Assembly (NCBI RefSeq): GCF_013265555.1
Contig: NZ_CP041345.1
Coordinates: forward strand, 1,844,581 to 1,908,580
Direction: 5' to 3'
Origin: Tenuifilum thalassicum
GTDB lineage: Bacteria > Bacteroidota > Bacteroidia > Bacteroidales > Tenuifilaceae
DNA length: 64,000 nucleotides
Numbering within the stretch: position 1 is the first letter of the stretch; each line of letters starts with the position of its first letter. The position numbers were made by a program, and so were the translations under genes. Below the pieces are notes generated by a model that worked only from the letters and a program-made list of their open reading frames with translations, was not told where the DNA came from and searched no databases. Positions 1 to 64,000 of the stretch are shown one piece after another.

Positions 1-1
1 T

Positions 2-154
2 AAGAGTACTGTTCTCCGAACAGGAAAAGCGTCGAAAGTAGTTATAAAGCGAAAACGCGAGGACGTTGTTCACTATGATGGTGAGCCTACAATAATGGGG
101 CAAAAAATCAAAATAAAAATAGTAAAGCAGGGGCTTAATATTATTGTTCCTTAA
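2..154 (+). CDS. C-terminal end of a diacylglycerol-kinase-family lipid kinase (partial)
   Basis: An open frame enters from the left edge and ends at TAA 152-154, giving about 50 residues. The tail reads VVHYDGEPTIMGQKIKIKI followed by a hydrophobic NIIVP end. In the YegS/DagK/LCB5 family the last beta-strands carry just such a DGE element followed by a short strand ending in a Pro, so I infer this is the end of a lipid kinase that phosphorylates diacylglycerol or a related lipid at the membrane. Only the C-terminal beta-sandwich edge is visible; the catalytic GGDGT motif would lie outside the window. Its stop overlaps the stop of the convergent gene on the other strand (TTAA shared at 151-154). 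The family call is moderate because of the short length. Confidence 0.6.
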   Translation, partial: KSTVLRTGKASKVVIKRKREDVVHYDGEPTIMGQKIKIKIVKQGLNIIVP

Positions 155-903
155 CGGCCTTCCACATCAAGAAGTCGTGTTTTCTTCCTCAATGTGCGAA
201 GAACAATATATACAACACCAGTAACAATAAAAGCCACAAACCAATATTTTCCCCATGTGCTAAGTTCAAAAGGCTTCCCCCCATTAGTAATCACATCATG
301 AAGATATTGAAACACGAAGAAAAGCAACACAAGTTTAAAAAGACCTATCGATTCACGTTTTATAACATTCCTTACTGAAAAGAAAAGACCTGGTGACCGC
401 CATCTGAACTTTCTTGGGATAAACGTAGGTACACTATTAGCCCAGTTAAGATATTCCTCACCAAACTTGCCACGTAAAAAGGCTTCTTCGGCATACATTA
501 TGCGTTCATAGTAAAGCCAAAAGAACATTAGAAAGAACACATTAAACCAAATGCTTTGTGTCAGCAACGACAGCCCAAACCACATGAAAAAATTTCCAAG
601 ATAAAGTGGATGCCTTACAAGTGAATACATTCCGGTTTTGTTAACCGTGTCGGCTACTTGGGTTTGTGTGTTTCGACCAGAAGTATTTTTGGGAGTGTAC
701 CCAATAGTTATAACCCTAATAGCTAATCCTATTAAGCTAACAATAAAACAACCCAAAAAGTAGGATGTGCTAAAACTATAAGAATCAACAAGATGCAGAT
801 AAACATAATATCCAAGACCAGCAAAAATAAGCAAAACAGGGAGATAGCTGCGATATCTGAATAAGAAATCCCCTTGACGTCGGAATGTTTCAAAAAGTGC
901 CAT
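151..903 (-). CDS. Isoprenylcysteine carboxyl methyltransferase-like membrane methyltransferase
   Basis: A 250-residue integral membrane protein with about five hydrophobic segments (roughly residues 19-37, 47-66, 104-132, 187-203 and 220-240). Residues 97-103 read RHPLYLG and residues 139-151 hold EEAFLRGKFGEEY. These are the paired motifs of the ICMT/phospholipid N-methyltransferase family, where the RHPxY and EE-x(n)-F-G-x-x-Y elements bind S-adenosylmethionine at the membrane surface. The methyl acceptor cannot be read from sequence; bacterial members act on lipids or are uncharacterised. The last TM segments after residue 180 are an extension beyond the core. It converges on the lipid kinase tail and shares stop-codon bases with it, which hints at a lipid-related neighbourhood. 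ATG at 903 is the only good start. Confidence 0.75.
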   Translation of the reverse strand: MALFETFRRQGDFLFRYRSYLPVLLIFAGLGYYVYLHLVDSYSFSTSYFLGCFIVSLIGLAIRVITIGYTPKNTSGRNTQTQVADTVNKTGMYSLVRHPLYLGNFFMWFGLSLLTQSIWFNVFFLMFFWLYYERIMYAEEAFLRGKFGEEYLNWANSVPTFIPRKFRWRSPGLFFSVRNVIKRESIGLFKLVLLFFVFQYLHDVITNGGKPFELSTWGKYWFVAFIVTGVVYIVLRTLRKKTRLLDVEGR

Positions 904-960
904 ATTAAATTGCCTTTAAATTCGGCTTTAAATATAGCACTAGCTAACCAATGTTAAAAA

Positions 961-1728
961 TTATTCTTGCTTTAATTTAAGATAAAGTGCAGTCAAAACC
1001 TTTTTGGTATATAAGGGGAAGTCGCCATTCATCATCCAGGAGTAGTAGCTTGGCTCTTTCTTAAAGACTTCTAGAACCGGTTTTCCTTTGTGCTTGCCAA
1101 AATTGAAAACCTCAACACCTTTCTCGTTTAGAATAATACGACCAGCAAAATCAACATTTCTATTAAATGAGCTAAACTCTGACAGGGAATCTATATCGTT
1201 TTTCAGTTCGGGATACCGTTCAACTTGAGCACAAAGTATTTCGTATGTTGCAAGGGTATCGGCCTCAGCGCTGTGGGCATTTACGAGTTCCTTATCAAGA
1301 TAAAATTTATAGGCAGCAGCCAGGGTTCGCTTTTCCATTTTATGAAAAATGGTTTGAACATCAACAAACTTGCGTTTTTTAAGGTCAACATCAACCCCAG
1401 CACGCAAAAACTCCTCGGCAAGTAAAGGTAAATCAAAGCGATTGGAGTTGAATCCAGCAAAATCGCAACCCTCTATGTAATTAGCAAGCGATTTGGCTAT
1501 CTCCTTAAATGTTGGGGCATCTTTCACATCCTCATCGGTTATGCCATGCACTGCTGTAGCTTCGGGGGGAATGGGTATTCCAGGGTTTATCAATCGCACC
1601 TTAGACTCTCTATCGCCATTTGGAAAAATCTTAAGGGTTGCAATTTCAACTATACGATCCTTGGCAACATCAATCCCAGTGGTTTCAAGGTCAAAAACGA
1701 TTAACGGATTTTTAATGTTCAAACTCAT
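961..1728 (-). CDS. DnaQ-like 3'-5' exonuclease (Pol III epsilon superfamily)
   Basis: A 255-residue DEDDh exonuclease. The Exo I motif is VFDLETTG with Asp13 and Glu15, the Exo II Asp is in NSNRFDLPLL (about Asp99), and Exo III is AHSAEAD with His152 and Asp157, so all five catalytic residues are present. It should remove 3' nucleotides from DNA (proofreading or repair) using two divalent metal ions. The last 60 residues (VFNFGKHKGKPVLEVFKKEP onward) match the small C-terminal module found on ExoX-type and other stand-alone DnaQ relatives. It lies 70 bases downstream of dnaN but is separated by a hairpin terminator, so it may be transcribed partly independently. It is not clear whether it is the replicative epsilon subunit or an ExoX-like enzyme; the C-terminal module favours ExoX-like. 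Confidence 0.85.
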   Translation of the reverse strand: MSLNIKNPLIVFDLETTGIDVAKDRIVEIATLKIFPNGDRESKVRLINPGIPIPPEATAVHGITDEDVKDAPTFKEIAKSLANYIEGCDFAGFNSNRFDLPLLAEEFLRAGVDVDLKKRKFVDVQTIFHKMEKRTLAAAYKFYLDKELVNAHSAEADTLATYEILCAQVERYPELKNDIDSLSEFSSFNRNVDFAGRIILNEKGVEVFNFGKHKGKPVLEVFKKEPSYYSWMMNGDFPLYTKKVLTALYLKLKQE

Positions 1729-1760
1729 TGTTTACAGAATAAAATATTTGAAAAATAAAT

Positions 1761-1785
1761 TTCCCCGGGCGTAATGTCCGGGGAA
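1761..1785 (-). terminator. Hairpin terminator after dnaN
   Basis: TTCCCCGG at 1761-1768 pairs with CCGGGGAA at 1778-1785 around a 9-base loop. On the minus strand the stem is followed by an AT-rich run with several T's. It starts 14 bases past the dnaN stop and fits a factor-independent terminator for dnaN, possibly leaky because the T run is interrupted. Confidence 0.65.
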
Positions 1786-1798
1786 GTCATTGCTTTTA

Positions 1799-2929
1799 TT
1801 AGGCGCCAACCATCATTGGCATCAGAAGCATCAATACATCCTCATCGGGATTTTCGTTCTCATGGGGGAATAGCAGCCCAGCACGAGATGGGTCGGACAT
1901 GGAAAGAACCACATTGGTAGATGAAAGATTGGCAAGAATTTCAACTAAGAAAGCCGATTTAAACCCGATTTCCATTTCATCACCTTGGTAATCGCAGGTT
2001 AACTTTTCGTAAGCTGAAACGGAGAAGTCGATATCTTGGGCAGATACTTCGCACTGGTTAGAAGTTAAACCTAATTTAATAAGGTTGCTTGCAGCATTTG
2101 AGTAAATGGAAACACGACGAACAGAGTTGTAAAACTCTACCCTGTCGATAATCATCTTGTTAGGATTATCGTTTGGAATAACGGCACTATAATTTGGGTA
2201 TTCGCCCTCAACTAGGCGGCAAACTAATGTATAACCGCTCATTACAAAACGAGCATTCTTTTTGTCGAATTCCACATTTACAGCACCAGCCTCTTTAACC
2301 AAGATTGATTTTAATAGGTTTGCAGGCTTTTTAGGCAGTATAAATGATGCAAAGTTATCTATTTCAACATCTTTTCTACGGTAACGAACCAGCTTATGGG
2401 AATCGGAAGCGACAAAAGTAATGCCTTCTTCGGTAAGTTCAACAAAAATTCCATTCATAACTGGCCGCATCTCATCCTCGGCAGTTGCAAAAATGGTTTT
2501 AGTAATACCGTTAAGCAGAATGTCGGCCGAAACTTTAATGCCAGTAGTAGACTCAGGGCTAAGCTCTGCCTGTTTTGGGAAATCATCGGCTGGTTGGCCA
2601 ACAATATTATACTGACCATTTTCGGTATGAATAACAATCGACTGCGAACCAGTATCAATATCAAATGTTAAGGGCTGTTCAGAAAATTCTTTGAGGGTGT
2701 CGATAAGAATTTTGAAAGGTATCGCGATTGAACCCTCACCCGATGCGTTATCAAGAGTGAGCTTTGTTTTCAGGGTCGATTCTAGGTCGGAGGCAGTGAT
2801 TTCCAACTCATTACCTTCCAAGTTAAAAAGAAAGTTGTCAAGAATTGGTAAGGTATTCTTGCTGCTAATTACCCTGCCCACCACCGATAAGTGGCTTAAT
2901 AGCATGGTGCTAGATACAACAAATTTCAT
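1799..2929 (-). CDS. dnaN: DNA polymerase III sliding clamp (beta subunit)
   Basis: A 376-residue protein, the normal length for the bacterial beta clamp. It starts MKFVVSSTMLLSHLSVVGRV and keeps the family pattern SKNTLPILDNFLF, then EMRPVMNGIFVELTEEGITF in the second domain and a C-terminal third domain ending in LMPMMVGA. In the clamp family the final MLMPM-type strand helps form the groove that binds polymerase and other partners through clamp-binding motifs. Two copies form a ring around DNA and keep Pol III on the template. No dnaA or recF is adjacent, so this is not the classical dnaA-dnaN locus, as is usual in Bacteroidota. ATG at 2929 follows a likely promoter at 2970-2998. Confidence 0.97.
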   Translation of the reverse strand: MKFVVSSTMLLSHLSVVGRVISSKNTLPILDNFLFNLEGNELEITASDLESTLKTKLTLDNASGEGSIAIPFKILIDTLKEFSEQPLTFDIDTGSQSIVIHTENGQYNIVGQPADDFPKQAELSPESTTGIKVSADILLNGITKTIFATAEDEMRPVMNGIFVELTEEGITFVASDSHKLVRYRRKDVEIDNFASFILPKKPANLLKSILVKEAGAVNVEFDKKNARFVMSGYTLVCRLVEGEYPNYSAVIPNDNPNKMIIDRVEFYNSVRRVSIYSNAASNLIKLGLTSNQCEVSAQDIDFSVSAYEKLTCDYQGDEMEIGFKSAFLVEILANLSSTNVVLSMSDPSRAGLLFPHENENPDEDVLMLLMPMMVGA

Positions 2930-2969
2930 ATCGCTTTATTTTAAGTTTTGTTTTCCTTTAATTTCAATA

Positions 2970-2998
2970 CAAAATAGTAACTACACTCTGAATATCAA
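2970..2998 (-). promoter_or_regulatory. Probable dnaN promoter
   Basis: On the minus strand TTG (2998-2996) is followed after 19 bases by TATTTTG (2976-2970), close to the Bacteroidota -33 TTTG and -7 TAnnTTTG consensus but one base short in the -7 spacing. It would give a leader of about 35 bases before the dnaN ATG. Called by motif alone. Confidence 0.45.
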
Positions 2999-3057
2999 TT
3001 TTTTAAAATTGACAAAAAGGACTTCAATATTACAAAAAAATACTTATAAACGCTAAC

Positions 3058-4026
3058 CTAATTCCGATTATTAACAATCAAATCATCTATGTGGCTCAAA
3101 ATAAAATGAAAGTGATAATAAGTTCCTAAAAGTATTCGATTATCGGAAGTACTTATCAGAATATGGTTAGGGTCGTAGCTAAGCGCCTCCCCTAAAAGAT
3201 TTTTGTAGGCATCACCTGTAATTTTGTATAAATGAAATGTGTATGTTTTCCCACCAGCAAAATCAAGAGTAATGGTTTCGAGCAAATTATCAGGTTTTAT
3301 TGATTTTAAGAGCGAATCGGCTGGAACACGAAGTTTCAGGTTTTCCCATGAGTTATATATGCGGCTCACACGTGCTAAATCAAAGCTATCAACCTCCTGC
3401 CCCTTGTAATTAGTAATCAGGATATCTTTATCTGTAAATCTAATCTTATAGCTTTTTGAAACATCAGGGAAGGTTACATTAATGGTCTCAATAGCATCAA
3501 TTGGTTCTATAAAAAGACGATTCGACACCCAATAGTTAGGATTTACGGCAAAGTAATCCATTAAATCGTCTTGGGCATAAGCAGATTCTATGTAATAGGG
3601 CTTATAGCCACCAACCTTAAGGGCAACAGGTTTGTAGTTAAATTCAGGTATTGAAGCAACATAAAAGCTTTGAAGTAACCACCCGCCTTTATATGCATTT
3701 AGCTTAACTGAACTAAGAGGAATTACTTCTTCTATTTTTTTATCGACCTTTAATGTTGCAGGAGAAATAACGTTGAGGGAACCCAAAACATCAAAAAAGT
3801 ATTGAACGGCTTTTTCATCGGCTAAATGCCGTTTATTCAATAGCCAGTAACTTTCATTTTTTTCTAAAAATAATGAATCGGTACCTTTGATTAGCTCAAC
3901 ACGTGAAACTTTGTTCACCTCAACCTTGAAGCTATCGTCTTTACCTGTAAACCATAGGTAAAAGATATAAGCAGATACTACAAGAACAACAAATAGGATG
4001 AATGATAAGACTCTATTTTTTGACAT
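3058..4026 (-). CDS. DUF4340-like membrane-anchored protein in the gld ABC transporter operon
   Basis: About 322 residues starting at ATG 4026 (MSKNRVLSF). A longer frame to 4101 would use TTG and run deep into gldG, so the internal ATG, which overlaps the gldG stop by 14 bases, is preferred. One TM segment spans about residues 5-24, and the rest is a beta-rich extracytoplasmic domain with repeated units resembling SVKLNAYKGGWLLQSFYVAS. Proteins of the DUF4340 type commonly follow GldG-like auxiliary ABC proteins and are thought to be accessory parts of such ABC-2 transporters; that role is inferred from position. No catalytic motif is seen. Translation is probably coupled to gldG. Confidence 0.7.
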   Translation of the reverse strand: MSKNRVLSFILFVVLVVSAYIFYLWFTGKDDSFKVEVNKVSRVELIKGTDSLFLEKNESYWLLNKRHLADEKAVQYFFDVLGSLNVISPATLKVDKKIEEVIPLSSVKLNAYKGGWLLQSFYVASIPEFNYKPVALKVGGYKPYYIESAYAQDDLMDYFAVNPNYWVSNRLFIEPIDAIETINVTFPDVSKSYKIRFTDKDILITNYKGQEVDSFDLARVSRIYNSWENLKLRVPADSLLKSIKPDNLLETITLDFAGGKTYTFHLYKITGDAYKNLLGEALSYDPNHILISTSDNRILLGTYYHFHFILSHIDDLIVNNRN

Positions 4027-5734
4027 GGCCGAATGTGTATTTTTTTCTTCGAACAAAAAACCAGCCCATACCCAAAAGTAATAGCACAAGTGATGGTGCA
4101 ACAGTATTGATAACCTGCCATTTTAAACGTTCAGCAACAGCCTTTTTCCTATTGAGCAAACGGAGCTTAACATTTCGACTCTTTAGCTGTAGTAAACCAT
4201 CATCATCGCATAGATACTTAACCATATTCACAACAAGTTCCTTGTTCCCAAAGGTTTGGTTAGTAAACCTATCGTAACCTAACGGGATTACATATGCTCC
4301 ATTAGGTCGACGTTGAATATCGTTACGAATAATATCGGCATCGGCTACAACAATCATCTTAGTAGGTTTGCTCTGCTCAACAAAATCGATATTTCGACCT
4401 GGCAAAATGGTTTTTAAAGGCCGATTTTTAAAGTTAGAAGTAAATTCACCCTGAAGCTCTGCTACAACAGGAATATAAGAGTTTCTAAACTCATAACGAG
4501 CAATACCTTCGCTAATCTGCTGTAAACTTATAAGAGCAGGAACACGAATAACCTTGGATTCGGCTGATGTATATAGCAGGAAACTTTTTTTCACCTTAGG
4601 ATTCATGCCAACGGTATCGATTGGGCTAATAAATTTCGCCTCAATTAAGTTTAAGCCTTTTGTTATAGGATGATTATCGGGAGGAACGAGTAACGGATAG
4701 TATAGCCAAGGTGCAGGAACGAACTTGGGCTTTTGTCCTGCTAATGCTGTATTTACAGGAATAACGGCACATTGTAAATCCTGAACTAGCATCGGATTTA
4801 ATCGAACGCCATACCTAAACAGCATATCATCTAAATTGAGCTGGTTAACAAAAGCAAGAGTTGTTGCACCTGCCGCCAATGAATCGATGCTAACTTTTAC
4901 AGGGTCTATAAACCACAATGTCCGTCCACCATTCATTATGTACTGGTCAATAATAAGTTTATCGGCTTCGGGGATTGGCTCTTTCGGACCAGCAATAATT
5001 ACAGCCTTATAAGGTTTAAGAGCATCAGGATCGCCATTGATTACAACTCGGTCAACCTCAAAAAATTGTGCCAATTCTCGTTCGATATCGCCTGTTTCAA
5101 ATTCATCTAGCTCGTCATGCCCCTGTATAAATGCAATTCGTTGTTTTTCGCTAGTAGTAACTTGTGCTATAGCATCAATAATGGCATACTCAAAATTTTG
5201 AATTGAAAGATTGATGTTCTCGTCACCCGATAGGTTGGGATTGTTTTTCAAAAGATTAACGGCCATCTCTTTACCCCTATAGACCAGAATGCATCCTGGA
5301 AAGATGATACGTTGTATCATTGCTCCCTCTTTATCTCTTACATGAACATTGGTTGGGTTCAAACCTTTATCGGAAAGCTGTTTAAAAACCTTATCGGTAG
5401 CCTTATCGTTAGCAAGTTCATAGGGGTTAACAAACTCATACTTGATTTTTTTGCCTGCAATTACCTTAAACTCATTCAAGGTTTCGGCTAAAGCCTTACG
5501 CATACGCACAAAGCCAGTTGGTAGTTCCCCATCAAGATAAACACGAATTACAACAATATCATCAAGTCCTTTAAGAATCTGTTTAGTAACTGGTTGTATG
5601 GTATAACGCTTATCCTCAGTTAGGTCGATGCGGAAATATAAGAATGATGAAACAATATTAAACAAAACAAGAACTAAAACAACTGTTACAAGACTTTTAA
5701 AACTTCGATACCTGTTACTTACTGTAAACGACAT
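4013..5734 (-). CDS. gldG: GldG-like ABC transporter auxiliary protein
   Basis: A 573-residue protein with an N-terminal TM segment (about residues 13-32), a long extracytoplasmic region and a C-terminal TM segment (about 543-562) followed by the basic end RRKKYTFGHVKK. The extracytoplasmic part has the layout of the GldG/ABC-type uncharacterised transport domain: IRVYLDGELPTGFVRMRKAL near the start, RIAFIQGHDELDE in the middle and IIAGPKEPIPEADKLIIDQY after it. In Flavobacterium GldA, GldF and GldG form an ABC transporter needed for gliding; in non-gliders homologues occur without a known substrate. The gene lies 21 bases after gldF. The ATPase gene gldA is not in the window. Confidence 0.85.
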   Translation of the reverse strand: MSFTVSNRYRSFKSLVTVVLVLVLFNIVSSFLYFRIDLTEDKRYTIQPVTKQILKGLDDIVVIRVYLDGELPTGFVRMRKALAETLNEFKVIAGKKIKYEFVNPYELANDKATDKVFKQLSDKGLNPTNVHVRDKEGAMIQRIIFPGCILVYRGKEMAVNLLKNNPNLSGDENINLSIQNFEYAIIDAIAQVTTSEKQRIAFIQGHDELDEFETGDIERELAQFFEVDRVVINGDPDALKPYKAVIIAGPKEPIPEADKLIIDQYIMNGGRTLWFIDPVKVSIDSLAAGATTLAFVNQLNLDDMLFRYGVRLNPMLVQDLQCAVIPVNTALAGQKPKFVPAPWLYYPLLVPPDNHPITKGLNLIEAKFISPIDTVGMNPKVKKSFLLYTSAESKVIRVPALISLQQISEGIARYEFRNSYIPVVAELQGEFTSNFKNRPLKTILPGRNIDFVEQSKPTKMIVVADADIIRNDIQRRPNGAYVIPLGYDRFTNQTFGNKELVVNMVKYLCDDDGLLQLKSRNVKLRLLNRKKAVAERLKWQVINTVAPSLVLLLLGMGWFFVRRKKYTFGHVKK

Positions 5735-5755
5735 GGCCGCAAATTTTATATTAGT

Positions 5756-6487
5756 TTACCACTTACGCGATTCTAACTTTACTCTTGTTAATAGCAAAAA
5801 GACCAATGAGAAGCTGATAAAATAAAGGATATCGCGAGAATCAATTACACCCCTGCTTAACGATTCGTAATGTTCGCTAATACTCAATGAAATTAACACA
5901 CCTCGTGCCCACTCCATCGACTGAAGTTCAGCAAACCAAACAATGCCATCGTAAAAAAGATAGGATAATGCGACTGAAGCGAGAAATGCAACTATTGTAT
6001 TATCGGTTAAACTTGAAGTAAAAATTCCAATTGATGCATATGCTGCGGCTAAAAAGAAAAGTCCAATGTATGAACCCCAAGTAGCAGCCCAATCAAGGTT
6101 TCCGACCGGACTGCCAAGCTTAGCAACACTATAAACAAAAATAAGAGAAGGAATAAGAATGATACTAACCAGAACTATTGAAGCTAAATACTTCCCAACC
6201 ACAAGTGCAGTATCGGAAATAGGTCGAGTTAGTATTAGCTCAATGGTCCCTGCTTTTTTCTCATCGGCAAACATTCTCATAGTTGCAGCAGGAACCAAAA
6301 ATAGGAAAAGCCAGGGTGCAAGCAAAAACAATGAATCTAAGGTAGCGTATCCAGAGTCAAGAATATTCGTATACCCAGGCAGCACCCACAGAAAAAGTCC
6401 TGTTAAAACAAGGAATACGATAGCAATTACATATCCTGTTAACGATGAAAAGAAATTCTGCATTTCCCTTATGAAAATCGATTTCAT
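5756..6487 (-). CDS. gldF: GldF-like ABC-2 type transporter permease
   Basis: A 243-residue integral membrane protein with about six TM segments, beginning MKSIFIREMQNFFSSLTGYV. The stretch ADEKKAGTIELILTRPISD (about residues 72-90) is the conserved cytoplasmic loop of ABC-2 permeases (E-x-x-x-G-T-x-E-L-L-L-T-x-P). It should form the membrane channel of the GldAFG transporter with an ATPase encoded elsewhere. It sits between the SpoIID-like gene (15 bases upstream) and gldG (21 bases downstream), so the three are probably co-transcribed. The substrate is unknown. Confidence 0.87.
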   Translation of the reverse strand: MKSIFIREMQNFFSSLTGYVIAIVFLVLTGLFLWVLPGYTNILDSGYATLDSLFLLAPWLFLFLVPAATMRMFADEKKAGTIELILTRPISDTALVVGKYLASIVLVSIILIPSLIFVYSVAKLGSPVGNLDWAATWGSYIGLFFLAAAYASIGIFTSSLTDNTIVAFLASVALSYLFYDGIVWFAELQSMEWARGVLISLSISEHYESLSRGVIDSRDILYFISFSLVFLLLTRVKLESRKW

Positions 6488-6502
6488 GGTTATTGGGTTT
6501 TC

Positions 6503-7690
6503 CTATTTGACAACACTACTTGGTTCAACCTTTAATGAATCGGTTTGTGTAGAGATATTTGCCTTAGAGATATTGACAATTTGAACCCCTTTGAAATAGT
6601 ACTTCACTATTTCCTCATAGCTCATTCCTTTACGTGCCATTTGTAGGGCGCCATCCTGACACATACCCACACCATGTCCATACCCCCTACCCGACAAACG
6701 AACTTCTTTTTTCCCTGCATAAACCGAAAACCATGCAGATTTTAGCTTAAAATACTTCCTAACAGTTGTGGTTAAAATTTTAGTCCCCTTAACAGTGTAA
6801 TACTTAGGACGATTTTTGGGATTAAAATTCAAATCGCTACGAGTTATTTTTGAAGTATCAACCCCTTGCTCTGAAAGGAACTTATACCAACGCGATAAAG
6901 GTATTCGCTTTTCCCATCGCGCATTGGACGATGATGTACAGAACCTGTCGGGAACACTTTTCAAATATGGTAACGCTTGAACCCAAACATCCTCCGAATT
7001 GGCAGTTTGACCACCACAATTAGCATGAAATGCAGCTGTTATTGGTTTTAAATCGGCATCAACAACAATCAAATCTTTAACATCCAGAACTGCATCATAA
7101 ATATAATCTATATTTTCTACACGCCCTTTATAAGCTTGGCAGTGCTCGGTATCGCAAAGGTTAAACCCCTCCGACTGATGCTTATTGGCATGCGATACGG
7201 TATAAGTACGGGCTAACAATGCTTGCGCTTTATAAAGTTCCTCCTCCTTATTTGGCCCAGTTTCGGCAAGCACAACTGATGCTAAGTACTTTTCCCTGTC
7301 TACCAGATTAATTGCCATAACCCTATCATAATCAACATAAAAGGTTATATTATCGTCATACATTCGAGCAGCCTGAGCAGGAATTATAGGCTTAATTCTA
7401 AAAACATCGTTGCCTGTTTTACCAACAAGGGTTACCCTTTTGAAGTTACCATAGTTATTAAACTCATCTCTTACTAAAATTGAATCGCCGCTTCGGCTAA
7501 TATATAAAATCTGAAGGGGTTTTAAGCCAATTATTGTATCGCCTAAAACCAAGTTATACTCACCTTTTGTTGGGGTTACAAGTATGGTGCTCAATTTGAC
7601 ATTATTAAAGATACTAACGCTTAACTTTTGGGCAAATATTGAAAAAGAAAGTAAAAACAGAAGCAACAGGGAGAATACAAATTTTTTCAT
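6503..7690 (-). CDS. SpoIID/LytB-domain secreted protein
   Basis: 395 residues with a cleavable signal peptide (MKKFVFSLLLLFLLSFSIFA, cleavage before QKL). The middle holds the SpoIID/LytB core: LVDREKYLASVVLAETG, then LYKAQALLARTYTVSHANKH, then AAFHANCGGQTANSEDVW, and near the end LSGRGYGHGVGMCQDGALQM. In Bacillus SpoIID this fold is a lytic transglycosylase acting on peptidoglycan stripped of its side peptides, and the YGHGVGMCQ segment is highly conserved. In Bacteroidota the protein is exported and probably remodels peptidoglycan. The start ATG overlaps the lpxB stop by four bases (ATGA), so translation is coupled to lipid A synthesis genes. The substrate is inferred from the family. Confidence 0.85.
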   Translation of the reverse strand: MKKFVFSLLLLFLLSFSIFAQKLSVSIFNNVKLSTILVTPTKGEYNLVLGDTIIGLKPLQILYISRSGDSILVRDEFNNYGNFKRVTLVGKTGNDVFRIKPIIPAQAARMYDDNITFYVDYDRVMAINLVDREKYLASVVLAETGPNKEEELYKAQALLARTYTVSHANKHQSEGFNLCDTEHCQAYKGRVENIDYIYDAVLDVKDLIVVDADLKPITAAFHANCGGQTANSEDVWVQALPYLKSVPDRFCTSSSNARWEKRIPLSRWYKFLSEQGVDTSKITRSDLNFNPKNRPKYYTVKGTKILTTTVRKYFKLKSAWFSVYAGKKEVRLSGRGYGHGVGMCQDGALQMARKGMSYEEIVKYYFKGVQIVNISKANISTQTDSLKVEPSSVVK

Positions 7691-8820
7691 TTCGTGAAAT
7701 TGGTTTTAAGAAGTTCAACAATTTTTTGGCCAACTCTTTCCGATGCCCCCCTTTCACCTAAAATTTCTTTTAGTTTACGATATTGTTCAAGTTGTTTAGC
7801 CCTTTTTGGCTTACCTGGCAGTAAATCTGAAGCCTCGGAATACAACATCTTAGGTGTTAAATCGTACTGTTTTAACTCTTTAACCACCTCGGCATTCATA
7901 TTCAAATTTACTAACGAAATATATTTCACTTTTATTACTGCCCAGGCTATAAGCATTGACAATAAGTTTCCTTTGTAGCAAACTACCTGAGGGACATTCA
8001 TTAATGCAGCCTCAAGAGTTGCAGTACCAGATGTGACAAATGCAAGTGTAGCACAGGAAAGCAGCTCGTAGGTTTTATTAAAAACAATTGAAACCTCTTT
8101 CCCTTTGATGTAAGGCTCATAAACCGATTTATCGAGCGAGGGCGCCCCTGCTATAACAGCCTGGTATTCCGGAAACCGCTCAGCAACCTTCAACATTACG
8201 GGAAGATTATACTTTATTTCCTGTTTTCTGCTTCCAGGAACTAAAGCAATAATTGGTTTTTGAGGCAAACCATTTTGGTTACAAAAATCGTTTAGCGGAA
8301 TAGGGTTAGGCAGCTTGTTTAATATTGCATCTATTGATGGATTCCCTAGATAAATTGAATCTACACCCTTGTTCTTAAAATATTCAATCTCAAAAGGGAA
8401 AATGATAAACAGCTTATCGATATACTTTTTTAATGTTTTTACGCGCGACTCTTTCCAAGCCCAAACCTTAGGTGCAATGTAATAGAAAACTTTAAACCCA
8501 AATTGTTTGGCAAACTTTGCTATTCGTAAGTTAAAACCAGGATAATCGACAAGGATAACCACATCGGGCCGAAACTCAAGAATGCTTTTCTTACATAGCT
8601 CCATGTTTGCCTTTATGGTTCTAAGGTTCATTACTACCTCTAAAAAACCCATAAATGCCATATCGCGGTAGTGCTTAACTAGAGTTCCACCCTGGGCCTG
8701 CATTAAATCACCACCAAAATATTGAAACTCAGCATTAGCATCAGCGGCCTTAATCCCCTTCATCAGGTTGGAAGCATGTAAATCGCCCGACGCCTCCCCG
8801 GCTACAATAAAATATTTCAT
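7687..8820 (-). CDS. lpxB: Lipid-A-disaccharide synthase
   Basis: 377 residues, close to the 382 of E. coli LpxB. The N terminus MKYFIVAGEASGDLHASNLM is the family signature, followed by YYIAPKVWAWKESRVKTLKK and the C-terminal donor-binding region LAFVTSGTATLEAALMNVPQ. The GT19 enzyme joins UDP-2,3-diacylglucosamine to lipid X to give the lipid A disaccharide at the cytoplasmic membrane. It lies two bases downstream of a small membrane protein and just after surE, the usual surE-lpxB arrangement of Bacteroidota. The other lpx genes are not in the window. Confidence 0.96.
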   Translation of the reverse strand: MKYFIVAGEASGDLHASNLMKGIKAADANAEFQYFGGDLMQAQGGTLVKHYRDMAFMGFLEVVMNLRTIKANMELCKKSILEFRPDVVILVDYPGFNLRIAKFAKQFGFKVFYYIAPKVWAWKESRVKTLKKYIDKLFIIFPFEIEYFKNKGVDSIYLGNPSIDAILNKLPNPIPLNDFCNQNGLPQKPIIALVPGSRKQEIKYNLPVMLKVAERFPEYQAVIAGAPSLDKSVYEPYIKGKEVSIVFNKTYELLSCATLAFVTSGTATLEAALMNVPQVVCYKGNLLSMLIAWAVIKVKYISLVNLNMNAEVVKELKQYDLTPKMLYSEASDLLPGKPKRAKQLEQYRKLKEILGERGASERVGQKIVELLKTNFTK

Positions 8821-8822
8821 AG

Positions 8823-9113
8823 CTATAAAAATCGAAACAAGACAATAGTTAATGCAAGTAAAATAGTTATACCCAAAACCCCTTGGGCAGCTTTAAGCCT
8901 GTTTGTCCAAATAAATACAAAAAACAACCCTAAATTAGGTATAACAGCAAGCGAAAGGGCACGAGAAAGGTCTCCCTTGAAATTTAGATATTTAATAAAA
9001 TCGATAAACCTGTAACTCCCTGCCAAAGAAAGATAGATTACAAAAAAGGTTATTACTGGCAGCGCCAGCCCTAGCAAATAACCATGCCACTGTTTATTTA
9101 TTTTTTTCTGCAT
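8823..9113 (-). CDS. Small membrane protein between surE and lpxB
   Basis: 96 residues, almost all hydrophobic, with three predicted TM segments (about residues 13-30, 53-69 and 78-95). The ATG at 9113 overlaps the end of surE by 20 bases and its stop lies two bases before lpxB, so it is surely translated as part of the run. I do not recognise a family with a known role. Position between surE and lpxB suggests a part in the envelope, but no motif supports a function. Confidence 0.75.
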   Translation of the reverse strand: MQKKINKQWHGYLLGLALPVITFFVIYLSLAGSYRFIDFIKYLNFKGDLSRALSLAVIPNLGLFFVFIWTNRLKAAQGVLGITILLALTIVLFRFL

Positions 9114-9921
9114 GCGACAAATTGATATCTTCTAAACTCCAAGATTTTAAACGTTGTAACTCCTTGTAATTAGTTAAATCTATTTGAATTGGAACTATCG
9201 AAACATACCCTTCCTTAAGCCAATACTCATCGGTATCGGTAGCGTTGGGTTCGTCGTTATGAAAGTATCCTGTAAGCCAATAGTAATCTTCACCACGCGG
9301 GTCGGTACGTTTTTCAAATTCTTCGCGCCAAGTACCTCGATTTTGACGAGCAAACCTGATACCTTTTATTGAATTTAATGGTAAAACGGGTACATTAACA
9401 TTTAAGCAACAACCAGCAGAAAGGCCTTCGGTTAAAACCTTCTCAACAATGACCCGCCCATACTCTATTGCTCCTGAAAAGTCAGGGAACTCACTATAAT
9501 CAAGAAGTGAAAATCCGATGGATGGAACACCATATAGGCAACCTTCTACAGCTGCGGCCATGGTACCACTATATATAATGCTTATTGAAGAATTTGAACC
9601 ATGATTAATACCAGAAACAACCAAATCGGGTAATCGTTTTGAGAAAAGCTGACTCATTGCTAGCTTTACGCAATCAACAGGCGTGCCGTTAACTGTGTAA
9701 AAGCTAACATCGTCCTCACTACTTTTCTCACTAAGCCTTAATGGGTTTTTTATGGTTATAGCATGCGACATACCCGATTGGGCCTCCTCGGGAGCAACTA
9801 CTACTACTCTGCCAAATGGTTTAACCATTTCAACCAGCGCCTTTATACCAGCAGCCTTATACCCATCATCATTTGTAACCAAAATTACAGGTTTCCGTTT
9901 TCCCCCTTTTTCCTCTATCAT
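9094..9921 (-). CDS. surE: 5'/3'-nucleotidase SurE
   Basis: 275 residues. The N-terminal ILVTNDDGYKAAGI holds the conserved adjacent aspartates (18-19) that bind the catalytic metal, and VVSGINHGSNSSISIIYSGT holds the Asn and Ser cluster of the SurE family. SurE removes phosphate from nucleoside 5'- or 3'-monophosphates and short polyphosphates in the cytoplasm. It is the first gene of the surE-membrane protein-lpxB-spoIID-gldFG run. A TATCTTTG box at 9955-9948 places a start of transcription about 20 bases upstream of ATG 9921. Length and motifs are normal. Confidence 0.95.
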   Translation of the reverse strand: MIEEKGGKRKPVILVTNDDGYKAAGIKALVEMVKPFGRVVVVAPEEAQSGMSHAITIKNPLRLSEKSSEDDVSFYTVNGTPVDCVKLAMSQLFSKRLPDLVVSGINHGSNSSISIIYSGTMAAAVEGCLYGVPSIGFSLLDYSEFPDFSGAIEYGRVIVEKVLTEGLSAGCCLNVNVPVLPLNSIKGIRFARQNRGTWREEFEKRTDPRGEDYYWLTGYFHNDEPNATDTDEYWLKEGYVSIVPIQIDLTNYKELQRLKSWSLEDINLSHAEKNK

Positions 9922-9947
9922 TTTATCTGCATTATACGTGAATTTCG

Positions 9948-9955
9948 CAAAGATA
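9948..9955 (-). promoter_or_regulatory. Probable -7 promoter element for surE operon
   Basis: The minus strand reads TATCTTTG, an exact TAnnTTTG match, 26 bases before the surE ATG. No clear TTTG was found about 20 bases further upstream, so only the -7 element is claimed. Confidence 0.4.
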
Positions 9956-10010
9956 CAATTTTTTACATACCATGTTTTATGTTAAGCTAATACTCCATTA
10001 GGGGAGTGTT

Positions 10011-10040
10011 AAAAAAAGCGTAATCTTACCGACTACGCTT
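10011..10040 (-). terminator. Terminator after the TM1266-type regulator
   Basis: AAGCGTA at 10016-10022 pairs with TACGCTT at 10034-10040 around an 11-base loop. On the minus strand the stem runs straight into seven T's in total, two of them inside the stem. It lies 32 bases past the stop of the small regulator gene. Confidence 0.75.
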
Positions 10041-10072
10041 AAACATTACTTTATTGAATAAACTTAAAATAC

Positions 10073-10327
10073 TCAGAACTCCATCTTACGCGTAATTACA
10101 CCAGGAATTTTAAGAAGTTCCTCATGCAGCTTGTTTTGGTCTTCTACGGGACCAGTAAGTTCAAGTAGAACTAAACCTGATGAGCTGCAATAATCATCGG
10201 ACACCTCATGTAGCCCCAAACGAGTTTTAATTGAGCACCCGTATTTGGTGAGTGTTTTCTGAACCTCACCAGCTTCTTTAACCCTATCGTGAATTTTTAC
10301 ACCGAGGATAATGTGTTTATCTTCCAT
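10073..10327 (-). CDS. TM1266-type iron-only hydrogenase system regulator (putative)
   Basis: 84 residues with a single ACT/NikR-C-like ferredoxin fold: HIILGVKIHDRVKEAGEVQK, then LTKYGCSIKTRLGLHEV, then GLVLLELTGPVEDQ and a final IPGVITRKMEF. This layout and length match the small TM1266 family, found next to [FeFe]-hydrogenase maturation genes in anaerobes and named a putative hydrogenase-system regulator from that linkage. It has no DNA-binding domain of its own, so any regulation would be through ligand binding or a partner. No hydrogenase genes are near it here. It is a single-gene unit with its own promoter and terminator. Confidence 0.65.
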   Translation of the reverse strand: MEDKHIILGVKIHDRVKEAGEVQKTLTKYGCSIKTRLGLHEVSDDYCSSSGLVLLELTGPVEDQNKLHEELLKIPGVITRKMEF

Positions 10328-10350
10328 AGCGTGGCTGTTTTAGGTTTGTA

Positions 10351-10382
10351 TAAATTTACGTTAAAAAAGAAAACTTTTCAAA
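10351..10382 (-). promoter_or_regulatory. Probable promoter of the TM1266-type regulator
   Basis: On the minus strand TTTG (10382-10379) is followed after 20 bases by TAAATTTA (10358-10351), one mismatch from TAnnTTTG with ideal spacing. It would give a leader of about 17-20 bases. Confidence 0.4.
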
Positions 10383-10472
10383 ACATTAACAGTTAAAATT
10401 TTGGTAAAGAAGTTTAGAAATTGCATCAAAAAAGTTACCTTGCAAGCAAAGTTCTACTAAAAAAATCTTACT

Positions 10473-13400
10473 ATGAATCGCTTTTATGGAACTAAAGTCT
10501 TTTTTGTAATCATTTCAATCTTAATAGCAAGTCAGAATACAAAAGCTCAATACTTTGGAAAAAACAAACCCATTTATAAGAATTTCAAATTTGATGTATA
10601 CCAAACACCCAATTTTGAGATTTACTACTATTTGAAAAACGACAGCTTGCTTAACACTCTTGCACTAACAGCAGAAAAGTGGTACGACAGGCATTACCAG
10701 GTATTTAGAGATTCAATAGAAGAGAGAAACCCAATAATTTTGTACGACAACCATGCCGATTTTCAACAAACAACTGCAATTTCGGGGACTATTGGAATTG
10801 GGACAGGAGGTGTTACCGAGGCTCTAAAGAACAGGGTTGTTTTTCCCATTACGGAAACATGGCAGCAGACCAATCATGTTTTAGGTCATGAGCTTGTGCA
10901 CGCATTTCAATACAATTCTCTTATTAATGGCGATTCAACCTCATTAAATTCGGTTAGAAACCTTCCATTATGGATGGTTGAAGGGATGGCCGAATATCTC
11001 TCACTTGGCACATACGATTACCAAACCGCCATGTGGATGCGCGATGCGGTCTTAAATGATAATTTCCCAACACTTCAGGATATGACCTATTACCCCAGCA
11101 AGTATTTCCCATATCGTTGGGGACATGCATTTTGGTCGTTTGTTGGCAGAACATTTGGCGACAGCCTTATAAATCCAATTTTCAAAGAAACCGCTAAACG
11201 TGGTTACAACTATGCTTTACTAAAATATATTGGTTTAACCGAACAATCATTTTCTACCCTTTGGAAATCGGTTTATTATGATTACTTTAAAAAAAGCCTC
11301 CCCGATTCTGTTGACAACCCCAATGGCTCTTTAATACTTTTTGAGAGAAACGCAGGTCAAATCAACATTTCTCCATCAGTAAGTCCCGATGGACGTTATG
11401 TTGCCTTTTACTCCGAAAAAGACCTTTTCTCAATTGACCTATACCTAGCCCATGCAATAAGTGGAAAAATTGTTAGAAGATTATCGAGTGTAGTGCATCA
11501 GAACGAGATTGATGCGCTTAATTTTATTGAATCGGCAGGCACGTGGTCGCCCGATAGTAGAATGTTTGCATTTGTTGGCTACAGCAAGGGTAAGGCTAAA
11601 CTCATAATTGCTGATGCATATGAAGGCAAGCTGGTTGATGAGTTCTACATACCAGGGGTCCCATCTTTTAACTATCCAGCATGGTCGCCCGATGGTAAAA
11701 CAATTGTTGTATCGGGGCTTGTTAATGGCAACAACGACCTGTACTCGGTAGATATTAAAACCAAAAAAGTTACGCAACTCACCCACGACCCATGGTGCAA
11801 CATTCATCCAGCCTGGTCGGCCGATGGTACTAGAATTGTTTTTTCAACCGACAAACCTTCTAGCACTTCGAAAAATGGCTCAACAGGATATAACCTTGCT
11901 ACCTACGACGTTAACACAAACCAAATCACAGTGTTCGACATATTTCCTGGAGCTGATAATGTAAACCCAATGTTCTCCGCCGATGGGAAAAGCATCTTCT
12001 TCTTATCAAATAGCGATGGCTATCGAAATCTATACCGCTACTACCTTGAAACAGGTGATGTTTATAGAATGACAAGAATCCTAACAGGAATATCAGGAAT
12101 GACTACGCTTGCACCTGCTATGAGTGTAGCTCGCGAAAACGATGAGATTGTTTATTCACACTTCTACAAAAGCAAGTATAGCATATATACAGCGGACACA
12201 ACCGATTTTAACCCAGTTAAGGTAGACCCCTATAAGGTTGATTTTAGCGCCTCAATACTTCCTCCTGTAAACAGGGCAACAAGTGGACTGGTTGATAAAA
12301 ATCTGGCTAATAGTAATCTCCCAACATTCCTAGTTGATTCCTTTAAGAGAGTTCCATTTAAACCAAAATTTAAACTCGATTATATTTCAAACATTGGAAT
12401 GGGAGTTAGCTCTTCGCCTTACGGTACCGGAATGGCTGGTGGCGTTGAAATGCTTTTTAGCGATATTACAGGGAAAAATATGCTTTATACTGGTTTATCG
12501 CTCAATGGTGAAATTTATGACTTTGGGGGACAGGTGGCATTCCTACAACAGAAAAAATATCTTACATGGGGGATTTCTGCTTCGCATATCCCTTATTCAT
12601 TTGGACAATATGGTTACGATACACTCCATCGAACAATTGATGGAAATCAAGTTGTCATTGAAGACATTCAACTCATCTACTTTAGAATGTTTGAAACAGC
12701 AACTGGACTATTGATGTATTTCCCCTTATCTTCGACCCAACGTTTTGAACTAAACTCCTCTATAGCACGCTATTACTACCGTTCAGACATTTACTCAAAC
12801 TACTACATCGATGGATTTTATTATGGTTCAGAACGAAGGAAGGGGGAAGTCCCTCCTGGTTTCTGGTTGCAACAATCGAGCGCAGCATATGTGTTTGACA
12901 ACTCCGACTTTGGTATTGCATCACCAATGAGGGGATTTAGAATGCGATTGCAAGGCTCCAAAACCCTAGGGGAATTTAACTATTGGGGCGCTTTGGCTGA
13001 TGTGCGTAAGTACTTCTTCAAAAAGCCTTTCAGTTTTGCCATTCGTGGCCTTTACTATGGTAGGTTTGGTTCATCAATAGATAACAATGTGCTTTACCCG
13101 CTATATATTGGCTATCCCTGGTACGTAAGAGGATACGATAGCAATGCATTTCTCGACTATGGACAATCAAACACAAACGTATCGGTTGACCAGCTAACAG
13201 GCGACAACATTGTTGTGACAAACTTTGAAATCCGAATTCCTTTTACAGGACCTGAAAGGCTATGCCTAATCAAATCAGGCTCTTTGTTTACAGAGTTGGC
13301 CCTTTTTGCCGATGCAGGAATAGCATGGTCAAAGGATTATAAGCCAAGTTTAAAATGGCAACCAACATCTCTAGACGACAGAACACCATTTGTAAGTACA

Positions 13401-13523
13401 GGCCTCAGCCTCAGAATTAACCTTTTTGGAATGATGATACTAGAACCCTACTATGCCATTCCATTTCAACTGGGTGGGCTTGAATCGGCACGATTTGGAA
13501 TTAACTTCTGGCCTGGTTGGTAG
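10473..13523 (+). CDS. Zinc metallopeptidase / TolB-like propeller / outer-membrane barrel fusion
   Basis: 1016 residues with a signal peptide (first 25, ending KAQ). Residues about 40-260 are a peptidase-MA-like domain: HELVH at 139-143 gives the zinc ligands and catalytic Glu, and WMVEGMAEYLS (about 167-177) supplies the third ligand. Residues about 290-610 hold repeated PD40/TolB-like blades (SPSVSPDGRYVAFYSE, AGTWSPDSRMFAFVG, YPAWSPDGKTIVVSG, HPAWSADGTRIVFST). From about 640 onward the alternating aromatic pattern, the element GYPWYVRGYDSNAFLDYG and the terminal INFWPGW resemble an Omp85/surface-antigen-type barrel. I infer an outer-membrane protein presenting a protease and propeller. 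Substrate unknown. It is followed by a strong terminator and has no operon partner. Confidence 0.8.
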   Translation: MNRFYGTKVFFVIISILIASQNTKAQYFGKNKPIYKNFKFDVYQTPNFEIYYYLKNDSLLNTLALTAEKWYDRHYQVFRDSIEERNPIILYDNHADFQQTTAISGTIGIGTGGVTEALKNRVVFPITETWQQTNHVLGHELVHAFQYNSLINGDSTSLNSVRNLPLWMVEGMAEYLSLGTYDYQTAMWMRDAVLNDNFPTLQDMTYYPSKYFPYRWGHAFWSFVGRTFGDSLINPIFKETAKRGYNYALLKYIGLTEQSFSTLWKSVYYDYFKKSLPDSVDNPNGSLILFERNAGQINISPSVSPDGRYVAFYSEKDLFSIDLYLAHAISGKIVRRLSSVVHQNEIDALNFIESAGTWSPDSRMFAFVGYSKGKAKLIIADAYEGKLVDEFYIPGVPSFNYPAWSPDGKTIVVSGLVNGNNDLYSVDIKTKKVTQLTHDPWCNIHPAWSADGTRIVFSTDKPSSTSKNGSTGYNLATYDVNTNQITVFDIFPGADNVNPMFSADGKSIFFLSNSDGYRNLYRYYLETGDVYRMTRILTGISGMTTLAPAMSVARENDEIVYSHFYKSKYSIYTADTTDFNPVKVDPYKVDFSASILPPVNRATSGLVDKNLANSNLPTFLVDSFKRVPFKPKFKLDYISNIGMGVSSSPYGTGMAGGVEMLFSDITGKNMLYTGLSLNGEIYDFGGQVAFLQQKKYLTWGISASHIPYSFGQYGYDTLHRTIDGNQVVIEDIQLIYFRMFETATGLLMYFPLSSTQRFELNSSIARYYYRSDIYSNYYIDGFYYGSERRKGEVPPGFWLQQSSAAYVFDNSDFGIASPMRGFRMRLQGSKTLGEFNYWGALADVRKYFFKKPFSFAIRGLYYGRFGSSIDNNVLYPLYIGYPWYVRGYDSNAFLDYGQSNTNVSVDQLTGDNIVVTNFEIRIPFTGPERLCLIKSGSLFTELALFADAGIAWSKDYKPSLKWQPTSLDDRTPFVSTGLSLRINLFGMMILEPYYAIPFQLGGLESARFGINFWPGW

Positions 13524-13549
13524 TTCCAAATGATTTAAACTTAAAAAAC

Positions 13550-13578
13550 AAAGGCTACCCATGCATTGGGCAGCCTTT
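13550..13578. terminator. Bidirectional terminator between convergent genes
   Basis: AAAGGCT at 13550-13556 and CCCA at 13558-13561 pair with TGGG and AGCCTTT (13567-13578) with one A-C mismatch. T-rich tracts follow on both strands, serving the metallopeptidase gene (+) and the S9 peptidase gene (-). Confidence 0.75.
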
Positions 13579-13598
13579 CCCTTTTCAAAAATAAATCG

Positions 13599-15725
13599 TT
13601 ATAGGTAATCCTCAAAGTATCTAATTACTTTATCTATAAGGTGAACCCTATCCTTGCCCCTAACATTATGCTGATGCTGAGGATACATAAAGAAATCGAC
13701 TTGAACACCAGCCTTTACAAATGAATGAAGCAATGTAAGACTATGTTGAGGCACAACGGTATTGTCCATATCATCGTGAATAATTAAAAGCTTACCCTTA
13801 AGGTTACTAACATAGTTCTTCAGATCAGCATTTTTATAACCTTCTGGATTTTCTTGTGGGGTATCCATATATCGTTCACCATACATAACCTCGTAAAACT
13901 TCCAATCAGTTACAGGGCCACCTGCAACTCCAACTTTAAAAACATCGGAAGCCTTAAGCATCATGGTAATAGTCATGAAACCACCAAAGCTCCATCCGTG
14001 TACTCCAATTCGTGTAGAATCGACATAGGGTAACGATTTAAGATACTTTACACCAACCAGCTGGTCTTTCAACTCCTGAACTCCCAATTGGCGATGAATC
14101 ACCTGCTCAAACTCTGCACCACGGTTAATGGTTCCCCTATTATCCAGAGTAAATAGGATATACCCTTTGTTTGCCAAGTAGCTTTCCCATAACCTTGAGC
14201 CACCCATCCAGCTATTTGTAACAAGCTGAGAGTGTGGACCTCCATATACATACACCACAACCGGGTACTTTTTAGTTGAATCGAAATTAGTTGGTTTTAT
14301 TATTCTACCGTAGAAGGTAACCCCATCGTCAGACTTAAGCGTAACTAGTTTTGGTAGTGGAACATTATACCCTTCGTAAGGATTTGATGCATCTAGTAAA
14401 AGTTTTAGACTCTTCCCCCTGGTATTAAACAGGGTAACCCTATTAGGAACTGTTATTGAGCTATAGAAATCGATAAAATACTTGTAATCAGAGCTAAAGT
14501 AGCCACGATGCGTACCACTATCAAAGGTTAGCTGCTTAATGCTACCATTTTTAATCCTAACGCCATATACTTGTTTCTCAATGGGGCTTTGCTTGGTTGC
14601 AGTTATGTAAACTACCTTATTCTTTTTATCAACACCATTAATACTTATAACTTCCCACTCGCCTTTTGTTAGCTGCTTTACCAAAGAACCATCGGTTTTG
14701 TATATGTAAATATGATTCCAACCATCGCGACGACTTTGCCATAAAAAGGTATTATTGTCGATAAATAAAGGTGGATTTAATGGCTCCACGTACTTATCGC
14801 TTTTCTCTTCAAAAAGGGTTTGTTCTAGGTTCCCACTATGAGCATTATAACGATTGAACTTCATGTGATTCTGCCCACGATTTAAAACAGCAATATAAAT
14901 GGAAGTTTCATCGGGGCTCCAATCCACATTGGTTAAATACTGTTCCTTTGGTTCACCTGTTTTTAGTTCAACTGTTTTGCCTGATTGAGTATCGTATACC
15001 CGTAAAGTTACCTCATGGCTCTTCATTCCAGCCATTGGGTAACGAATATAATCCACTTCGGCCACACGTTTGGTAATATCAACTAAAGGATATCTTGTCA
15101 CCATACTTTCGTCCATATGGTAATATGCTAAATATCTGCCACTTGGCGACCAGAAAGTTCCTTTTGTAATTCCAAACTCATTACGGTGAACACTTTGACC
15201 ATTCACTAATCCATCAATTGAATCATTTGTAACAGCAATCTGATTTCCTTTAGCATCTACTAAAAACAAGTTTTGCCCAACCGTGTATGACATCCACCTC
15301 AAATCTGAGCTAAATTCATGATTTTCGCTCCCTTCGGGAATTTGGAACTGAGCAACCAAATTCTTGTTTTCAACATCAATAAATACAAAACTTGAAGAAT
15401 TTCTAATTCTAATAGTCTTGTTATCAACCCATAAAGGGTAAAAGCGACGAATTCTTTTAGCCCCCAAAGTTTCAAGTAATCCATTAACTTCATCTAAGGA
15501 ACAAATTTTCCTAACGGAATTACTCTTAGCATCGACCCCCAACAAGGTGTCATTCCTCAAATAAGTGTATTCCGTTGAATTAGGTCGCCAGCTAAAGGCT
15601 GTTAACGATTTTGGCCTAAACTCACTCCATTGACCAAGAACTGCCTGCTCTAACGATAAGTCTTTTTGAGCAAACGATACTATTGCCAATGTAACCGAAA
15701 CAAATAAAAATATTATCCTTCTCAT
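13599..15725 (-). CDS. S9 family prolyl peptidase, DPP IV-like
   Basis: About 708 residues from the ATG at 15725, which begins the signal peptide MRRIIFLFVSVTLAIVSFAQ; ATGs at 15734 and 15749 in frame would add a short tail before it. The N-terminal two thirds is an eight-bladed propeller of the DPP IV N-terminal type (GITKGTFWSPSGRYLAYYH, VDWSPDETSIYIAVLN). The C-terminal alpha/beta hydrolase has HGWSFGGFM with nucleophile Ser near residue 579, Asp in IHDDMDNTVVP and His in YPQHQHNVRG. It should cut dipeptides after Pro or Ala from peptide N termini in the periplasm. Length and motifs fit bacterial DPP IV. It is a single gene. Confidence 0.93.
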   Translation of the reverse strand: MRRIIFLFVSVTLAIVSFAQKDLSLEQAVLGQWSEFRPKSLTAFSWRPNSTEYTYLRNDTLLGVDAKSNSVRKICSLDEVNGLLETLGAKRIRRFYPLWVDNKTIRIRNSSSFVFIDVENKNLVAQFQIPEGSENHEFSSDLRWMSYTVGQNLFLVDAKGNQIAVTNDSIDGLVNGQSVHRNEFGITKGTFWSPSGRYLAYYHMDESMVTRYPLVDITKRVAEVDYIRYPMAGMKSHEVTLRVYDTQSGKTVELKTGEPKEQYLTNVDWSPDETSIYIAVLNRGQNHMKFNRYNAHSGNLEQTLFEEKSDKYVEPLNPPLFIDNNTFLWQSRRDGWNHIYIYKTDGSLVKQLTKGEWEVISINGVDKKNKVVYITATKQSPIEKQVYGVRIKNGSIKQLTFDSGTHRGYFSSDYKYFIDFYSSITVPNRVTLFNTRGKSLKLLLDASNPYEGYNVPLPKLVTLKSDDGVTFYGRIIKPTNFDSTKKYPVVVYVYGGPHSQLVTNSWMGGSRLWESYLANKGYILFTLDNRGTINRGAEFEQVIHRQLGVQELKDQLVGVKYLKSLPYVDSTRIGVHGWSFGGFMTITMMLKASDVFKVGVAGGPVTDWKFYEVMYGERYMDTPQENPEGYKNADLKNYVSNLKGKLLIIHDDMDNTVVPQHSLTLLHSFVKAGVQVDFFMYPQHQHNVRGKDRVHLIDKVIRYFEDYL

Positions 15726-15853
15726 AATAAACATATTAGATAAAACCATTTTAATTTTGCGCTAAAATAGCTAACTTTATTTATCAAAGACAATTTTAAT
15801 AAGCTAATGGTTTAATTTTTGGGTGTAAAGTCGAAGCTTTTCATCATTTGTAG

Positions 15854-15861
15854 TATATTTG
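15854..15861 (+). promoter_or_regulatory. Possible -7 promoter element of the lipoprotein/ABC operon
   Basis: TATATTTG is an exact TAnnTTTG match 64 bases before the lipoprotein ATG. No good -33 element is at the right distance. An alternative pair is TTTG (15858-15861) followed after 20 bases by TACTTG. Confidence 0.35.
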
Positions 15862-15924
15862 ATATTTCAACAAATTTTAGTTACTTGCAATTAATCATAA
15901 AAATTATTTTACAAGAGTTTTAAA

Positions 15925-16815
15925 ATGAGAATGAAACTTATTACCAAAGCATTTTCACTACTAGCTATTACTTTTTTGCTTGCAGGTTGCAAGAGTGGAC
16001 CAAAACAGGAAACATCGATTGAGAGCAATTCTCCCGACACCCTAGCATCGCTGGTTAAAGTTGAAAATGCAATATTCCCAATTCCATCGCCCTGGCAAAT
16101 AACCCGTATAATCCAGAAAGTTGATATTCCATTTAACGAATCCTTACTTCACAACATTAACGACTACCAAAAGTACACAACATCGTTCAAGCAAGCTTTA
16201 AATTTAGGGGTTTATGGAACTGATTTGAGTTACCTAAACATGTACGAAAAAACACAAGAATCACTTCAACGCCTTGGTGTTGTAAAAAAACTAAGCGAGC
16301 AGCTTGGAATTACGGAAACCTTTCAACCCTCTCTTTTTGAACGCATTGAAAACAACATTGACAAAAAAGATTCTTTAATGAAAATCCTTTCCGATGCTTA
16401 TGCCACATCGGACTTATATTTAAAACAAAACGAACGTTACGATATTGGTGCACTCATTGTTGCTGGCTGCTGGATTGAAAGCATGTATATCATGACACAA
16501 ATTGCCCAAAATAACAATAACCGGGAATTAATAACTCGCATTGGGGAACAAAAACACCCGCTGGACAATCTTATTGAACTTCTAACCCCCTTCTACTTTA
16601 AATCGCAAGAATTTTCCGACTTACTCGACAAGCTAATTGACCTCGCATATGAATTTGACGGCGTTATATACACCTACTCTTACAGAGAACCAATTATCGA
16701 TGAGAAAAACAAAACAATAACAATCAACAGCCAATCAAGAGTGGTAATGTCAGAATACCACATTAAAATAATTAGCAAAAAAATTGAACAAATTCGTAAA
16801 TCTGTAATTGAATAA
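15925..16815 (+). CDS. Lipoprotein upstream of the ABCG-like transporter
   Basis: 296 residues. The N terminus MRMKLITKAFSLLAITFLLAGC is a lipoprotein signal with the LLAGC lipobox, so the mature chain should be lipid-anchored, probably at the outer membrane or periplasmic face. The mature part is mostly helical, with IPSPWQITRIIQKVDIPFNE near its start and a long helical stretch with DIGALIVAGCWIESMYIMTQ. I recognise no enzyme motif. It begins a three-gene run with a small secreted protein and a large ABC transporter, so I infer a periplasmic accessory role for that system. Confidence 0.75.
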   Translation: MRMKLITKAFSLLAITFLLAGCKSGPKQETSIESNSPDTLASLVKVENAIFPIPSPWQITRIIQKVDIPFNESLLHNINDYQKYTTSFKQALNLGVYGTDLSYLNMYEKTQESLQRLGVVKKLSEQLGITETFQPSLFERIENNIDKKDSLMKILSDAYATSDLYLKQNERYDIGALIVAGCWIESMYIMTQIAQNNNNRELITRIGEQKHPLDNLIELLTPFYFKSQEFSDLLDKLIDLAYEFDGVIYTYSYREPIIDEKNKTITINSQSRVVMSEYHIKIISKKIEQIRKSVIE

Positions 16816-16825
16816 CATCCAGGTT

Positions 16826-17236
16826 ATGTATCGTATTATAACAATTATTCTTTTTGTTTTCTTGCAATTTGGCGTTAATGCCCAAGTTGAAAACCTTAAA
16901 AAAAGTTGCAAGGTTAACTTTCCCTCAAATTACATTAGCGATGGTCAAGAATACTTTGCAGCACTAAAACCCGACCAACGAATTGAATTCAGAACAACCT
17001 TTTATGCAGATAATACATACCGAATATCTGCATGCACCAATGCTAAAAAAGGGAAACTTGTATTTACAGTTTACGATACCGAAAAAAACCTACTTTTTAC
17101 TAACGAATCATTCGATTACTCTCCTTACTGGGACTTTAAATTCACATCAACAGTAACATGCATCATACAGGTTGATGTGAAAAGTTCACAGTTTGTTCCG
17201 GGATGGGTAATGCTACTAATTGGTTTCAAACAATAA
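16826..17236 (+). CDS. Small secreted protein of the lipoprotein/ABC operon
   Basis: About 136 residues from ATG 16826; the longer frame to 16808 needs a TTG start overlapping the previous gene, and the ATG starts a clean signal peptide MYRIITIILFVFLQFGVNAQ. The mature part is short and beta-rich, with KIEF-like strands such as QRIEFRTTFYADNTYRISAC and GKLVFTVYDTEKNLLFTNES. It looks like a small beta-sandwich. No family function is known to me. It lies 17 bases before the ABC transporter gene and should act outside the cytoplasm. Confidence 0.7.
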   Translation: MYRIITIILFVFLQFGVNAQVENLKKSCKVNFPSNYISDGQEYFAALKPDQRIEFRTTFYADNTYRISACTNAKKGKLVFTVYDTEKNLLFTNESFDYSPYWDFKFTSTVTCIIQVDVKSSQFVPGWVMLLIGFKQ

Positions 17237-17253
17237 CTCAGACATAACAATAA

Positions 17254-20200
17254 ATGAGCGAATCCATCCTTAAGGCGTTAATGCAACTTTTTGCAATCAT
17301 TGCTCGGCCAGTTTCACCCGACGAGCAAGAGAACAACGATTATACCGATCGCCGAAAGGTAGTGGAAGAGTTTTTAAGGCTACAGCTTAATATTGATTTA
17401 GTTAACGAATACCTTAAAGTATTTGACAACTACTACAACCTTTACCAGGAGAAACAAAGCGAGAAGAGCAAATCAAAAAAACGCACGTCATCGAGTTCAG
17501 TAAGAGTTCTAAAAATTTGCTCGCAGATTAACGAAGAACTACAGCAACAGCAGAAAGTAGTTGTTCTTGTCAGGCTTCTTGAATTTGTAAAGCCCGAGTC
17601 AGGTGACGTTACAGAACAGGAAATGGAATTTATCAGCACAGTTGCTGAAACATTCTATATACCCAATAAGGAATTTGAACATCTAAAAGATTTTATCCTT
17701 AACGACTTTCACTCAATCCCCTCCCATACTAACATTCTTCAAATTAATGGGCAATCAGAGCCGCCAAATAATTTGGAAAAGCACCTTTATGCTGAAGGAT
17801 TGCATGAAGAGATAAAGATTCTTTTCATAGAATCTGCAAACATCTTTTTCCTACGTTACAATGGTTACCACGAATTATACATTAATGGGCATCTGCTCTC
17901 AAAGGATAAGATTTTTGTTTTAAACAATGGTTCTTCAATTCGTAACTCCAAAATAAAGCCCATCTACTTTAGTGATATTGTAGGCCGTTTTGTACAAGAT
18001 AAGATAAAGGAAAAGATTGTTTTTGAAGCCATTGATATTGAATACAAATTCCGTAGCGGAAAAACAGGGCTTCATTCCATGTCGTTTGCACAGGAAAGTG
18101 GGCATTTGGTAGGTATTATGGGCGCTTCGGGAGCAGGGAAAACCACCCTGCTGAATGTTCTGAACGGAAGCGAGAAGCCCTCAAAGGGAAAGATTCTAAT
18201 TAATGGAATTGATATTCACAACCAAAAAGAACTAGTTGAAGGTCAAATTGGTTTTGTTTCACAAGACGACCTGCTTATTGAAGAACTTACCGTTTACCAG
18301 AACCTTTACTACAACGCACGACTTTGCTTTGATAATTACACCGAGGAAGAGCTTAACAAGGTGGTATGCCAAACCCTTCAAAATCTAGGACTATACGAGA
18401 TTCGGAATATGCGAGTTGGCTCTCCTCTTAATAAGAAAATAAGCGGCGGGCAGCGCAAGCGGTTAAACATTGCCCTTGAATTAATAAGGGAACCTGCTAT
18501 TCTTTTCCTTGACGAGCCAACATCGGGTTTGAGCTCAAGGGATTCCGAAAACATATTAGACCTTCTAAAGGAGCTTACGCTAAAAGGGAAATTGGTGTTT
18601 GTTGTAATCCACCAGCCATCGTCTGAAATATTTAAGATGTTCGACCGGTTAATTATTCTGGATACTGGTGGATATTTAATCTACAATGGCGACCCAATAG
18701 AGTCAATCATATATTTTAAATCGAAAGTACAACAAGCAAACTGGAACGAAAGCGAATGCCCTGTATGTGGGAATGTCAACCCTGAGCAGATTTTTAACAT
18801 TGTTGAGTCCAAAGTACTGGATGAATACGGAAATCCAACTCTAGCAAGAAAAATAAGCCCCTTGGAGTGGAACGAATATTATAAAGAACTATCAGCAACT
18901 GTTCCAAAAAACGAAACAAAACGTTCCCCCCTACCCAAAATTCATTTTAAAACACCCAACTGGTTTAAACAGCTTCGTGTTTTTGTTAAGCGCGACATCC
19001 TTAGCAAGATTGCCAATACCCAATACATGATTATTAACCTTTTTGAAACCCCATTACTAGCCCTACTTCTTTCCTACATTATAAAATATTACAACGTTGA
19101 TGTCTCAAATAAAATTGGCTACACCCTTCTTGATAATAGCAACCTACCCGTATACCTGTTCATGTCGGTAATTGTTGGCATATTTGTAGGGCTAACTGTA
19201 AGCGCTGAAGAAATTATTAAGGACAGGAAAATACTCAAACGAGAGGCCTTCTTGAATCTTAGCTGGTCTAGCTTCTTAATGTCAAAAGTGGTAATCCTAC
19301 TTGGGATTTCAGCATTTCAAGCTTTAACATTTGTTCTTATCGGAAATTCCATCATGGAAATAAGGGGAATGTACTTTGAGTACTGGTTAGTCCTTTTCAG
19401 CACATGGTTTTCCGCCAACATGCTAGGCCTAGTTATTTCCGATAGTTTTAAAACTGTGGTTACTATTTACATTCTTATACCATTTCTTGTAATTCCGCAA
19501 ATAATTCTTAGTGGCATTATTGTAAAATATGAAAAGCTAAACCCTGCAATTTCATCACCTAACACAATCCCCTTATACGGAGAAGTAATAATTGCTCGTT
19601 GGGCATACGAAGCACTTGCAGTTTATCAGTTTAAGGAAAATGATTACATGGCTCCATTATACAAATACGAAGAAGCCATGAGCCTTTCCGATTTCAAACG
19701 TAACTATTGGTTAAAATCTATTCAAAACAAGGTTGATTTTTGTATTCGAAACTTTAACGATAAAAGCAAAAAAGAAGAGTTTAAAAACGCGTTGAAACTA
19801 ATTCAAAACGAGCTTGCTAAAGAGACAACCTCACCCAGAGCATCGCACATAAGTTTTAGTAAGTTTTCATTGCTAACGCCCGAATTAATCACAATAGAAA
19901 CCCTAAACGAGCTAAGCCATTTTCTTGAAAAGCTACGAGTATACTACGTCAAACTTTATAATAAGGCTATTGCAGAAAAAGACAGGTACATAAATAACTT
20001 TCAGAACAGCAGGCCAAATGGGAAGGAACTTTTTGTAGAACATAAAAGGAAATACCACAATGAGAGTTTAAGCGAATTTGTAAGGAATTCTGGCGAGGTT
20101 GAACGAATAATAGAATACAAGAATCAGCTAATTCAAAAAATAGACCCCATATTCAAATTCCCAGAAAACAAATTTCTAAGAGCCCATTTTTATGCACCAG

Positions 20201-20352
20201 TTAAACCAATTTTTGGTTTTTACATTGGCACATTATGGGTTAATGTGATAGTTATATGGCTTAATAGTATTTTTCTTTTTGTTGTACTATATTTCCGCTT
20301 ACTAAAGAGATTTCTAGAATGGTTGGAGAACCTTGGGGGTGAATCTGAATAA
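17254..20352 (+). CDS. Giant ABCG-like ABC transporter (ATPase + permease) with TerB-like and FHA-like N terminus
   Basis: 1032 residues. Residues about 1-165 are helical and TerB-like (ALMQLFAIIARPVSPDEQEN, MEFISTVAETFYIPNKEFEH). Residues about 185-240 resemble an FHA beta-sandwich (LYINGHLLSKDKIFVLNNGS). The ATPase has Walker A GASGAGKTT at 290-298, signature ISGGQRKR at 396-403 and Walker B ILFLDEPTSGLSS. A CPVCG motif follows near residue 507. The membrane part starts near 590 with about six TM segments; a hydrophilic loop of some 225 residues (about 760-985) with coiled-coil-like stretches separates the last two. The ATPase-then-membrane order is that of ABCG half-transporters. The substrate is unknown. 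The preceding lipoprotein and secreted protein probably work with the loop. Confidence 0.85.
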   Translation: MSESILKALMQLFAIIARPVSPDEQENNDYTDRRKVVEEFLRLQLNIDLVNEYLKVFDNYYNLYQEKQSEKSKSKKRTSSSSVRVLKICSQINEELQQQQKVVVLVRLLEFVKPESGDVTEQEMEFISTVAETFYIPNKEFEHLKDFILNDFHSIPSHTNILQINGQSEPPNNLEKHLYAEGLHEEIKILFIESANIFFLRYNGYHELYINGHLLSKDKIFVLNNGSSIRNSKIKPIYFSDIVGRFVQDKIKEKIVFEAIDIEYKFRSGKTGLHSMSFAQESGHLVGIMGASGAGKTTLLNVLNGSEKPSKGKILINGIDIHNQKELVEGQIGFVSQDDLLIEELTVYQNLYYNARLCFDNYTEEELNKVVCQTLQNLGLYEIRNMRVGSPLNKKISGGQRKRLNIALELIREPAILFLDEPTSGLSSRDSENILDLLKELTLKGKLVFVVIHQPSSEIFKMFDRLIILDTGGYLIYNGDPIESIIYFKSKVQQANWNESECPVCGNVNPEQIFNIVESKVLDEYGNPTLARKISPLEWNEYYKELSATVPKNETKRSPLPKIHFKTPNWFKQLRVFVKRDILSKIANTQYMIINLFETPLLALLLSYIIKYYNVDVSNKIGYTLLDNSNLPVYLFMSVIVGIFVGLTVSAEEIIKDRKILKREAFLNLSWSSFLMSKVVILLGISAFQALTFVLIGNSIMEIRGMYFEYWLVLFSTWFSANMLGLVISDSFKTVVTIYILIPFLVIPQIILSGIIVKYEKLNPAISSPNTIPLYGEVIIARWAYEALAVYQFKENDYMAPLYKYEEAMSLSDFKRNYWLKSIQNKVDFCIRNFNDKSKKEEFKNALKLIQNELAKETTSPRASHISFSKFSLLTPELITIETLNELSHFLEKLRVYYVKLYNKAIAEKDRYINNFQNSRPNGKELFVEHKRKYHNESLSEFVRNSGEVERIIEYKNQLIQKIDPIFKFPENKFLRAHFYAPVKPIFGFYIGTLWVNVIVIWLNSIFLFVVLYFRLLKRFLEWLENLGGESE

Positions 20353-20360
20353 AAAAAGAA

Positions 20361-20383
20361 AAGGCAGCCTTAACAGCTGCCTT
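20361..20383. terminator. Bidirectional terminator between ABC transporter and siaC
   Basis: AAGGCAGC at 20361-20368 pairs with GCTGCCTT at 20376-20383 around a 7-base loop. An A-rich run before it and a T-rich run after it let it work for both convergent genes. Confidence 0.75.
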
Positions 20384-20406
20384 CTTATAATTATGATGCA
20401 TAAAAC

Positions 20407-20787
20407 TTAGTCAACTATTTGAATCATCTTGAAAGGAACCTTAATTATTGATTCGTAATCTTCGCCAGCCTCAAGCATATCCTCATCATCCTCCTCGTAA
20501 TACCAGTTGATAATAACATCGTGTTGATTCTTTTTAAGCTGCTCTAACTTTTTAAAAACATCAAGAATACACTTTGATGACGATGTGTTGAAATATTCTA
20601 GCTGTACATTAACAACCGTGTTTGGTTTAGGATTCTTAATATACTCATCGAGCCATTCTACAATAGGACGATAAAACTCTATTGAGTTTTCAGGTATTGA
20701 ACGTCCTTTAATTTCTATTACTCCTGTTTCAGGATTTAATATGACAGTAGGAGTTTTAGGCGTCCCTTCAATATTAACTAATTCCAT
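20407..20787 (-). CDS. siaC: SiaC-family regulatory phosphoprotein (DUF1987)
   Basis: 126 residues, full length for the family. It begins MELVNIEGTPKTPTVILNPE and contains EYFNTSSSK, where Thr68 sits at the same number as the Thr phosphorylated by SiaB in Pseudomonas aeruginosa SiaC. In that organism unphosphorylated SiaC binds and activates the diguanylate cyclase SiaD; the SiaB kinase and SiaA phosphatase set its state. Here only siaB is adjacent, 17 bases upstream, and no SiaD or SiaA is in the window, so the downstream target is unknown. The acidic stretch YYEEDDEDMLEAGEDYES is near the C terminus. Confidence 0.85.
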   Translation of the reverse strand: MELVNIEGTPKTPTVILNPETGVIEIKGRSIPENSIEFYRPIVEWLDEYIKNPKPNTVVNVQLEYFNTSSSKCILDVFKKLEQLKKNQHDVIINWYYEEDDEDMLEAGEDYESIIKVPFKMIQIVD

Positions 20788-20804
20788 GATATTTAAATTT
20801 TTAA

Positions 20805-21350
20805 TTATCGGCCATTAACTAACACACTAAGAATAAAGAAATAATAGCTATCATTATATTGAATAAACTCATAGTTGAGTTTGTTCCCAGTCTTTTTTGC
20901 AATGTCAATCAACCCTAATCCGCCACCACCTTTATCGGAAAAACTCTGATTATTAAGAACAAATTTATAAAATTCTTTTAACTCTTCTTTCGAGAGGGAA
21001 TTAATTTTATCAATTTTACCTTGTAGATTTGATTTTTTGTCTGCCTCAATCATATTACCTGTAGAAAGATAGAACCCATTATCTATTTTAGAAATGATAA
21101 AAGCACCGAAGCTAGAATCTTGCACAGCGTCAGGAATGGTATCTACATGATGGTAAAGATTTTGAAGGCACTCAACCATCACATTATAAAGTTTTTTTCT
21201 TACAGGGGTTTCAACCGCTTCTTGAGTGAGTTTGTATTCAATAAGTTCAAGGGCGTCAGCAATTATATTAGAATTAACCTCTCCTTTATAAGCTACAAGG
21301 ATAGCACCCTTATGCATTTTTTCATAACATTTTGAAAAAAACTCACTCAT
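20805..21350 (-). CDS. siaB: SiaB-family protein kinase (GHKL-fold)
   Basis: 181 residues from the ATG at 21350 (MSEFFSKCYEKMHKGAIL); the frame can extend to a TTG at 21377, but the ATG fits the usual N terminus of the family. The N-box-like VMVECLQNLYHHVD (Glu and Asn for Mg-ATP) and the glycine-rich DKGGGGLGLIDIAKKTG near the C terminus match SiaB-type anti-sigma-like kinases. It should phosphorylate the SiaC product encoded 17 bases downstream, probably on Thr68. A TATATTTG promoter box lies upstream. It is a cytoplasmic protein with no sensor domain, so an input signal protein must be elsewhere. Confidence 0.82.
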   Translation of the reverse strand: MSEFFSKCYEKMHKGAILVAYKGEVNSNIIADALELIEYKLTQEAVETPVRKKLYNVMVECLQNLYHHVDTIPDAVQDSSFGAFIISKIDNGFYLSTGNMIEADKKSNLQGKIDKINSLSKEELKEFYKFVLNNQSFSDKGGGGLGLIDIAKKTGNKLNYEFIQYNDSYYFFILSVLVNGR

Positions 21351-21396
21351 CGTATATTCGGGTGTGGTGTTATCCAATTCTTTAATGATTTATAAA

Positions 21397-21429
21397 CAAA
21401 TATAATAAAATTTTACTTGAATTATCCAA
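21397..21429 (-). promoter_or_regulatory. Probable siaBC promoter
   Basis: On the minus strand TTG (21429-21427), then 22 bases, then TATATTTG (21404-21397), an exact TAnnTTTG. It lies between the terminator of the upstream methyltransferase gene and siaB, so siaBC is likely a separate unit. Confidence 0.5.
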
Positions 21430-21453
21430 GAATTTATTGAAATAAAACAAAAA

Positions 21454-21476
21454 AAGGAACCAAAAAGGTTCCCTTT
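21454..21476 (-). terminator. Terminator of the rpsA-guaA-helicase gene string
   Basis: GGAACC at 21456-21461 pairs with GGTTCC at 21467-21472 around AAAAA, extended by A/T pairs with a single mismatch. On the minus strand it is followed by seven T's. It lies 26 bases past the THUMP methyltransferase stop. Confidence 0.8.
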
Positions 21477-21501
21477 AAGAAAGTATATGCAATACAACCA
21501 C

Positions 21502-22665
21502 CTATTTTTGATTCTTGAACTTAGATTTCACACTACCTTTATACATTGTAAAACGTTGAAATTTGCATTCGAGAGCCCCATTAAAAAGTGTATGCTTAGC
21601 CGAAGGGCGAAGCCCAAAACTTTTAAGAGCTTCCTGATTTGAACTAATAAGCCAAACATCATACCCCGTATAGTTCTTCTTAAAGACATCCGAAATTTGC
21701 TTGTAGAAGTTCTCAATTTGTGCCTTTTTCAATCGCTCGCCATAAGGCGGATTAGTCACAACAAGTCCCTTTTCTACCTTAGGCGGAATATAATCGAATA
21801 TAGAAGCAACTCCTAGGTCAATCTTACGTTGCAATCCCGATTCTTTAACATTTTCCATAGCCGAAGCAATAGCCTGCTTGGAAATGTCGCGGCCAAGTAT
21901 TAGGTATTCAAAATCTCTTTCTCGGCTATCGTCGTTGTAAATAGATTGCAGAAGTTCCTCATCGAAGTCAAGCCAGTTTTCGAATCCAAAATGCTGACGG
22001 AAGATGCCCGGAGCAATGCCATAAGCAATAAGGGCAGCTTCAATCAGGATTGTTCCAGAGCCACACATGGGGTCAACAAAAACAGAATCGCCATCCCATC
22101 CGGCAAGTTTTATCAGACCAGCAGCAAGCACCTCATTTATTGGGGCAACATCTTGAGCCACACGATATCCACGACGATGTAACGACTCCCCAGATGAGTC
22201 AAGAGAAATAGTACACACATCGTTATTAACATGAACATGAAATTTAATATGAGGCTTTTTAGGATCGACAAATGGTCGCTTGCCAAACTTATCACGGAAC
22301 TGATCGGCAATGGCATCTTTTAATTTAAGTGCAATATACCGTGAGTGTGGAAAATGTTCGGAATTCACCACGCTTTCAACCGCAAACTTATGGGACAAAT
22401 CCATAACTGAGGACCAGTCAAACTTACGAGCATTCCCATAAAACTCATCAATTGTGCGTGCATTGAAAACGTAGATAGGTTTCAGTACCCTTAATGCAGT
22501 GCGTAACCAAAAGTTCGATTTATATAAAGTTTCTTTAGTGCCGTAATAGCTAACAGACCTACATCCAGTTTCAATATTTTCTGCACCAATTTCCTTTAGT
22601 TCTTCGGCTAAAACGCCCTCTAACCCCTGAAGGGTTTTAGCTATCATTTGAAACTTATCGCTCAT
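21502..22665 (-). CDS. THUMP-domain 23S rRNA guanine methyltransferase (RlmL N-terminal-like)
   Basis: 387 residues from ATG 22665 (a GTG one codon earlier is also in frame). Residues about 1-160 are a THUMP-type RNA-binding region (IAKTLQGLEGVLAEELKEIG, RYIALKLKDAIADQFRDKFG). The Rossmann methyltransferase part has VFVDPMCGSGTILIEAALIA for SAM binding and VVTNPPYGERL, the NPPY motif of exocyclic-amine methyltransferases. It corresponds to the N-terminal half of E. coli RlmL, which makes m2G2445 in 23S rRNA; the RlmK half is absent, as in most Bacteroidota. It is the last gene of the minus-strand string beginning at rpsA. Confidence 0.9.
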   Translation of the reverse strand: MSDKFQMIAKTLQGLEGVLAEELKEIGAENIETGCRSVSYYGTKETLYKSNFWLRTALRVLKPIYVFNARTIDEFYGNARKFDWSSVMDLSHKFAVESVVNSEHFPHSRYIALKLKDAIADQFRDKFGKRPFVDPKKPHIKFHVHVNNDVCTISLDSSGESLHRRGYRVAQDVAPINEVLAAGLIKLAGWDGDSVFVDPMCGSGTILIEAALIAYGIAPGIFRQHFGFENWLDFDEELLQSIYNDDSRERDFEYLILGRDISKQAIASAMENVKESGLQRKIDLGVASIFDYIPPKVEKGLVVTNPPYGERLKKAQIENFYKQISDVFKKNYTGYDVWLISSNQEALKSFGLRPSAKHTLFNGALECKFQRFTMYKGSVKSKFKNQK

Positions 22666-22688
22666 CACCTAAATTACTTTATCTGAAG

Positions 22689-24269
22689 TTACTTTTTCTT
22701 GGGTTTTGCCTTAGTTATTAAAGGTTTGCCATCGGCTTTACGATTAGCAAATGCATTTAAAATCCTTTCTGCCTCTTTGAAAGGAACCGTTATAAAAGAA
22801 AAATCGTCGCGAACTAAAATATCGTCAATTTTTCTATCGGGGATTTGAACTTCTTTTCTAATAAATTCAGAAATCTTCCTTGGATTCATCCCATCCTTTT
22901 TCCCTAACCCAATAAACAAACGAGTTGTTCCCTTGGTATCAACATGAAAAGTCCTAATTTCGGAATATGAAGATGCATCGAGCTGTGTTTTAAAGGCGAG
23001 GCGGAGAAGTGCAGCTAAAGCAACTTCGGGGCTATTGGTTTCAATCAAATCCTCAGCCATCCCTAAATAATCTGAATATTTACCGCTCTGAATTATTTCG
23101 CGGAGCTCCTCTTTAATCTTTTCTCGTTTAACTGCAACTATATCTTCGGCAGCTGGTAAAAGCTCTTTTCGAATGTTTACCTTTGTGGCTTTCTGGAAAT
23201 AGTTGAGTTTACGGTACTCGGTAGGTGATACAAAAGTAATTGCAGTACCCTGTTTCCCTGCTCTACCGGTTCTTCCAATTCTATGTATGTATGATTCTGG
23301 GTCTTGGGGTAAACTATAGTTAATAACGTGTGTAAGGTCTGCAATGTCTATCCCTCGTGCGGCAACATCGGTAGCAATAAGGATATTGATGTACTTTTTG
23401 CGAAACTTTTTTAAAGTCTTTTCGCGTTGTGCCTGAGAAATTTCGCCATGCAAACCTTCTGCAGCGTAACCACGCTCAATAAGTTTATTGGTAACTGTAT
23501 CAACATCGTTTCGGGTACGACAAAAAACCAATCCGTAAAACTCTGGTTCAATGTCAATTATTCGAGTTAAAGCATCGAATTTATCACCTTCATGTACTTC
23601 AAAATAGATCTGATCGGTTAAACCTGTAGTTGGCTGGGTTCTATCAACCTGTAATTTCTTAGGGCTCTTCATGTACTTCTTGGCCAACTTTACGATACGA
23701 TCGGGCATAGTTGCCGAGAAAAGCCAAACACGCTTTTCATCGGGTGTATGCTTCATAATGAGTTCTATATCATCAATGAAGCCCATGTTAAGCATCTCGT
23801 CGGCCTCGTCTAAAACAAAGTACTGCAAAGAGCTAAAATCTAAATCGCCACGTCTAATTAAATCAAGTATTCTACCTGGAGTACCAACTACAATATCAAC
23901 ACCTTTTTTTATACGACGTTGTTGTTCCGATATAGACTGTCCACCATAAACGGCAGTAATAACCACCCTTTTTTCTGCAAGAGAGAGCATCTCATCGCAA
24001 ACTTGCAGGGCAAGCTCACGGGTAGGAACTAGAACAAGCGTTTTAATTCCTTTGGGTTGGCCTTCGAGTTTTTCTATTAATGGCAACCCAAAAGCCGCTG
24101 TCTTTCCTGTTCCTGTTTGGGCTTGAGCAATAATATCATTATCTTCACTTAACAAGACAGGTATGGTTATCTTCTGAATAGGTGAAGGTTGTTCAAAGCC
24201 CTTTTTTGTGATTGCGTGAAGGGCTTTATCCGATAACCCTAACTGCTTGAATTCATTGTTTATTTCCAT
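22689..24269 (-). CDS. DEAD-box RNA helicase with DbpA-type RNA-binding domain
   Basis: 526 residues. Motifs in order: Q motif (FEQPSPIQKITIPVLL), Walker A AQTGTGKTAAFG, motif Ia PTRELALQV, GGQ, TPGRILDL, DEAD in FVLDEADEMLNMGF, SAT in WLFSATMPD, and the second RecA domain with LIATDVAARGIDI and YIHRIGRTGRAG. Residues about 435-510 are a DbpA-type RNA-binding domain (TRLFIGLGKKDGMNPRKISE), and the tail is basic (PLITKAKPKKK). It should unwind RNA duplexes using ATP, most likely in ribosome assembly or cold adaptation like DeaD/CsdA. It lies 20 bases upstream of the rRNA methyltransferase gene, which supports a ribosome role. Confidence 0.94.
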   Translation of the reverse strand: MEINNEFKQLGLSDKALHAITKKGFEQPSPIQKITIPVLLSEDNDIIAQAQTGTGKTAAFGLPLIEKLEGQPKGIKTLVLVPTRELALQVCDEMLSLAEKRVVITAVYGGQSISEQQRRIKKGVDIVVGTPGRILDLIRRGDLDFSSLQYFVLDEADEMLNMGFIDDIELIMKHTPDEKRVWLFSATMPDRIVKLAKKYMKSPKKLQVDRTQPTTGLTDQIYFEVHEGDKFDALTRIIDIEPEFYGLVFCRTRNDVDTVTNKLIERGYAAEGLHGEISQAQREKTLKKFRKKYINILIATDVAARGIDIADLTHVINYSLPQDPESYIHRIGRTGRAGKQGTAITFVSPTEYRKLNYFQKATKVNIRKELLPAAEDIVAVKREKIKEELREIIQSGKYSDYLGMAEDLIETNSPEVALAALLRLAFKTQLDASSYSEIRTFHVDTKGTTRLFIGLGKKDGMNPRKISEFIRKEVQIPDRKIDDILVRDDFSFITVPFKEAERILNAFANRKADGKPLITKAKPKKK

Positions 24270-24317
24270 AGTAAAAATTTGTGGTCGGTATGACCAATAA
24301 AATGTATAACATTAAAA

Positions 24318-25910
24318 CTACTGCACTAAATGCTTATATTTATCCCAATTCTTAAGAATTTCGAGACATTTTCTGAAAGTTTCGTTAGAAGAATTAGAAA
24401 CCTGATAGTAATAACCAGGTCCAAATAACGACTGAGCAAACAACCCCTTTAGCTGGATCTTTAACTCATTCGAAGATGTTTTTATCCCTTCTTCATCGCG
24501 TGATATTTTCTTAGACTCAGCAAAGTCAAAAAGTTCATTTAGTATTGAATCGTCAACATTAAAGTTTTTCTCAAACTTTTTAAACTTTGTATATTTCTTA
24601 AGGAGTGATTTACGGTTAGCATCAACCCATTGAATGGCAAATTGGTTGATTACTCCCGAACGAACAAGTTTACCGTAGTAATTGGAATAGAATGAAGTGT
24701 CGAGAGGGACAAATACATCGGGCATTATGCCCCCACCACCATACACAACTTTCTTTTTAACTAGTGTGTAATACTTCAAAGAATCGGGGAAGTGAATGCT
24801 GTCCTGGTTAAATAATTCGCCATCCTTATATCGTTTTTCCAAATCAGAATAGTACTCTTTAGCATCACCTTTTTTGTAAGGGCGCTGAATTGCTCTACCA
24901 GATGGTGTGTAATACTTAGCAACAGTTAACCTTATCATAGAGCCATCGGGTAAAGGAAGCTGATTTTGGACAAGCCCCTTTCCAAATGTTCGACGACCAA
25001 CAATAATTCCCCTATCCCAGTCCTGCACTGCACCAGAAAGAATTTCGCTGGCAGACGCCGAACCCTCGTCTGTCATAATTAAGACACGACCTTTAAAGGG
25101 TTTGCGTTTTCTTTTATGAGAGAAATAATCGGTTCTAGGACTATTTCGGCCCTCGGTATAAACTATAAGTTTACCTGGATCAAAAAGGTAACTCGCAATT
25201 TCATAAGCCGAATTAAGATATCCCCCGCCATTATTTCGCAAATCAATAATAAGATCTTTCATTCTTTTCTTCTCGAGTTCATCGAGAGCTTGAACAAACT
25301 CATCTTCGGTAGTGGCGGAAAATCTATTTATTTTAATATACCCAACGCCAGGTTCGGGCATGTAGTATGTATCAACGCTGTAGATTGGGATTTTATCGCG
25401 AATAATTGTAAAATCGAGAGGCTCCTTGACCCCTTTTCTAACTATTTTCAGATCGACACGAGTTCCTTTGGGGCCTCTAAGAAGTTTATGGACATCTGGT
25501 ATTTTAAGCCCAATGCTAGCGATAGGCTTTCCATCAACCTCAATAATTCTGTCGCCAGCCATAATACCAACCCTTTCCGAAGGTCCGCCTGAAATAGGGT
25601 TAACAACCATTAAAGTATCATTCAAAATGTTGAACTCTATGCCAATGCCTTCGAACTTGCCCTCTAGCGGCTCGTTCATGGCTTGAACATCTTCTTTAGA
25701 GATATATACAGAATGAGGGTCGAGCTGTCCTAAAATATCAACGATAGCATCGTCGACCAATCGGGTTACATTAATTGTGTCAACATAACTACTTGAAAGA
25801 TATTGAATAAAACGGACAAACTTATAAGCGCTAAAGCTAGAATTAGATTGAGCATTTACAGTAAAAACAGTGCATAAAGCAACTAGTATGCTAATAAAAA
25901 ATTTTTTCAT
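24318..25910 (-). CDS. S41 carboxy-terminal processing protease with PDZ domain
   Basis: 530 residues with a signal peptide (MKKFFISILVALCTVFTVNA). A PDZ domain follows at about residues 85-165 (GIMAGDRIIEVDGKPIASIG), then the tail-specific protease core: DLIIDLRNNGGGYLNSAYEI, then TDEGSASASEILSGAVQD with the nucleophile Ser and RRTFGKGLVQNQLPL with the general-base Lys. CtpA/Prc-type proteases cleave at the C termini of periplasmic or membrane-associated proteins. The gene follows guaA by 15 bases. The extra C-terminal 130 residues have no motif I recognise. Confidence 0.93.
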   Translation of the reverse strand: MKKFFISILVALCTVFTVNAQSNSSFSAYKFVRFIQYLSSSYVDTINVTRLVDDAIVDILGQLDPHSVYISKEDVQAMNEPLEGKFEGIGIEFNILNDTLMVVNPISGGPSERVGIMAGDRIIEVDGKPIASIGLKIPDVHKLLRGPKGTRVDLKIVRKGVKEPLDFTIIRDKIPIYSVDTYYMPEPGVGYIKINRFSATTEDEFVQALDELEKKRMKDLIIDLRNNGGGYLNSAYEIASYLFDPGKLIVYTEGRNSPRTDYFSHKRKRKPFKGRVLIMTDEGSASASEILSGAVQDWDRGIIVGRRTFGKGLVQNQLPLPDGSMIRLTVAKYYTPSGRAIQRPYKKGDAKEYYSDLEKRYKDGELFNQDSIHFPDSLKYYTLVKKKVVYGGGGIMPDVFVPLDTSFYSNYYGKLVRSGVINQFAIQWVDANRKSLLKKYTKFKKFEKNFNVDDSILNELFDFAESKKISRDEEGIKTSSNELKIQLKGLFAQSLFGPGYYYQVSNSSNETFRKCLEILKNWDKYKHLVQ

Positions 25911-25925
25911 AAGGCAAAAGATTAG

Positions 25926-27455
25926 TTATTCCCATTCAATTGTGGCAGGAGGTTTCGAGCTAATATCGTAAACCACCCGGTTAATACCTCTAACCTTGTT
26001 AATAATATCATTTGAAATACGGGCTAAAAACTCATGAGGAAAGTGGTACCAATCGGCAGTCATACCATCGGTTGAGGTAACCGCCCTAAGAGCAACAACG
26101 TACTCGTATGTTCGCTCATCGCCCATTACGCCTACCGATTGAATTGGCAAAAGGATTGCACCAGCTTGCCAGATTTTGTCATATAAGCCAGCCTCTCGCA
26201 GTCCTTGAATATAAATGCTATCGGCTTCTTGTAAAAGCTGAACTTTCTCGGGAGTAACCTCACCAAGAATTCTAATCCCTAACCCTGGTCCTGGGAAAGG
26301 ATGTCTGTTTAGAATTGCTCCAGGTAATCCAAGTTCTTTACCAACCCTACGAACTTCATCCTTAAAAAGTAGGCGTAGAGGCTCAACAACTTTGAGGTTC
26401 ATTTTTTCAGGAAGTCCACCAACATTGTGATGTGACTTTATAGTAGCAGAAGGGCCGTTAACTGATACCGATTCAATCACATCGGGATAGATGGTACCTT
26501 GGGCAAGCCATTTTACATCTTTTATCTTATGTGCCTCGTCGTCGAACACCTCTATGAATATTCTACCAATAATTTTCCTTTTCTGTTCTGGGTCGGTTAT
26601 TCCTTTAAGTTCCTTATAGAAGCGCTGACTAGCATCAACACCGATAACATTTAAGCCTAGGCTCTGATACGATTCTAGCACTTGTTCAAATTCGTTCTTA
26701 CGAAGTAGGCCATTATCAACAAAAATGCATGTAAGATTTTTTCCGATAGCTTTATGAAGCAATAAAGCAGCAACCGAAGAATCAACCCCACCAGAAAGGC
26801 CCAAGACAACTTTATCGTTACCTAATGTACTCTTTAGCTTACTTACAGATTCTTCAACGAAAGAAGCGGGAGTCCAATCTTGTGAACACCCACATATATC
26901 AACTACAAAATTTTTGATAAGTTTTGCACCCTCAACGCTATGGTACACCTCCGGATGAAACTGTATACCATAGGTTTGTTCTCCGTTAACTTCAAATGCG
27001 CCAACTTTAACATCAGCAGTGCTTGCAATAACCTTGAAGTTATCGGGAATTTTAACAATAGTGTCACCATGCGACATCCAAACCTGAGAGCGCGGCGATA
27101 GGTTTGCAAAAAGAGGGCATTCATTATCAACAACCTCAATGGTAGCCCTGCCATACTCACGAGTAGCCGATGGCATAACCTCTCCACCATTAGTTTGGGA
27201 AAGGAATTGAGCTCCATAACATATGCCCAATAACGGTAATTTACCTTTAATGTCTTTTAGATCAACAAAAGGAGCATTATCATCTCTAACAGAGAATGGG
27301 CTACCTGAAAGGATTACACCTTTTACTGTACTATCTATTTGTGGAATTTTGTTGAATGGGTGAATTTCACAATACACATTAAACTCTCTAACTCTTCGGG
27401 CAATTAGTTGGGTGTACTGTGACCCAAAATCTAGAATAATAATCTTTTGATGCAT
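25926..27455 (-). CDS. guaA: GMP synthase (glutamine-hydrolysing)
   Basis: 509 residues, standard for the fused enzyme. The N-terminal class I glutamine amidotransferase has [10 protein letters not shown] with catalytic Cys79 and the FHPEVYHS His-Glu pair. The synthetase part has the PP-loop [14 protein letters not shown] for ATP and ends with the dimerisation domain [14 protein letters not shown]. It converts XMP, ATP and glutamine to GMP. A TACCTTTG promoter box lies 24 bases upstream of ATG, so guaA may be transcribed separately as well as from rpsA. Confidence 0.97.
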
Positions 27456-27478
27456 GATTATAATAAAACTTTGATTTG

Positions 27479-27486
27479 CAAAGGTA
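27479..27486 (-). promoter_or_regulatory. Probable -7 promoter element of guaA
   Basis: The minus strand reads TACCTTTG, an exact TAnnTTTG, 24 bases upstream of guaA in the 93-base gap after rnz. A TTTG occurs only 12 bases further upstream, which is short for a -33 element. Confidence 0.4.
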
Positions 27487-27548
27487 CTAATTTAGTGCCA
27501 AAAATGAATTGTTTTTCTTACCAGCATGTATATTTTATGAATAAATAA

Positions 27549-28490
27549 CTAATCGAACTGACTATCAACAATTTTAGGACTAACCTGAATTGTATCGCCA
27601 TCGTTTATAACATATGAATTTTGGAAAACACTTTTGGCCTCATTTAAAAACAGTTGAATATCCTTATAACGAGACGAGAAATGCCCCAATATTAGCTTAC
27701 CAACATTTGCTTTTAATGCTACGGTTGCGGCCTGAAGTGCAGTTGAGTGACCTGTTTTGCGAGCCAACTCTAATTCAGAGTGCAAGAATGTGGCCTCATG
27801 ATAAAGCAAATCGACACCTTTAACCAAGCCAACAAGGCGTTCGCTGTACAAGGTATCGGAGCAATATGCATACGAGCGAGGTTGGCTATGAATATATGTT
27901 AGCTCACTATTGGGTATAATATCTCCATTGGGTAAAACTAAGTCATGTCCATTTTTTATACTAACAATATCAGCAATTGTTAGATTGTACTTAGAAATAA
28001 TATCTTTTCTAATATTCGGTTGCTTAGGTGCTTCTCTAAATAGATAACCAACTGCAGGAACCCTGTGTCGTAAGGGAACTGTAGTCACAACGACATGCTT
28101 ATCGGTATAAATCTCCTCTACTTTAAATGGGTCAACAGCATGGTATATAACCTTGAAACTTGGCTTATCGGTAAAGAATTTAACGTTTTGCATAAGCAAA
28201 TCTTCAAAGTCGGCAACACCATAGATATGTAAATCGTTAGTCCTACCAAGAAGATTAAGAGTAGATATTAGACCAAAAATGCCAAGAACATGGTCGCCAT
28301 GTGAATGGGTAAGGAAAATATTGTTAATCCTGTTCAAGGGCAAGTGGTACTTTCGAAGCTGAATCTGAGTACCCTCACCACAATCAATAAGATAAAACCG
28401 CTCATGTACATTAAGCACATGAGCGGAAGGAAAACGTTTAGATGTAGGCAATGCTGAGCTGCTACCTAGTATGGTAACTGAAAAGGTCAC
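27549..28490 (-). CDS. rnz: Ribonuclease Z
   Basis: 313 residues starting from GTG 28490; no ATG lies near the conserved N terminus TFSVTILGSSSALPT, so GTG is taken as the start. The metallo-beta-lactamase motif LTHSHGDHVLG gives His62, His64, Asp66 and His67 for zinc, and LYHEATFLHSE, GHSTALQAA and LILGHFSSRYKD supply the later ligands. The enzyme trims the 3' trailer of tRNA precursors or acts as a broader RNase. It lies eight bases after the STAS gene, so the two are co-translated. Length fits the short RNase Z form. Confidence 0.95.
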   Translation of the reverse strand: MTFSVTILGSSSALPTSKRFPSAHVLNVHERFYLIDCGEGTQIQLRKYHLPLNRINNIFLTHSHGDHVLGIFGLISTLNLLGRTNDLHIYGVADFEDLLMQNVKFFTDKPSFKVIYHAVDPFKVEEIYTDKHVVVTTVPLRHRVPAVGYLFREAPKQPNIRKDIISKYNLTIADIVSIKNGHDLVLPNGDIIPNSELTYIHSQPRSYAYCSDTLYSERLVGLVKGVDLLYHEATFLHSELELARKTGHSTALQAATVALKANVGKLILGHFSSRYKDIQLFLNEAKSVFQNSYVINDGDTIQVSPKIVDSQFD

Positions 28491-28498
28491 TAGTTTGT

Positions 28499-28849
28499 TT
28501 AGTTTTCAGCCTTTTCAATCATTTGCACAGCCTCATCCTTAGAATATGCAATATTAAGCACTGTATCGAGTTGCGAAATTGTAATTAATCGTTCAACAGC
28601 ATCAGTAAGACCAGTAAGAACAAATGTTCCACCAGCATTCTTACAAAGCCTGTTTGCAACAAGAATAGCACTTAACCCTGAAGAATCGCAGTATCTGCAA
28701 CTACTTAGGTCGAGTATTATGTTTCGTTCACCATTTCCAGAAATTAATACTAATTCTGACTTTAGACTTGGTGCAATATTAGTATCCAATTTTTCTTCAA
28801 GTACCTCTATTTGGGTGAACTTCTCGAACTTTTGAATTTTAAATTCCAT
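28499..28849 (-). CDS. STAS-domain anti-sigma-factor-antagonist-like protein
   Basis: 116 residues from ATG 28849; the open frame continues to a TTG at 28882, but the ATG starts the first strand of the domain (MEFKIQKFEKFTQIEVLEEK). The SpoIIAA-like pattern LDLSSCRYCDSSGLSAILVA contains the Ser that is phosphorylated by a partner kinase in this family. It probably acts as a phospho-switch by binding an anti-sigma factor or a kinase. Neither partner is adjacent; the SiaB-type kinase 7 kb away already has SiaC. Pairing of a STAS gene with rnz suggests co-regulation, not a shared pathway. Confidence 0.85.
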   Translation of the reverse strand: MEFKIQKFEKFTQIEVLEEKLDTNIAPSLKSELVLISGNGERNIILDLSSCRYCDSSGLSAILVANRLCKNAGGTFVLTGLTDAVERLITISQLDTVLNIAYSKDEAVQMIEKAEN

Positions 28850-28890
28850 TTCTTTCAGGATTAAATGGTTAAACTTTCGCAACTCTAAAA

Positions 28891-30726
28891 CTACTCGGCG
28901 CTTTCAGAGTCAGATTTTTTCTGATTTGCTTCAAGTTCCGATTTTAGAGCTTGCAACTCTGAAATATCCCCTAAGGTAGTTTTTTCTATGCTAGAATTCA
29001 ACTTTTTTACAACTTTTTGTGCGGATGATTTTGATTTTTTTTCTGCTTTTTCTTCAACAGCCTTTTTCTCATCCTCAAAAGTACGGCTATGCGAAACTAT
29101 AATACGCTTAGCATTCTTGTTGAATTCTAACACTTTAAATGGTAGTTTCTCATCAACTTTAGCTGTAGTTCCATCCTCCTTAACTAAGTGTTTAGGAGTA
29201 GCAAAACCTTCAACACCATAAGGTAGTGCAACAACAGCTCCTTTATCGAAGATTTCAACTATAGTTCCCTCGTGAACAGAATCAACAGAGAAGATAGTTT
29301 CGAATACATCCCAAGGATTTTCTTCGAGCTGTTTGTGACCAAGGCTTAAACGACGGTTTTCCTTGTCAATTTCAAGCACTACTACTTCAATCTCATCGCC
29401 AATGTTGGTAAATTCAGCAGGATGCTTGATTTTCTTTGTCCAGCTAAGATCCGAGATGTGAATCAATCCATCAACACCCTCTTCTAGTTCAACAAAAATA
29501 CCAAATGAGGTAAAGTTGCGAACTCTAGCTTTATGCTTAGAATTAACAGGGTATTTTTCCTCGATAGTAGTCCATGGATCTGGTTTTAGCTGTTTGATAC
29601 CAAGCGACATTTTGCGCTCTTCGCGGTCAAGTGTAAGGATAACTGCCTCAACCTCATCGCCAACTTTTAGGAACTCTTGAGCAGAGCGTAAGTGTTGGCT
29701 CCATGACATTTCGGAAACGTGGATAAGCCCCTCAACACCAGGTGCAATTTCAATGAATGCACCATAATCGGCAAGAACAACAACTTTACCTTTAACCTTG
29801 TCGCCAACCTTTAAGTTAGGATCGAGCGAATCCCAAGGATGTGGTGTAAGCTGTTTTAAGCCAAGTGCGATACGTTTCTTATCATCGTCAAAGTCAAGAA
29901 TAACAACATTCAGCTTTTGGTCGAGCTGAACAACTTCTTCTGGATGATTTACACGTCCCCAAGAGAGGTCGGTAATGTGGATCAAACCATCTACGCCGCC
30001 AAGGTCGATGAATACTCCGTAGCTGGTAATATTTTTAACGGTTCCTTCAAGAACCTGTCCTTTTTCAAGCTTAGCAATAATTTCTTTCTTTTGTTGCTCA
30101 AGTTCTTCCTCAATAAGAGCCTTGTGCGAAACAACAACGTTCTTGTATTCGTGGTTGATTTTAACAACCTTGAATTCCATCACTTTACCTACGAATACGT
30201 CGTAATCGCGGATGGGCTTAACATCAATTTGTGAGCCAGGTAAGAATGCCTCAATACCAAATACATCCACAATCATACCACCTTTAGTGCGGCACTTGAT
30301 GTAACCTTTAATAATTTCGCCCTTATCAAAGGCCTCGTTAACACGCTCCCATGAACGAAGAACACGTGCTTTCTTGTGAGAAAGAACAAGTTGTCCTTTC
30401 TTATCTTCGGGGCTTTCAACATAAACCTCAACCTTATCGCCAACCTTTAAATCAGGGTTGTAACGAAACTCGTTGATGCTAATTACACCCTCAGATTTGT
30501 AACCGATGTTGACAAAAACTTCACGTTTAGTAATTCCAACAACGGTACCTTCAACCACCTCATTTTCAGCAATGGTTGATAGGGTTTGATCATAAACCTG
30601 TTCTAACTCTTTTAGCTGATTAGAATCATAGGTTTGATTTTCAGCATAAGAATCCCAGTCAAAATCAGGAATTCCAGCTTCTTGGTTTTTTAGCGGCTCT
30701 TTGGCCATTTCATCACTCATTGTCAT
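28891..30726 (-). CDS. rpsA: 30S ribosomal protein S1
   Basis: 611 residues with six S1 RNA-binding domains in tandem; the middle ones read GTVKNITSYGVFIDLGGVDG, KGKVVVLADYGAFIEIAPGV and ARVRNFTSFGIFVELEEGVD. The N-terminal 60 residues are acidic and include PDFDWDSYAENQTYDS, as in other Bacteroidota S1 proteins; the C terminus is a charged, low-complexity tail. S1 binds mRNA at the 30S subunit and helps start translation, which is especially relevant in Bacteroidota where Shine-Dalgarno sequences are weak. In-frame ATGs at 30726 and 30720 are both possible. It has a strong promoter and probably heads the minus string down to 21502. Confidence 0.97.
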   Translation of the reverse strand: MTMSDEMAKEPLKNQEAGIPDFDWDSYAENQTYDSNQLKELEQVYDQTLSTIAENEVVEGTVVGITKREVFVNIGYKSEGVISINEFRYNPDLKVGDKVEVYVESPEDKKGQLVLSHKKARVLRSWERVNEAFDKGEIIKGYIKCRTKGGMIVDVFGIEAFLPGSQIDVKPIRDYDVFVGKVMEFKVVKINHEYKNVVVSHKALIEEELEQQKKEIIAKLEKGQVLEGTVKNITSYGVFIDLGGVDGLIHITDLSWGRVNHPEEVVQLDQKLNVVILDFDDDKKRIALGLKQLTPHPWDSLDPNLKVGDKVKGKVVVLADYGAFIEIAPGVEGLIHVSEMSWSQHLRSAQEFLKVGDEVEAVILTLDREERKMSLGIKQLKPDPWTTIEEKYPVNSKHKARVRNFTSFGIFVELEEGVDGLIHISDLSWTKKIKHPAEFTNIGDEIEVVVLEIDKENRRLSLGHKQLEENPWDVFETIFSVDSVHEGTIVEIFDKGAVVALPYGVEGFATPKHLVKEDGTTAKVDEKLPFKVLEFNKNAKRIIVSHSRTFEDEKKAVEEKAEKKSKSSAQKVVKKLNSSIEKTTLGDISELQALKSELEANQKKSDSESAE

Positions 30727-30780
30727 TAACTTTCAAATTGTTAATTAGTTAGACATTATTTATAGATAAAAATCGAAATG

Positions 30781-30813
30781 CAAAAATACATAACTTTATT
30801 GAAAAAAATCAAA
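30781..30813 (-). promoter_or_regulatory. rpsA promoter
   Basis: On the minus strand TTTG (30813-30810), then 21 bases, then TATTTTTG (30788-30781): both consensus Bacteroidota elements are exact and the spacing is right. Transcription should begin near 30774, leaving a leader of about 48 bases. Confidence 0.7.
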
Positions 30814-30883
30814 TTTAACCAATTATTTTTTAATGATAATCAGCGCAAAAGAAGTTAAAGGGTATTATTTGAGCAAAAAATCT

Positions 30884-30891
30884 TACTTTTG
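30884..30891 (+). promoter_or_regulatory. Probable -7 promoter element of the UDP-sugar operon
   Basis: TACTTTTG matches TAnnTTTG, 20 bases before the ATG of the decarboxylase gene. A TTTG lies 12 bases upstream, shorter than usual, so the -33 element is uncertain. Confidence 0.4.
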
Positions 30892-30911
30892 TTTTAAACC
30901 TGTTTAGCAAT

Positions 30912-31862
30912 ATGAGAAAAAGAATTTTAATTACGGGAGGTGCAGGTTTCCTTGGTTCTCATCTTTGTGAACGTTTACTCCATATGGGAAACGAGGTAAT
31001 TTGTCTTGATAACTATTTTAGTGGAAGCAAGCAAAACATTGCACATTTGCTTGCTAATCCATACTTTGAGCTTGTTAGACACGATGTAACGGTACCCTAC
31101 TACGCTGAGGTAGATGAAATATACAACCTTGCATGCCCAGCATCGCCAATTCATTACCAAAAAAACCCTATTAAAACAATTAAAACCTCAGTCATGGGGG
31201 CGATTAACATGTTAGGGCTTGCCAAACGAGTAAAAGCAAAAATATTGCAAGCCTCAACAAGCGAGGTTTACGGCGATCCCGAAGTTCATCCTCAACCAGA
31301 GCATTATTGGGGTAACGTAAATCCAATTGGTCCTAGGGCCTGCTACGACGAAGGGAAACGTTGTGCAGAAACACTATTCACAAGCTACCATGCTCAGAAT
31401 GGTGTGAACATTAGAATTGCTAGAATTTTTAACACATATGGGCCAAAAATGAGTTTAACCGATGGCAGAGTTATTTCTAACTTCATAGTTCAAGCCCTGT
31501 CAAACAAAGACATTACCATTTATGGTGATGGCAATCAAACTCGTAGTTTTATGTATGTCGATGACCTTATTGATGCTCTAATACTACTAATGGAAAGCAA
31601 AAGCGAAATACATTTCCCCATAAATATTGGCAGCACCCAGGAGTATAAAATGATAGATTTAGCTAAAAAAATCATTCAGCTAACAGGTAGCGAATCAAAA
31701 ATAGTTTTTAAACCCCAAGTTGAAGATGATCCTAAACAGAGAAAGCCCGATACTTCATTGACACAAAAAGTTTTACCCACATGGAGCCCTAAAATAAGTT
31801 TGAACGAAGGATTAACAAGAACAATTGAGTATTTCAGGCAAGAAATAGAGAGACAGGGATGA
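30912..31862 (+). CDS. uxs: UDP-glucuronate decarboxylase (UDP-xylose synthase)
   Basis: 316 residues, extended short-chain dehydrogenase. [15 protein letters not shown] binds [21 protein letters not shown] holds the catalytic Ser/Thr and Glu region, and [16 protein letters not shown] gives the YxxxK pair. The [10 protein letters not shown] and [14 protein letters not shown] elements are the ones that separate UDP-glucuronate decarboxylases from dTDP-glucose dehydratases. It makes UDP-xylose from UDP-glucuronate in the cytoplasm. It is followed after 69 bases by rmlACD, which start from their own promoter, and it supplies a different sugar to the same surface polysaccharides. Confidence 0.9.
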
Positions 31863-31879
31863 TAAAGACAAACTTATAA

Positions 31880-31909
31880 TTGATACATATAGTTAATGAA
31901 TTAAATTTG
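31880..31909 (+). promoter_or_regulatory. rmlA promoter
   Basis: TTG at 31880-31882, then 19 bases, then TAAATTTG at 31902-31909. This fits the Bacteroidota consensus well and would give a short leader of about 15 bases before ATG 31932. Confidence 0.6.
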
Positions 31910-31931
31910 CAAAATTTCTAAAACTAAAACT

Positions 31932-32807
31932 ATGAAAGGAATAATCCTAGCAGGTGGTGCTGGTACAAGGCTCTATCCCATAACAAAGAGCATCTCAAAG
32001 CAGATAATACCGATTTACGATAAACCTATGATATACTACCCCTTATCGGTATTAATGCTTTCCAATATTAGAGAAGTATTAATCATTTCTACTCCCAAAG
32101 ACATACACCTATACCAAGATCTTTTTGGCGATGGTGGTCAATTTGGTTTAAAAATTGAATACGCCATACAGCCCTCACCCGACGGATTAGCCCAAGCATT
32201 TATAATAGGTGAAAAGTTCATTGGCAACGATAGTGTTTGCCTGGTATTAGGCGACAATATCTTTTATGGCGGAAATTTAACCCAGCTGCTTAACGAGAGT
32301 TCAAAGCTAACCGACGGAGCCATCGTTTTTGGTTATTATGTAAAGGACCCTCAACGCTATGGAGTTGCAGAGTTTGATAGTAATGGCAAAGTGATTTCGT
32401 TGGAGGAAAAGCCTCAAAATCCGAAATCGAACTATGCTGTAACGGGACTTTACTTTTATAGTAATGATGTTGTTGCAAAAGCAAAATCATTAAAACCCTC
32501 AAAACGCGGTGAGCTAGAAATAACCGATTTAAATCGATTATACCTTAATGAAGGCAGGCTAAATCTGAAAATCATGGGACGTGGGATGGCTTGGCTTGAC
32601 ACAGGAACCCACGAAAGCCTGCTGCAAGCTTCAAATTTCATTCAAACAATTGAGGATAGGCAAGGATTAAAAATAGCTTGCATTGAGGAAATAGCCTACA
32701 GAAACGGCTTTATTAACAAAGAGCAGCTGCTAAAGTTAGCCGATCAACTCTCAAACAACCAGTATGGACAATACTTATACAGAATTGCAAACGAAAAACA
32801 TTATTAA
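31932..32807 (+). CDS. rmlA: Glucose-1-phosphate thymidylyltransferase
   Basis: 291 residues, the usual RmlA length. The nucleotidyltransferase signature [20 protein letters not shown] and the Lys in [17 protein letters not shown] are intact, with [11 protein letters not shown] later (metal-binding Asp) and a C-terminal allosteric region [20 protein letters not shown]. It makes dTDP-glucose from glucose 1-phosphate and dTTP, the first step to dTDP-rhamnose. rmlC follows after 6 bases and rmlD after that. Confidence 0.96.
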
Positions 32808-32813
32808 TCTACC

Positions 32814-33380
32814 ATGGTAATTGAAGAAACAAAAATTCCTGAGATAAAAATTATTAAGCCAAAGGTTTTCACCGATAACAGGGGCTACTTTTTTGAGAGC
32901 TACAACCAAAAAACTTTTCATGCTTTGGGAATAGAAAATAATTTCATACAGGATAATGAATCGTTTTCTAAAAAAGGGGTTATTAGGGGATTACACTATC
33001 AGCTATCACCTTACGCTCAATCTAAGCTAGTTAGAGTGGTTAAAGGTAAAATATTTGATGTTGCAGTTGATATTAGAAAAAACTCCCCAACGTTTGGCCA
33101 ATGGGTTGGTGTGGAACTTTCGGATGAGAACAAGCATCAGCTACTTATACCTAAAGGTTTTGCTCATGGTTTTGTTACCCTTAGTGAATATGCCATTGTA
33201 AACTACAAATGCGATGAGCTATACAACCCTGAGGCTGACCGTGGTATACGTTTTAACGATCCTCAAATAGGAATCGATTGGCTAATTGGATTAGATGAAG
33301 CAATCGTTTCTGCAAAAGACAATGTTCATCCTTATTTAAAAGATGCAGAGATTAATTTTGATTTCGGTACAACCTATTAA
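32814..33380 (+). CDS. rmlC: dTDP-4-dehydrorhamnose 3,5-epimerase
   Basis: 188 residues with the cupin fold. FTDNRGYFFESYNQKTF starts the fold, GVIRGLHYQLSPYAQSKLVR holds the active-site His, and VAVDIRKNSPTFGQWVGVEL and IPKGFAHGFVTLSEYAIVNY complete the family signature. The enzyme epimerises C3 and C5 of dTDP-4-dehydro-6-deoxyglucose. It has tight spacing with rmlA and rmlD (6 bases each side), so it is one transcription unit. Confidence 0.95.
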   Translation: MVIEETKIPEIKIIKPKVFTDNRGYFFESYNQKTFHALGIENNFIQDNESFSKKGVIRGLHYQLSPYAQSKLVRVVKGKIFDVAVDIRKNSPTFGQWVGVELSDENKHQLLIPKGFAHGFVTLSEYAIVNYKCDELYNPEADRGIRFNDPQIGIDWLIGLDEAIVSAKDNVHPYLKDAEINFDFGTTY

Positions 33381-33386
33381 TAAAAT

Positions 33387-34238
33387 ATGAAAGTTTTAGT
33401 TACTGGCGCTAATGGACAGCTAGGTAAAGCGATAAAAAAAGAATCGGTTGCATTTAGCAACATACAGCTAACTTATACCGATTTGGATGATTTTGATATT
33501 ACGTCAGAGGCATCAATAAATAATGGCATAAGCAGGTTCAAACCTGATATCATTGTTAATTGTGCAGCTTACACAGCGGTTGACAAAGCCGAAGATGAAC
33601 CAGAAAAGGCTTTTCTAATAAATGCAGAAGCCCCTAAACTACTGGCAGAGCATTGTAAGCAGAATGGCATTAGCATAATACATATTTCAACCGATTACGT
33701 ATTTGATGGAAAAGGGAACACACCTTACACAGAAATTGATAAGGTTAATCCTATGTCTGCTTATGGCCAAAGCAAACTTAAGGGCGAAGAGAACCTACAG
33801 GATTATGATAACGCAATGATTATCAGAACATCATGGTTATATTCTGCTTACGGAAATAACTTTTTAAAAACTATTATCAAATACGGGAAAGAACGTACTG
33901 AACTTAAGGTTGTTTTCGATCAAACAGGTACCCCTACCCTAGCAAACGATCTGGCATTGGCAATTTTAAAAATTGCATCGAACCCAGATAAATATTTTGA
34001 AAAAGGGATATTTCACTTTTCAAACCAAGGTGTTTGCAGCTGGTATGATTTTGCTGTTGAGATAGCCAAACTTGCAAAGTTTAAAGCCAAAATAACTCCA
34101 ATAACCACTCAAGAATATCCAACTAAAGCAACCCGCCCGCAGTACAGCGTTCTTAACAAAAATAAAATCAGCAATTTGCTCAATATTGAAATTCCATATT
34201 GGAGGAATAGCCTCTGTAAATGTTTTGATGAGCTATAA
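33387..34238 (+). CDS. rmlD: dTDP-4-dehydrorhamnose reductase
   Basis: 283 residues. The NAD(P) motif VTGANGQLGKAI, the catalytic Tyr-Lys in NPMSAYGQSKLKGEENL and the substrate region CAAYTAVDKAEDEPEKAFLI are intact. It reduces the 4-keto sugar to dTDP-L-rhamnose, the last step of the pathway. It is in one unit with rmlA and rmlC; the dehydratase gene rmlB is not in this operon or anywhere else in the window. Confidence 0.94.
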   Translation: MKVLVTGANGQLGKAIKKESVAFSNIQLTYTDLDDFDITSEASINNGISRFKPDIIVNCAAYTAVDKAEDEPEKAFLINAEAPKLLAEHCKQNGISIIHISTDYVFDGKGNTPYTEIDKVNPMSAYGQSKLKGEENLQDYDNAMIIRTSWLYSAYGNNFLKTIIKYGKERTELKVVFDQTGTPTLANDLALAILKIASNPDKYFEKGIFHFSNQGVCSWYDFAVEIAKLAKFKAKITPITTQEYPTKATRPQYSVLNKNKISNLLNIEIPYWRNSLCKCFDEL

Positions 34239-34264
34239 TTAGGTGAAACAAAAAATATTTTGAT

Positions 34265-35998
34265 ATGCTTGATAAAGGCGTTTTGGAAAAAGCTAGACAA
34301 TGGCTTAGCCCATCATTTGATGAAGAAACCAGGAAGAAGGTTAAGGAACTCATTGAGAACGACCCTAAAGAACTAACCGAGTCGTTTTACCGTGACCTAG
34401 AATTTGGCACAGGCGGATTACGAGGGATAATGGGAGTAGGAACAAACCGCATGAATAGGTATACCGTAGGTATGGCGACTCAAGGCTTAAGCAACTATTT
34501 AAAAAAGCATTTTGCCCAACTACCAGAAATTCGCGCAGCCATTGCCTACGATTCAAGGAATAATAGTCCGCTTTTTGCAGAGATTGCTTCAAAGGTCTTA
34601 AGCGCTAATGGAATAAAGGTCTACATTTTCGACTCCTTACGTCCTACCCCTGAGCTAAGTTTTGCTATAAGGACATTCAAATGCCATTGTGGTATTGTTA
34701 TAACTGCCTCACACAACCCAAAGGAATACAATGGTTATAAGGTTTACTGGGAAGATGGTGGACAAATTGTACCTCCTCATGATAAAGGTATAATTGAAGA
34801 GGTTAAGGCCATTAACAACATAGAACAGGTAAACTTTAAAGGAAATGAAAAACTAATAGTACCAATAGGCAAAGAAATTGACGAAATATATCTAAATACA
34901 CTATCAACCCTATCTCTTTCACCAGAAGTGATAAGACAATATTCTGAACTTCCCATTGTTTATACACCAATACATGGAACTGGCGTTAATTTAGTGCCTA
35001 TGGCACTTAAAAAGTTTGGATTTAAAAATGTTATCACTGTTGAGGAGCAATGTAAGATTGATGGCAATTTCCCAACAGTAGCATCGCCGAATCCCGAAGA
35101 GCGGACTGCTATGCAGCTGGCCATAGAAAAAGCAAAAGCGTACTATGCCGAAATTGCAATGGCAACAGACCCAGACTCCGACCGTGTAGGTATTGGAGTT
35201 CGCAAACCAAACGGCGATTATGTGCTACTTAACGGAAATCAAGCAGCATCAATACTTATCTACTATATCCTAAACAAATGGCATGAGCACAACAAGATTT
35301 CGGGTAATGAGTTTTTGGTTAAGACAATTGTAACAACCGATTTGATTTCGGCTATTGCTCATGATTTTGGCGTTGACTGCTACGAAGTGCTTACGGGCTT
35401 TAAATACATTGCCGAAAAAATACGTGAGCAGGAAGGTGTAAAAAAATTCATTGCAGGTGGCGAAGAGAGCTACGGTTACCTTTATGGCGATTTTGTTCGC
35501 GATAAGGACGCTGTACTCAGCTGTGCCATGTTTGCAGAAATTACAGCGTGGGCTAAAAGTAAAGATAAAACTTTGCTAGATATACTTTATGAAATTTATA
35601 CTAAATATGGCCTTTATAAAGAACACCTCGTATCGCTAACTCGAAAAGGAATAGATGGTTTAGCAGAGATTAAATCGATAATGGAGAAATTCAGGAGCAA
35701 CCCACCCAAAGAAATTGGAAGTTCCAAAGTTGTAACCATTATCGATTACCTAAACCAAGTTTCAATTAATGTTCATACTGGTAAAGAATACCCAATAAAC
35801 CTACCCAAGTCGGATGTAATGCAGTTTATCACTGAAAACGGAACGAAAGTTTCGGTTCGGCCATCGGGTACAGAACCAAAAATCAAGTTCTACATTAGCG
35901 TCAAAGGCCAACTTGATGAAGGTGAAGACATAGATACAGCATTTACAAGACTTGATAAGTCTATTGAAAATATTGTTACCGAGTTAAACCTAAAATAG
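34265..35998 (+). CDS. Phosphohexomutase (phosphoglucomutase/phosphomannomutase family)
   Basis: 577 residues, the long form common in Bacteroidota and Firmicutes. The phosphoserine loop ITASHNPKEYNGYKVYWEDG carries Ser149, the Mg loop is MATDPDSDRVGIGV, the sugar-binding loop GGEESYGYLYGDFV and the phosphate-binding loop VSVRPSGTEPKIKFYI. It interconverts glucose (or mannose) 1- and 6-phosphates and so could feed rmlA with glucose 1-phosphate. It is 26 bases after rmlD in the same operon. The choice between phosphoglucomutase and phosphomannomutase cannot be made from the motifs. Confidence 0.92.
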   Translation: MLDKGVLEKARQWLSPSFDEETRKKVKELIENDPKELTESFYRDLEFGTGGLRGIMGVGTNRMNRYTVGMATQGLSNYLKKHFAQLPEIRAAIAYDSRNNSPLFAEIASKVLSANGIKVYIFDSLRPTPELSFAIRTFKCHCGIVITASHNPKEYNGYKVYWEDGGQIVPPHDKGIIEEVKAINNIEQVNFKGNEKLIVPIGKEIDEIYLNTLSTLSLSPEVIRQYSELPIVYTPIHGTGVNLVPMALKKFGFKNVITVEEQCKIDGNFPTVASPNPEERTAMQLAIEKAKAYYAEIAMATDPDSDRVGIGVRKPNGDYVLLNGNQAASILIYYILNKWHEHNKISGNEFLVKTIVTTDLISAIAHDFGVDCYEVLTGFKYIAEKIREQEGVKKFIAGGEESYGYLYGDFVRDKDAVLSCAMFAEITAWAKSKDKTLLDILYEIYTKYGLYKEHLVSLTRKGIDGLAEIKSIMEKFRSNPPKEIGSSKVVTIIDYLNQVSINVHTGKEYPINLPKSDVMQFITENGTKVSVRPSGTEPKIKFYISVKGQLDEGEDIDTAFTRLDKSIENIVTELNLK

Positions 35999-36006
35999 AT
36001 TAACCC

Positions 36007-36423
36007 ATGAAATCGTACAGAAAAGAGCTATGGTTTGAAACAAGAAATCGACGTGAACTAATTAACATTACACCCGAAGTCAATGCTTGCCTTGCAGAAA
36101 GTGGCATAAAAGAAGGATTATGCTTGGTAAATGCAATGCATATCACCTCAAGCGTTTTCATAAACGATGATGAGAGTGGATTACATCACGACTTTGAGGT
36201 TTGGCTCGAAAAACTAGCCCCGGAAAAGCCTTACTCCCAATACAAGCATAACGGTTTTGAGGATAATGCCGATGCACATTTAAAAAGAACAATTATGGGA
36301 CGAGAAGTTGTGGTTGCAGTAACCAATGGACAGCTTGATTTTGGCCCTTGGGAACAAATTTTCTATGGGGAATTTGATGGCAAACGTAGAAAACGAGTGC
36401 TTGTTAAGATTATTGGGGAATAG
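36007..36423 (+). CDS. YjbQ/UPF0047 family protein, copy 1
   Basis: 138 residues, the full family length. [32 protein letters not shown] and [18 protein letters not shown] are the three conserved blocks of the UPF0047 (YjbQ) family, including the conserved His and Asp residues. Members have been tied to a thiamine-phosphate synthase side activity in E. coli, but the physiological role is not settled. It is the last gene of the sugar-nucleotide operon, 8 bases after the hexomutase. A second, more divergent copy lies at 44556. Confidence 0.85.
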
Positions 36424-36441
36424 TATTACTTTTTCTTAATT

Positions 36442-36482
36442 AATGATAAGAGGCTACCGATTTTCGATAGCCTCTTATCATT
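36442..36482. terminator. Long bidirectional terminator hairpin
   Basis: A perfect 15-base stem: 36442-36456 pairs with 36468-36482, core AAGAGGCTA with TAGCCTCTT, around an 11-base loop that itself holds CGA/TCG. T-rich sequence lies on both sides. It ends the sugar operon (+) and the aminopeptidase gene (-). Confidence 0.85.
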
Positions 36483-36491
36483 TTAGGGGGA

Positions 36492-38273
36492 TTAAATCTC
36501 CTTAGTTTTTCCTTTCAGCCATTTTGATAGTTCATCGGAAAGATGTGGCGAAAGTTTGCTATAAACCAGCTGATGATAGCTATTCAACCAATCTTTTTCT
36601 TTAGAGTTTAAAAGGTTAACATCAACAGCCTTTATGTCGATAGGGCACAACGTTAAGGTTTCAAAGCCCAAAAATGAACCGAACTCAGTGTTTTGTTTCT
36701 CAACACAAGCAATCAGATTTTCAATTCTTATACCATATTTATTAGGTTTATAGATACCAGGCTCATTGGACATAACCATTCCCTGCTCTATTGGCAAGTG
36801 ATTTTCTGGTCTAATTTGCTGCGGTCCTTCATGCACATTAAGAAAATAGCCAACACCATGCCCAGTTCCATGACCATAATTTAATCCTCGCTCCCAAAGT
36901 CCCATTCGTGCGTAAGTATCGAGCTGTGAGCCTCTGGTTCCTCTTGGGAATTGAGCCATGGAAAGGCGAATCATTCCTTGAAGAACAAGAGTATAGTCGA
37001 GTTTTTCTTCATCGGTAGGCGTTCCAAGATGAATGGTTCTTGTTATATCGGTTGTACCATTCAAATACTGACCGCCAGAATCGACAAGCAAAAAGCCTTC
37101 GGGCTTTATAGCATATGCTGTTTCGGGCGTAGCGCTATAATGGACAATAGCTCCATGATCGGCATAACCAACTATGCTTCCGAAACTTTCGCTTACAAAA
37201 TGTTTACGCTTACCCCTTAATTCTAAAAGTTTCTCGGCTACAGTAATTTCTGTAATCTCCTCATTACCAACACTATTCTCCAGCCAATAAAGGAATTCAA
37301 CCATTGCTATTCCATCCTGAATCATGACATCTTGAATTCCTTCAATTTCCACAGTTTGTTTTCTTGCCTTTAAAGTTGATGCTAATCCAGGAGCCTCAAC
37401 TATCTTTACTTTTTTGTGAATTTTTGAAAAAATCGCATAGTTAACCTTAGATGGATCAAGTACAACCCTATTCTTCTTTTTTAGCTTCTCTAATTTTGAA
37501 AATATTTTATCGTAAGGTTTAATAGTAACCATTTCATTTTCGAGAAACTGCCTAACCTCATCCGATAATTTACTCTCATCGACATAAAGAGTTGCTTTAT
37601 CTTCCTCAACCACTGCATAGGAAAGGAAAACGGGATTATAATCGATATCCGAGCCACGAAGGTTGAAAGTCCAACAAATTTCGTCGAGCGAACCCATCAT
37701 GTATGCAGTGGCATTCCTAATTAAAAGCTCTTTTCTTATCCTCCCAAGTTTCTCTTGAACCGACACCTTAGCAAACTCAATATCATGCACATAAACCTCA
37801 TTTTCAGGGATGGAAGGCCTATCTTGCCAGATTTTCCCAACCAAGTCAATATCAAATTTTGCTTTAAACCCTTTTGCCTTAATGCTTTTATTCAGCTCCT
37901 TCTTATTTTGAACAGAAATAAGCAAACCATTACAACCTACAACAGAATCGGGTTGAAGGTTCAAGGCAAGCCACGATTGTATATCGGGCGTATCGGGCAT
38001 TCCCATTTTGCAAAGTTCAATTCCAGTTCCCTTAAGCTGCATTTCAGCCTGAATGAAATAACGAGAATCAGTCCAAAGTGCTGCTTTATCTTTTGAAACC
38101 ACTAGCGTACCAGCAGATCCAGTAAAACCAGAAAGCCATTCGCGCTCTTTCCAGTAATCTGGTATATATTCACTTAGATGAGGGTCGCTATGGAAAACAA
38201 TATAGGCATCAACTCCAACTTTTTTCATTTGCTTACGAAGCAAATTAAGCCTATCAGGAATATTTGAACTCAT
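36492..38273 (-). CDS. Xaa-Pro aminopeptidase, M24B (APP1-like)
   Basis: 593 residues from ATG 38273; an upstream in-frame GTG at 38303 is less likely. The long form has two creatinase-like N-terminal domains (WKEREWLSGFTGSAGTLVVS, LIRNATAYMMGSLDEICWTF) and a C-terminal pita-bread domain with the metal ligands in LLVDSGGQYLNGTTDITRTI, GLNYGHGTGHGVGYFLNVHE, MVMSNEPGIYKPNKYGIRIE. It removes an N-terminal residue that precedes proline. There is no signal peptide, so it acts in the cytoplasm. The length matches eukaryotic-type APP1 rather than the 440-residue PepP. Confidence 0.93.
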   Translation of the reverse strand: MSSNIPDRLNLLRKQMKKVGVDAYIVFHSDPHLSEYIPDYWKEREWLSGFTGSAGTLVVSKDKAALWTDSRYFIQAEMQLKGTGIELCKMGMPDTPDIQSWLALNLQPDSVVGCNGLLISVQNKKELNKSIKAKGFKAKFDIDLVGKIWQDRPSIPENEVYVHDIEFAKVSVQEKLGRIRKELLIRNATAYMMGSLDEICWTFNLRGSDIDYNPVFLSYAVVEEDKATLYVDESKLSDEVRQFLENEMVTIKPYDKIFSKLEKLKKKNRVVLDPSKVNYAIFSKIHKKVKIVEAPGLASTLKARKQTVEIEGIQDVMIQDGIAMVEFLYWLENSVGNEEITEITVAEKLLELRGKRKHFVSESFGSIVGYADHGAIVHYSATPETAYAIKPEGFLLVDSGGQYLNGTTDITRTIHLGTPTDEEKLDYTLVLQGMIRLSMAQFPRGTRGSQLDTYARMGLWERGLNYGHGTGHGVGYFLNVHEGPQQIRPENHLPIEQGMVMSNEPGIYKPNKYGIRIENLIACVEKQNTEFGSFLGFETLTLCPIDIKAVDVNLLNSKEKDWLNSYHQLVYSKLSPHLSDELSKWLKGKTKEI

Positions 38274-38328
38274 GATTTTACAAGATTTGTAATTTGAAAT
38301 CACAAAAATAGCAAAAGAAAAGGAATAA

Positions 38329-41115
38329 TTAGCCGAGGAAAATCTCGATTACATTCAACAAGGCTTTAGGATCAATAGGCTTTGTGATGTAACCATTGCA
38401 ACCTGCTGCCTGAGCCTTCAGCCTTTCTTCGGGTGCAGAATAGGCAGTTTGAGCCACCACTGGGATGTTAGGGTTAATCTGTTTGATTTCCATCGTAGCA
38501 GCATACCCGTCCATTACGGGCATTCTGATATCCATTAAAATTAAATCGATGCTTTTATTAAGGGAACTCACAAGTTCTACAGCCTCCTTTCCGTTTTTGG
38601 CCCAAAGCGACGATGCACCCCATGAATGAACTAGCTCTTTAAGTATTAAATAGTTTACCTCTTCATCCTCCACAATAAGAATAATGTTATTTTTATAGTC
38701 AACCAAAGTTGTCGTCTCTTGCTCCTCCTCATTATCCTCAAAAGATTCATCTACCTTTACATTTAAATCAAAAGCAACTTCAACTTTAATTTTCTCGTTC
38801 TCCTCACTAATACGAATATCACCTCCAAGTAAATCGATTATTCTGTTAGCTAAAATTACATTGAAATAGTTAATATTCCTAACTTCCTCACCAACAACCC
38901 CTTTAAGAGCCTCAATAATCTGCTCACGAACTGAGAGATCTATTGCAGATTCAACTTCGCTTATTGAAAAAATAACCTTTCCCTCAACAATTGAGTATCG
39001 AAAATCAATTGAACCAGCCTGTATTATTTTCGATAGATAATTGATATAAATAACAAATGCTTGTATAATTCTGCCAGAATCAGTATAAATTTCTAGAAAA
39101 TCTGAATTTTCGGGTTTGGAAAATGTAACGATTACTGTATTACTACGAACCAAACTACAGCTTGATTTGGCAGCATCCTGCAATTCAACTAGAAGGTCGT
39201 TTATACATTGATTTGCTTTAATGATAGATATAGAATGATTAGCAACCCTAACATAATCCTGGAACTGATTCATTTGCTCCAAAATCTCATTACTCTGTTC
39301 CTGAATAATCTTTATAAAGTCTTTCCTCTGGGTTTCATCAATCTCTGTCAGCTCAAATAAATTACTAAAACCAAGTATTGAGTTTAATGGGGTGCGAACA
39401 CTATGGCTTATATGCGTTATTAAATCATATTGTTCCGATATTTTCGATTTTAAAGTATCTATTTTGGCCTTTAACTCATTTATTTGGTTTACAATTGCTA
39501 AATGAGATGAGGTTAGTACTGCATACTCATCAATAACATCAGAATATATTTCTTTTGAGTTTTGGGATTTTATTATTAAGGTGCCACCGTAAACCCTATC
39601 ATCTTTTATAAAACCTACTCCAAAGGTCTTTTCAACTCCAAAAATTCGTTCTAAATTTTTATATGAAACTACCGAGACTATTCCATCTAGCACTTCATTT
39701 ATTGGAATTGTCAATTCCTTGGTATTAGAAGGAAGTAACGATCTTAGATTTTCTGAATCAAAAAATAACCTTCGGCCAATAGGATTCCAACCTAACTCAT
39801 CAACTATTACTTTATAAGATTTTTCGTTTACTCCAGAAATGTCAACTATGGTCAGAAAATTATCATCATCATTGTAAGAAAAAACAACGGAGATTGCCTT
39901 AGGATACAACTGCTTAATCTCCTCATTAAAAGCTTTTAGTACATCTGACCCAGTTGTTAGTTTTTGAATTTTAAGGCTATACGCCTTTAGTCGCCCTAAT
40001 GAATGCTCTAACTCCTTTACCCGACCTTGCAATTTTGCCTGTCCTGTAATATCACGTGCTGCAAATATGGTTGATTCCCTTTCGGTAGCGTCATCAATCA
40101 CTTTCTTCCATAACAATATCAGCTCATCATCATTTTCTCTTTTAAAAGAAGTTGTTAGTTGTTTTGTGGTTTCACCTTTTGCCCAATCGTAAAACTTTGA
40201 CCATTCGGTATCAGAAAAGAATTTTTTTAATATGCTGATTTGACAAGGGGAATTCTCAAAGCCAAATATTTTTGCAGCAAATCCATTCCAACCAACAACA
40301 TTTTCATTTTTATCTATTTCCAAAAATGCTACTTGATGTCTGTTAAGTATCTTAGAAAACTTTTGCATGTTTATTGATTCATCATTTTCTGCCTCAATGT
40401 ACCGATATAAAACACCTTGAAGAAATGATGAATCACGAACCTTTGCAAAACTCAACTTATAAGGAATCGACCTATAATTAAAGTTAATTGCTAACTCCTT
40501 ACTATTTGACTGATTAATGAATACTTGCAGGTTCGACTTTAAACTCTTAAAGGTTTCCTCACCTAAATATTTCTTAAAATCATCAATATTCCAGAACTCA
40601 TCACTACTTGAAAAATCATCGGGAACTGAAGTTTGCCAAGAAATAACCTCATCGACTGGATTATACCGAAAAGTGGCAAAACTCATGGCATCTAAGAAAT
40701 CGTATTCACTAGAAGTATATTTTCCAACATCAATACTCTTAAACTGTCCAATAATGTATCGCTTACCTTCAGAAACGACTTCGTCTGTTAATGCGATTAT
40801 CTTAACCCATTGCCACCCCTTACCTTCTTTAACTCTAAAATCGACTTCACGTTGTAAAGAAAAACCCTTTTTTAATCGGTTAAATGCTCTTTTTAACTTA
40901 TCCTTATCGGTTTTATAAACTATTCCTAATAGCGTGTTAAACTCGAATTCATCTGATTCATTTGCTATCCCTAAAGTTTTTAAAACCTTTTTAGATACAT
41001 GAATTTTATTTGATTCAGAATCCCAATACCAGAAACCAGCATTTAAGAATCTTTTTTCATTACTTAGGAAATGTTTTATAGAACGAGGTATATTATTGGG
41101 CATGCTTTCAGGCAT
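38329..41115 (-). CDS. Cytoplasmic hybrid histidine kinase with degenerate ATPase domain
   Basis: 928 residues with no TM segment. Two PAS-like domains lie in the first 360 residues (KRFLNAGFWYWDSESNKIHV; FLEIDKNENVVGWNGFAAKI), then a GAF-like region (about 390-540) and a HisKA helix with HISHSVRTPLNSILGFSNL, phospho-acceptor His near 571. The following ATPase-like domain (about 665-790) has lost the N-box Asn pair and the DxG and GxGLGL glycine loops. The C-terminal receiver is complete: EDEE acidic pair, LILMDIRMP with Asp862, TAYS and KPIDP. Because the ATP-binding motifs are missing, phosphorylation probably comes from elsewhere. See findings. It is a lone gene with no adjacent partner. 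Confidence 0.85.
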   Translation of the reverse strand: MPESMPNNIPRSIKHFLSNEKRFLNAGFWYWDSESNKIHVSKKVLKTLGIANESDEFEFNTLLGIVYKTDKDKLKRAFNRLKKGFSLQREVDFRVKEGKGWQWVKIIALTDEVVSEGKRYIIGQFKSIDVGKYTSSEYDFLDAMSFATFRYNPVDEVISWQTSVPDDFSSSDEFWNIDDFKKYLGEETFKSLKSNLQVFINQSNSKELAINFNYRSIPYKLSFAKVRDSSFLQGVLYRYIEAENDESINMQKFSKILNRHQVAFLEIDKNENVVGWNGFAAKIFGFENSPCQISILKKFFSDTEWSKFYDWAKGETTKQLTTSFKRENDDELILLWKKVIDDATERESTIFAARDITGQAKLQGRVKELEHSLGRLKAYSLKIQKLTTGSDVLKAFNEEIKQLYPKAISVVFSYNDDDNFLTIVDISGVNEKSYKVIVDELGWNPIGRRLFFDSENLRSLLPSNTKELTIPINEVLDGIVSVVSYKNLERIFGVEKTFGVGFIKDDRVYGGTLIIKSQNSKEIYSDVIDEYAVLTSSHLAIVNQINELKAKIDTLKSKISEQYDLITHISHSVRTPLNSILGFSNLFELTEIDETQRKDFIKIIQEQSNEILEQMNQFQDYVRVANHSISIIKANQCINDLLVELQDAAKSSCSLVRSNTVIVTFSKPENSDFLEIYTDSGRIIQAFVIYINYLSKIIQAGSIDFRYSIVEGKVIFSISEVESAIDLSVREQIIEALKGVVGEEVRNINYFNVILANRIIDLLGGDIRISEENEKIKVEVAFDLNVKVDESFEDNEEEQETTTLVDYKNNIILIVEDEEVNYLILKELVHSWGASSLWAKNGKEAVELVSSLNKSIDLILMDIRMPVMDGYAATMEIKQINPNIPVVAQTAYSAPEERLKAQAAGCNGYITKPIDPKALLNVIEIFLG

Positions 41116-41340
41116 AATAACTATTTCTAATGCTTTGTTTTTTTTGACTCAATAAATTTAAATTGATTTTGCAAATAATCAAAATTAACTCGATTTTTTA
41201 AACTAAATGCTTAGATAAACATCATAAGAGGTTGACTAATAATCAAAGTAGCTGTTAAAAACTTTTTAATAACTATTATTTAATTTTTAGCATATCAACT
41301 CAATAAGTTTTTTCTTTGTAAAAAAGAAAAGACCATAGAA

Positions 41341-41544
41341 ATGATTAGCCGTAGAAGAGGTTTTAATACAGAAAAACTTAAACGGATTCATAGAAAAGAG
41401 ATACTTTTTAACACCTGTGAAATTGAGGCAATAAACCAGTATTGCAAAAAATACAAGGTAAAGAACAAGTCAAAATTTATACGCGAAGCTATTATCTCAA
41501 AGGTGTTGAATCAGTTTGACCAAGACTACCCACGACTCTTTTAA
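41341..41544 (+). CDS. Small ribbon-helix-helix-like protein
   Basis: 67 residues. FNTCEIEAINQYCKKYKVKN followed by KSKFIREAIISKVL is the pattern of the C-terminal two helices of MetJ/Arc-type ribbon-helix-helix proteins, with a strand-forming KEILFNT before it and a basic N terminus (ISRRRGFNTEKLKRIHRKE). It is probably a small dimeric DNA-binding protein; mobilisation-accessory proteins look similar. No relaxase, toxin or plasmid gene is near, so its target is unknown. It converges on the TonB receptor gene with only five bases between stops. Confidence 0.6.
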   Translation: MISRRRGFNTEKLKRIHRKEILFNTCEIEAINQYCKKYKVKNKSKFIREAIISKVLNQFDQDYPRLF

Positions 41545-41549
41545 TCATT

Positions 41550-44030
41550 TTAAAAGGTAGCTTGAATTCTAACATTTATTCTGCGTGAGGTAAGATAGTT
41601 TGGGACAGCAAACTTGTAAGAATTACCTTCCTGATTAAATACTGTTTGTACCCAGAGGTAAGATACAGTATTATTAAAATTGAAAAGATTAAACACATCT
41701 ATACCAACAGAAAGATTAGAAACTTTCCAAAAAGCATTTTTGCTTTTACCATTTTTAATAAATTCCTTCGAAAATCCTATGTCAAATCGCTTGTATGGTG
41801 GCATTCTAAAAGAACTTCTATAATCGTTTGAGTCGTCGGAAGTCATTGGCAAACCAGAACTATAAACACCTGTTAAGTTCACCTTAAAACTCTCATTCCC
41901 TGGGAGATAATCTTGCAGATATATCCCAATTGATACGGGCTGGTCTGTAGGGCGATAGTAGTAACCTGGATTAACCACTTGCCCATTCTCATCTACATAG
42001 CTGTCGGTAAGGTTATCTTCCTTGGTCCTTAGCAGCGAAAGGCTAACCCACGACTCGGCACCAGGGACCAGCTCACCATTTATCTTAACATCAATTCCAC
42101 GCGCAAACCCCTTTGCAAGATTCTGGCCCGAATACCTTAGCCTAACATTATCAATACTATATGGTATGAGGTTTTTGAGCCATTTCTGATATAGCTCTAG
42201 GCTAAATCGGAATGGCCTACCCCAAGCTGTAAAGTAGTATTCCAAACCAGCCAATGCGTGTATGGATTGCTGCGCCTTTATTTTGGTGTTCAACGTTCCA
42301 TCGGGCAATCTCACCTCTCTATAAAAGGGCGGTTGGTTGTAATACCCAAAAGCTACATGATATTGAATCCAATTCTTATCTACATTATTGAAATCAAGAG
42401 AAAACCTTGGGCTCAAAAGCAGCTCATTGTTAAATGTCCAATAGTTGAATCTTATCCCTCCAATCGCCTTATACTCCCAACTACCAATACTAAAACTTAA
42501 TCGTGATTGAGCAAACCCCATATACCTATAAGATTCAATATCAGACAAGGCGCTATAAAAATTATTTATTCCAACCTCTTGTCCGTTGTAGGGAATTGCA
42601 TATCCCGACGAATCTACAAGCCCCCACTCCAATCGTTCGTCGCTCATGAATTCACGCTGTAGTTGCACCCCAAATTTTGTAATTATTTTATCATACCGAA
42701 CCTCACCTATAGCCTTAATGCTTGATACGTTCAAGTTAATTAAATTCCGAGCATGGTCTAAGAATCCACCAATTCCTACATTAATAAGGCTATCGCCATA
42801 GGTTTTAGAACCCATAGAATTATCGAGTTCATTAAGATAGTACTGTCCCAGCAAATCGTATGTTTCACGTTCCGTTGAATAATATGATGAAGCAATAGCT
42901 TTAACATTAAAGTTAGGACTAACCTGGTACTGAGCAAACAAAGCACCTAACGAAGATAAATACCTATCCTGTTCTTTCCCATCATAGTATATTTTCAGCT
43001 GCAACGTATTATTAAACACTCCGAAGTTGGTTTCCCTCTCCCTCGGTAGGAAATTGAATTGATTAACCGACACGTTACCAAGAAATCCTAAACTAAATCT
43101 ATCGGAAAATCTTTTTTTTACCACCCCCTGCCAATCGAAAAATGAAGGATTATAATCGCCTTTGGTTTCAAGTGAGTTTAGCAGATATTTTGAAGTTTTA
43201 TATCGAACACCTGTAATGAAAGATAGCTCATTGTTAAACGCAAGGCCTTCAATGGTTGCCGATGAGCCAAGCAATCCTCCGGTAACCTTAGCAGAAGTTT
43301 CTTTTGGCTCCCGATACTTCACATTTAATACTGATGACATTCTATCGCCAAATTCTGCATTAAAGCCACCCGAAGAAAATTCTACCGAACCCACCATGTC
43401 GGGATTTATAAAGCTAAGACCCTCCTGTTGAGCCGAACGAATTAGGAAAGGCCGATAAACCTCAATATCATTAACATATACAAGATTCTCATCAAAATTA
43501 CCGCCTCGAACGCTATACTGCGAACTCAGCTCGTTTGATGAAGCCACCCCTGGCATTAGCTTTAAAAGAGACTCAAATCCACCCGAAATGTTTGGGGCTC
43601 CGGTAAACTTGTCTATACCTATTCGTTCCATATTTCCAGCAACGCGTTGGCCAGAACGCACGTATACCCCTTCTATCTGCTTTTGCGATGGATATAAAAC
43701 GACACTTAAGGGCTTTAGCCCTTTTTGGCGTAAATCTATCTTAATACTTTCTGTTTCATAGCCAAGATATGTGATGGTTAACGTAACCGAATCAGCACTT
43801 GATACATTAATGGAAAACCTACCATTCCTATCGGTTGAAACACCTTTAAAGCTATTCTTTACAATAACACTTGCACCTTGAATTGGATGATTAAGAGAAT
43901 CTACAACTGTTCCAGTAATGAGAACACTTTTTTCCTGTCCCTTCCCATTAAAAACCATTAAAAAGGTTAGTAAAATAACCGCAAAAAACCGAAAAGAATT
44001 TGATTGTTTATTTAACATTAACATAACCAT
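41550..44030 (-). CDS. TonB-dependent receptor with N-terminal carboxypeptidase-like domain
   Basis: About 826 residues; the open frame extends to TTG 44060, but clustered ATGs at 44030, 44024 and 44018 start the signal peptide (LNKQSNSFRFFAVILLTFL) and a promoter box overlaps the longer version. The first 100 mature residues are a carboxypeptidase-regulatory-like beta-sandwich (GTVVDSLNHPIQGASVIVKN). The plug follows (LLKLMPGVASSNELSSQYSV, RGGNFDENLVYVNDIEVYRP), then a 22-strand-type barrel ending in RRINVRIQATF. It imports a ligand across the outer membrane using TonB energy. No SusD or lipoprotein partner is adjacent, so the ligand is unknown. Confidence 0.88.
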   Translation of the reverse strand: MVMLMLNKQSNSFRFFAVILLTFLMVFNGKGQEKSVLITGTVVDSLNHPIQGASVIVKNSFKGVSTDRNGRFSINVSSADSVTLTITYLGYETESIKIDLRQKGLKPLSVVLYPSQKQIEGVYVRSGQRVAGNMERIGIDKFTGAPNISGGFESLLKLMPGVASSNELSSQYSVRGGNFDENLVYVNDIEVYRPFLIRSAQQEGLSFINPDMVGSVEFSSGGFNAEFGDRMSSVLNVKYREPKETSAKVTGGLLGSSATIEGLAFNNELSFITGVRYKTSKYLLNSLETKGDYNPSFFDWQGVVKKRFSDRFSLGFLGNVSVNQFNFLPRERETNFGVFNNTLQLKIYYDGKEQDRYLSSLGALFAQYQVSPNFNVKAIASSYYSTERETYDLLGQYYLNELDNSMGSKTYGDSLINVGIGGFLDHARNLINLNVSSIKAIGEVRYDKIITKFGVQLQREFMSDERLEWGLVDSSGYAIPYNGQEVGINNFYSALSDIESYRYMGFAQSRLSFSIGSWEYKAIGGIRFNYWTFNNELLLSPRFSLDFNNVDKNWIQYHVAFGYYNQPPFYREVRLPDGTLNTKIKAQQSIHALAGLEYYFTAWGRPFRFSLELYQKWLKNLIPYSIDNVRLRYSGQNLAKGFARGIDVKINGELVPGAESWVSLSLLRTKEDNLTDSYVDENGQVVNPGYYYRPTDQPVSIGIYLQDYLPGNESFKVNLTGVYSSGLPMTSDDSNDYRSSFRMPPYKRFDIGFSKEFIKNGKSKNAFWKVSNLSVGIDVFNLFNFNNTVSYLWVQTVFNQEGNSYKFAVPNYLTSRRINVRIQATF

Positions 44031-44039
44031 TTTCAGCCC

Positions 44040-44047
44040 CAAAGGTA
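44040..44047 (-). promoter_or_regulatory. Probable -7 promoter element of the TonB receptor
   Basis: The minus strand reads TACCTTTG, an exact TAnnTTTG, just 10 bases upstream of ATG 44030. Transcription would start close to the ATG, so translation may begin at 44024 or 44018 from a very short leader. Confidence 0.4.
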
Positions 44048-44124
44048 GCAATCGTATCAATTATGATAAATGATTAACTCAAAAACTTTACCTTTATTGT
44101 GCAATTACACCTGTCAAAAAAAAG

Positions 44125-44553
44125 ATGAGAATGAAGAAAATATTGATTGTATCAGAGGGAAATGCCTGTCGTTCAGCTATGGCAGAAGGTTGGTTTAGCT
44201 ACTATTCAAGAGGGAGTGCTACAGTTAAAAGTGCTGGAATTAATCCTAAAGCACTCGATATGCGAGCCGCTCAAAGCATGATGGATGCGGTAATAGATAT
44301 TACAAAGCATAAGCCTAAAAGTATAGATGAGTTCAAGAATGAAGAATTTGACATTGTTTTAGTTATGGATAAAAAATTAACAACCGATATTAGAACAACT
44401 ATAAAACATAAAAACTTATATACTTATCATTTCAATCCTCCTTTAGTTTCAGATGACGAGAAGACCACGTTAAAAGCCTACGATGCTTTAAGAGATGATA
44501 TTGAGAATTGGGCTTTTGATTTCATTCATGAACACATAAAAAAACTCTTTTAG
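44125..44553 (+). CDS. Low-molecular-weight phosphatase/ArsC homologue with Ser in place of the nucleophilic Cys
   Basis: 142 residues. The P-loop reads ILIVSEGNACRSAMAEG; the LMW phosphatase/ArsC consensus is C-x5-R-S, and here the first position is Ser10 (codon TCA at 44152-44154) while Arg16 is kept. The second half (HFNPPLVSDDEKTTLKAYDA, LRDDIENWAFDFI) keeps the ArsC/LMWPTP fold but has Asn-Pro where the catalytic Asp-Pro normally stands. The protein may therefore bind a phosphate or phosphotyrosine without cleaving it. It lies two bases before a YjbQ gene, so they are co-translated. It would be annotated as arsenate reductase or phosphatase by homology, but that activity is unlikely. Confidence 0.75.
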   Translation: MRMKKILIVSEGNACRSAMAEGWFSYYSRGSATVKSAGINPKALDMRAAQSMMDAVIDITKHKPKSIDEFKNEEFDIVLVMDKKLTTDIRTTIKHKNLYTYHFNPPLVSDDEKTTLKAYDALRDDIENWAFDFIHEHIKKLF

Positions 44554-44555
44554 TT

Positions 44556-44963
44556 ATGACAAGGCAAGTAGAATTTAGGCTAAGAGCCTACCCACAAGGA
44601 TTTCATCTGGTTACTGATGAAATCCTAAACAAATTACCAGAACTACCTGAATTCGGTTTACTACATCTATTTATAAAGCATACATCAGCTGCACTTACTA
44701 TAAATGAGAATGCTGACCCAACAGTACGAACCGATTTCACGGCCTTTTTTAACCGCAACTACCCTATGGAGCCCTACTTTAAACACGACCTAGAAGGCAA
44801 CGACGATATGCCTGCTCACATTAAAAGTTCCGTAATTGGAACTTCTATAATCATTCCAATAACAAATAAGCGCTTAAACCTTGGAACTTGGCAAGGAATC
44901 TATCTTTGTGAGTTCCGACATCATGGTGGAGAAAGAAAGATTGTTGCAACCATATTAGAATAA
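44556..44963 (+). CDS. YjbQ/UPF0047 family protein, copy 2
   Basis: 135 residues. This is the more canonical of the two window copies: FIKHTSAALTINENADPTVR, then DLEGNDDMPAHIKSSVIGTS, then LNLGTWQGIYLCEFRHHGGE. The conserved His (KHTSA), Asn-Glu and Gly-Thr-Trp-Gln elements are all present. The role is unsettled, as for the other copy. It is co-translated with the phosphatase homologue two bases upstream, so any function may be linked to it. Confidence 0.87.
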   Translation: MTRQVEFRLRAYPQGFHLVTDEILNKLPELPEFGLLHLFIKHTSAALTINENADPTVRTDFTAFFNRNYPMEPYFKHDLEGNDDMPAHIKSSVIGTSIIIPITNKRLNLGTWQGIYLCEFRHHGGERKIVATILE

Positions 44964-45024
44964 CTTTAAATTACGATATTTCATTTTTTTGATTTTTTTA
45001 CTTTAACTAATTAATTGAATTTTC

Positions 45025-45032
45025 TATTTTTG
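45025..45032 (+). promoter_or_regulatory. Probable -7 promoter element of iorAB
   Basis: TATTTTTG matches TAnnTTTG exactly. Transcription would begin near 45039, leaving a leader of about 200 bases before iorA, unusually long for this window. The -33 element is not clear. Confidence 0.45.
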
Positions 45033-45083
45033 CTAAAAGGTTTAAAATATATAGCCACTTATTAATTACGATTTGTAACTAAA

Positions 45084-45256
45084 ATGAATTTGAGTTTTAT
45101 ATACTACCTTCATAGTGTGGCGCAAAACGTGGGATTTTTAAAACGTTTTGGAGGCCTATAAGGATGAATGCAACAGATTTTCTAACTATTTCTAATATTT
45201 TCCTAAAAATTAATTATCGAATTAAAACAAAAAAACAACAATATGAGCAACAATAA
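45084..45256 (+). other. Structured leader with two short reading frames upstream of iorA
   Basis: The 279-base gap 44964-45242 is the longest non-genic stretch in the window. It has a 25-codon frame at 45084-45161 (starts MNLSFIYYLHSV, five aromatic residues) and a 30-codon frame at 45164-45256 (MNATDFLTISNIFLKI) preceded by AAGG and overlapping the iorA start by 14 bases. An inverted repeat CAAAACGT (45123-45130) / ACGTTTTG (45143-45150) lies inside the first frame. No known riboswitch core is recognised. The frames are too short to be sure they are translated. Confidence 0.3.
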
Positions 45257-46859
45257 ACTACTACTCTTAGGAGACGAAGCCATAGCACAAGGAGCTATTG
45301 ATGGTGGCTTATCTGGAGTTTATGCCTATCCAGGTACACCTTCAACCGAAATTATGGAATACGTTCAAGGCTCAAAGCAAGCGGCTGAGCTAAACATACA
45401 CAGACAGTGGTCTGCAAATGAAAAAACCGCAATGGAAGCCGCGATTGGCATGTCCTATGCTGGCAAAAGGGCTATGGTCTGCTTTAAGCATGTAGGGCTT
45501 AACGTAGCAGCCGATGCTTTTATTAATGCTTCTATAACAGGTGTAAATGGCGGGCTTATAGTGGTTTCAGCCGACGACCCTTCAATGCACTCCTCCCAAA
45601 ACGAGCAGGACTCTCGTTTTTACGGAAAATTTTCAATGATACCTATCCTTGAACCAGCAAATCAGCAAGAAGCTTATGATATGGCCTATTTTGGTTTTGA
45701 ACTATCAGAAAGGCTCAACGTTCCCGTTCTGCTAAGAATAACAACTCGTTTAGCCCACTCCCGCTCTGGTGTTCAACGTAAAACCATAAAGCCCCAAAAT
45801 GAGCTACGTTTACCTTCGGACCCTCGTCAGTTCGTTCTACTTCCATCAATTGCCCGTAAGAACTACAAAAAGCTTCTTGTTTCCCAAACTGCTATGGAGC
45901 TGGAAGCTGAAAAATCGGCCTTTAACGAGCTAATTGAAGGAACAGACAAGAGCATGGGGATAATCACAACGGGAATTGCCTACAACTACCTAATTGAAAA
46001 CTACCCTGAGCATAAATGCCCCTACCCAGTATTAAAGATAGGTCAATATCCAATTCCTCGTAAACAGGTTGAAGAGCTTTACAACTCTTGCGATAAGTTA
46101 CTAATACTAGAAGAGGGCTATCCAATTGTTGAAGAGATGCTTAAGGGCTACTTAAATGTTGGCAAACCTATTCTTGGTCGTTTAGACGGGACACTTCCCC
46201 GAGATGGCGAACTAAATCCCAACATTGTTGCAAAAGCCCTGGGAATGGAAGTTGTAGAAGGCCAACCAGTTCCAGATGTTGTTAAAAACAGGCCACCATC
46301 ACTTTGTCAAGGCTGTGGACATAGGGATGTTTACGCCGACCTTAACGAAGCCCTTAAGGAGTATGGAACTGGTAGAGTGTTTTCAGATATTGGTTGCTAT
46401 ACGCTTGGTGCGCTTCCTCCATTTAATGCCATTAATTCATGTGTCGACATGGGAGCTTCAATCACTATGGCAAAAGGTGCTGCCGATGCTGGCCTTGTTC
46501 CTGCGGTTGCAGTTATTGGCGACTCAACATTTACCCATAGCGGTATGACAGGTTTACTTGATGCTGTTATTGAAAACTCACCCATTACTGTAATAATCTC
46601 CGACAATTCAACAACAGGAATGACTGGTGGTCAGCATTCATCTGCAACAGGACGTATTGTTGATATTTGTAAGGGCATAGGTGTTCATCCAGACCACATA
46701 AGAGTTGTTACCCCTTTGAGAAAGAACCACGAAGAAAACGTAAAAATCATCAAAGAGGAGCTGGCCTACAACGGAGTATCAGTAATTATACCACAACGCG
46801 AGTGTATTCAAACCTTTGCTCGTAGGAAAAAAGCTGAAAAGAAACAAGCAAATAAATAA
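45243..46859 (+). CDS. iorA: Indolepyruvate:ferredoxin oxidoreductase alpha subunit (no ferredoxin domain)
   Basis: 538 residues. The N-terminal pyrimidine-type domain reads KLLLLGDEAIAQGAIDGGLS and GVYAYPGTPSTEIMEYVQG, with the Glu-rich NEKTAMEAAIGMSYAG. The TPP-binding part has GCGHRDVYADLNEAL, IGCYTLGALPPFN and VIGDSTFTHSGMTGL followed by ISDNSTTGMTGGQ. With IorB it oxidatively decarboxylates indolepyruvate and other arylpyruvates to aryl-acetyl-CoA, passing electrons to ferredoxin. The archaeal enzyme is about 90 residues longer, with a two-cluster ferredoxin domain at the C terminus that is absent here; the chain ends in a basic tail RRKKAEKKQANK. iorB follows after 19 bases. Confidence 0.9.
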   Translation: MSNNKLLLLGDEAIAQGAIDGGLSGVYAYPGTPSTEIMEYVQGSKQAAELNIHRQWSANEKTAMEAAIGMSYAGKRAMVCFKHVGLNVAADAFINASITGVNGGLIVVSADDPSMHSSQNEQDSRFYGKFSMIPILEPANQQEAYDMAYFGFELSERLNVPVLLRITTRLAHSRSGVQRKTIKPQNELRLPSDPRQFVLLPSIARKNYKKLLVSQTAMELEAEKSAFNELIEGTDKSMGIITTGIAYNYLIENYPEHKCPYPVLKIGQYPIPRKQVEELYNSCDKLLILEEGYPIVEEMLKGYLNVGKPILGRLDGTLPRDGELNPNIVAKALGMEVVEGQPVPDVVKNRPPSLCQGCGHRDVYADLNEALKEYGTGRVFSDIGCYTLGALPPFNAINSCVDMGASITMAKGAADAGLVPAVAVIGDSTFTHSGMTGLLDAVIENSPITVIISDNSTTGMTGGQHSSATGRIVDICKGIGVHPDHIRVVTPLRKNHEENVKIIKEELAYNGVSVIIPQRECIQTFARRKKAEKKQANK

Positions 46860-46878
46860 CCGATAAAGAATTAAAATC

Positions 46879-47460
46879 ATGAAAAACGATATAATACTTG
46901 CAGGTGTTGGCGGACAAGGTATTCTTTCAATTGCTGCTGCAATTGGCCTTGCTGCAGTCAACAGCAACATGTACATTAAGCAAGCAGAAGTTCACGGTAT
47001 GAGCCAACGTGGTGGCGATGTACAATCGCACCTTCGCATTTCAGACAAGCCTATAGCATCGGATTTAATTCCTGCTGGAAAGGCCGACATGATAATCTCC
47101 GTTGAACCAATGGAAGGTTTACGCTATCTACCCTTTCTTGGTGAAAATGGCTGGTTAGTTACAAATATCACCCCATTCAACAATATCCCCGATTATCCAG
47201 AAGCGGATGCCCTCATGGCAAAAATTAAGGAAGTAAAAAACCATATCGCCATTGATGCCGATGCTTTAGCTAAAGAAGCAGGTTCTTCGCGCGCATCGAA
47301 TATTGTAATGCTTGGTGCAGCCTCGCTTTTCCTTGATATTCCTTTTGAAAAAATTGAAGAGGGCATTCGCCAGCTATTTGGCCGAAAAGGCGATGAGATT
47401 GTTGAGCTCAACCTAAAAGCCTTAAGAATGGGACGTGAATTCAGCGAGAAAAACCGATAA
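46879..47460 (+). CDS. iorB: Indolepyruvate:ferredoxin oxidoreductase beta subunit
   Basis: 193 residues, normal for IorB. It is the gamma-type domain of the 2-oxoacid oxidoreductase family: NDIILAGVGGQGILSIAAAI at the start, then VHGMSQRGGDVQSHLRISD and ADMIISVEPMEGLRYLPFLG. It binds CoA and completes the heterodimer with IorA. The operon iorAB ends at a strong terminator. Together they let the cell take electrons from aromatic amino-acid breakdown, or run the reverse reaction to make aryl amino acids from aryl acetates, which many anaerobes do. Confidence 0.94.
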   Translation: MKNDIILAGVGGQGILSIAAAIGLAAVNSNMYIKQAEVHGMSQRGGDVQSHLRISDKPIASDLIPAGKADMIISVEPMEGLRYLPFLGENGWLVTNITPFNNIPDYPEADALMAKIKEVKNHIAIDADALAKEAGSSRASNIVMLGAASLFLDIPFEKIEEGIRQLFGRKGDEIVELNLKALRMGREFSEKNR

Positions 47461-47485
47461 CCAACCCAATAACCTAACCAAAAAG

Positions 47486-47512
47486 GCTGTCGTATTATTC
47501 GACAGCTTTTTT
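47486..47512. terminator. Bidirectional terminator after iorAB
   Basis: GCTGTCG (47486-47492) pairs with CGACAGC (47500-47506) around a 7-base loop, followed by six T's. The A-run before it makes it work on the minus strand too, for the fusion gene ending at 47517. Confidence 0.9.
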
Positions 47513-47516
47513 CATT

Positions 47517-49172
47517 TTACAAATGCTCTAAATAGCTTGTAAAAACCCTAAGCAACTCTTTTGAGCACTCCTCTGCTGGAGTCTTTTCGATATCAACTAC
47601 TATTGCATTTTTAAGGCCCAAACGTTCTACAACTAGCATAAGGTTTTCACGACGAACGGTAAAGATTAGCGGATTTTGAGTGTTCTTTAAATGATGTTCT
47701 ATCAGCTTAGCCCAAACATCGCCCCAAAGTTCAAGCCGTCCAACCTCATCGATTGCTAAAACTGTATCAACCTTAATATTTTTGTATTTTACGGTCATCT
47801 GCTCCACAAGCGCTGTATCAAACTCAAACGATTTGTTTGGCAATCCGCAAGCGGCAATCCGTTTACATAGTAGCATCTCTTCTTTCTCGGGAATGGTTTG
47901 AAGCAAATAACCATTGCGCAATGGCGGTTCTCCTATACCTTTTGCAATAAAGCCCTCTACCCTAACTGATTTATTTGCATTGAGCAGTTCAACAAGATTT
48001 TTTAAATATGATGTTTTCCCCTCTCCCAACCCACCTGTTAGTATAATAATTGGACGTATTCCATTCCAAACATTTTTTCTGATAGCCCCATGAATACCGT
48101 TAATCACACTTTTAGGAGTTTTTCCCACATCGCTAAATAGATTCAAATAAATAGGAAGGGCATTAAAGGCCATTGCCGTGGCATTATAAACCGGCTTAAA
48201 AAAGCCACGGTTAAATAGATTTTTTAAACCAGGGCGGGAAAGTTCAATGCCAATAACAGCAAGTGCAACAACAACAAATACCGCTCTGGTAAAAATGTAT
48301 ACCCCCTGCAAGAAAATTTCAGCATGTTGTGCTGTGAATACAGGAAGTATAAAGGAAAATATTAAAATCGGAACAATAAGAGTTAACTTTTTTAACATTT
48401 TGCGAGGTCTCTCATATAAATACAATACAGTAGCCACATAAGATGTTGCAATAAAAATATCAACCCATAATGAAAATTTCGAAGCCAATGACAGGAATGA
48501 TATAAGAGCAAAGAGGTGGATAGCTAAAGCAAAAATATCTGTCACATTAAAATGTTTCACTTCACTATCAAACATTGTATACTCCAGGCTATTAAGTAAA
48601 TCTGTATTACGGCGTTTGCCCGTATAATATCCTATTAAGGCGCCCACAACACCCAGAACTAGATATGCAAAAAGCAGAAAATATATTGCAATTACTGAAC
48701 TGCTAATATCAAACCTACTAAATATCTCCTTAAAAAAATCTATAATACTCTGACCATAAACCATGTAAAGCCTAACAGCCTTAAAAAGCAAAACAGAGAG
48801 CAAGGCCAAGCCTCCTCCAAGGGCTAAACCAAATATATTAGCACCTAATAAAAACAATCCCACTTCAATTAAAATTCCTTCAAGCAGAATACCAAACATA
48901 GGAGAGAGAATTACTGCACTTGGCGATACTGATTTTAACAAGGCGCAAATTAAGGCAGCACGCAAAAAGAACCCTCGCTTAATATTGTTTGCTGCTATTG
49001 CAGAAACAGTTAAAACCCCTAAAAGAGCAAGCAGTGTTCCCGCAGCCATGGGCAACATTAAATTATGAAGTACCGAGCCAAATGTTATTTCTAACGCTCC
49101 CCATATGCTTCCAGCAACAACTGCTCTTTGCCATATTGGGCTTAAGCTATATGAATTTGATTTTTTATCCAT
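47517..49172 (-). CDS. Multi-pass membrane protein fused to a THEP1-type NTPase (ECF-transporter-like)
   Basis: 551 residues from ATG 49172, which overlaps the stop of the upstream gene (ATGGATAA); the longer frame to 49211 needs TTG. Residues about 10-190 hold five to six TM segments with GSVLHNLMLPMAAGTLLALL and GILLEGILIEVGLFLLGANI, reminiscent of an S-component of ECF transporters. Residues about 210-360 have further TM segments and RAVFVVVALAVIGIELSRPG, reminiscent of a CbiQ/EcfT-type T-component. Residues about 375-551 are a THEP1-type NTPase: Walker A TGGLGEGKTSYLK and Walker B AIDEVGRLELWG. Those last motifs are clear; the transporter parallels are my inference. Substrate unknown. Confidence 0.75.
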   Translation of the reverse strand: MDKKSNSYSLSPIWQRAVVAGSIWGALEITFGSVLHNLMLPMAAGTLLALLGVLTVSAIAANNIKRGFFLRAALICALLKSVSPSAVILSPMFGILLEGILIEVGLFLLGANIFGLALGGGLALLSVLLFKAVRLYMVYGQSIIDFFKEIFSRFDISSSVIAIYFLLFAYLVLGVVGALIGYYTGKRRNTDLLNSLEYTMFDSEVKHFNVTDIFALAIHLFALISFLSLASKFSLWVDIFIATSYVATVLYLYERPRKMLKKLTLIVPILIFSFILPVFTAQHAEIFLQGVYIFTRAVFVVVALAVIGIELSRPGLKNLFNRGFFKPVYNATAMAFNALPIYLNLFSDVGKTPKSVINGIHGAIRKNVWNGIRPIIILTGGLGEGKTSYLKNLVELLNANKSVRVEGFIAKGIGEPPLRNGYLLQTIPEKEEMLLCKRIAACGLPNKSFEFDTALVEQMTVKYKNIKVDTVLAIDEVGRLELWGDVWAKLIEHHLKNTQNPLIFTVRRENLMLVVERLGLKNAIVVDIEKTPAEECSKELLRVFTSYLEHL

Positions 49173-49500
49173 TAACCTTTCTTGGATTTTGTACAATAAT
49201 AAGGTAATCAATCCCTAAAACAAAAAGTAAAATGAACTCTCCGTCCTGAAAACCTAAAACCTTTAAAACAATGGTAAGCATTATTACCATCATCGTATAT
49301 CGTCGATATTTATCGGACTTACTTAGTTTACCCCTGTTCCGTAAATAGTATATCAACCTATAAAATATGAATGGGGAGAATGAAAGGTAAAACATCCATA
49401 CACCAACGCTATACGAAATCAACCTAACAATTCCTGATAGTATTATGATTCCTAAAGTAAAAAGAATTAATTTTCGCTCCGAAAACTTATTTTTAGCCAT
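49165..49500 (-). CDS. Small membrane protein upstream of the THEP1 fusion
   Basis: 111 residues with three or four hydrophobic segments (about residues 10-28, 30-48, 68-86 and 88-104) and a basic middle loop (NRGKLSKSDKYRRYTMMV). It starts MAKNKFSERKLILFTLGIII. Its stop overlaps the ATG of the fusion gene by 8 bases, so the two are translationally coupled and probably make a complex. I do not recognise the family. Confidence 0.65.
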   Translation of the reverse strand: MAKNKFSERKLILFTLGIIILSGIVRLISYSVGVWMFYLSFSPFIFYRLIYYLRNRGKLSKSDKYRRYTMMVIMLTIVLKVLGFQDGEFILLFVLGIDYLIIVQNPRKVNG

Positions 49501-49554
49501 TCACAAAATTGGTATTAAAATTGAAGCCAAAACAAAAATTGATTTGATTTAAGC

Positions 49555-49562
49555 TATCTTTG
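49555..49562 (+). promoter_or_regulatory. Probable -7 promoter element of the M28 peptidase gene
   Basis: TATCTTTG matches TAnnTTTG exactly, 33 bases before ATG 49596. The gap 49501-49595 separates it from the divergent membrane-protein gene. Confidence 0.4.
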
Positions 49563-49595
49563 ATTATAATTGTTTTAATGCAAAAATAGATAAAT

Positions 49596-51311
49596 ATGTA
49601 TAGAAATTTTCTACTCCTGCTTATTTTCGTATCGACAATCGCAGATGCACAAATCAAACGAAATGTTGAAATTACTTCCGATGAACTGCTTTACCATGTT
49701 AGCTTTTTAGCCTCCGACAGTTTGAAAGGAAGATTACCAGGCACTGTATACGATAAAATTGCAGCAAAATATATTCGCGATGAGTTTAAAAAGTATGGAT
49801 TAAAGCAATTGGGCGATAAAGGCTACCAATTCTTTTCGTTCCGAAGATATAACCCTTTATTTGCGAAGCAAGCACATCTTGACATTAACGGAGAGCCATT
49901 GAGTTTTGGCAATGACTTTACAATTGAAATAAAGGATGGCCCCTACTCATTATGCAGCAATGGGGTATTTGTTGGTTTTGGCGACACAGAGTCCTATTAC
50001 TCAAAAATCGACTTAAAAAAGAAATGGGCTGTTATTTACTATGAAACAAACACCCATTCGTATCAGTACTTGAATTGGAAACCCATCAATATGGCAGTTA
50101 AAAACGGTGCAGCAGGAATTATGCTTGTAAGCAAGGATACCCTATCCGATTACCTATTTGTCCAAGAGGATAGTTTACCCGAAATCCCTATATTTATTAT
50201 AAAACCAAATGCATCAAAAAAATTACTTGCTGGAATTCATGTTGTTTTTGATTCAATACCCAACCTACTAAAAAGCAACCGTTTAACATCACAAGAATTA
50301 GGCATAAAAATTTGTGGAAAATCGGGGAAGGTATATAACAATATAGTAACCCAGAATGTAATAGGGATGATTCAAAGTTCAAATCCTGATTACAGGAATG
50401 AGTATATTGTAGTTGGCGCCCACTACGACCATCTCGGATTAGGAGAATATGGAGGAAGCAGAGCTCCAGCCCTAAATGAAATTCATAATGGGGCAGATGA
50501 TAACGCATCGGGAGTTGTGTCGATGCTTGAAATTGCCCAAAAGTTGGCAAAAGAAAGAAAGAAGTTAAAACGCAATGTAATTTTCATTGCATTTGGAGCA
50601 GAAGAGCAGGGACTTATTGGTTCAAATAGGTTTGTTGAGTCGGGCATAATTCCTATTGAGAATATCAAAGCCATGGTAAACCTAGATATGGTTGGTCGGT
50701 TAAGAAACAACACCTTAGAGGTTCATGGTGATAAATCATCGTTAGAAGCCGATTCAATTCTAAACCTAATAAATTCCGACAGCCTTCTTAATCTAAGATT
50801 GGTACCTGAAGGGAGTGGTCCTTCGGACCATGCTACTTTCTATGCAAAAAAAATCCCTGTATTTTTTATCCATACCGGATTACATCCCGATTATCACAGT
50901 CCGAAAGACGATGTTGAATTCCTTAACATCAACGGAATGGAGAAAGTTTCAAAATACACCTACCGTTTAGTTCACAAACTTGCAACCATGGACAAACCGT
51001 TAACTTTTAGAAAATCAAGCAGCCGAGCGCTATCGTCTAGAAGAGCGCCCAAAATAAAAGTAAAATTTGGCATTATGCCCGATGTAAGTGGTTCTGGCGA
51101 TGAAGGACTGAAAGTTCTAGGTGTAACCGACGAAAAACCCGCAGCAAAAGCTGGTATTGAAACAGGCGATTTTATTATCGCCATAAATGAGAAACCTATT
51201 CAGAACATATACGATTATACCGATGCCCTTTCTAAATTAAACCCTGGTGAAAAGGTTAAGGTAAAAATTAAAAGAGCCGATAATATTATTGAACTAACTG
51301 TTGAACTCTAA
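49596..51311 (+). CDS. M28 family aminopeptidase with C-terminal PDZ domain
   Basis: 571 residues with a signal peptide (MYRNFLLLLIFVSTIADA). A PA-type insert lies at about residues 110-240. The M28 zinc site follows: VGAHYDHLGLGEYGG, HNGADDNASGVVSMLEIAQK, FGAEEQGLIGSNRF and LVPEGSGPSDHATFYAKKIP, with the His and Asp ligands and the catalytic Glu pair intact. Residues about 480-571 are a PDZ domain (VLGVTDEKPAAKAGIETGDF). It should release amino acids from the N termini of periplasmic peptides. The PDZ addition suggests targeting or substrate selection. The next gene lies 15 bases away. Confidence 0.93.
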   Translation: MYRNFLLLLIFVSTIADAQIKRNVEITSDELLYHVSFLASDSLKGRLPGTVYDKIAAKYIRDEFKKYGLKQLGDKGYQFFSFRRYNPLFAKQAHLDINGEPLSFGNDFTIEIKDGPYSLCSNGVFVGFGDTESYYSKIDLKKKWAVIYYETNTHSYQYLNWKPINMAVKNGAAGIMLVSKDTLSDYLFVQEDSLPEIPIFIIKPNASKKLLAGIHVVFDSIPNLLKSNRLTSQELGIKICGKSGKVYNNIVTQNVIGMIQSSNPDYRNEYIVVGAHYDHLGLGEYGGSRAPALNEIHNGADDNASGVVSMLEIAQKLAKERKKLKRNVIFIAFGAEEQGLIGSNRFVESGIIPIENIKAMVNLDMVGRLRNNTLEVHGDKSSLEADSILNLINSDSLLNLRLVPEGSGPSDHATFYAKKIPVFFIHTGLHPDYHSPKDDVEFLNINGMEKVSKYTYRLVHKLATMDKPLTFRKSSSRALSSRRAPKIKVKFGIMPDVSGSGDEGLKVLGVTDEKPAAKAGIETGDFIIAINEKPIQNIYDYTDALSKLNPGEKVKVKIKRADNIIELTVEL

Positions 51312-51326
51312 CAAAACTGAAATATC

Positions 51327-52157
51327 ATGAAGAAGTTTGGCGTTATTGTAATTGCTTTACTAGTAACCATTTCTGCAGCAATTTATCAACGATTAACTGG
51401 CCCCACTCATCCAAAGGCCTTCACCTACACGGTGGAAAATGAAACTTTTAAATCAAAAGTGCCAAGGAGTGGCGATACGGACAAGGACACAAGGGTTGTT
51501 CTTAACCTCCCCATTTCGGCTGTGGCTACTCTCTACTACAAAAAGTTTAGAGTTGAGGAAGAATTCACACCTATTACATTTTCACCAATTGATGAAAAAA
51601 AACAAGAAGCCTTTTTACCCAAAATGCCATCGGCCGCAAAATTAGAATACTACATAGAAATACTCGATGGAGGGGAAACCAAATACTTTTTCAAAGAAAC
51701 CCCTATTATAATACGATACAAGGATCCTGTTCCGATATTTGTACTTATTCCGCACATCTTAATCATGTTCCTAGCCATGCTCTTCTCCAACCTGGCTGGA
51801 ATTCAAGCATTAATAAGAGAGCCTAGGTTTAAACGGAACACACTTGTTACACTTATTTTGATGTTTTTAGGTGGACTTATTCTTGGCCCCATTGTTCAGA
51901 AGTTTGCTTTTGGAGAATTCTGGACTGGCTTCCCATTTGGTTTCGACTTAACCGATAATAAAACCTTAATTGCATTTTTAACCTGGCTTGTTGCTTACCT
52001 AATTAATAGAAAGCAAGACAGACCATCAATCGTTATATTTGCTGCTGTGGTTACACTTGTGGTTTTTTCAATTCCTCACAGTCTTTTTGGTTCAGAACTG
52101 AACTATGAGACAGGAAAAATTATGACAGGATTTATTCAAACAATGAATATTTTTTAG
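51327..52157 (+). CDS. Multi-pass membrane protein downstream of the M28 peptidase
   Basis: 276 residues. An N-terminal hydrophobic segment (about 4-20) is followed by an extracytoplasmic domain of about 110 residues (RVVLNLPISAVATLYYKKFR), then four or five TM segments from residue about 137 (IFVLIPHILIMFLAMLFSNL onward). No known family is recognised. It follows the peptidase gene by 15 bases, so it is probably co-transcribed with it. Confidence 0.7.
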   Translation: MKKFGVIVIALLVTISAAIYQRLTGPTHPKAFTYTVENETFKSKVPRSGDTDKDTRVVLNLPISAVATLYYKKFRVEEEFTPITFSPIDEKKQEAFLPKMPSAAKLEYYIEILDGGETKYFFKETPIIIRYKDPVPIFVLIPHILIMFLAMLFSNLAGIQALIREPRFKRNTLVTLILMFLGGLILGPIVQKFAFGEFWTGFPFGFDLTDNKTLIAFLTWLVAYLINRKQDRPSIVIFAAVVTLVVFSIPHSLFGSELNYETGKIMTGFIQTMNIF

Positions 52158-52172
52158 CCATACAACCATAAT

Positions 52173-52208
52173 AAGAAAGGCCGTCAGTTTAATTGGCGGC
52201 CTTTCTTT
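52173..52208. terminator. Bidirectional terminator
   Basis: AAGAAAGGCCG (52173-52183) pairs with CGGCCTTTCTT (52197-52207), extended by a G-T wobble and a C-G pair, around a 9-base loop. T-rich runs on both sides serve the + strand gene at 51327 and the - strand lipoprotein gene. Confidence 0.85.
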
Positions 52209-52223
52209 ATTTATCACTCGTTA

Positions 52224-52484
52224 TTAGTTGTGATTATGCTCACATGGTTGACTGCATGGCTCTTTCTTTTCGCCTTCGCTGCAACATCCTGCCTTTTTAG
52301 TACTATCACTTTCAGCGCCAACTTTGGTAGAATCGCAGCAAGCATTGTCATCGGCCTTGCTCTTTTCGGCACAACACTCTTCGGTTTTCTCCTTTTTGCT
52401 ATCTTTTGCATTTGTTCCACAAGAGGTAAGCGCCATGCTTCCAACAAATAAAATTGCCGAAACAAATAAAGTAATCTTCTTCAT
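52224..52484 (-). CDS. Small Cys-rich lipoprotein
   Basis: 86 residues from ATG 52484 (the frame to TTG 52535 is rejected). MKKITLFVSAILFVGSMALTSC is a lipoprotein signal with lipobox LTSC. The mature 65 residues hold eight further cysteines, in pairs or as Pro-Cys (ECCAEK, ACCDST, GCCSEG, PCSQPCEHNHN), and a C-terminal HNHN. The pattern suggests a metal-binding or redox-active surface lipoprotein. It lies 71 bases after the TonB receptor gene on the same strand. Overlapping frames on either strand at this locus are not expected to be genes. The function is inferred from composition only. Confidence 0.7.
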   Translation of the reverse strand: MKKITLFVSAILFVGSMALTSCGTNAKDSKKEKTEECCAEKSKADDNACCDSTKVGAESDSTKKAGCCSEGEKKEPCSQPCEHNHN

Positions 52485-52555
52485 AAAAAATCTGTTTTTG
52501 GTTGATATTCTGCAAATAAAGCAATAATTGCTCAAATAGAAAAATTATATGTTCA

Positions 52556-54586
52556 CTACAGGTTAAAATTGTAATTAATACCTATGCCAACCCATCTACC
52601 TGGTTGTGTAACATTGGCGATATCAACATACTCTTGGTCAAGTGCATTGGATGCATCCACAAACACATTGATATTCTTAAAGGAATAACCAGCCCTTAAA
52701 TCTAATAGCCAAACATTGGGATATGGTGTTTGAATAGAGGTACTTGCATCAACATATTTTAGATATTCGCCATACCTTTCTTGATAGCGTAAGGTCCAAT
52801 TTAAGTAAAAGCCTTTAGGGAAAGTGTGATATCCTGCTATGCTTAGATTATGTTTTAGGTTGTCTAAAACATAGTATGAATCAAGGTCTCCTTTAGGTTT
52901 TTCATTGTTAGCAAATGAGTATGATAAGGAAATTTTATTTGTAAAAAAGTTTAGGTTGGTGGTATTCACAGATAAATACACATTTGCACCCAGAGTATTC
53001 AGTTTGGTGTAATTTGTTGTAGTCCAAACCATCTCGGAAGGCGCCTTAACCCAGTCGATAATATCATTTCCTTCTCGGTAATAAAATGATAGCTCAGAGT
53101 GCACCAACTTATGATTAAACTTCACACCGCCCTCGTAAGTAGTAGCAAACTCGGCTTTAAGGTTAGGATTTCCCATGTTTGTAGGGCCTTGATAGTACAG
53201 ATCAGTAAAAGTAGGTAACCTAAACGAACGATTTACTGAGGCAAATGGACGGAGCATACTTGTTAGCCCATATGATAAATCAACACCCCAAGTCCAGTTA
53301 TTTCCAAATTTATTAGAATGGTAAAACTGCCCACCAGCCGAAATAGCAAACCCATTCAGATAAACAGCCTGTGAAGCGAATGCAATAAAACTATTTCGTG
53401 AATCGCCTTTGGTGTAGTATGCATCCTCGCCCCAAGCTTTCACTGAATCAACCAATTCTGAACCTAACTTATTACTCAAGATCTCCTCGCGGCGTAGCTC
53501 CACACCTAAATCGGTTTTACCCCAAGAGTAGATCCTATTTCCAGACATCTTAACGCCATAAACATCTGTTGCATGATAGTTATGCCCAGTATACCACGAT
53601 GCAGGATTCTCTCTAAAAAGCTCAAATCTATCGGTATGTTTCCTGTAATATGTTGCAGCTTTTAAGGTAAAATACCCCATTTGCATATCATAGCCAAACG
53701 AACCAAGGAGCGCTTTTGTTGCCTCATACTGGTTAGGAAACTTAGGTGTATAAAAGCTATTTGCACCAAAACCTTTATCCTGGTATCCAGCAAACAGGTA
53801 GACTTCGCCATTTGACAACTTGTATGTTGAATGGGAGTAAAGATTTAATCTTTTAAAATCGGTATTATCAATATACCCATTACTCTTGTCGTAAGAAGCG
53901 GAGATAAATGTTTTAAAATTATTTTTTGAGATATTTTGAGATAGATTCGACTTTAATAGTCCATGCTCCGCTGCAAAAACAGATAGATTTCCATGGTTAT
54001 CCCCATCAGGTTTTGTAATGATATTTATAGCACCAGCAAAAGCGCCAGGGCCGTACTCTCTCGCACCAGGGCCTTGAAGGATCTCGATACGTTCAATAGC
54101 ATCAAGGTCAACAGGAATGTTTAGGTTGTGATGACCAGTTTGCGGATCGGTAACATTAATACCATTAAGCAACACAAGAACCTGGTCGAAAGTTCCACCT
54201 CGAAGGTTAATATCGGCCTGAACGCCATGCGTACCACGCTGCCTGATATCAATTGCTGCCACCTGCTCTAGCAGTTCTCCAAGCGAGGTGGCCTTACGTT
54301 GCCCCAACTCATCGCGGGACACTACACTTACTACCCTTGTCAGCTCCGAATAGGTACTCGCTTTCTTGCGAGCATTTACAACCACCTCTTCGATATCAAC
54401 ATTTTTGGAAACCGTAACGCTATCGGTTTGTGCAAATGTTGCCATTGGCATTGCCAATAAACAATACGATAATGGTAAGACTCCAATGTTTACAACGTTT
54501 CTGATACTTTCAAATACGCCGTACCCTTTATGCGACCACTTAGAAAATCGCATGGTTACACTTTTAAAGAAATTCTTCATTCTCAT
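52556..54586 (-). CDS. TonB-dependent receptor, BtuB/CirA-like
   Basis: 676 residues with a long N-terminal signal region ending LAMPMATFAQTDS. The TonB-box-like region is VDIEEVVVNARKK, then the plug: SLGELLEQVAAIDIRQRGTH, LRGGTFDQVLVLLNGINVTD and GPGAREYGPGAFAGAINIIT. The barrel ends with the typical aromatic-terminated strand RWVGIGINYNFNL. It should import a metal complex, vitamin or siderophore across the outer membrane. The downstream Cys-rich lipoprotein suggests a metal. No cobalamin riboswitch was seen upstream, so vitamin B12 is not supported. In-frame ATG at 54580 is also possible. Confidence 0.9.
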   Translation of the reverse strand: MRMKNFFKSVTMRFSKWSHKGYGVFESIRNVVNIGVLPLSYCLLAMPMATFAQTDSVTVSKNVDIEEVVVNARKKASTYSELTRVVSVVSRDELGQRKATSLGELLEQVAAIDIRQRGTHGVQADINLRGGTFDQVLVLLNGINVTDPQTGHHNLNIPVDLDAIERIEILQGPGAREYGPGAFAGAINIITKPDGDNHGNLSVFAAEHGLLKSNLSQNISKNNFKTFISASYDKSNGYIDNTDFKRLNLYSHSTYKLSNGEVYLFAGYQDKGFGANSFYTPKFPNQYEATKALLGSFGYDMQMGYFTLKAATYYRKHTDRFELFRENPASWYTGHNYHATDVYGVKMSGNRIYSWGKTDLGVELRREEILSNKLGSELVDSVKAWGEDAYYTKGDSRNSFIAFASQAVYLNGFAISAGGQFYHSNKFGNNWTWGVDLSYGLTSMLRPFASVNRSFRLPTFTDLYYQGPTNMGNPNLKAEFATTYEGGVKFNHKLVHSELSFYYREGNDIIDWVKAPSEMVWTTTNYTKLNTLGANVYLSVNTTNLNFFTNKISLSYSFANNEKPKGDLDSYYVLDNLKHNLSIAGYHTFPKGFYLNWTLRYQERYGEYLKYVDASTSIQTPYPNVWLLDLRAGYSFKNINVFVDASNALDQEYVDIANVTQPGRWVGIGINYNFNL

Positions 54587-54611
54587 AACTAATTAATTTT
54601 TAAGGTTAAAC

Positions 54612-54637
54612 AAAAAGGTTGAGCAATATGCTCAACC
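54612..54637 (-). terminator. Terminator between galE and the TonB receptor
   Basis: GGTTGAGC (54617-54624) pairs perfectly with GCTCAACC (54630-54637) around a 5-base loop; on the minus strand five T's follow. It lies 115 bases after the galE stop and 26 bases before the receptor ATG, so it could also be an attenuator in the receptor leader. Confidence 0.7.
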
Positions 54638-54689
54638 CCTGCAAAAATAAGTATTTATAAAGAATTGGTTAGTATTCGTTAATAAATCT

Positions 54690-54739
54690 TTTATCCGTCT
54701 TCGCCAGGCTTTATCTTTTATCCTTTATCCGTCTTCGCC
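54690..54739. repeat. Short intergenic direct repeat
   Basis: TTTATCCGTCTTCGCC occurs at 54690-54705 and again at 54724-54739, 34 bases apart, with a T/A-rich spacer that itself repeats TTATCTTTTATCCTTTATC-like units. It lies between the galE stop (54752) and the terminator. It may be a member of a dispersed intergenic repeat family. Confidence 0.6.
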
Positions 54740-54751
54740 GAACACAGTCCT

Positions 54752-55780
54752 TTAACCTTTAATTATCCTAATCCTCTTCTCCCAGTTCCAAGCTGTGAGC
54801 AACGCCTCTTCAAGTGTGTTTTGTGCTTTCCAGCCCAACTCCGACTGAGCCAGAGAAGTATCAGCCCAAACCTTTTCAATATCACCAGCCCTACGTCCGA
54901 CAATTTCGTAGTTTAGCTTAACACCAGTAACCTTCTCGAAAGCCTTTACAATTTCCAGAACAGTTATACCTCTACCAGCGCCAACATTGAATACCTCATA
55001 GCTATTCCTACTCTTTCCCTCCATCATTCGCTTTAAAGCTAACACATGGGCACGGGCCAAATCAACCACGTGAAAATAATCGCGGATGGCTGTTCCATCG
55101 GGAGTATTGTAATCGTCGCCAAAAATTTGCAATTTTTCCCGAATACCTGCAGCTGTTTGTGTTATAAACGGAACAAGATTATCAGGTTTGCCAAGCGGTA
55201 ATTCACCAATTTCAGCAGAAGGATGTGCTCCTATAGGATTGAAATACCTTAAAGCAATGGCGTAAATCCCCTCAGAAGCATTAACAGTATCCTGAATAAT
55301 ATCTTCCCCTACTCTTTTGGTATTCCCATAAGGCGACATTGCAGGCTTTCGTGGTGTTTGTTCAGTTACAGGAAGAACATCAGGCTGTCCATAAACAGTG
55401 CATGAACTTGAAAAAACCATATACCTGCCATTAAACTCTCTTAACATTTGCATCATGTTAATTGTGGAGAGCAGGTTATTACGATAATAATCCAACGGTT
55501 TTTCAACACTCTCACCTACAGCTTTTAAGGCAGCAAAATGTATAATTCCCTCAATATCTTTTTCATCGATAAAAAGTTGACGCATTCTAAGCACATCGGA
55601 GCAATCTGCTTCATATAATTTTGGTAGTACACCAGTTATTTTTTCAATTCCTTTAATTGAATCAGGTGTAGAATTACTAAAATTATCAACAATAACTACC
55701 TCAAAACCAACATCAATCAGTTCCACCACAGTATGTGAACCGATATATCCAGCACCTCCTGTTACTAAAATTTTACTCAT
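54752..55780 (-). CDS. galE: UDP-glucose 4-epimerase
   Basis: 342 residues, standard length. GGAGYIGSHTVVELID binds NAD, FSSSCTVYGQPDVLPVTEQT holds the catalytic Ser, SPYGNTKRVGEDII the Tyr-Lys pair, and ALRYFNPIGAHPSAEIGELP the UDP-sugar region. It interconverts UDP-glucose and UDP-galactose (or the N-acetyl forms). It is divergent from the Wzz-like gene with overlapping promoters. UDP-galactose would feed the polysaccharide genes that start on the other side. Confidence 0.95.
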   Translation of the reverse strand: MSKILVTGGAGYIGSHTVVELIDVGFEVVIVDNFSNSTPDSIKGIEKITGVLPKLYEADCSDVLRMRQLFIDEKDIEGIIHFAALKAVGESVEKPLDYYRNNLLSTINMMQMLREFNGRYMVFSSSCTVYGQPDVLPVTEQTPRKPAMSPYGNTKRVGEDIIQDTVNASEGIYAIALRYFNPIGAHPSAEIGELPLGKPDNLVPFITQTAAGIREKLQIFGDDYNTPDGTAIRDYFHVVDLARAHVLALKRMMEGKSRNSYEVFNVGAGRGITVLEIVKAFEKVTGVKLNYEIVGRRAGDIEKVWADTSLAQSELGWKAQNTLEEALLTAWNWEKRIRIIKG

Positions 55781-55797
55781 TCCCTAAAATTTTTTCT

Positions 55798-55814
55798 CAA
55801 AAATAATATTTTTG
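55798..55814. promoter_or_regulatory. Back-to-back promoter elements of galE and the Wzz-like gene
   Basis: CAAAAATAATATTTTTG contains TATTTTTG on each strand: 55805-55798 on the minus strand reading to galE and 55807-55814 on the plus strand reading to the Wzz-like gene, one base apart. Both match TAnnTTTG. Neither has a clear -33 at the right place. Confidence 0.45.
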
Positions 55815-55829
55815 CATAAAGATTAAAAA

Positions 55830-56828
55830 ATGCAAACAATGAATAGTGAATTAAACAATCGCCCTCAAACAACCGATGAAATCGATTTGCTTGAACTATT
55901 TGGCAAAATGTGGCAGGGTTTTAAAAATGGTGTAAACTGGCTTATCAACCTTATTCTAAAGTTCTTTCTGCTTCTTATTCGTAAATCGCTTTGGATAATA
56001 TCGTTTGGAATTATTGGGCTAATAGTAGGTTATGTCTTGTATATCAACACAAAGCGATTTTATTCATCTGAAATGACAGCCATATCAAATTCTGTTGATA
56101 ATGCATATATTGTTAACTCAATAAATTTACTAAACGACCTTTTTAAAGAAAAAAACTACCCTATTGCTGCCAATTACTTAGATATCGATACTGCAAAAGC
56201 AAAACAGATAAAATCAATTGAGGCTTTCTATGCATTAGATTACAACAAAGACGGTATTCCCGACCTTATTGACTACGACAAAACGTATAATCCAAAGGAT
56301 ACTTCTATTAAAAGGATGGAAGACTTTTTTGTAATTAGGCTTGAAGTTTTTAACGAAAGAGTTTTTACCAGTGCTCGCGATGGGATTATAAACTACATAA
56401 ATAGGAATAAGTTTATAACTGAAAACAATGAGGAGAGATTACGACAAAACAGTGCCCTTATTGAGAGTTTAAAATCTGAAATCAAAAAACTTGACAGCCT
56501 TCAAAAGGTAGAATATTTTGAGTTACCAATGATGCAAAAAGTAAACTCAAACCAAATGGTTGTATTAAACGAAAAGGATAGAAAACTTTACCATAACGAT
56601 AAGTTAAGATTGGAAGAAAAACTTTTGAAAATAGAAAAAGATATGACAATTAACAGGGAACCAATAACAATAGTTCAAGATTTCACCCCTCTTTCAAAGG
56701 CAGAAAATCCTTATTCTAAATACGCAAAGAATTTTGGACTGCTTTTTGCCATTTTAGGCTTTATTTTATCTATAATTTGGCAGTACAAAAGGAAAATATT
56801 TGACCTCATTGTTAAGAAACATTACTAA
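55830..56828 (+). CDS. Wzz-like polysaccharide chain-length regulator
   Basis: 332 residues with two TM segments, near residues 40-72 (FFLLLIRKSLWIISFGIIGL) and 300-316 (FGLLFAILGFILSIIWQYKR), and an extracytoplasmic domain between them that holds a coiled-coil-like region (LRQNSALIESLKSEIKKLDS). The two-TM layout and the Pro-rich PLSKAENPYSKYA before the second TM fit the Wzz/PCP co-polymerase family, which sets the length of polymerised surface glycans. No tyrosine-kinase domain is attached. Start may be ATG 55830 or 55839. It faces the polysaccharide operon convergently. Confidence 0.7.
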   Translation: MQTMNSELNNRPQTTDEIDLLELFGKMWQGFKNGVNWLINLILKFFLLLIRKSLWIISFGIIGLIVGYVLYINTKRFYSSEMTAISNSVDNAYIVNSINLLNDLFKEKNYPIAANYLDIDTAKAKQIKSIEAFYALDYNKDGIPDLIDYDKTYNPKDTSIKRMEDFFVIRLEVFNERVFTSARDGIINYINRNKFITENNEERLRQNSALIESLKSEIKKLDSLQKVEYFELPMMQKVNSNQMVVLNEKDRKLYHNDKLRLEEKLLKIEKDMTINREPITIVQDFTPLSKAENPYSKYAKNFGLLFAILGFILSIIWQYKRKIFDLIVKKHY

Positions 56829-56847
56829 ACCGAAAATATATTAAACT

Positions 56848-56876
56848 AAAAAGCCAGGATGAATCCTGGCTTTTTT
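56848..56876. terminator. Bidirectional terminator after the Wzz-like gene
   Basis: AAGCCAGGA (56851-56859) pairs with TCCTGGCTT (56864-56872) around TGAA, with A's before and a T run after. It serves the + gene and, on the other strand, can stop the polysaccharide operon about 100 bases past its last stop. Confidence 0.85.
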
Positions 56877-56973
56877 ATTTTTCCTTAATTATAAAATGGT
56901 TGTTCATCTAAAAAAATATTAATTCAAAACATATTAGATATAAGTAATTACAATTTTCCGTTTGCCTAATACA

Positions 56974-58251
56974 CTAAGAATCAATCGAAGCAATTTTTGC
57001 TTCTGATTTTGATGAAAGGAATAGTAGAAAAAACACGAAGAATATTACCCCAAAAACCCTCTCAAGAACCGATTCAAACATAAAGTTTACTGAGATTATT
57101 ATTAGAAAAAGGAATAAAACCATATCCCTTTTTCGATAGGCTAGCCAAAATGCATATCCAAGAATAGAAAGCAAGATACCCAGACCAATTAGACCAACAC
57201 TAACTAGGGTCTGAATATATTGGTTATGAGCATTTAGTTGTACATCCCTCGCATATTTTATATTATTTTTATCATAAACAGCCACCAACTCTTTTTTTAC
57301 ATCCCCAATACCTGTCCCAAACAATAAACTATTATCATCAAACACCTTAGGAAAAACTCTCCAAATTTCAAATCGAACCAATCCTTGCTTTGCTATTTCA
57401 TCGTCAACTCGACTTCCATTTAAATATTTAGCAACATTATTAATGCTAAAGCTTAATCGGTAATTATTTTGAATTAGGAAAGCACCCAATACAATAAAAA
57501 TCGCAAAAAAAGTTGAAATAACTATCTTCCCCTTTCGTTTTAAAACCCATACTAAAAGCAAAAATGAAATTATTATTGATAAAACAATACCAACCTTTGA
57601 AGAAGTAAAATATGCTACTACAAGTAAGTATAACCAAAACAGGTAAAAGTAAACTTTAACCTTTAATCTAGATAAATGTTTAATTTTCTCTGCAATAAAT
57701 ACAATGCCAAGAGCCAAATACATGGAATAATAGGTTGGATGATGAGGAGAAACAAACCTTTCATAGAAAAAATAGTTCTCCCATGGTACACCAACTGGGT
57801 TAGGTTTAAAGAAGATTCCTACCGGTGTTATTAAAGTTGAATTTACAAATGCACGTGCTATAAAAAAAAGTGAACTAACCAGGATACCAAATAGGAAAGA
57901 ATTCTTTACTAGACTGCTTTTATTTCCTGGCTTTCTGGCAATTGGAATTAATACCAAAGGCAAAAACACCATAGATATTTTTTGAAAGATATCATTCAAA
58001 CCATATCTCAAATTAGATGAATAGGTTAAACTAAAGGCATAGAATAACCAAAGCAAAACAACACCTAATGCTAATCTATTTTTAAAAATATCTTTAAAAC
58101 CTCCATCCTTAACTAGCATGTAAATAGAAAATGCAATTGATGCACCAAGAACATATAGAGTATACCTGTAGTTTAAAGGAACTGTTAAGGCCAGAAATGC
58201 TATTAGGTAAGGATACAAACTATTAATTATTCCATTAACTTTCTCTTTCAT
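56974..58251 (-). CDS. O-antigen ligase / polymerase family protein
   Basis: 425 residues with about ten to twelve TM segments. The periplasmic loop has HHPTYYSMYLALGIVFIAEK and, further on, LLFGTGIGDVKKELVA and NAHNQYIQTLVSVGLIGLG, the aHNxyl pattern of the Wzy_C/WaaL family. It either polymerises repeat units (Wzy) or ligates polymer to a lipid carrier (WaaL); sequence alone does not decide. Being inside the operon with a flippase favours Wzy. Its ATG overlaps the preceding glycosyltransferase stop (ATGA). It is the last gene of the operon. Confidence 0.85.
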   Translation of the reverse strand: MKEKVNGIINSLYPYLIAFLALTVPLNYRYTLYVLGASIAFSIYMLVKDGGFKDIFKNRLALGVVLLWLFYAFSLTYSSNLRYGLNDIFQKISMVFLPLVLIPIARKPGNKSSLVKNSFLFGILVSSLFFIARAFVNSTLITPVGIFFKPNPVGVPWENYFFYERFVSPHHPTYYSMYLALGIVFIAEKIKHLSRLKVKVYFYLFWLYLLVVAYFTSSKVGIVLSIIISFLLLVWVLKRKGKIVISTFFAIFIVLGAFLIQNNYRLSFSINNVAKYLNGSRVDDEIAKQGLVRFEIWRVFPKVFDDNSLLFGTGIGDVKKELVAVYDKNNIKYARDVQLNAHNQYIQTLVSVGLIGLGILLSILGYAFWLAYRKRDMVLFLFLIIISVNFMFESVLERVFGVIFFVFFLLFLSSKSEAKIASIDS

Positions 58252-59471
58252 CTTAACACCTCATCAAACAATTTCAAATAGTTTCTAGCACCACTCTCAA
58301 CCGTGTATTTTTTTTCAAAGGCAAGCCTTGCGTTTTTACCCATTCTAACTCTTAACTCTGGATCTGCCTTAAGCAACTTTATACTTGAGAGAAGAGAATC
58401 AACATCACCAGGTTCAACGACTAAGCCACATTCCGATTCCAAAACGATTTGAGCAATTTCTGAGTCTTTTGGGGCAATTGCCAATACTGGAATTCCCGCA
58501 GCCATTATCCCAAAAATCTTGCTTGGCACTCCCATCCCCAAGGCTTCATTTCTTAAAGTTACCAAGCCACAGTGACATGCAGTTACTGAATATGAATACT
58601 CCTCATTGCTCAAAAATGGAAGAAATAATGTGTTTGCAGCTGATGAACCAATTTCCGATACTAATTCTTTTTTACGAATTCCATCGCCTATAAAAACATA
58701 TTTTACCCCATCGGGTCCCTTTGCAACTGCTCTTCCAACAGTCTCCAAGTCGTTCCAAAAACCCATATTACCAGAGAATTGAACCACGAAATCATCTTTT
58801 AATCCATATTTTAGAACAAATGGATTATTCTCGAACTCTATTGGGGAGATCTGTTTTTCATCTTGCCATAACGGGATAACTATAAGTCGTTCAGGCGGTA
58901 AACCAGGCACTTCATCTTTTACCCAACTAGCCATGTCCCTACCTATGGAAACAATCCGCTCTGTACTATTTAATGCTTTCCTGTGTAGAACCTTCCATAT
59001 TCTGATAAATGGATTTCTCAAAGAAGCTTTACCTAACCGCACTAACCCATCAGGAAAAATATCCATTAAGATATATACTACTTTTCGCTTTTTTACTCTA
59101 GCTAAAGCAATTACAAGAATCGCAAGAAAAGGCGGAGTAGTGTGAACTATAATCAAATCCTTAGACCTACTAAAAATTAGCTTAAAGATTACACTTAATG
59201 AAAATGACAAGACATTTATAATTCGTCCATACAGATTATTTTTACTAAAATTAGTAGAGGTTAAGTAATTAACTTCTATCCCTTTGTAATTAAGATGTCT
59301 TGGCTGTCGTTTTCTGGTTGTATAAGATGGTTGAGCACACCAAACATCGAGTTTATAAACATTTGTTTCGGCAATTCGCACAAAGAGCTTTGTAAACAAA
59401 TTCGATACAGCAACCTGATCGGGATAAAATACTTGTGAAATAAGAAGTATGTTCATTGGGTTTTGACTCAT
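58248..59471 (-). CDS. Glycosyltransferase family 4 protein
   Basis: 407 residues with a GT-B fold. N-terminal ILLISQVFYPDQVAVSNLFT begins the acceptor domain. The donor domain has FVVQFSGNMGFWNDLETVGR and the E-x7-E region near EALGMGVPSKIFGIMAAGIP with VLAIAPKDSEIAQIVLESEC. The enzyme adds a sugar to the growing repeat unit on the cytoplasmic face. ATG 59471 overlaps the upstream stop (ATGA) and is preferred over ATG 59456. The sugar is unknown. Confidence 0.87.
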   Translation of the reverse strand: MSQNPMNILLISQVFYPDQVAVSNLFTKLFVRIAETNVYKLDVWCAQPSYTTRKRQPRHLNYKGIEVNYLTSTNFSKNNLYGRIINVLSFSLSVIFKLIFSRSKDLIIVHTTPPFLAILVIALARVKKRKVVYILMDIFPDGLVRLGKASLRNPFIRIWKVLHRKALNSTERIVSIGRDMASWVKDEVPGLPPERLIVIPLWQDEKQISPIEFENNPFVLKYGLKDDFVVQFSGNMGFWNDLETVGRAVAKGPDGVKYVFIGDGIRKKELVSEIGSSAANTLFLPFLSNEEYSYSVTACHCGLVTLRNEALGMGVPSKIFGIMAAGIPVLAIAPKDSEIAQIVLESECGLVVEPGDVDSLLSSIKLLKADPELRVRMGKNARLAFEKKYTVESGARNYLKLFDEVLR

Positions 59472-60514
59472 GCAAAAAGTTGTAATATATTATTAGTAAA
59501 AACCATGTTTGAATATCTTGATTTATAAACACTTAGTAATCGTTCCCCAAGCGCAACCTTGTTCTCATAAGTTGAAAACATCAATATTTTCTCTGCAAGC
59601 ATTATGGGATTATGTGGTTTACACAGAAATGGATAACCTTCTCCTAGCATATCTGGAATATCACCAACTTCGGTTGCAATAATAGGAATACCCAACGACA
59701 TAGCCTCTAGTATTACAAGCGGTTGCCCTTCATTCCACGATGGGAGTATTAAGCAATCGGCTTGCATTAGAATCTCAATGATCTTTTCCCTTTCCGGACT
59801 AATAACAAAATCAACATTGGCGGATTTAGATACGCTATTGTAAAACTCTCTATCGTAAACATTACCCGCAATTGTTAAACGAAAGCCACTAAGACGTTTA
59901 TCGTTGAAGGCTTCTACTAGGTCGCCTAACCCTTTTGTTTTGATAATATTTGAGATACAGACAAAATTTCCCTTAAAATTTGTTGCCTTACTTCTTTGAA
60001 CCCCCTCTAATAAAGATGTATTGGGAATAACAACTGTTTTTATCTTGGGGTTAATATCTAGTAAATCATTTTCAAATTTCTTACTAAGCAAAACAATCCT
60101 ACAAAAAAATTTAAGGTTAAACCTTAAAATGTATCTGTTAATAAATGTACTAGTAGCCCATTCACGAATATCACCCCTGTGAATATGCCCAATAATCTTT
60201 GAACGATACGAAAAGGTTTTTACAATCAAACAGGATAACAAAAGCCTTAACTCACCAGCAAAGGATAATGGCACATTCAGGTAAACATACCTTGTTTTTG
60301 AGCTCAACAAGTACTTTAGCAGCCTTAAATGAGAGCCAAAAAGATATTTGGCAATACGGACAAAACCTTTATAACTCCATGCCGACTCATCAATTACTTG
60401 AACAAGCTTACCATTCTCTGCCAAAATATCGTGTACCATAGCATTCACCATGCTAATGCCAGTATGAGTAGCAGGGGGAAAATCGCCAACAATTAACACA
60501 TCTATCTTTTTCAA
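59468..60514 (-). CDS. Glycosyltransferase family 4 protein
   Basis: About 348 residues if the TTG at 60514 is used, because TTGA joins it to the upstream stop as ATGA does elsewhere in this operon and the domain begins just after (KKIDVLIVGDFPPATHTGIS). An ATG at 60565 would add 17 residues and overlap the previous gene by 55 bases. The donor domain has FVCISNIIKTKGLGDLVEAF and ADCLILPSWNEGQPLVILEA, the E-x-x-G-x-P-L-V-x-x-E-A pattern of GT4. It should add one sugar to the repeat unit. Confidence 0.83.
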   Translation of the reverse strand: MKKIDVLIVGDFPPATHTGISMVNAMVHDILAENGKLVQVIDESAWSYKGFVRIAKYLFGSHLRLLKYLLSSKTRYVYLNVPLSFAGELRLLLSCLIVKTFSYRSKIIGHIHRGDIREWATSTFINRYILRFNLKFFCRIVLLSKKFENDLLDINPKIKTVVIPNTSLLEGVQRSKATNFKGNFVCISNIIKTKGLGDLVEAFNDKRLSGFRLTIAGNVYDREFYNSVSKSANVDFVISPEREKIIEILMQADCLILPSWNEGQPLVILEAMSLGIPIIATEVGDIPDMLGEGYPFLCKPHNPIMLAEKILMFSTYENKVALGERLLSVYKSRYSNMVFTNNILQLFA

Positions 60515-61299
60515 AACGATTTCGATTTTAAAAAGTAGATCACATGGTTCAGTGGCCAATCGCATTCAAAATGACGTCGGTTTATCACACGGCCATCAAA
60601 CGAAAAGTAGTGGCGATAATTATCCTGACTATAAACAAAAGGGAAAGTTTTGCAGGCTATATCAACACCAATGGCACTTATGTATTTTAGCTGGCCAAAA
60701 GGAAATGCAAAATGTTTCACTTCAGCCCCCAACTGCTCTTCAATACGGAATTTGCTCCCTTCAATTTGCTTCCTTAGAAAGTTTGTATTTTCTGAATCAA
60801 GTGAAAGATGGTCAAGCGTATGTGCACCTATTACATGCCCTTGGTTGGCTAACGTTTTTATCATTTCCCAGGTCATGGGATTTTTATCAGTTAAAACTAT
60901 ATTTTTCTTAAAATGCTTGCGGTATTCTAGGTCTCCATCAATAAAATTAGGATTGATAAAGAATGCTGCCTTAAGATCCCAAGAATCCAAAACAGGTTTA
61001 ATTTTAGTAAAACATTCCTCAAAACCATCGTCCCAAGTAAAAGCAACCAAGCATTTGTTACGCGGAATATTTTTATTTACGATAAGATTTGCAGCATCTT
61101 CAAAATTTATAAACTCAACCCCTTTTTTTTGTAATCCTTCAAGCAGATGTTGAAATATTTCAGGATTTGCATTAGGATTTAAACTCAAAAAGTGTCCATT
61201 AAGAATATGAACTCCTTTTTTAGGTACAGTATTAATAGATAGAATATCCAACAAGCGATTTCTCAGAAATTTTCTGGTTTTAAAAATGATACTATTCAT
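60511..61299 (-). CDS. Polysaccharide deacetylase family protein
   Basis: 262 residues. The NodB-type core has CLVAFTWDDGFEECF with the two Asp, then HVIGAHTLDHLSLDS with the HxxxH zinc ligands, and VKHFAFPFGQLKYISAIGVD near the end. No signal peptide or TM segment is seen, so it probably acts on a cytoplasmic or membrane-bound sugar intermediate. It could remove an acetyl from an N-acetylated repeat-unit sugar. The last few catalytic motifs are weaker, so activity is not assured. It overlaps the next gene upstream by 8 bases. Confidence 0.87.
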   Translation of the reverse strand: MNSIIFKTRKFLRNRLLDILSINTVPKKGVHILNGHFLSLNPNANPEIFQHLLEGLQKKGVEFINFEDAANLIVNKNIPRNKCLVAFTWDDGFEECFTKIKPVLDSWDLKAAFFINPNFIDGDLEYRKHFKKNIVLTDKNPMTWEMIKTLANQGHVIGAHTLDHLSLDSENTNFLRKQIEGSKFRIEEQLGAEVKHFAFPFGQLKYISAIGVDIACKTFPFVYSQDNYRHYFSFDGRVINRRHFECDWPLNHVIYFLKSKSF

Positions 61300-62410
61300 A
61301 TTGTATCAATCTATTCAAAACATCAATAATTTTTCTTGACTGCATCTCAGGTAAATACCCCATTTCATTAATCACTTTTATACACTCATTAGCAATTCTC
61401 TTTTTATCGGAAATTATTTTTTCAGCCCATTCATCAATTCTTTTAGCCAGGCTATCATAATTGTCATGTTGAAAAAAATCGCCATTAATTCCAGGTTTTA
61501 AAAGCTCAATTTCAGGGGAATGCAAATCCATTCGGTCAGTTGTGATAACAGGCAACCCATACGAAAAGGCATGTAAAATAGACAACCCAATACCGCTTGG
61601 AAAAACAAAAATATCTGCATTTTGGAAAAACTCTACAACCTCAGCACCATATTTTGGACCTACAAATTCGATATCTTCGGAAATTCCTAGGCTTTTTGAA
61701 AGTTTCTTTAGATTAAAAGTATCTCCGTCACCAATAACTAAACATTTGATTTTGTGTTTCCCTATTTTTTTAAGCTCTTTAATAGCATGCAAAAGAATCT
61801 CAATTCGCCTTTTCTGGTTGATTCTACCTGAGAACAATAAAGTTATTTGATGTTTACCATTATTATCATCTTTTCTCGGATAATTAAAACCATAATCTTC
61901 AGTGCAAATTGCATTTCCAATAGATAAAACTTTAGAACTCTTCACGCCTAGTTTTAAAAGATTATCAACACCCTTGCCGCTATAAGCAAAAACAAAATCG
62001 GACTTTCGATAAAACCAAGCCCTAATGCTTTTCCCAAGTTTACCTTGGCGTCCAAACCCTCCATGCGACCACCAAACAAACTTAATATGTTTAAGCTTAG
62101 CATATAAAAAAATTGCTAAAGTATGCAGATGATGAAAATCGACTCCCGAACACACTATTATACTAGGATTAAAAACCCTAATACGATTCAATGCGTTTTT
62201 TAGATAATAAAATCGATGTCCAAGCAGTTTAAACGATAAGTATTGACAAATGAAGGAACCATCAATTTCTGCAGGTTTTACTCCTTCGTATTCGTTTCCC
62301 GCCAGAATAGAAGATGAAAAATTATTGTTTTCAAGTATTAACTTAAAAGTATCTCGACGATAATGAGCAATGATAGGCTCAACAAAAAGCACTCTATTAT
62401 TTTTACTCAT
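61292..62410 (-). CDS. Glycosyltransferase family 4 protein
   Basis: 372 residues with a GT-B fold. SKNNRVLFVEPIIAHYRRDT begins the acceptor domain; the donor domain has ITLLFSGRINQKRRIEILLH and ADIFVFPSGIGLSILHAFSY with GLPVITTDRMDLHSPEIELL, the usual GT4 layout though the second Glu of the E-x7-E pair is replaced. It should add a sugar to the lipid-linked repeat. It overlaps the flippase gene by 8 bases. Confidence 0.85.
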   Translation of the reverse strand: MSKNNRVLFVEPIIAHYRRDTFKLILENNNFSSSILAGNEYEGVKPAEIDGSFICQYLSFKLLGHRFYYLKNALNRIRVFNPSIIVCSGVDFHHLHTLAIFLYAKLKHIKFVWWSHGGFGRQGKLGKSIRAWFYRKSDFVFAYSGKGVDNLLKLGVKSSKVLSIGNAICTEDYGFNYPRKDDNNGKHQITLLFSGRINQKRRIEILLHAIKELKKIGKHKIKCLVIGDGDTFNLKKLSKSLGISEDIEFVGPKYGAEVVEFFQNADIFVFPSGIGLSILHAFSYGLPVITTDRMDLHSPEIELLKPGINGDFFQHDNYDSLAKRIDEWAEKIISDKKRIANECIKVINEMGYLPEMQSRKIIDVLNRLIQYE

Positions 62411-63671
62411 TAGTTCTCTTAATAAGTATTACCAGAAGAACTAGCATTGATATGTTAGCTACCACTTCAATTAAGCTATACATCAAAATAAATTTCTCAA
62501 ATGGTAAGCTAGAAAGAAGTGGTAAGACAAGAATTAACCCAAAATAAAAAATTTGCCAAATACTCTGCCAAACAATTCGATTTAAAGCAACAAAAAGTGA
62601 TGTAAAAGAAGAGGTAATAAAATTCAAGGCAAAAGGAAAAACCAGAAATTTAGCTAAGGCGCCAGATACTATCCATTTCTCACCAAAAACAAATGAGAAC
62701 AATGTCTCGGACCATAATAAAATAACACCAATCTCAAAAATTGAGATAAGAACTACAATTCCAACTAAAGGTTTAATCTCTTTAAAATAGCTTTTGTTTT
62801 CCCTATAGCATTCCGATGTTTTATTAAGTACCACACTTGAAAACGAAGATGCAATGAGCGCTAATGGTACAGATAAAATAAGTTTAGTAAGATCGAAATA
62901 ACCTGCAAACTCTGCTGAATAATATCTGTTTATAAAAACAACAGGAAGCATAAAGCAAACAGTACTCATCAAAGCAGGTAAAAGGCTAAATTTTGGGAAA
63001 TCAATATATCTTTTAAGTAAACTTCTAAAATCAGTAGAACTAATTTTAGCTAAACTGTAACCACTTTTAAAAGATTGGTAACCCGATACTATTCCGTTTG
63101 CAACTTGTCCTATAATATCACCAAAAATAAGACCACCCGGTTGTTTAACAACCGCAAGTACAGATTGACTAATCCCTTCAACTGAGCGCCGGCTTAACTT
63201 ATTTATGCTTATCGCTTTAAACCTCTTTTTTCTAATTAACCAAAAGTTGAAAATTTGAAAGATGCTAAGAAGAAAAGTACCTGCTGGTATTAGGTAAAGA
63301 ATATACCTCCGATTGTAAGGCAAACTTAATAGATTTAATAATTGAGAGCTAAAAATCAGAACAAGACTCAGAACAAGTAGGTTAAAACCAATGCTTATAA
63401 GAATTGAAATGTTTACTAGCGAAACAGCATCATCATCATCTTTAGGCAAAACAATTGTTTGTTCATACCTAAAACTTGAAATTACAAGAAGAATTCCAAT
63501 TATACTAACATATACCGAGTAGAAACCAAACTCATCGGGTTCAAAGTATCGCCTTAAGAATGGTTGTAATAAAATAGGAATAGATTGCGCAATAAGAGTT
63601 CCGCTAACAAGAACTGAAGCATTCTTAATTATCTCGGTGCGTTGAATGTATTTAAAAACTTTTTTAACCAA
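62403..63671 (-). CDS. Polysaccharide flippase (Wzx-like)
   Basis: 422 residues with about twelve TM segments, MATE/MVF-type. SVLVSGTLIAQSIPILLQPF begins the first TM and RRYFEPDEFGFYSVYVSIIG the first conserved region, the family signature of oligosaccharide flippases. It should move the finished lipid-linked repeat unit across the inner membrane. The start is TTG 63671, directly after the TAG stop of the upstream gene; no ATG lies near. Its end overlaps the next gene by 8 bases. Confidence 0.87.
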   Translation of the reverse strand: MVKKVFKYIQRTEIIKNASVLVSGTLIAQSIPILLQPFLRRYFEPDEFGFYSVYVSIIGILLVISSFRYEQTIVLPKDDDDAVSLVNISILISIGFNLLVLSLVLIFSSQLLNLLSLPYNRRYILYLIPAGTFLLSIFQIFNFWLIRKKRFKAISINKLSRRSVEGISQSVLAVVKQPGGLIFGDIIGQVANGIVSGYQSFKSGYSLAKISSTDFRSLLKRYIDFPKFSLLPALMSTVCFMLPVVFINRYYSAEFAGYFDLTKLILSVPLALIASSFSSVVLNKTSECYRENKSYFKEIKPLVGIVVLISIFEIGVILLWSETLFSFVFGEKWIVSGALAKFLVFPFALNFITSSFTSLFVALNRIVWQSIWQIFYFGLILVLPLLSSLPFEKFILMYSLIEVVANISMLVLLVILIKRTNE

Positions 63672-64000
63672 CTACTCAGAATTAAAAGGGAAAAGTTTAT
63701 CTATTCTTCTAACCAAGCTATAAAGGAAAACTAGAGTAATAAAGTACACTGGAATCTTCATAAAATCCCACTCCCTGTAAACCAAAATAAGTAGAAAGAT
63801 AATCACATTAACAACAATCAAAGCGATATCGAGCTTTTCATGACTACTACCAGCCAAAACAAATCTTTGATATGCGTGTTTCCTATGGGGCCTGCTTAAC
63901 TGCTCACGATTTCGCCAACGGCGGAAAAGAGTTAGTGATGCATCGAACCAAAATGGTGCAGTAATCATCATCCAGTTAAAAATTGAAAAATCGAGGGTGT
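63672..64000 (-). CDS. WecA/MraY-like sugar-phosphate transferase, C-terminal part (partial)
   Basis: The frame runs off the right edge; 108 residues are visible, with no stop upstream of the ATG at 63971. The motif WFDASLTLFRRWRNREQLSR followed by PHRKHAYQRFVLAGSSHEK is the conserved HIII-type cytoplasmic loop of polyprenyl-phosphate GlcNAc/hexosamine-1-phosphate transferases (WecA, TagO, MraY). Two TM segments follow. It would start repeat-unit synthesis on undecaprenyl phosphate and so likely heads the operon. The C-terminal tail is short. Confidence 0.8.
   Translation of the reverse strand, partial: TLDFSIFNWMMITAPFWFDASLTLFRRWRNREQLSRPHRKHAYQRFVLAGSSHEKLDIALIVVNVIIFLLILVYREWDFMKIPVYFITLVFLYSLVRRIDKLFPFNSE

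What the first reader, a model, noticed from the sequence alone, without database searches (positions are those of the whole stretch)
47517..49500. Candidate new transporter type: ECF-like membrane domains fused to a THEP1 NTPase, with a coupled small membrane protein
The sequence shows a large multi-TM region followed by a clear THEP1-type NTPase (Walker A TGGLGEGKTSYLK, Walker B AIDEVGRLELWG) in one chain, and an overlapping upstream 111-residue membrane protein. The first membrane half resembles an ECF S-component and the second an EcfT/CbiQ T-component (my inference by eye). ECF transporters normally use ABC ATPases; a THEP1 NTPase in that position would be a different energising or regulatory part. 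If true, one chain would hold substrate-binding, coupling and NTPase parts.
Basis: partly seen in the sequence, partly recalled or inferred. Interest (0 to 1): 0.72.

Follow-up and report, generated by a model that had tools for sequence, protein, structure and literature searches.

The report
Candidate molybdenum-cofactor importer powered by THEP1
The gene looks like the one-chain form of a previously unnamed bacterial uptake system, built like a vitamin transporter but driven by a different kind of energy-using enzyme, and its relatives' genomes suggest that it lets bacteria take up the molybdenum cofactor, or something close to it, instead of making it.

Summary
On the minus strand, 47517-49172 encodes 551 aa: about ten predicted membrane helices in two blocks, then a real THEP1 NTPase. 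The overlapping 111-aa ORF was seen only in close relatives.

The membrane part has no Pfam family. Across Bacteroidota it goes with THEP1 in several layouts: S-T-THEP1 fused, THEP1-S-T fused, S-T beside THEP1, and S, T, TonB receptor and THEP1 as separate genes. Stand-alone S proteins hit Pfam families that I recall as ECF S components (best E 2e-4, below cut-off). T hits CbiQ only marginally. No ABC ATPase. No structure could be obtained.

New lead: 57 of 58 carriers have molybdoenzymes. MobA, DUF364 and other cofactor-handling genes lie beside it in 50 of 133 loci, against 2 of 334 background genes. Of 18 near-complete Bacteroidales with molybdoenzymes but no MoaA/MoaC, 14 carry it and 3 more a cut or S-only form; of 50 lacking both, none.

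Best reading: an ECF-like, THEP1-energised importer of molybdenum cofactor or molybdopterin. Main rival: a molybdate importer. Direction, cargo and energy coupling are inferred. The window genome itself has MoaA, MoaC, MoeA and a ModA-like protein.

The parts
47517..49172 (-). 551-aa fused S-T-THEP1 protein (P0001), stop codon included
   Evidence: 63 of 148 genomes (own included) match
48603..49172 (-). residues 1-190: S-like membrane domain (invariant in A2: W14, W24, E28, G32, H36, N37, K80, S83, P84, S85, P91)
   Evidence: stand-alone homologues; sub-threshold PF09819/PF09605 hits of stand-alone homologues
48078..48575 (-). residues 200-365: T-like membrane domain (conserved Y253, R296, A297, E310, P340)
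   Evidence: separate gene in other lineages; CbiQ, E 0.49, weak
47520..48053 (-). residues 374-551: THEP1 NTPase domain
48012..48035 (-). Walker A (P-loop), residues 380-387
47739..47750 (-). Walker B/DExG motif, residues 475-478
49165..49500 (-). 111-aa three-helix ORF overlapping the start of the fused gene by 8 nt; lineage-specific

Best explanation
The gene encodes the single-chain form of an inner-membrane importer built on ECF lines: a substrate-binding S-like domain, a coupling T-like domain and a P-loop NTPase of the THEP1 family in the place of the ABC ATPases. In its fullest form the system also has a TonB-dependent outer-membrane receptor. The likely cargo is the molybdenum cofactor or its metal-free form molybdopterin (possibly cPMP). 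After uptake it would be used directly, or finished by MobA/MocA-like proteins (nucleotide addition), DUF364, MoeA/MogA (metal insertion) and XdhC (insertion chaperone), for the molybdoenzymes beside which the system is often encoded. Shown by sequence: the module architecture, the usual THEP1 partner, the tie to molybdoenzymes and cofactor-handling genes, and the presence of the system in genomes that have molybdoenzymes but neither MoaA nor MoaC. Inferred: that it transports, in the inward direction, with this cargo, and that THEP1 hydrolysis drives it.
For: (1) One unit: 133 non-redundant S-domain genes; THEP1 fused in 80, in the same-strand run in 16 more, not in the run in 37. Fusion occurs in both orders: S-T-THEP1 (window) and THEP1-S-T, with THEP1 at residues 3-170 and S at 174-373 in L207-L210 (Pfam NTPase_1 over cut-off in L207 and L208, just below in L210). 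S, T, TonB receptor and THEP1 are separate genes in one run in L199, L200, L201, L203, L205. (2) Molybdenum: among 148 genomes (own included) 57 of 58 carriers have a strong molybdoenzyme hit, against 36 of 90 non-carriers (p 8e-15). A cofactor-handling gene (MobA, MocA, MobB, DUF364, XdhC, MoeA or MogA label) lies in the run in 50 of 133 loci against 2 of 334 background genes. The immediate upstream gene is DUF364 in 21 of 80 fused and MobA in 19 of 53 unfused forms. THEP1-MobA fusions occur in L069 and L129. (3) Cofactor rather than metal: of 18 genomes at least 90% complete with a strong molybdoenzyme hit but no MoaA/MoaC, 14 carry the gene, against 0 of 50 lacking both (p 2e-11). Three of the other four have the system in another form: G065 (THEP1-MobA, then the gene cut by the contig end) and G045 and G146 (distant S-only homologue, MobA-like, NarG-type enzyme and THEP1). 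These 17 span 14 families; summed incompleteness of the 54 carriers so defined predicts about 1.8 missing operons. ModA/WtpA-type proteins (PF13531, E up to 1e-20) occur in 2 of the 18 against 52 of 61 Moa+ enzyme-positive genomes. Outside the order MoaC is absent in 25 of 33 carriers, and in 7 of 8 with the S-T-TonB-receptor cassette. (4) TonB receptor in the run: 16 of 133 against 0 of 334. The L203 receptor's nearest solved relatives are BtuB (vitamin B12), the colicin I receptor, YncD and a PQQ transporter. (5) In G046, which lacks MoaA/MoaC, the run is TonB receptor, DUF364, S-T-THEP1, MoeA, MoCF_biosynth (MogA-like). (6) The DUF364 structure paper predicted a pterin/flavin-related role and found gene context with molybdate/tungstate transport (PMC2954201, passages).
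Against: No structure and no experiment; the T-EcfT link by sequence is marginal, and unrelated NCBIfam and Pfam models reach E 0.001-0.002 with the same kind of sequences. In the strict count (14 of 18) the gene is not significantly commoner in Moa- than in Moa+ enzyme-positive genomes (37 of 61; p 0.26). Adding the three other forms gives 17 of 18 and p 0.008, but that comparison is not fair: I did not look for cut or S-only forms in the 24 Moa+ non-carriers. The window genome itself has MoaA, MoaC, MoeA and a ModA-like protein, and no molybdenum-related gene lies next to the gene there. moeA-moaA-moaC is a single operon in G000, so their absences are not independent. Outside the order only MoaC was tested, with no non-carrier control, and some of those 33 matches are weak. 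Exceptions: G108 has an XDH-type enzyme, no Moa and no system found; five Moa- genomes with only weak PF00384 hits (G014, G019, G059, G079, G121) also lack it. Aquifex THEP1 has no known role (PMC1079890, abstract).
Confidence: 0.57

Rival explanations
1. A molybdate or tungstate importer (group-I-ECF-like) energised by THEP1 that replaces ModABC; the Moa- genomes make Moco by an unrecognised route.
For: Moa- carriers mostly lack ModA-type proteins (2 of 16 have one, against 36 of 41 Moa+ enzyme-positive carriers). DUF364, in the run in 22 of 133 loci, was linked to molybdate/tungstate transport in PMC2954201. Unrecognised Moco enzymology is plausible here, since MoaE is not found in 65 of 73 genomes with MoaA or MoaC.
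Against: It would need non-orthologous replacements for MoaA, MoaC and mostly MoeA in many families. Of 41 Moa+ enzyme-positive carriers, 36 also keep a ModA-type protein. The linked TonB receptor tested resembles cofactor receptors. The most frequent immediate upstream gene of the unfused forms is MobA (19 of 53), which acts after molybdopterin is made.
Confidence: 0.24
2. Not a transporter but a membrane-anchored maturation station: THEP1 acts as a MobB-like NTPase working with MobA, and the membrane part anchors cofactor assembly or delivery to exported enzymes.
For: THEP1-MobA fusions (L069, L129). Some THEP1s match Pfam MobB weakly (E 0.0023 and 0.13). Neighbouring genes include TatC and a TAT-signal NapA.
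Against: Does not explain the TonB receptors, the separable S and T modules with S-component hits, or the presence in Moa- genomes. A separate MobB-like protein (E 0.00098, itself below cut-off) sits beside the split form in L057, and a relative of it in L102.
Confidence: 0.1
3. An importer of another micronutrient (for example a queuosine precursor or another metal chelate) whose link to molybdoenzymes is indirect.
For: QueA lies in the run in 9 of 133 loci and within 8 genes in 16; no Rfam match, Moco riboswitch included, in the 6 sources searched.
Against: In one search QueA appears only beside unfused forms or stand-alone THEP1, and MobA also stands in many of those loci. The genome-wide tie to molybdoenzymes is far stronger.
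Confidence: 0.08

Closest known systems
ECF transporters, group I, such as YkoEDC (S YkoE, T YkoC, fused ABC ATPase YkoD)
   Same: Dedicated S, T and NTPase parts in one operon or chain; stand-alone S proteins hit PF09819 and PF09605; scavenging of a scarce nutrient is the proposed role (group I description: PMC5037267, passages)
   Different: NTPase is THEP1 (PF03266), not an ABC ATPase; S, T and NTPase in one chain in two orders; a TonB receptor in some operons; T similarity unproven; strict AxxxA before the TM1 tryptophan anchor in only 12 of 133, AxxxA/G in 114 of 133
THEP1 / NTPCR NTPases (PF03266; Aquifex 1ye8, human 2i3b)
   Same: Same family over the Pfam cut-off, Walker A and DExG motifs kept
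   Different: Here tied to membrane S/T modules and molybdoenzymes; published Aquifex THEP1 has no known role (PMC1079890, abstract)
BtuB-BtuCDF-type vitamin B12 uptake
   Same: TonB receptor plus an inner-membrane importer for a large cofactor; L203 receptor nearest to BtuB in PDB; BtuCDF architecture recalled
   Different: No BtuF- or BtuCD-like gene was seen among the labelled neighbours (not searched for); different NTPase; proposed cargo differs
Dietary Moco uptake by C. elegans
   Same: Acquisition of ready-made Moco from outside
   Different: Animal, route unknown; [quoted passage not shown]

Membership tests
ECF transporter | S component (six-helix substrate binder) | tested here: inconclusive
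   Stand-alone S proteins at E up to 1: 4 of 12 hit PF09819 (best 4e-4) and 4 of 12 PF09605 (best 2e-4), best scores below curated cut-offs where shown; 1 and 3 of 18 at E up to 0.1; no ECF model in NCBIfam and none for the 31 Bacteroidales membrane parts; about five helices by hydropathy; no structure
ECF transporter | T component of the CbiQ/EcfT family | tested here: inconclusive
   CbiQ in 3 of 7 separate T proteins, best E 0.49; not listed for 31 fused/split members or 11 divergent C-terminal parts (first 25 of 34 families shown)
ECF transporter | Pair of ABC-type ATPases | tested here: not met
   NTPase is PF03266; no ABC_tran match up to E 5; THEP1 fused or in the run in 96 of 133 loci
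ECF transporter | NTP-driven uptake of a micronutrient | not testable with these tools
   Inferred from gene context only
THEP1 NTPase (PF03266) | Score above the family cut-off with P-loop and Walker B | tested here: met
   57.3 bits against 23.9; motifs kept. The NCBIfam equivalog NF010248 cut-off of 156 is not reached (59.1)
Moco biosynthesis protein MobB | MobB family match | tested here: not met
   No MobB listed for the window protein; other THEP1s match MobB only at E 0.0023-0.13, below cut-off
Molybdate ABC transporter ModABC/WtpABC | Periplasmic ModA/WtpA-type protein with an ABC permease | tested here: not met
   No ABC part in the chain; strong PF13531 hits are encoded elsewhere or absent (14 of 16 Moa- carriers)

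The most novel reading that the evidence does not exclude
A two-membrane uptake system for ready-made molybdenum cofactor (or molybdopterin): TonB receptor, S-like binder, T-like coupler and a THEP1 NTPase as motor. It would make many Bacteroidota cofactor auxotrophs that respire nitrate, sulfur compounds and other substrates on borrowed Moco. It would give the THEP1 family a physiological role, add a second kind of motor to ECF-like transport, and be the first bacterial Moco importer that my searches could find.
Probability: 0.47. Interest if true: 0.95.

Novelty: new variant of a known kind. Interest (0 to 1): 0.85.

Why it matters
Cells are generally taken to make their own Moco (recalled); the C. 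[quoted passage not shown] A bacterial importer would mean that Moco is shared in communities, would explain molybdoenzymes in genomes without MoaA/MoaC, and could become a tool for delivering Moco. THEP1 NTPases, which include a human member (2i3b), had no known in vivo function in the structure paper (PMC1079890, abstract); a motor role would be a first clue. A non-ABC motor on S/T modules would also widen the concept of ECF transport.

Tried and rejected
Structure prediction of the fused chain with a 49-sequence alignment (A2) was requested 22 times and each time answered 'machine is busy', so no model and no Foldseek search exist. The viral-contig scan for relatives found none. PADLOC found no match. 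Profile searches of the PDB with the membrane part gave nothing for A1 and A3 and for A4 only designed or seemingly unrelated helical proteins, best E 0.001. Pfam on 31 membrane parts gave only single, scattered hits. NCBIfam on 12 S proteins gave only unrelated models, best E 0.0012. No Rfam match in six sources. A first TonB-receptor count seeded from three sequences found 8 of 122 loci against 9 of 702 background genes; the count uses a differently defined background. Some large neighbours that I took for TonB receptors by length proved by sequence to be other proteins. The simple form of the salvage prediction (system more frequent in Moa- than Moa+ enzyme-positive genomes) failed in the first count, 16 of 25 against 41 of 68, and in the strict near-complete count (p 0.26). 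Six literature searches on Moco uptake or ECF and Moco listed no described bacterial Moco importer; I saw listings only, 15 of 462 papers, 15 of 228, 5 of 6, 5 of 5, 1 of 1 and 12 of 52. led to a sentence suggesting that some T11SS proteins may serve molybdopterin uptake (PMC12282271, passage) and to gap-filling model reactions that their authors call unrealistic (PMC3423039, passages). A search for THEP1 with ECF transporter found no paper; one for THEP1 names listed 12 of 112. The library lacks most subscription journals.

Counting notes: presence/absence tables were typed by hand; all 148 include the window's own genome. From the 63 matches five were dropped from the carrier set: G070 and G100 (THEP1 only), G008 and G073 (remnants with stops), G065 (fragment at a contig end, counted separately later). 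Eleven genomes with only weak PF00384 hits were treated as lacking a strong hit unless PF02738 was present. Enzyme-positive Moa- genomes below 90% completeness (G017, G025, G035, G037, G039, G043, G070) are out of the count of 18. The completeness filter was typed only for genomes I inspected; the 50 enzyme-negative Moa- genomes were not filtered. Neighbourhood ORFs come from a simple script, not a gene caller; duplicates were removed by identical S-domain stretches. The 16 loci were read but are not in the 133. Gene labels rest on Pfam for examples of MobA/MocA (both NTP_transf_3; the split between them is by eye), DUF364, XdhC, MoeA, MogA-like, TatC, QueA, NapA/NapD and TonB receptors; the NrfD, PssA, NarK and TsuA-type labels are by eye.

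Full report
What is there. The minus strand of the window carries an ORF at 47517-49172 (551 aa from ATG) and an upstream 111-aa ORF at 49165-49500; they overlap by 8 nt. The long protein has about ten predicted membrane helices in two blocks followed by a THEP1-type NTPase. The membrane part matches no Pfam or NCBIfam family above cut-off and no PDB sequence by profile. The genome (G000, 3.2 Mb, one contig) is in the same family as G024, whose contig C9 has the same length (90,847) as a Perlabentimonas gracilis contig (L075); that species is a Tenuifilaceae.

Relatives. Of 148 genomes searched, own included, 63 had a match, most fused, some split into a membrane protein of about 400 aa and a separate THEP1. 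A scan of public genomes found 398 encoding loci, of which the best 80 were kept, nearly all titled Bacteroidota; a few carry other labels such as Chlorobiota, Elusimicrobia or Bacillota, which may be wrong, since L120 ('Chlorobiota') appears to be the same contig as L064 from G092, a genome of the window's order. In 392 genomes drawn from the phylum 34 matched, the window genome included. There the two membrane halves are often separate neighbouring genes, and in L207-L210 THEP1 stands at residues 3-170, before the S domain, instead of at the C-terminus; a T match follows the S domain in L208 and L209. So S-like, T-like and THEP1 parts have been joined in two orders and also stand apart in one operon. 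Among 133 non-redundant S-domain genes THEP1 is fused in 80, in the same-strand run in 16 and not in the run in 37. Of 16 further loci read afterwards, 7 have THEP1 directly downstream, 1 has it fused and 8 show none nearby.

Is it ECF-like? Stand-alone S proteins gave best E 4e-4 to PF09819 (ABC_cobalt) and 2e-4 to PF09605 (Trep_Strep), in 4 of 12 members each at E up to 1; that these are S-component families is recalled. T proteins gave CbiQ in 3 of 7 with best E 0.49 and it was not listed elsewhere. Unrelated models reached E 0.001-0.002 in the same kind of scan, so these hits are leads, not proof. The ABC ATPases that define ECF transporters are not there. I therefore say that it works like an ECF transporter, not that it is a member. 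A structure would settle S and T; the prediction queue stayed full.

Gene context. Directly upstream, often overlapping, lie DUF364 (21 of 80 fused forms) or MobA (19 of 53 unfused forms; 3 of 80 fused), and elsewhere MocA-like, MobB-like, XdhC, MoeA or MogA-like genes; nearby are molybdoenzymes with iron-sulfur and NrfD-type subunits, or NapA-NapD, or XDH-type enzymes. A cofactor-handling gene is in the run in 50 of 133 loci against 2 of 334 background genes; a TonB receptor in 16 of 133 against 0 of 334. L203 reads NapA, NapD, two iron-sulfur-type subunits, S, T, TonB receptor, THEP1. Of the 8 loci with the S-T-receptor cassette, 7 show a molybdoenzyme in the fetched stretch and L199 does not. 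L155 (G046) reads TonB receptor, DUF364, S-T-THEP1, MoeA, MogA-like. In the window itself there is no such neighbour; the assignment rests on homologues.

Genome distribution. 57 of 58 carriers have a strong molybdoenzyme hit against 36 of 90 non-carriers. Sixteen carriers lack both MoaA and MoaC; all 16 have molybdoenzyme hits, 14 lack MoeA and 14 lack a strong ModA-type hit. With genomes at least 90% complete, 18 have strong molybdoenzyme hits without Moa; 14 carry the fused or S-T gene. G065 has THEP1-MobA followed by the gene cut by the contig end. G045 and G146 have an S-only homologue with MobA-like, NarG-type and THEP1 genes; these S proteins are distant (combined S profile E 1e-6 and 2e-4, ranking directly after the recognised S genes among 2150 ORFs). 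G108 has none that I found. None of 50 genomes lacking both Moa and strong molybdoenzyme hits carries it. Two Moa+ genomes (G008, G073) hold decayed copies. Outside the order MoaC is missing in 25 of 33 carriers, including three single-contig genomes (G271, G279, G448), and in 7 of the 8 with the cassette, G295 being the exception; of the 7 cassette genomes whose molybdoenzyme lies in the same stretch, 6 lack MoaC. No non-carrier control was run there and no other Moco gene was tested.

Interpretation. Genomes that keep molybdoenzymes, and where read often MobA-like genes, but lack MoaA, MoaC, mostly MoeA and strong ModA-type proteins, would need a finished or nearly finished pterin cofactor from outside. 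The system is the common factor, it has the build of a micronutrient importer, and in part of the loci it has an outer-membrane receptor akin to cofactor receptors. Genomes with MoeA but no Moa (G046, G056, G070) would fit uptake of molybdopterin with metal insertion at home, though in G070 only THEP1 was found. The weak points: the strict frequency of the gene is not clearly higher in Moa- than in Moa+ enzyme-positive genomes (14 of 18 against 37 of 61, p 0.26; the 17-of-18 version, p 0.008, was corrected on one side only), the Moa genes lie in one operon, and the window genome has MoaA, MoaC and MoeA. A molybdate importer remains the main rival.

Literature. I read passages of the DUF364 structure paper (PMC2954201), the C. 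elegans Moco paper (PMC9793310), the YkoE paper (PMC5037267), a T11SS paper (PMC12282271) and an E. coli gap-filling paper (PMC3423039), and the abstract of the THEP1 structure paper (PMC1079890). The listings of searches showed no described bacterial Moco importer and no link of THEP1 with ECF transport.

Verdict.

Noticed in passing
G000 and relatives; L167 (G000:C1:2125000-2140000): MoaE (PF02391) was found in only 8 of 73 genomes with MoaA or MoaC (9 of 148 in all). The window genome has a short MoaA (266 aa), MoaC, MoeA and a MOSC-MogA-like protein (by eye) in one operon but no MoaE hit, so molybdopterin synthase is missing, highly diverged or replaced.
   Followed up: partly
L052, L062, L069, L070, L085, L086, L129, L149: QueA (queuosine synthesis; PF02547 shown for L149) repeatedly lies directly upstream of THEP1, MobA or the S-T gene in Bacteroidales (in the run in 9 of 133 loci); reason unknown.
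   Followed up: no
L066 (G040:C201): A second, S-only membrane paralogue (229 aa; S profile E 1.6e-8) lies between THEP1 and XdhC/CoxS/CoxL-type genes in a genome that also has the full S-T gene beside MobA and another molybdoenzyme (L065), hinting at separate S proteins for the two enzyme classes.
   Followed up: partly
L208, L210: The THEP1 part of the reversed fusions also matches DUF2478 (PF10649), over cut-off in L208 and just below in L210; DUF2478 may be a THEP1-like family in other phyla.
   Followed up: no
window 52224-52535, minus strand: Small Cys/His-rich secreted-looking protein with repeated CC motifs (103 aa from TTG), conserved near this locus in the genus (clusters c30 and 32); possibly metal-binding.
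   Followed up: no
G008:C100 and G073:C80: Remnants of the gene with several stop codons in two genomes that have MoaA and MoaC, as if the system were dispensable there.
   Followed up: no
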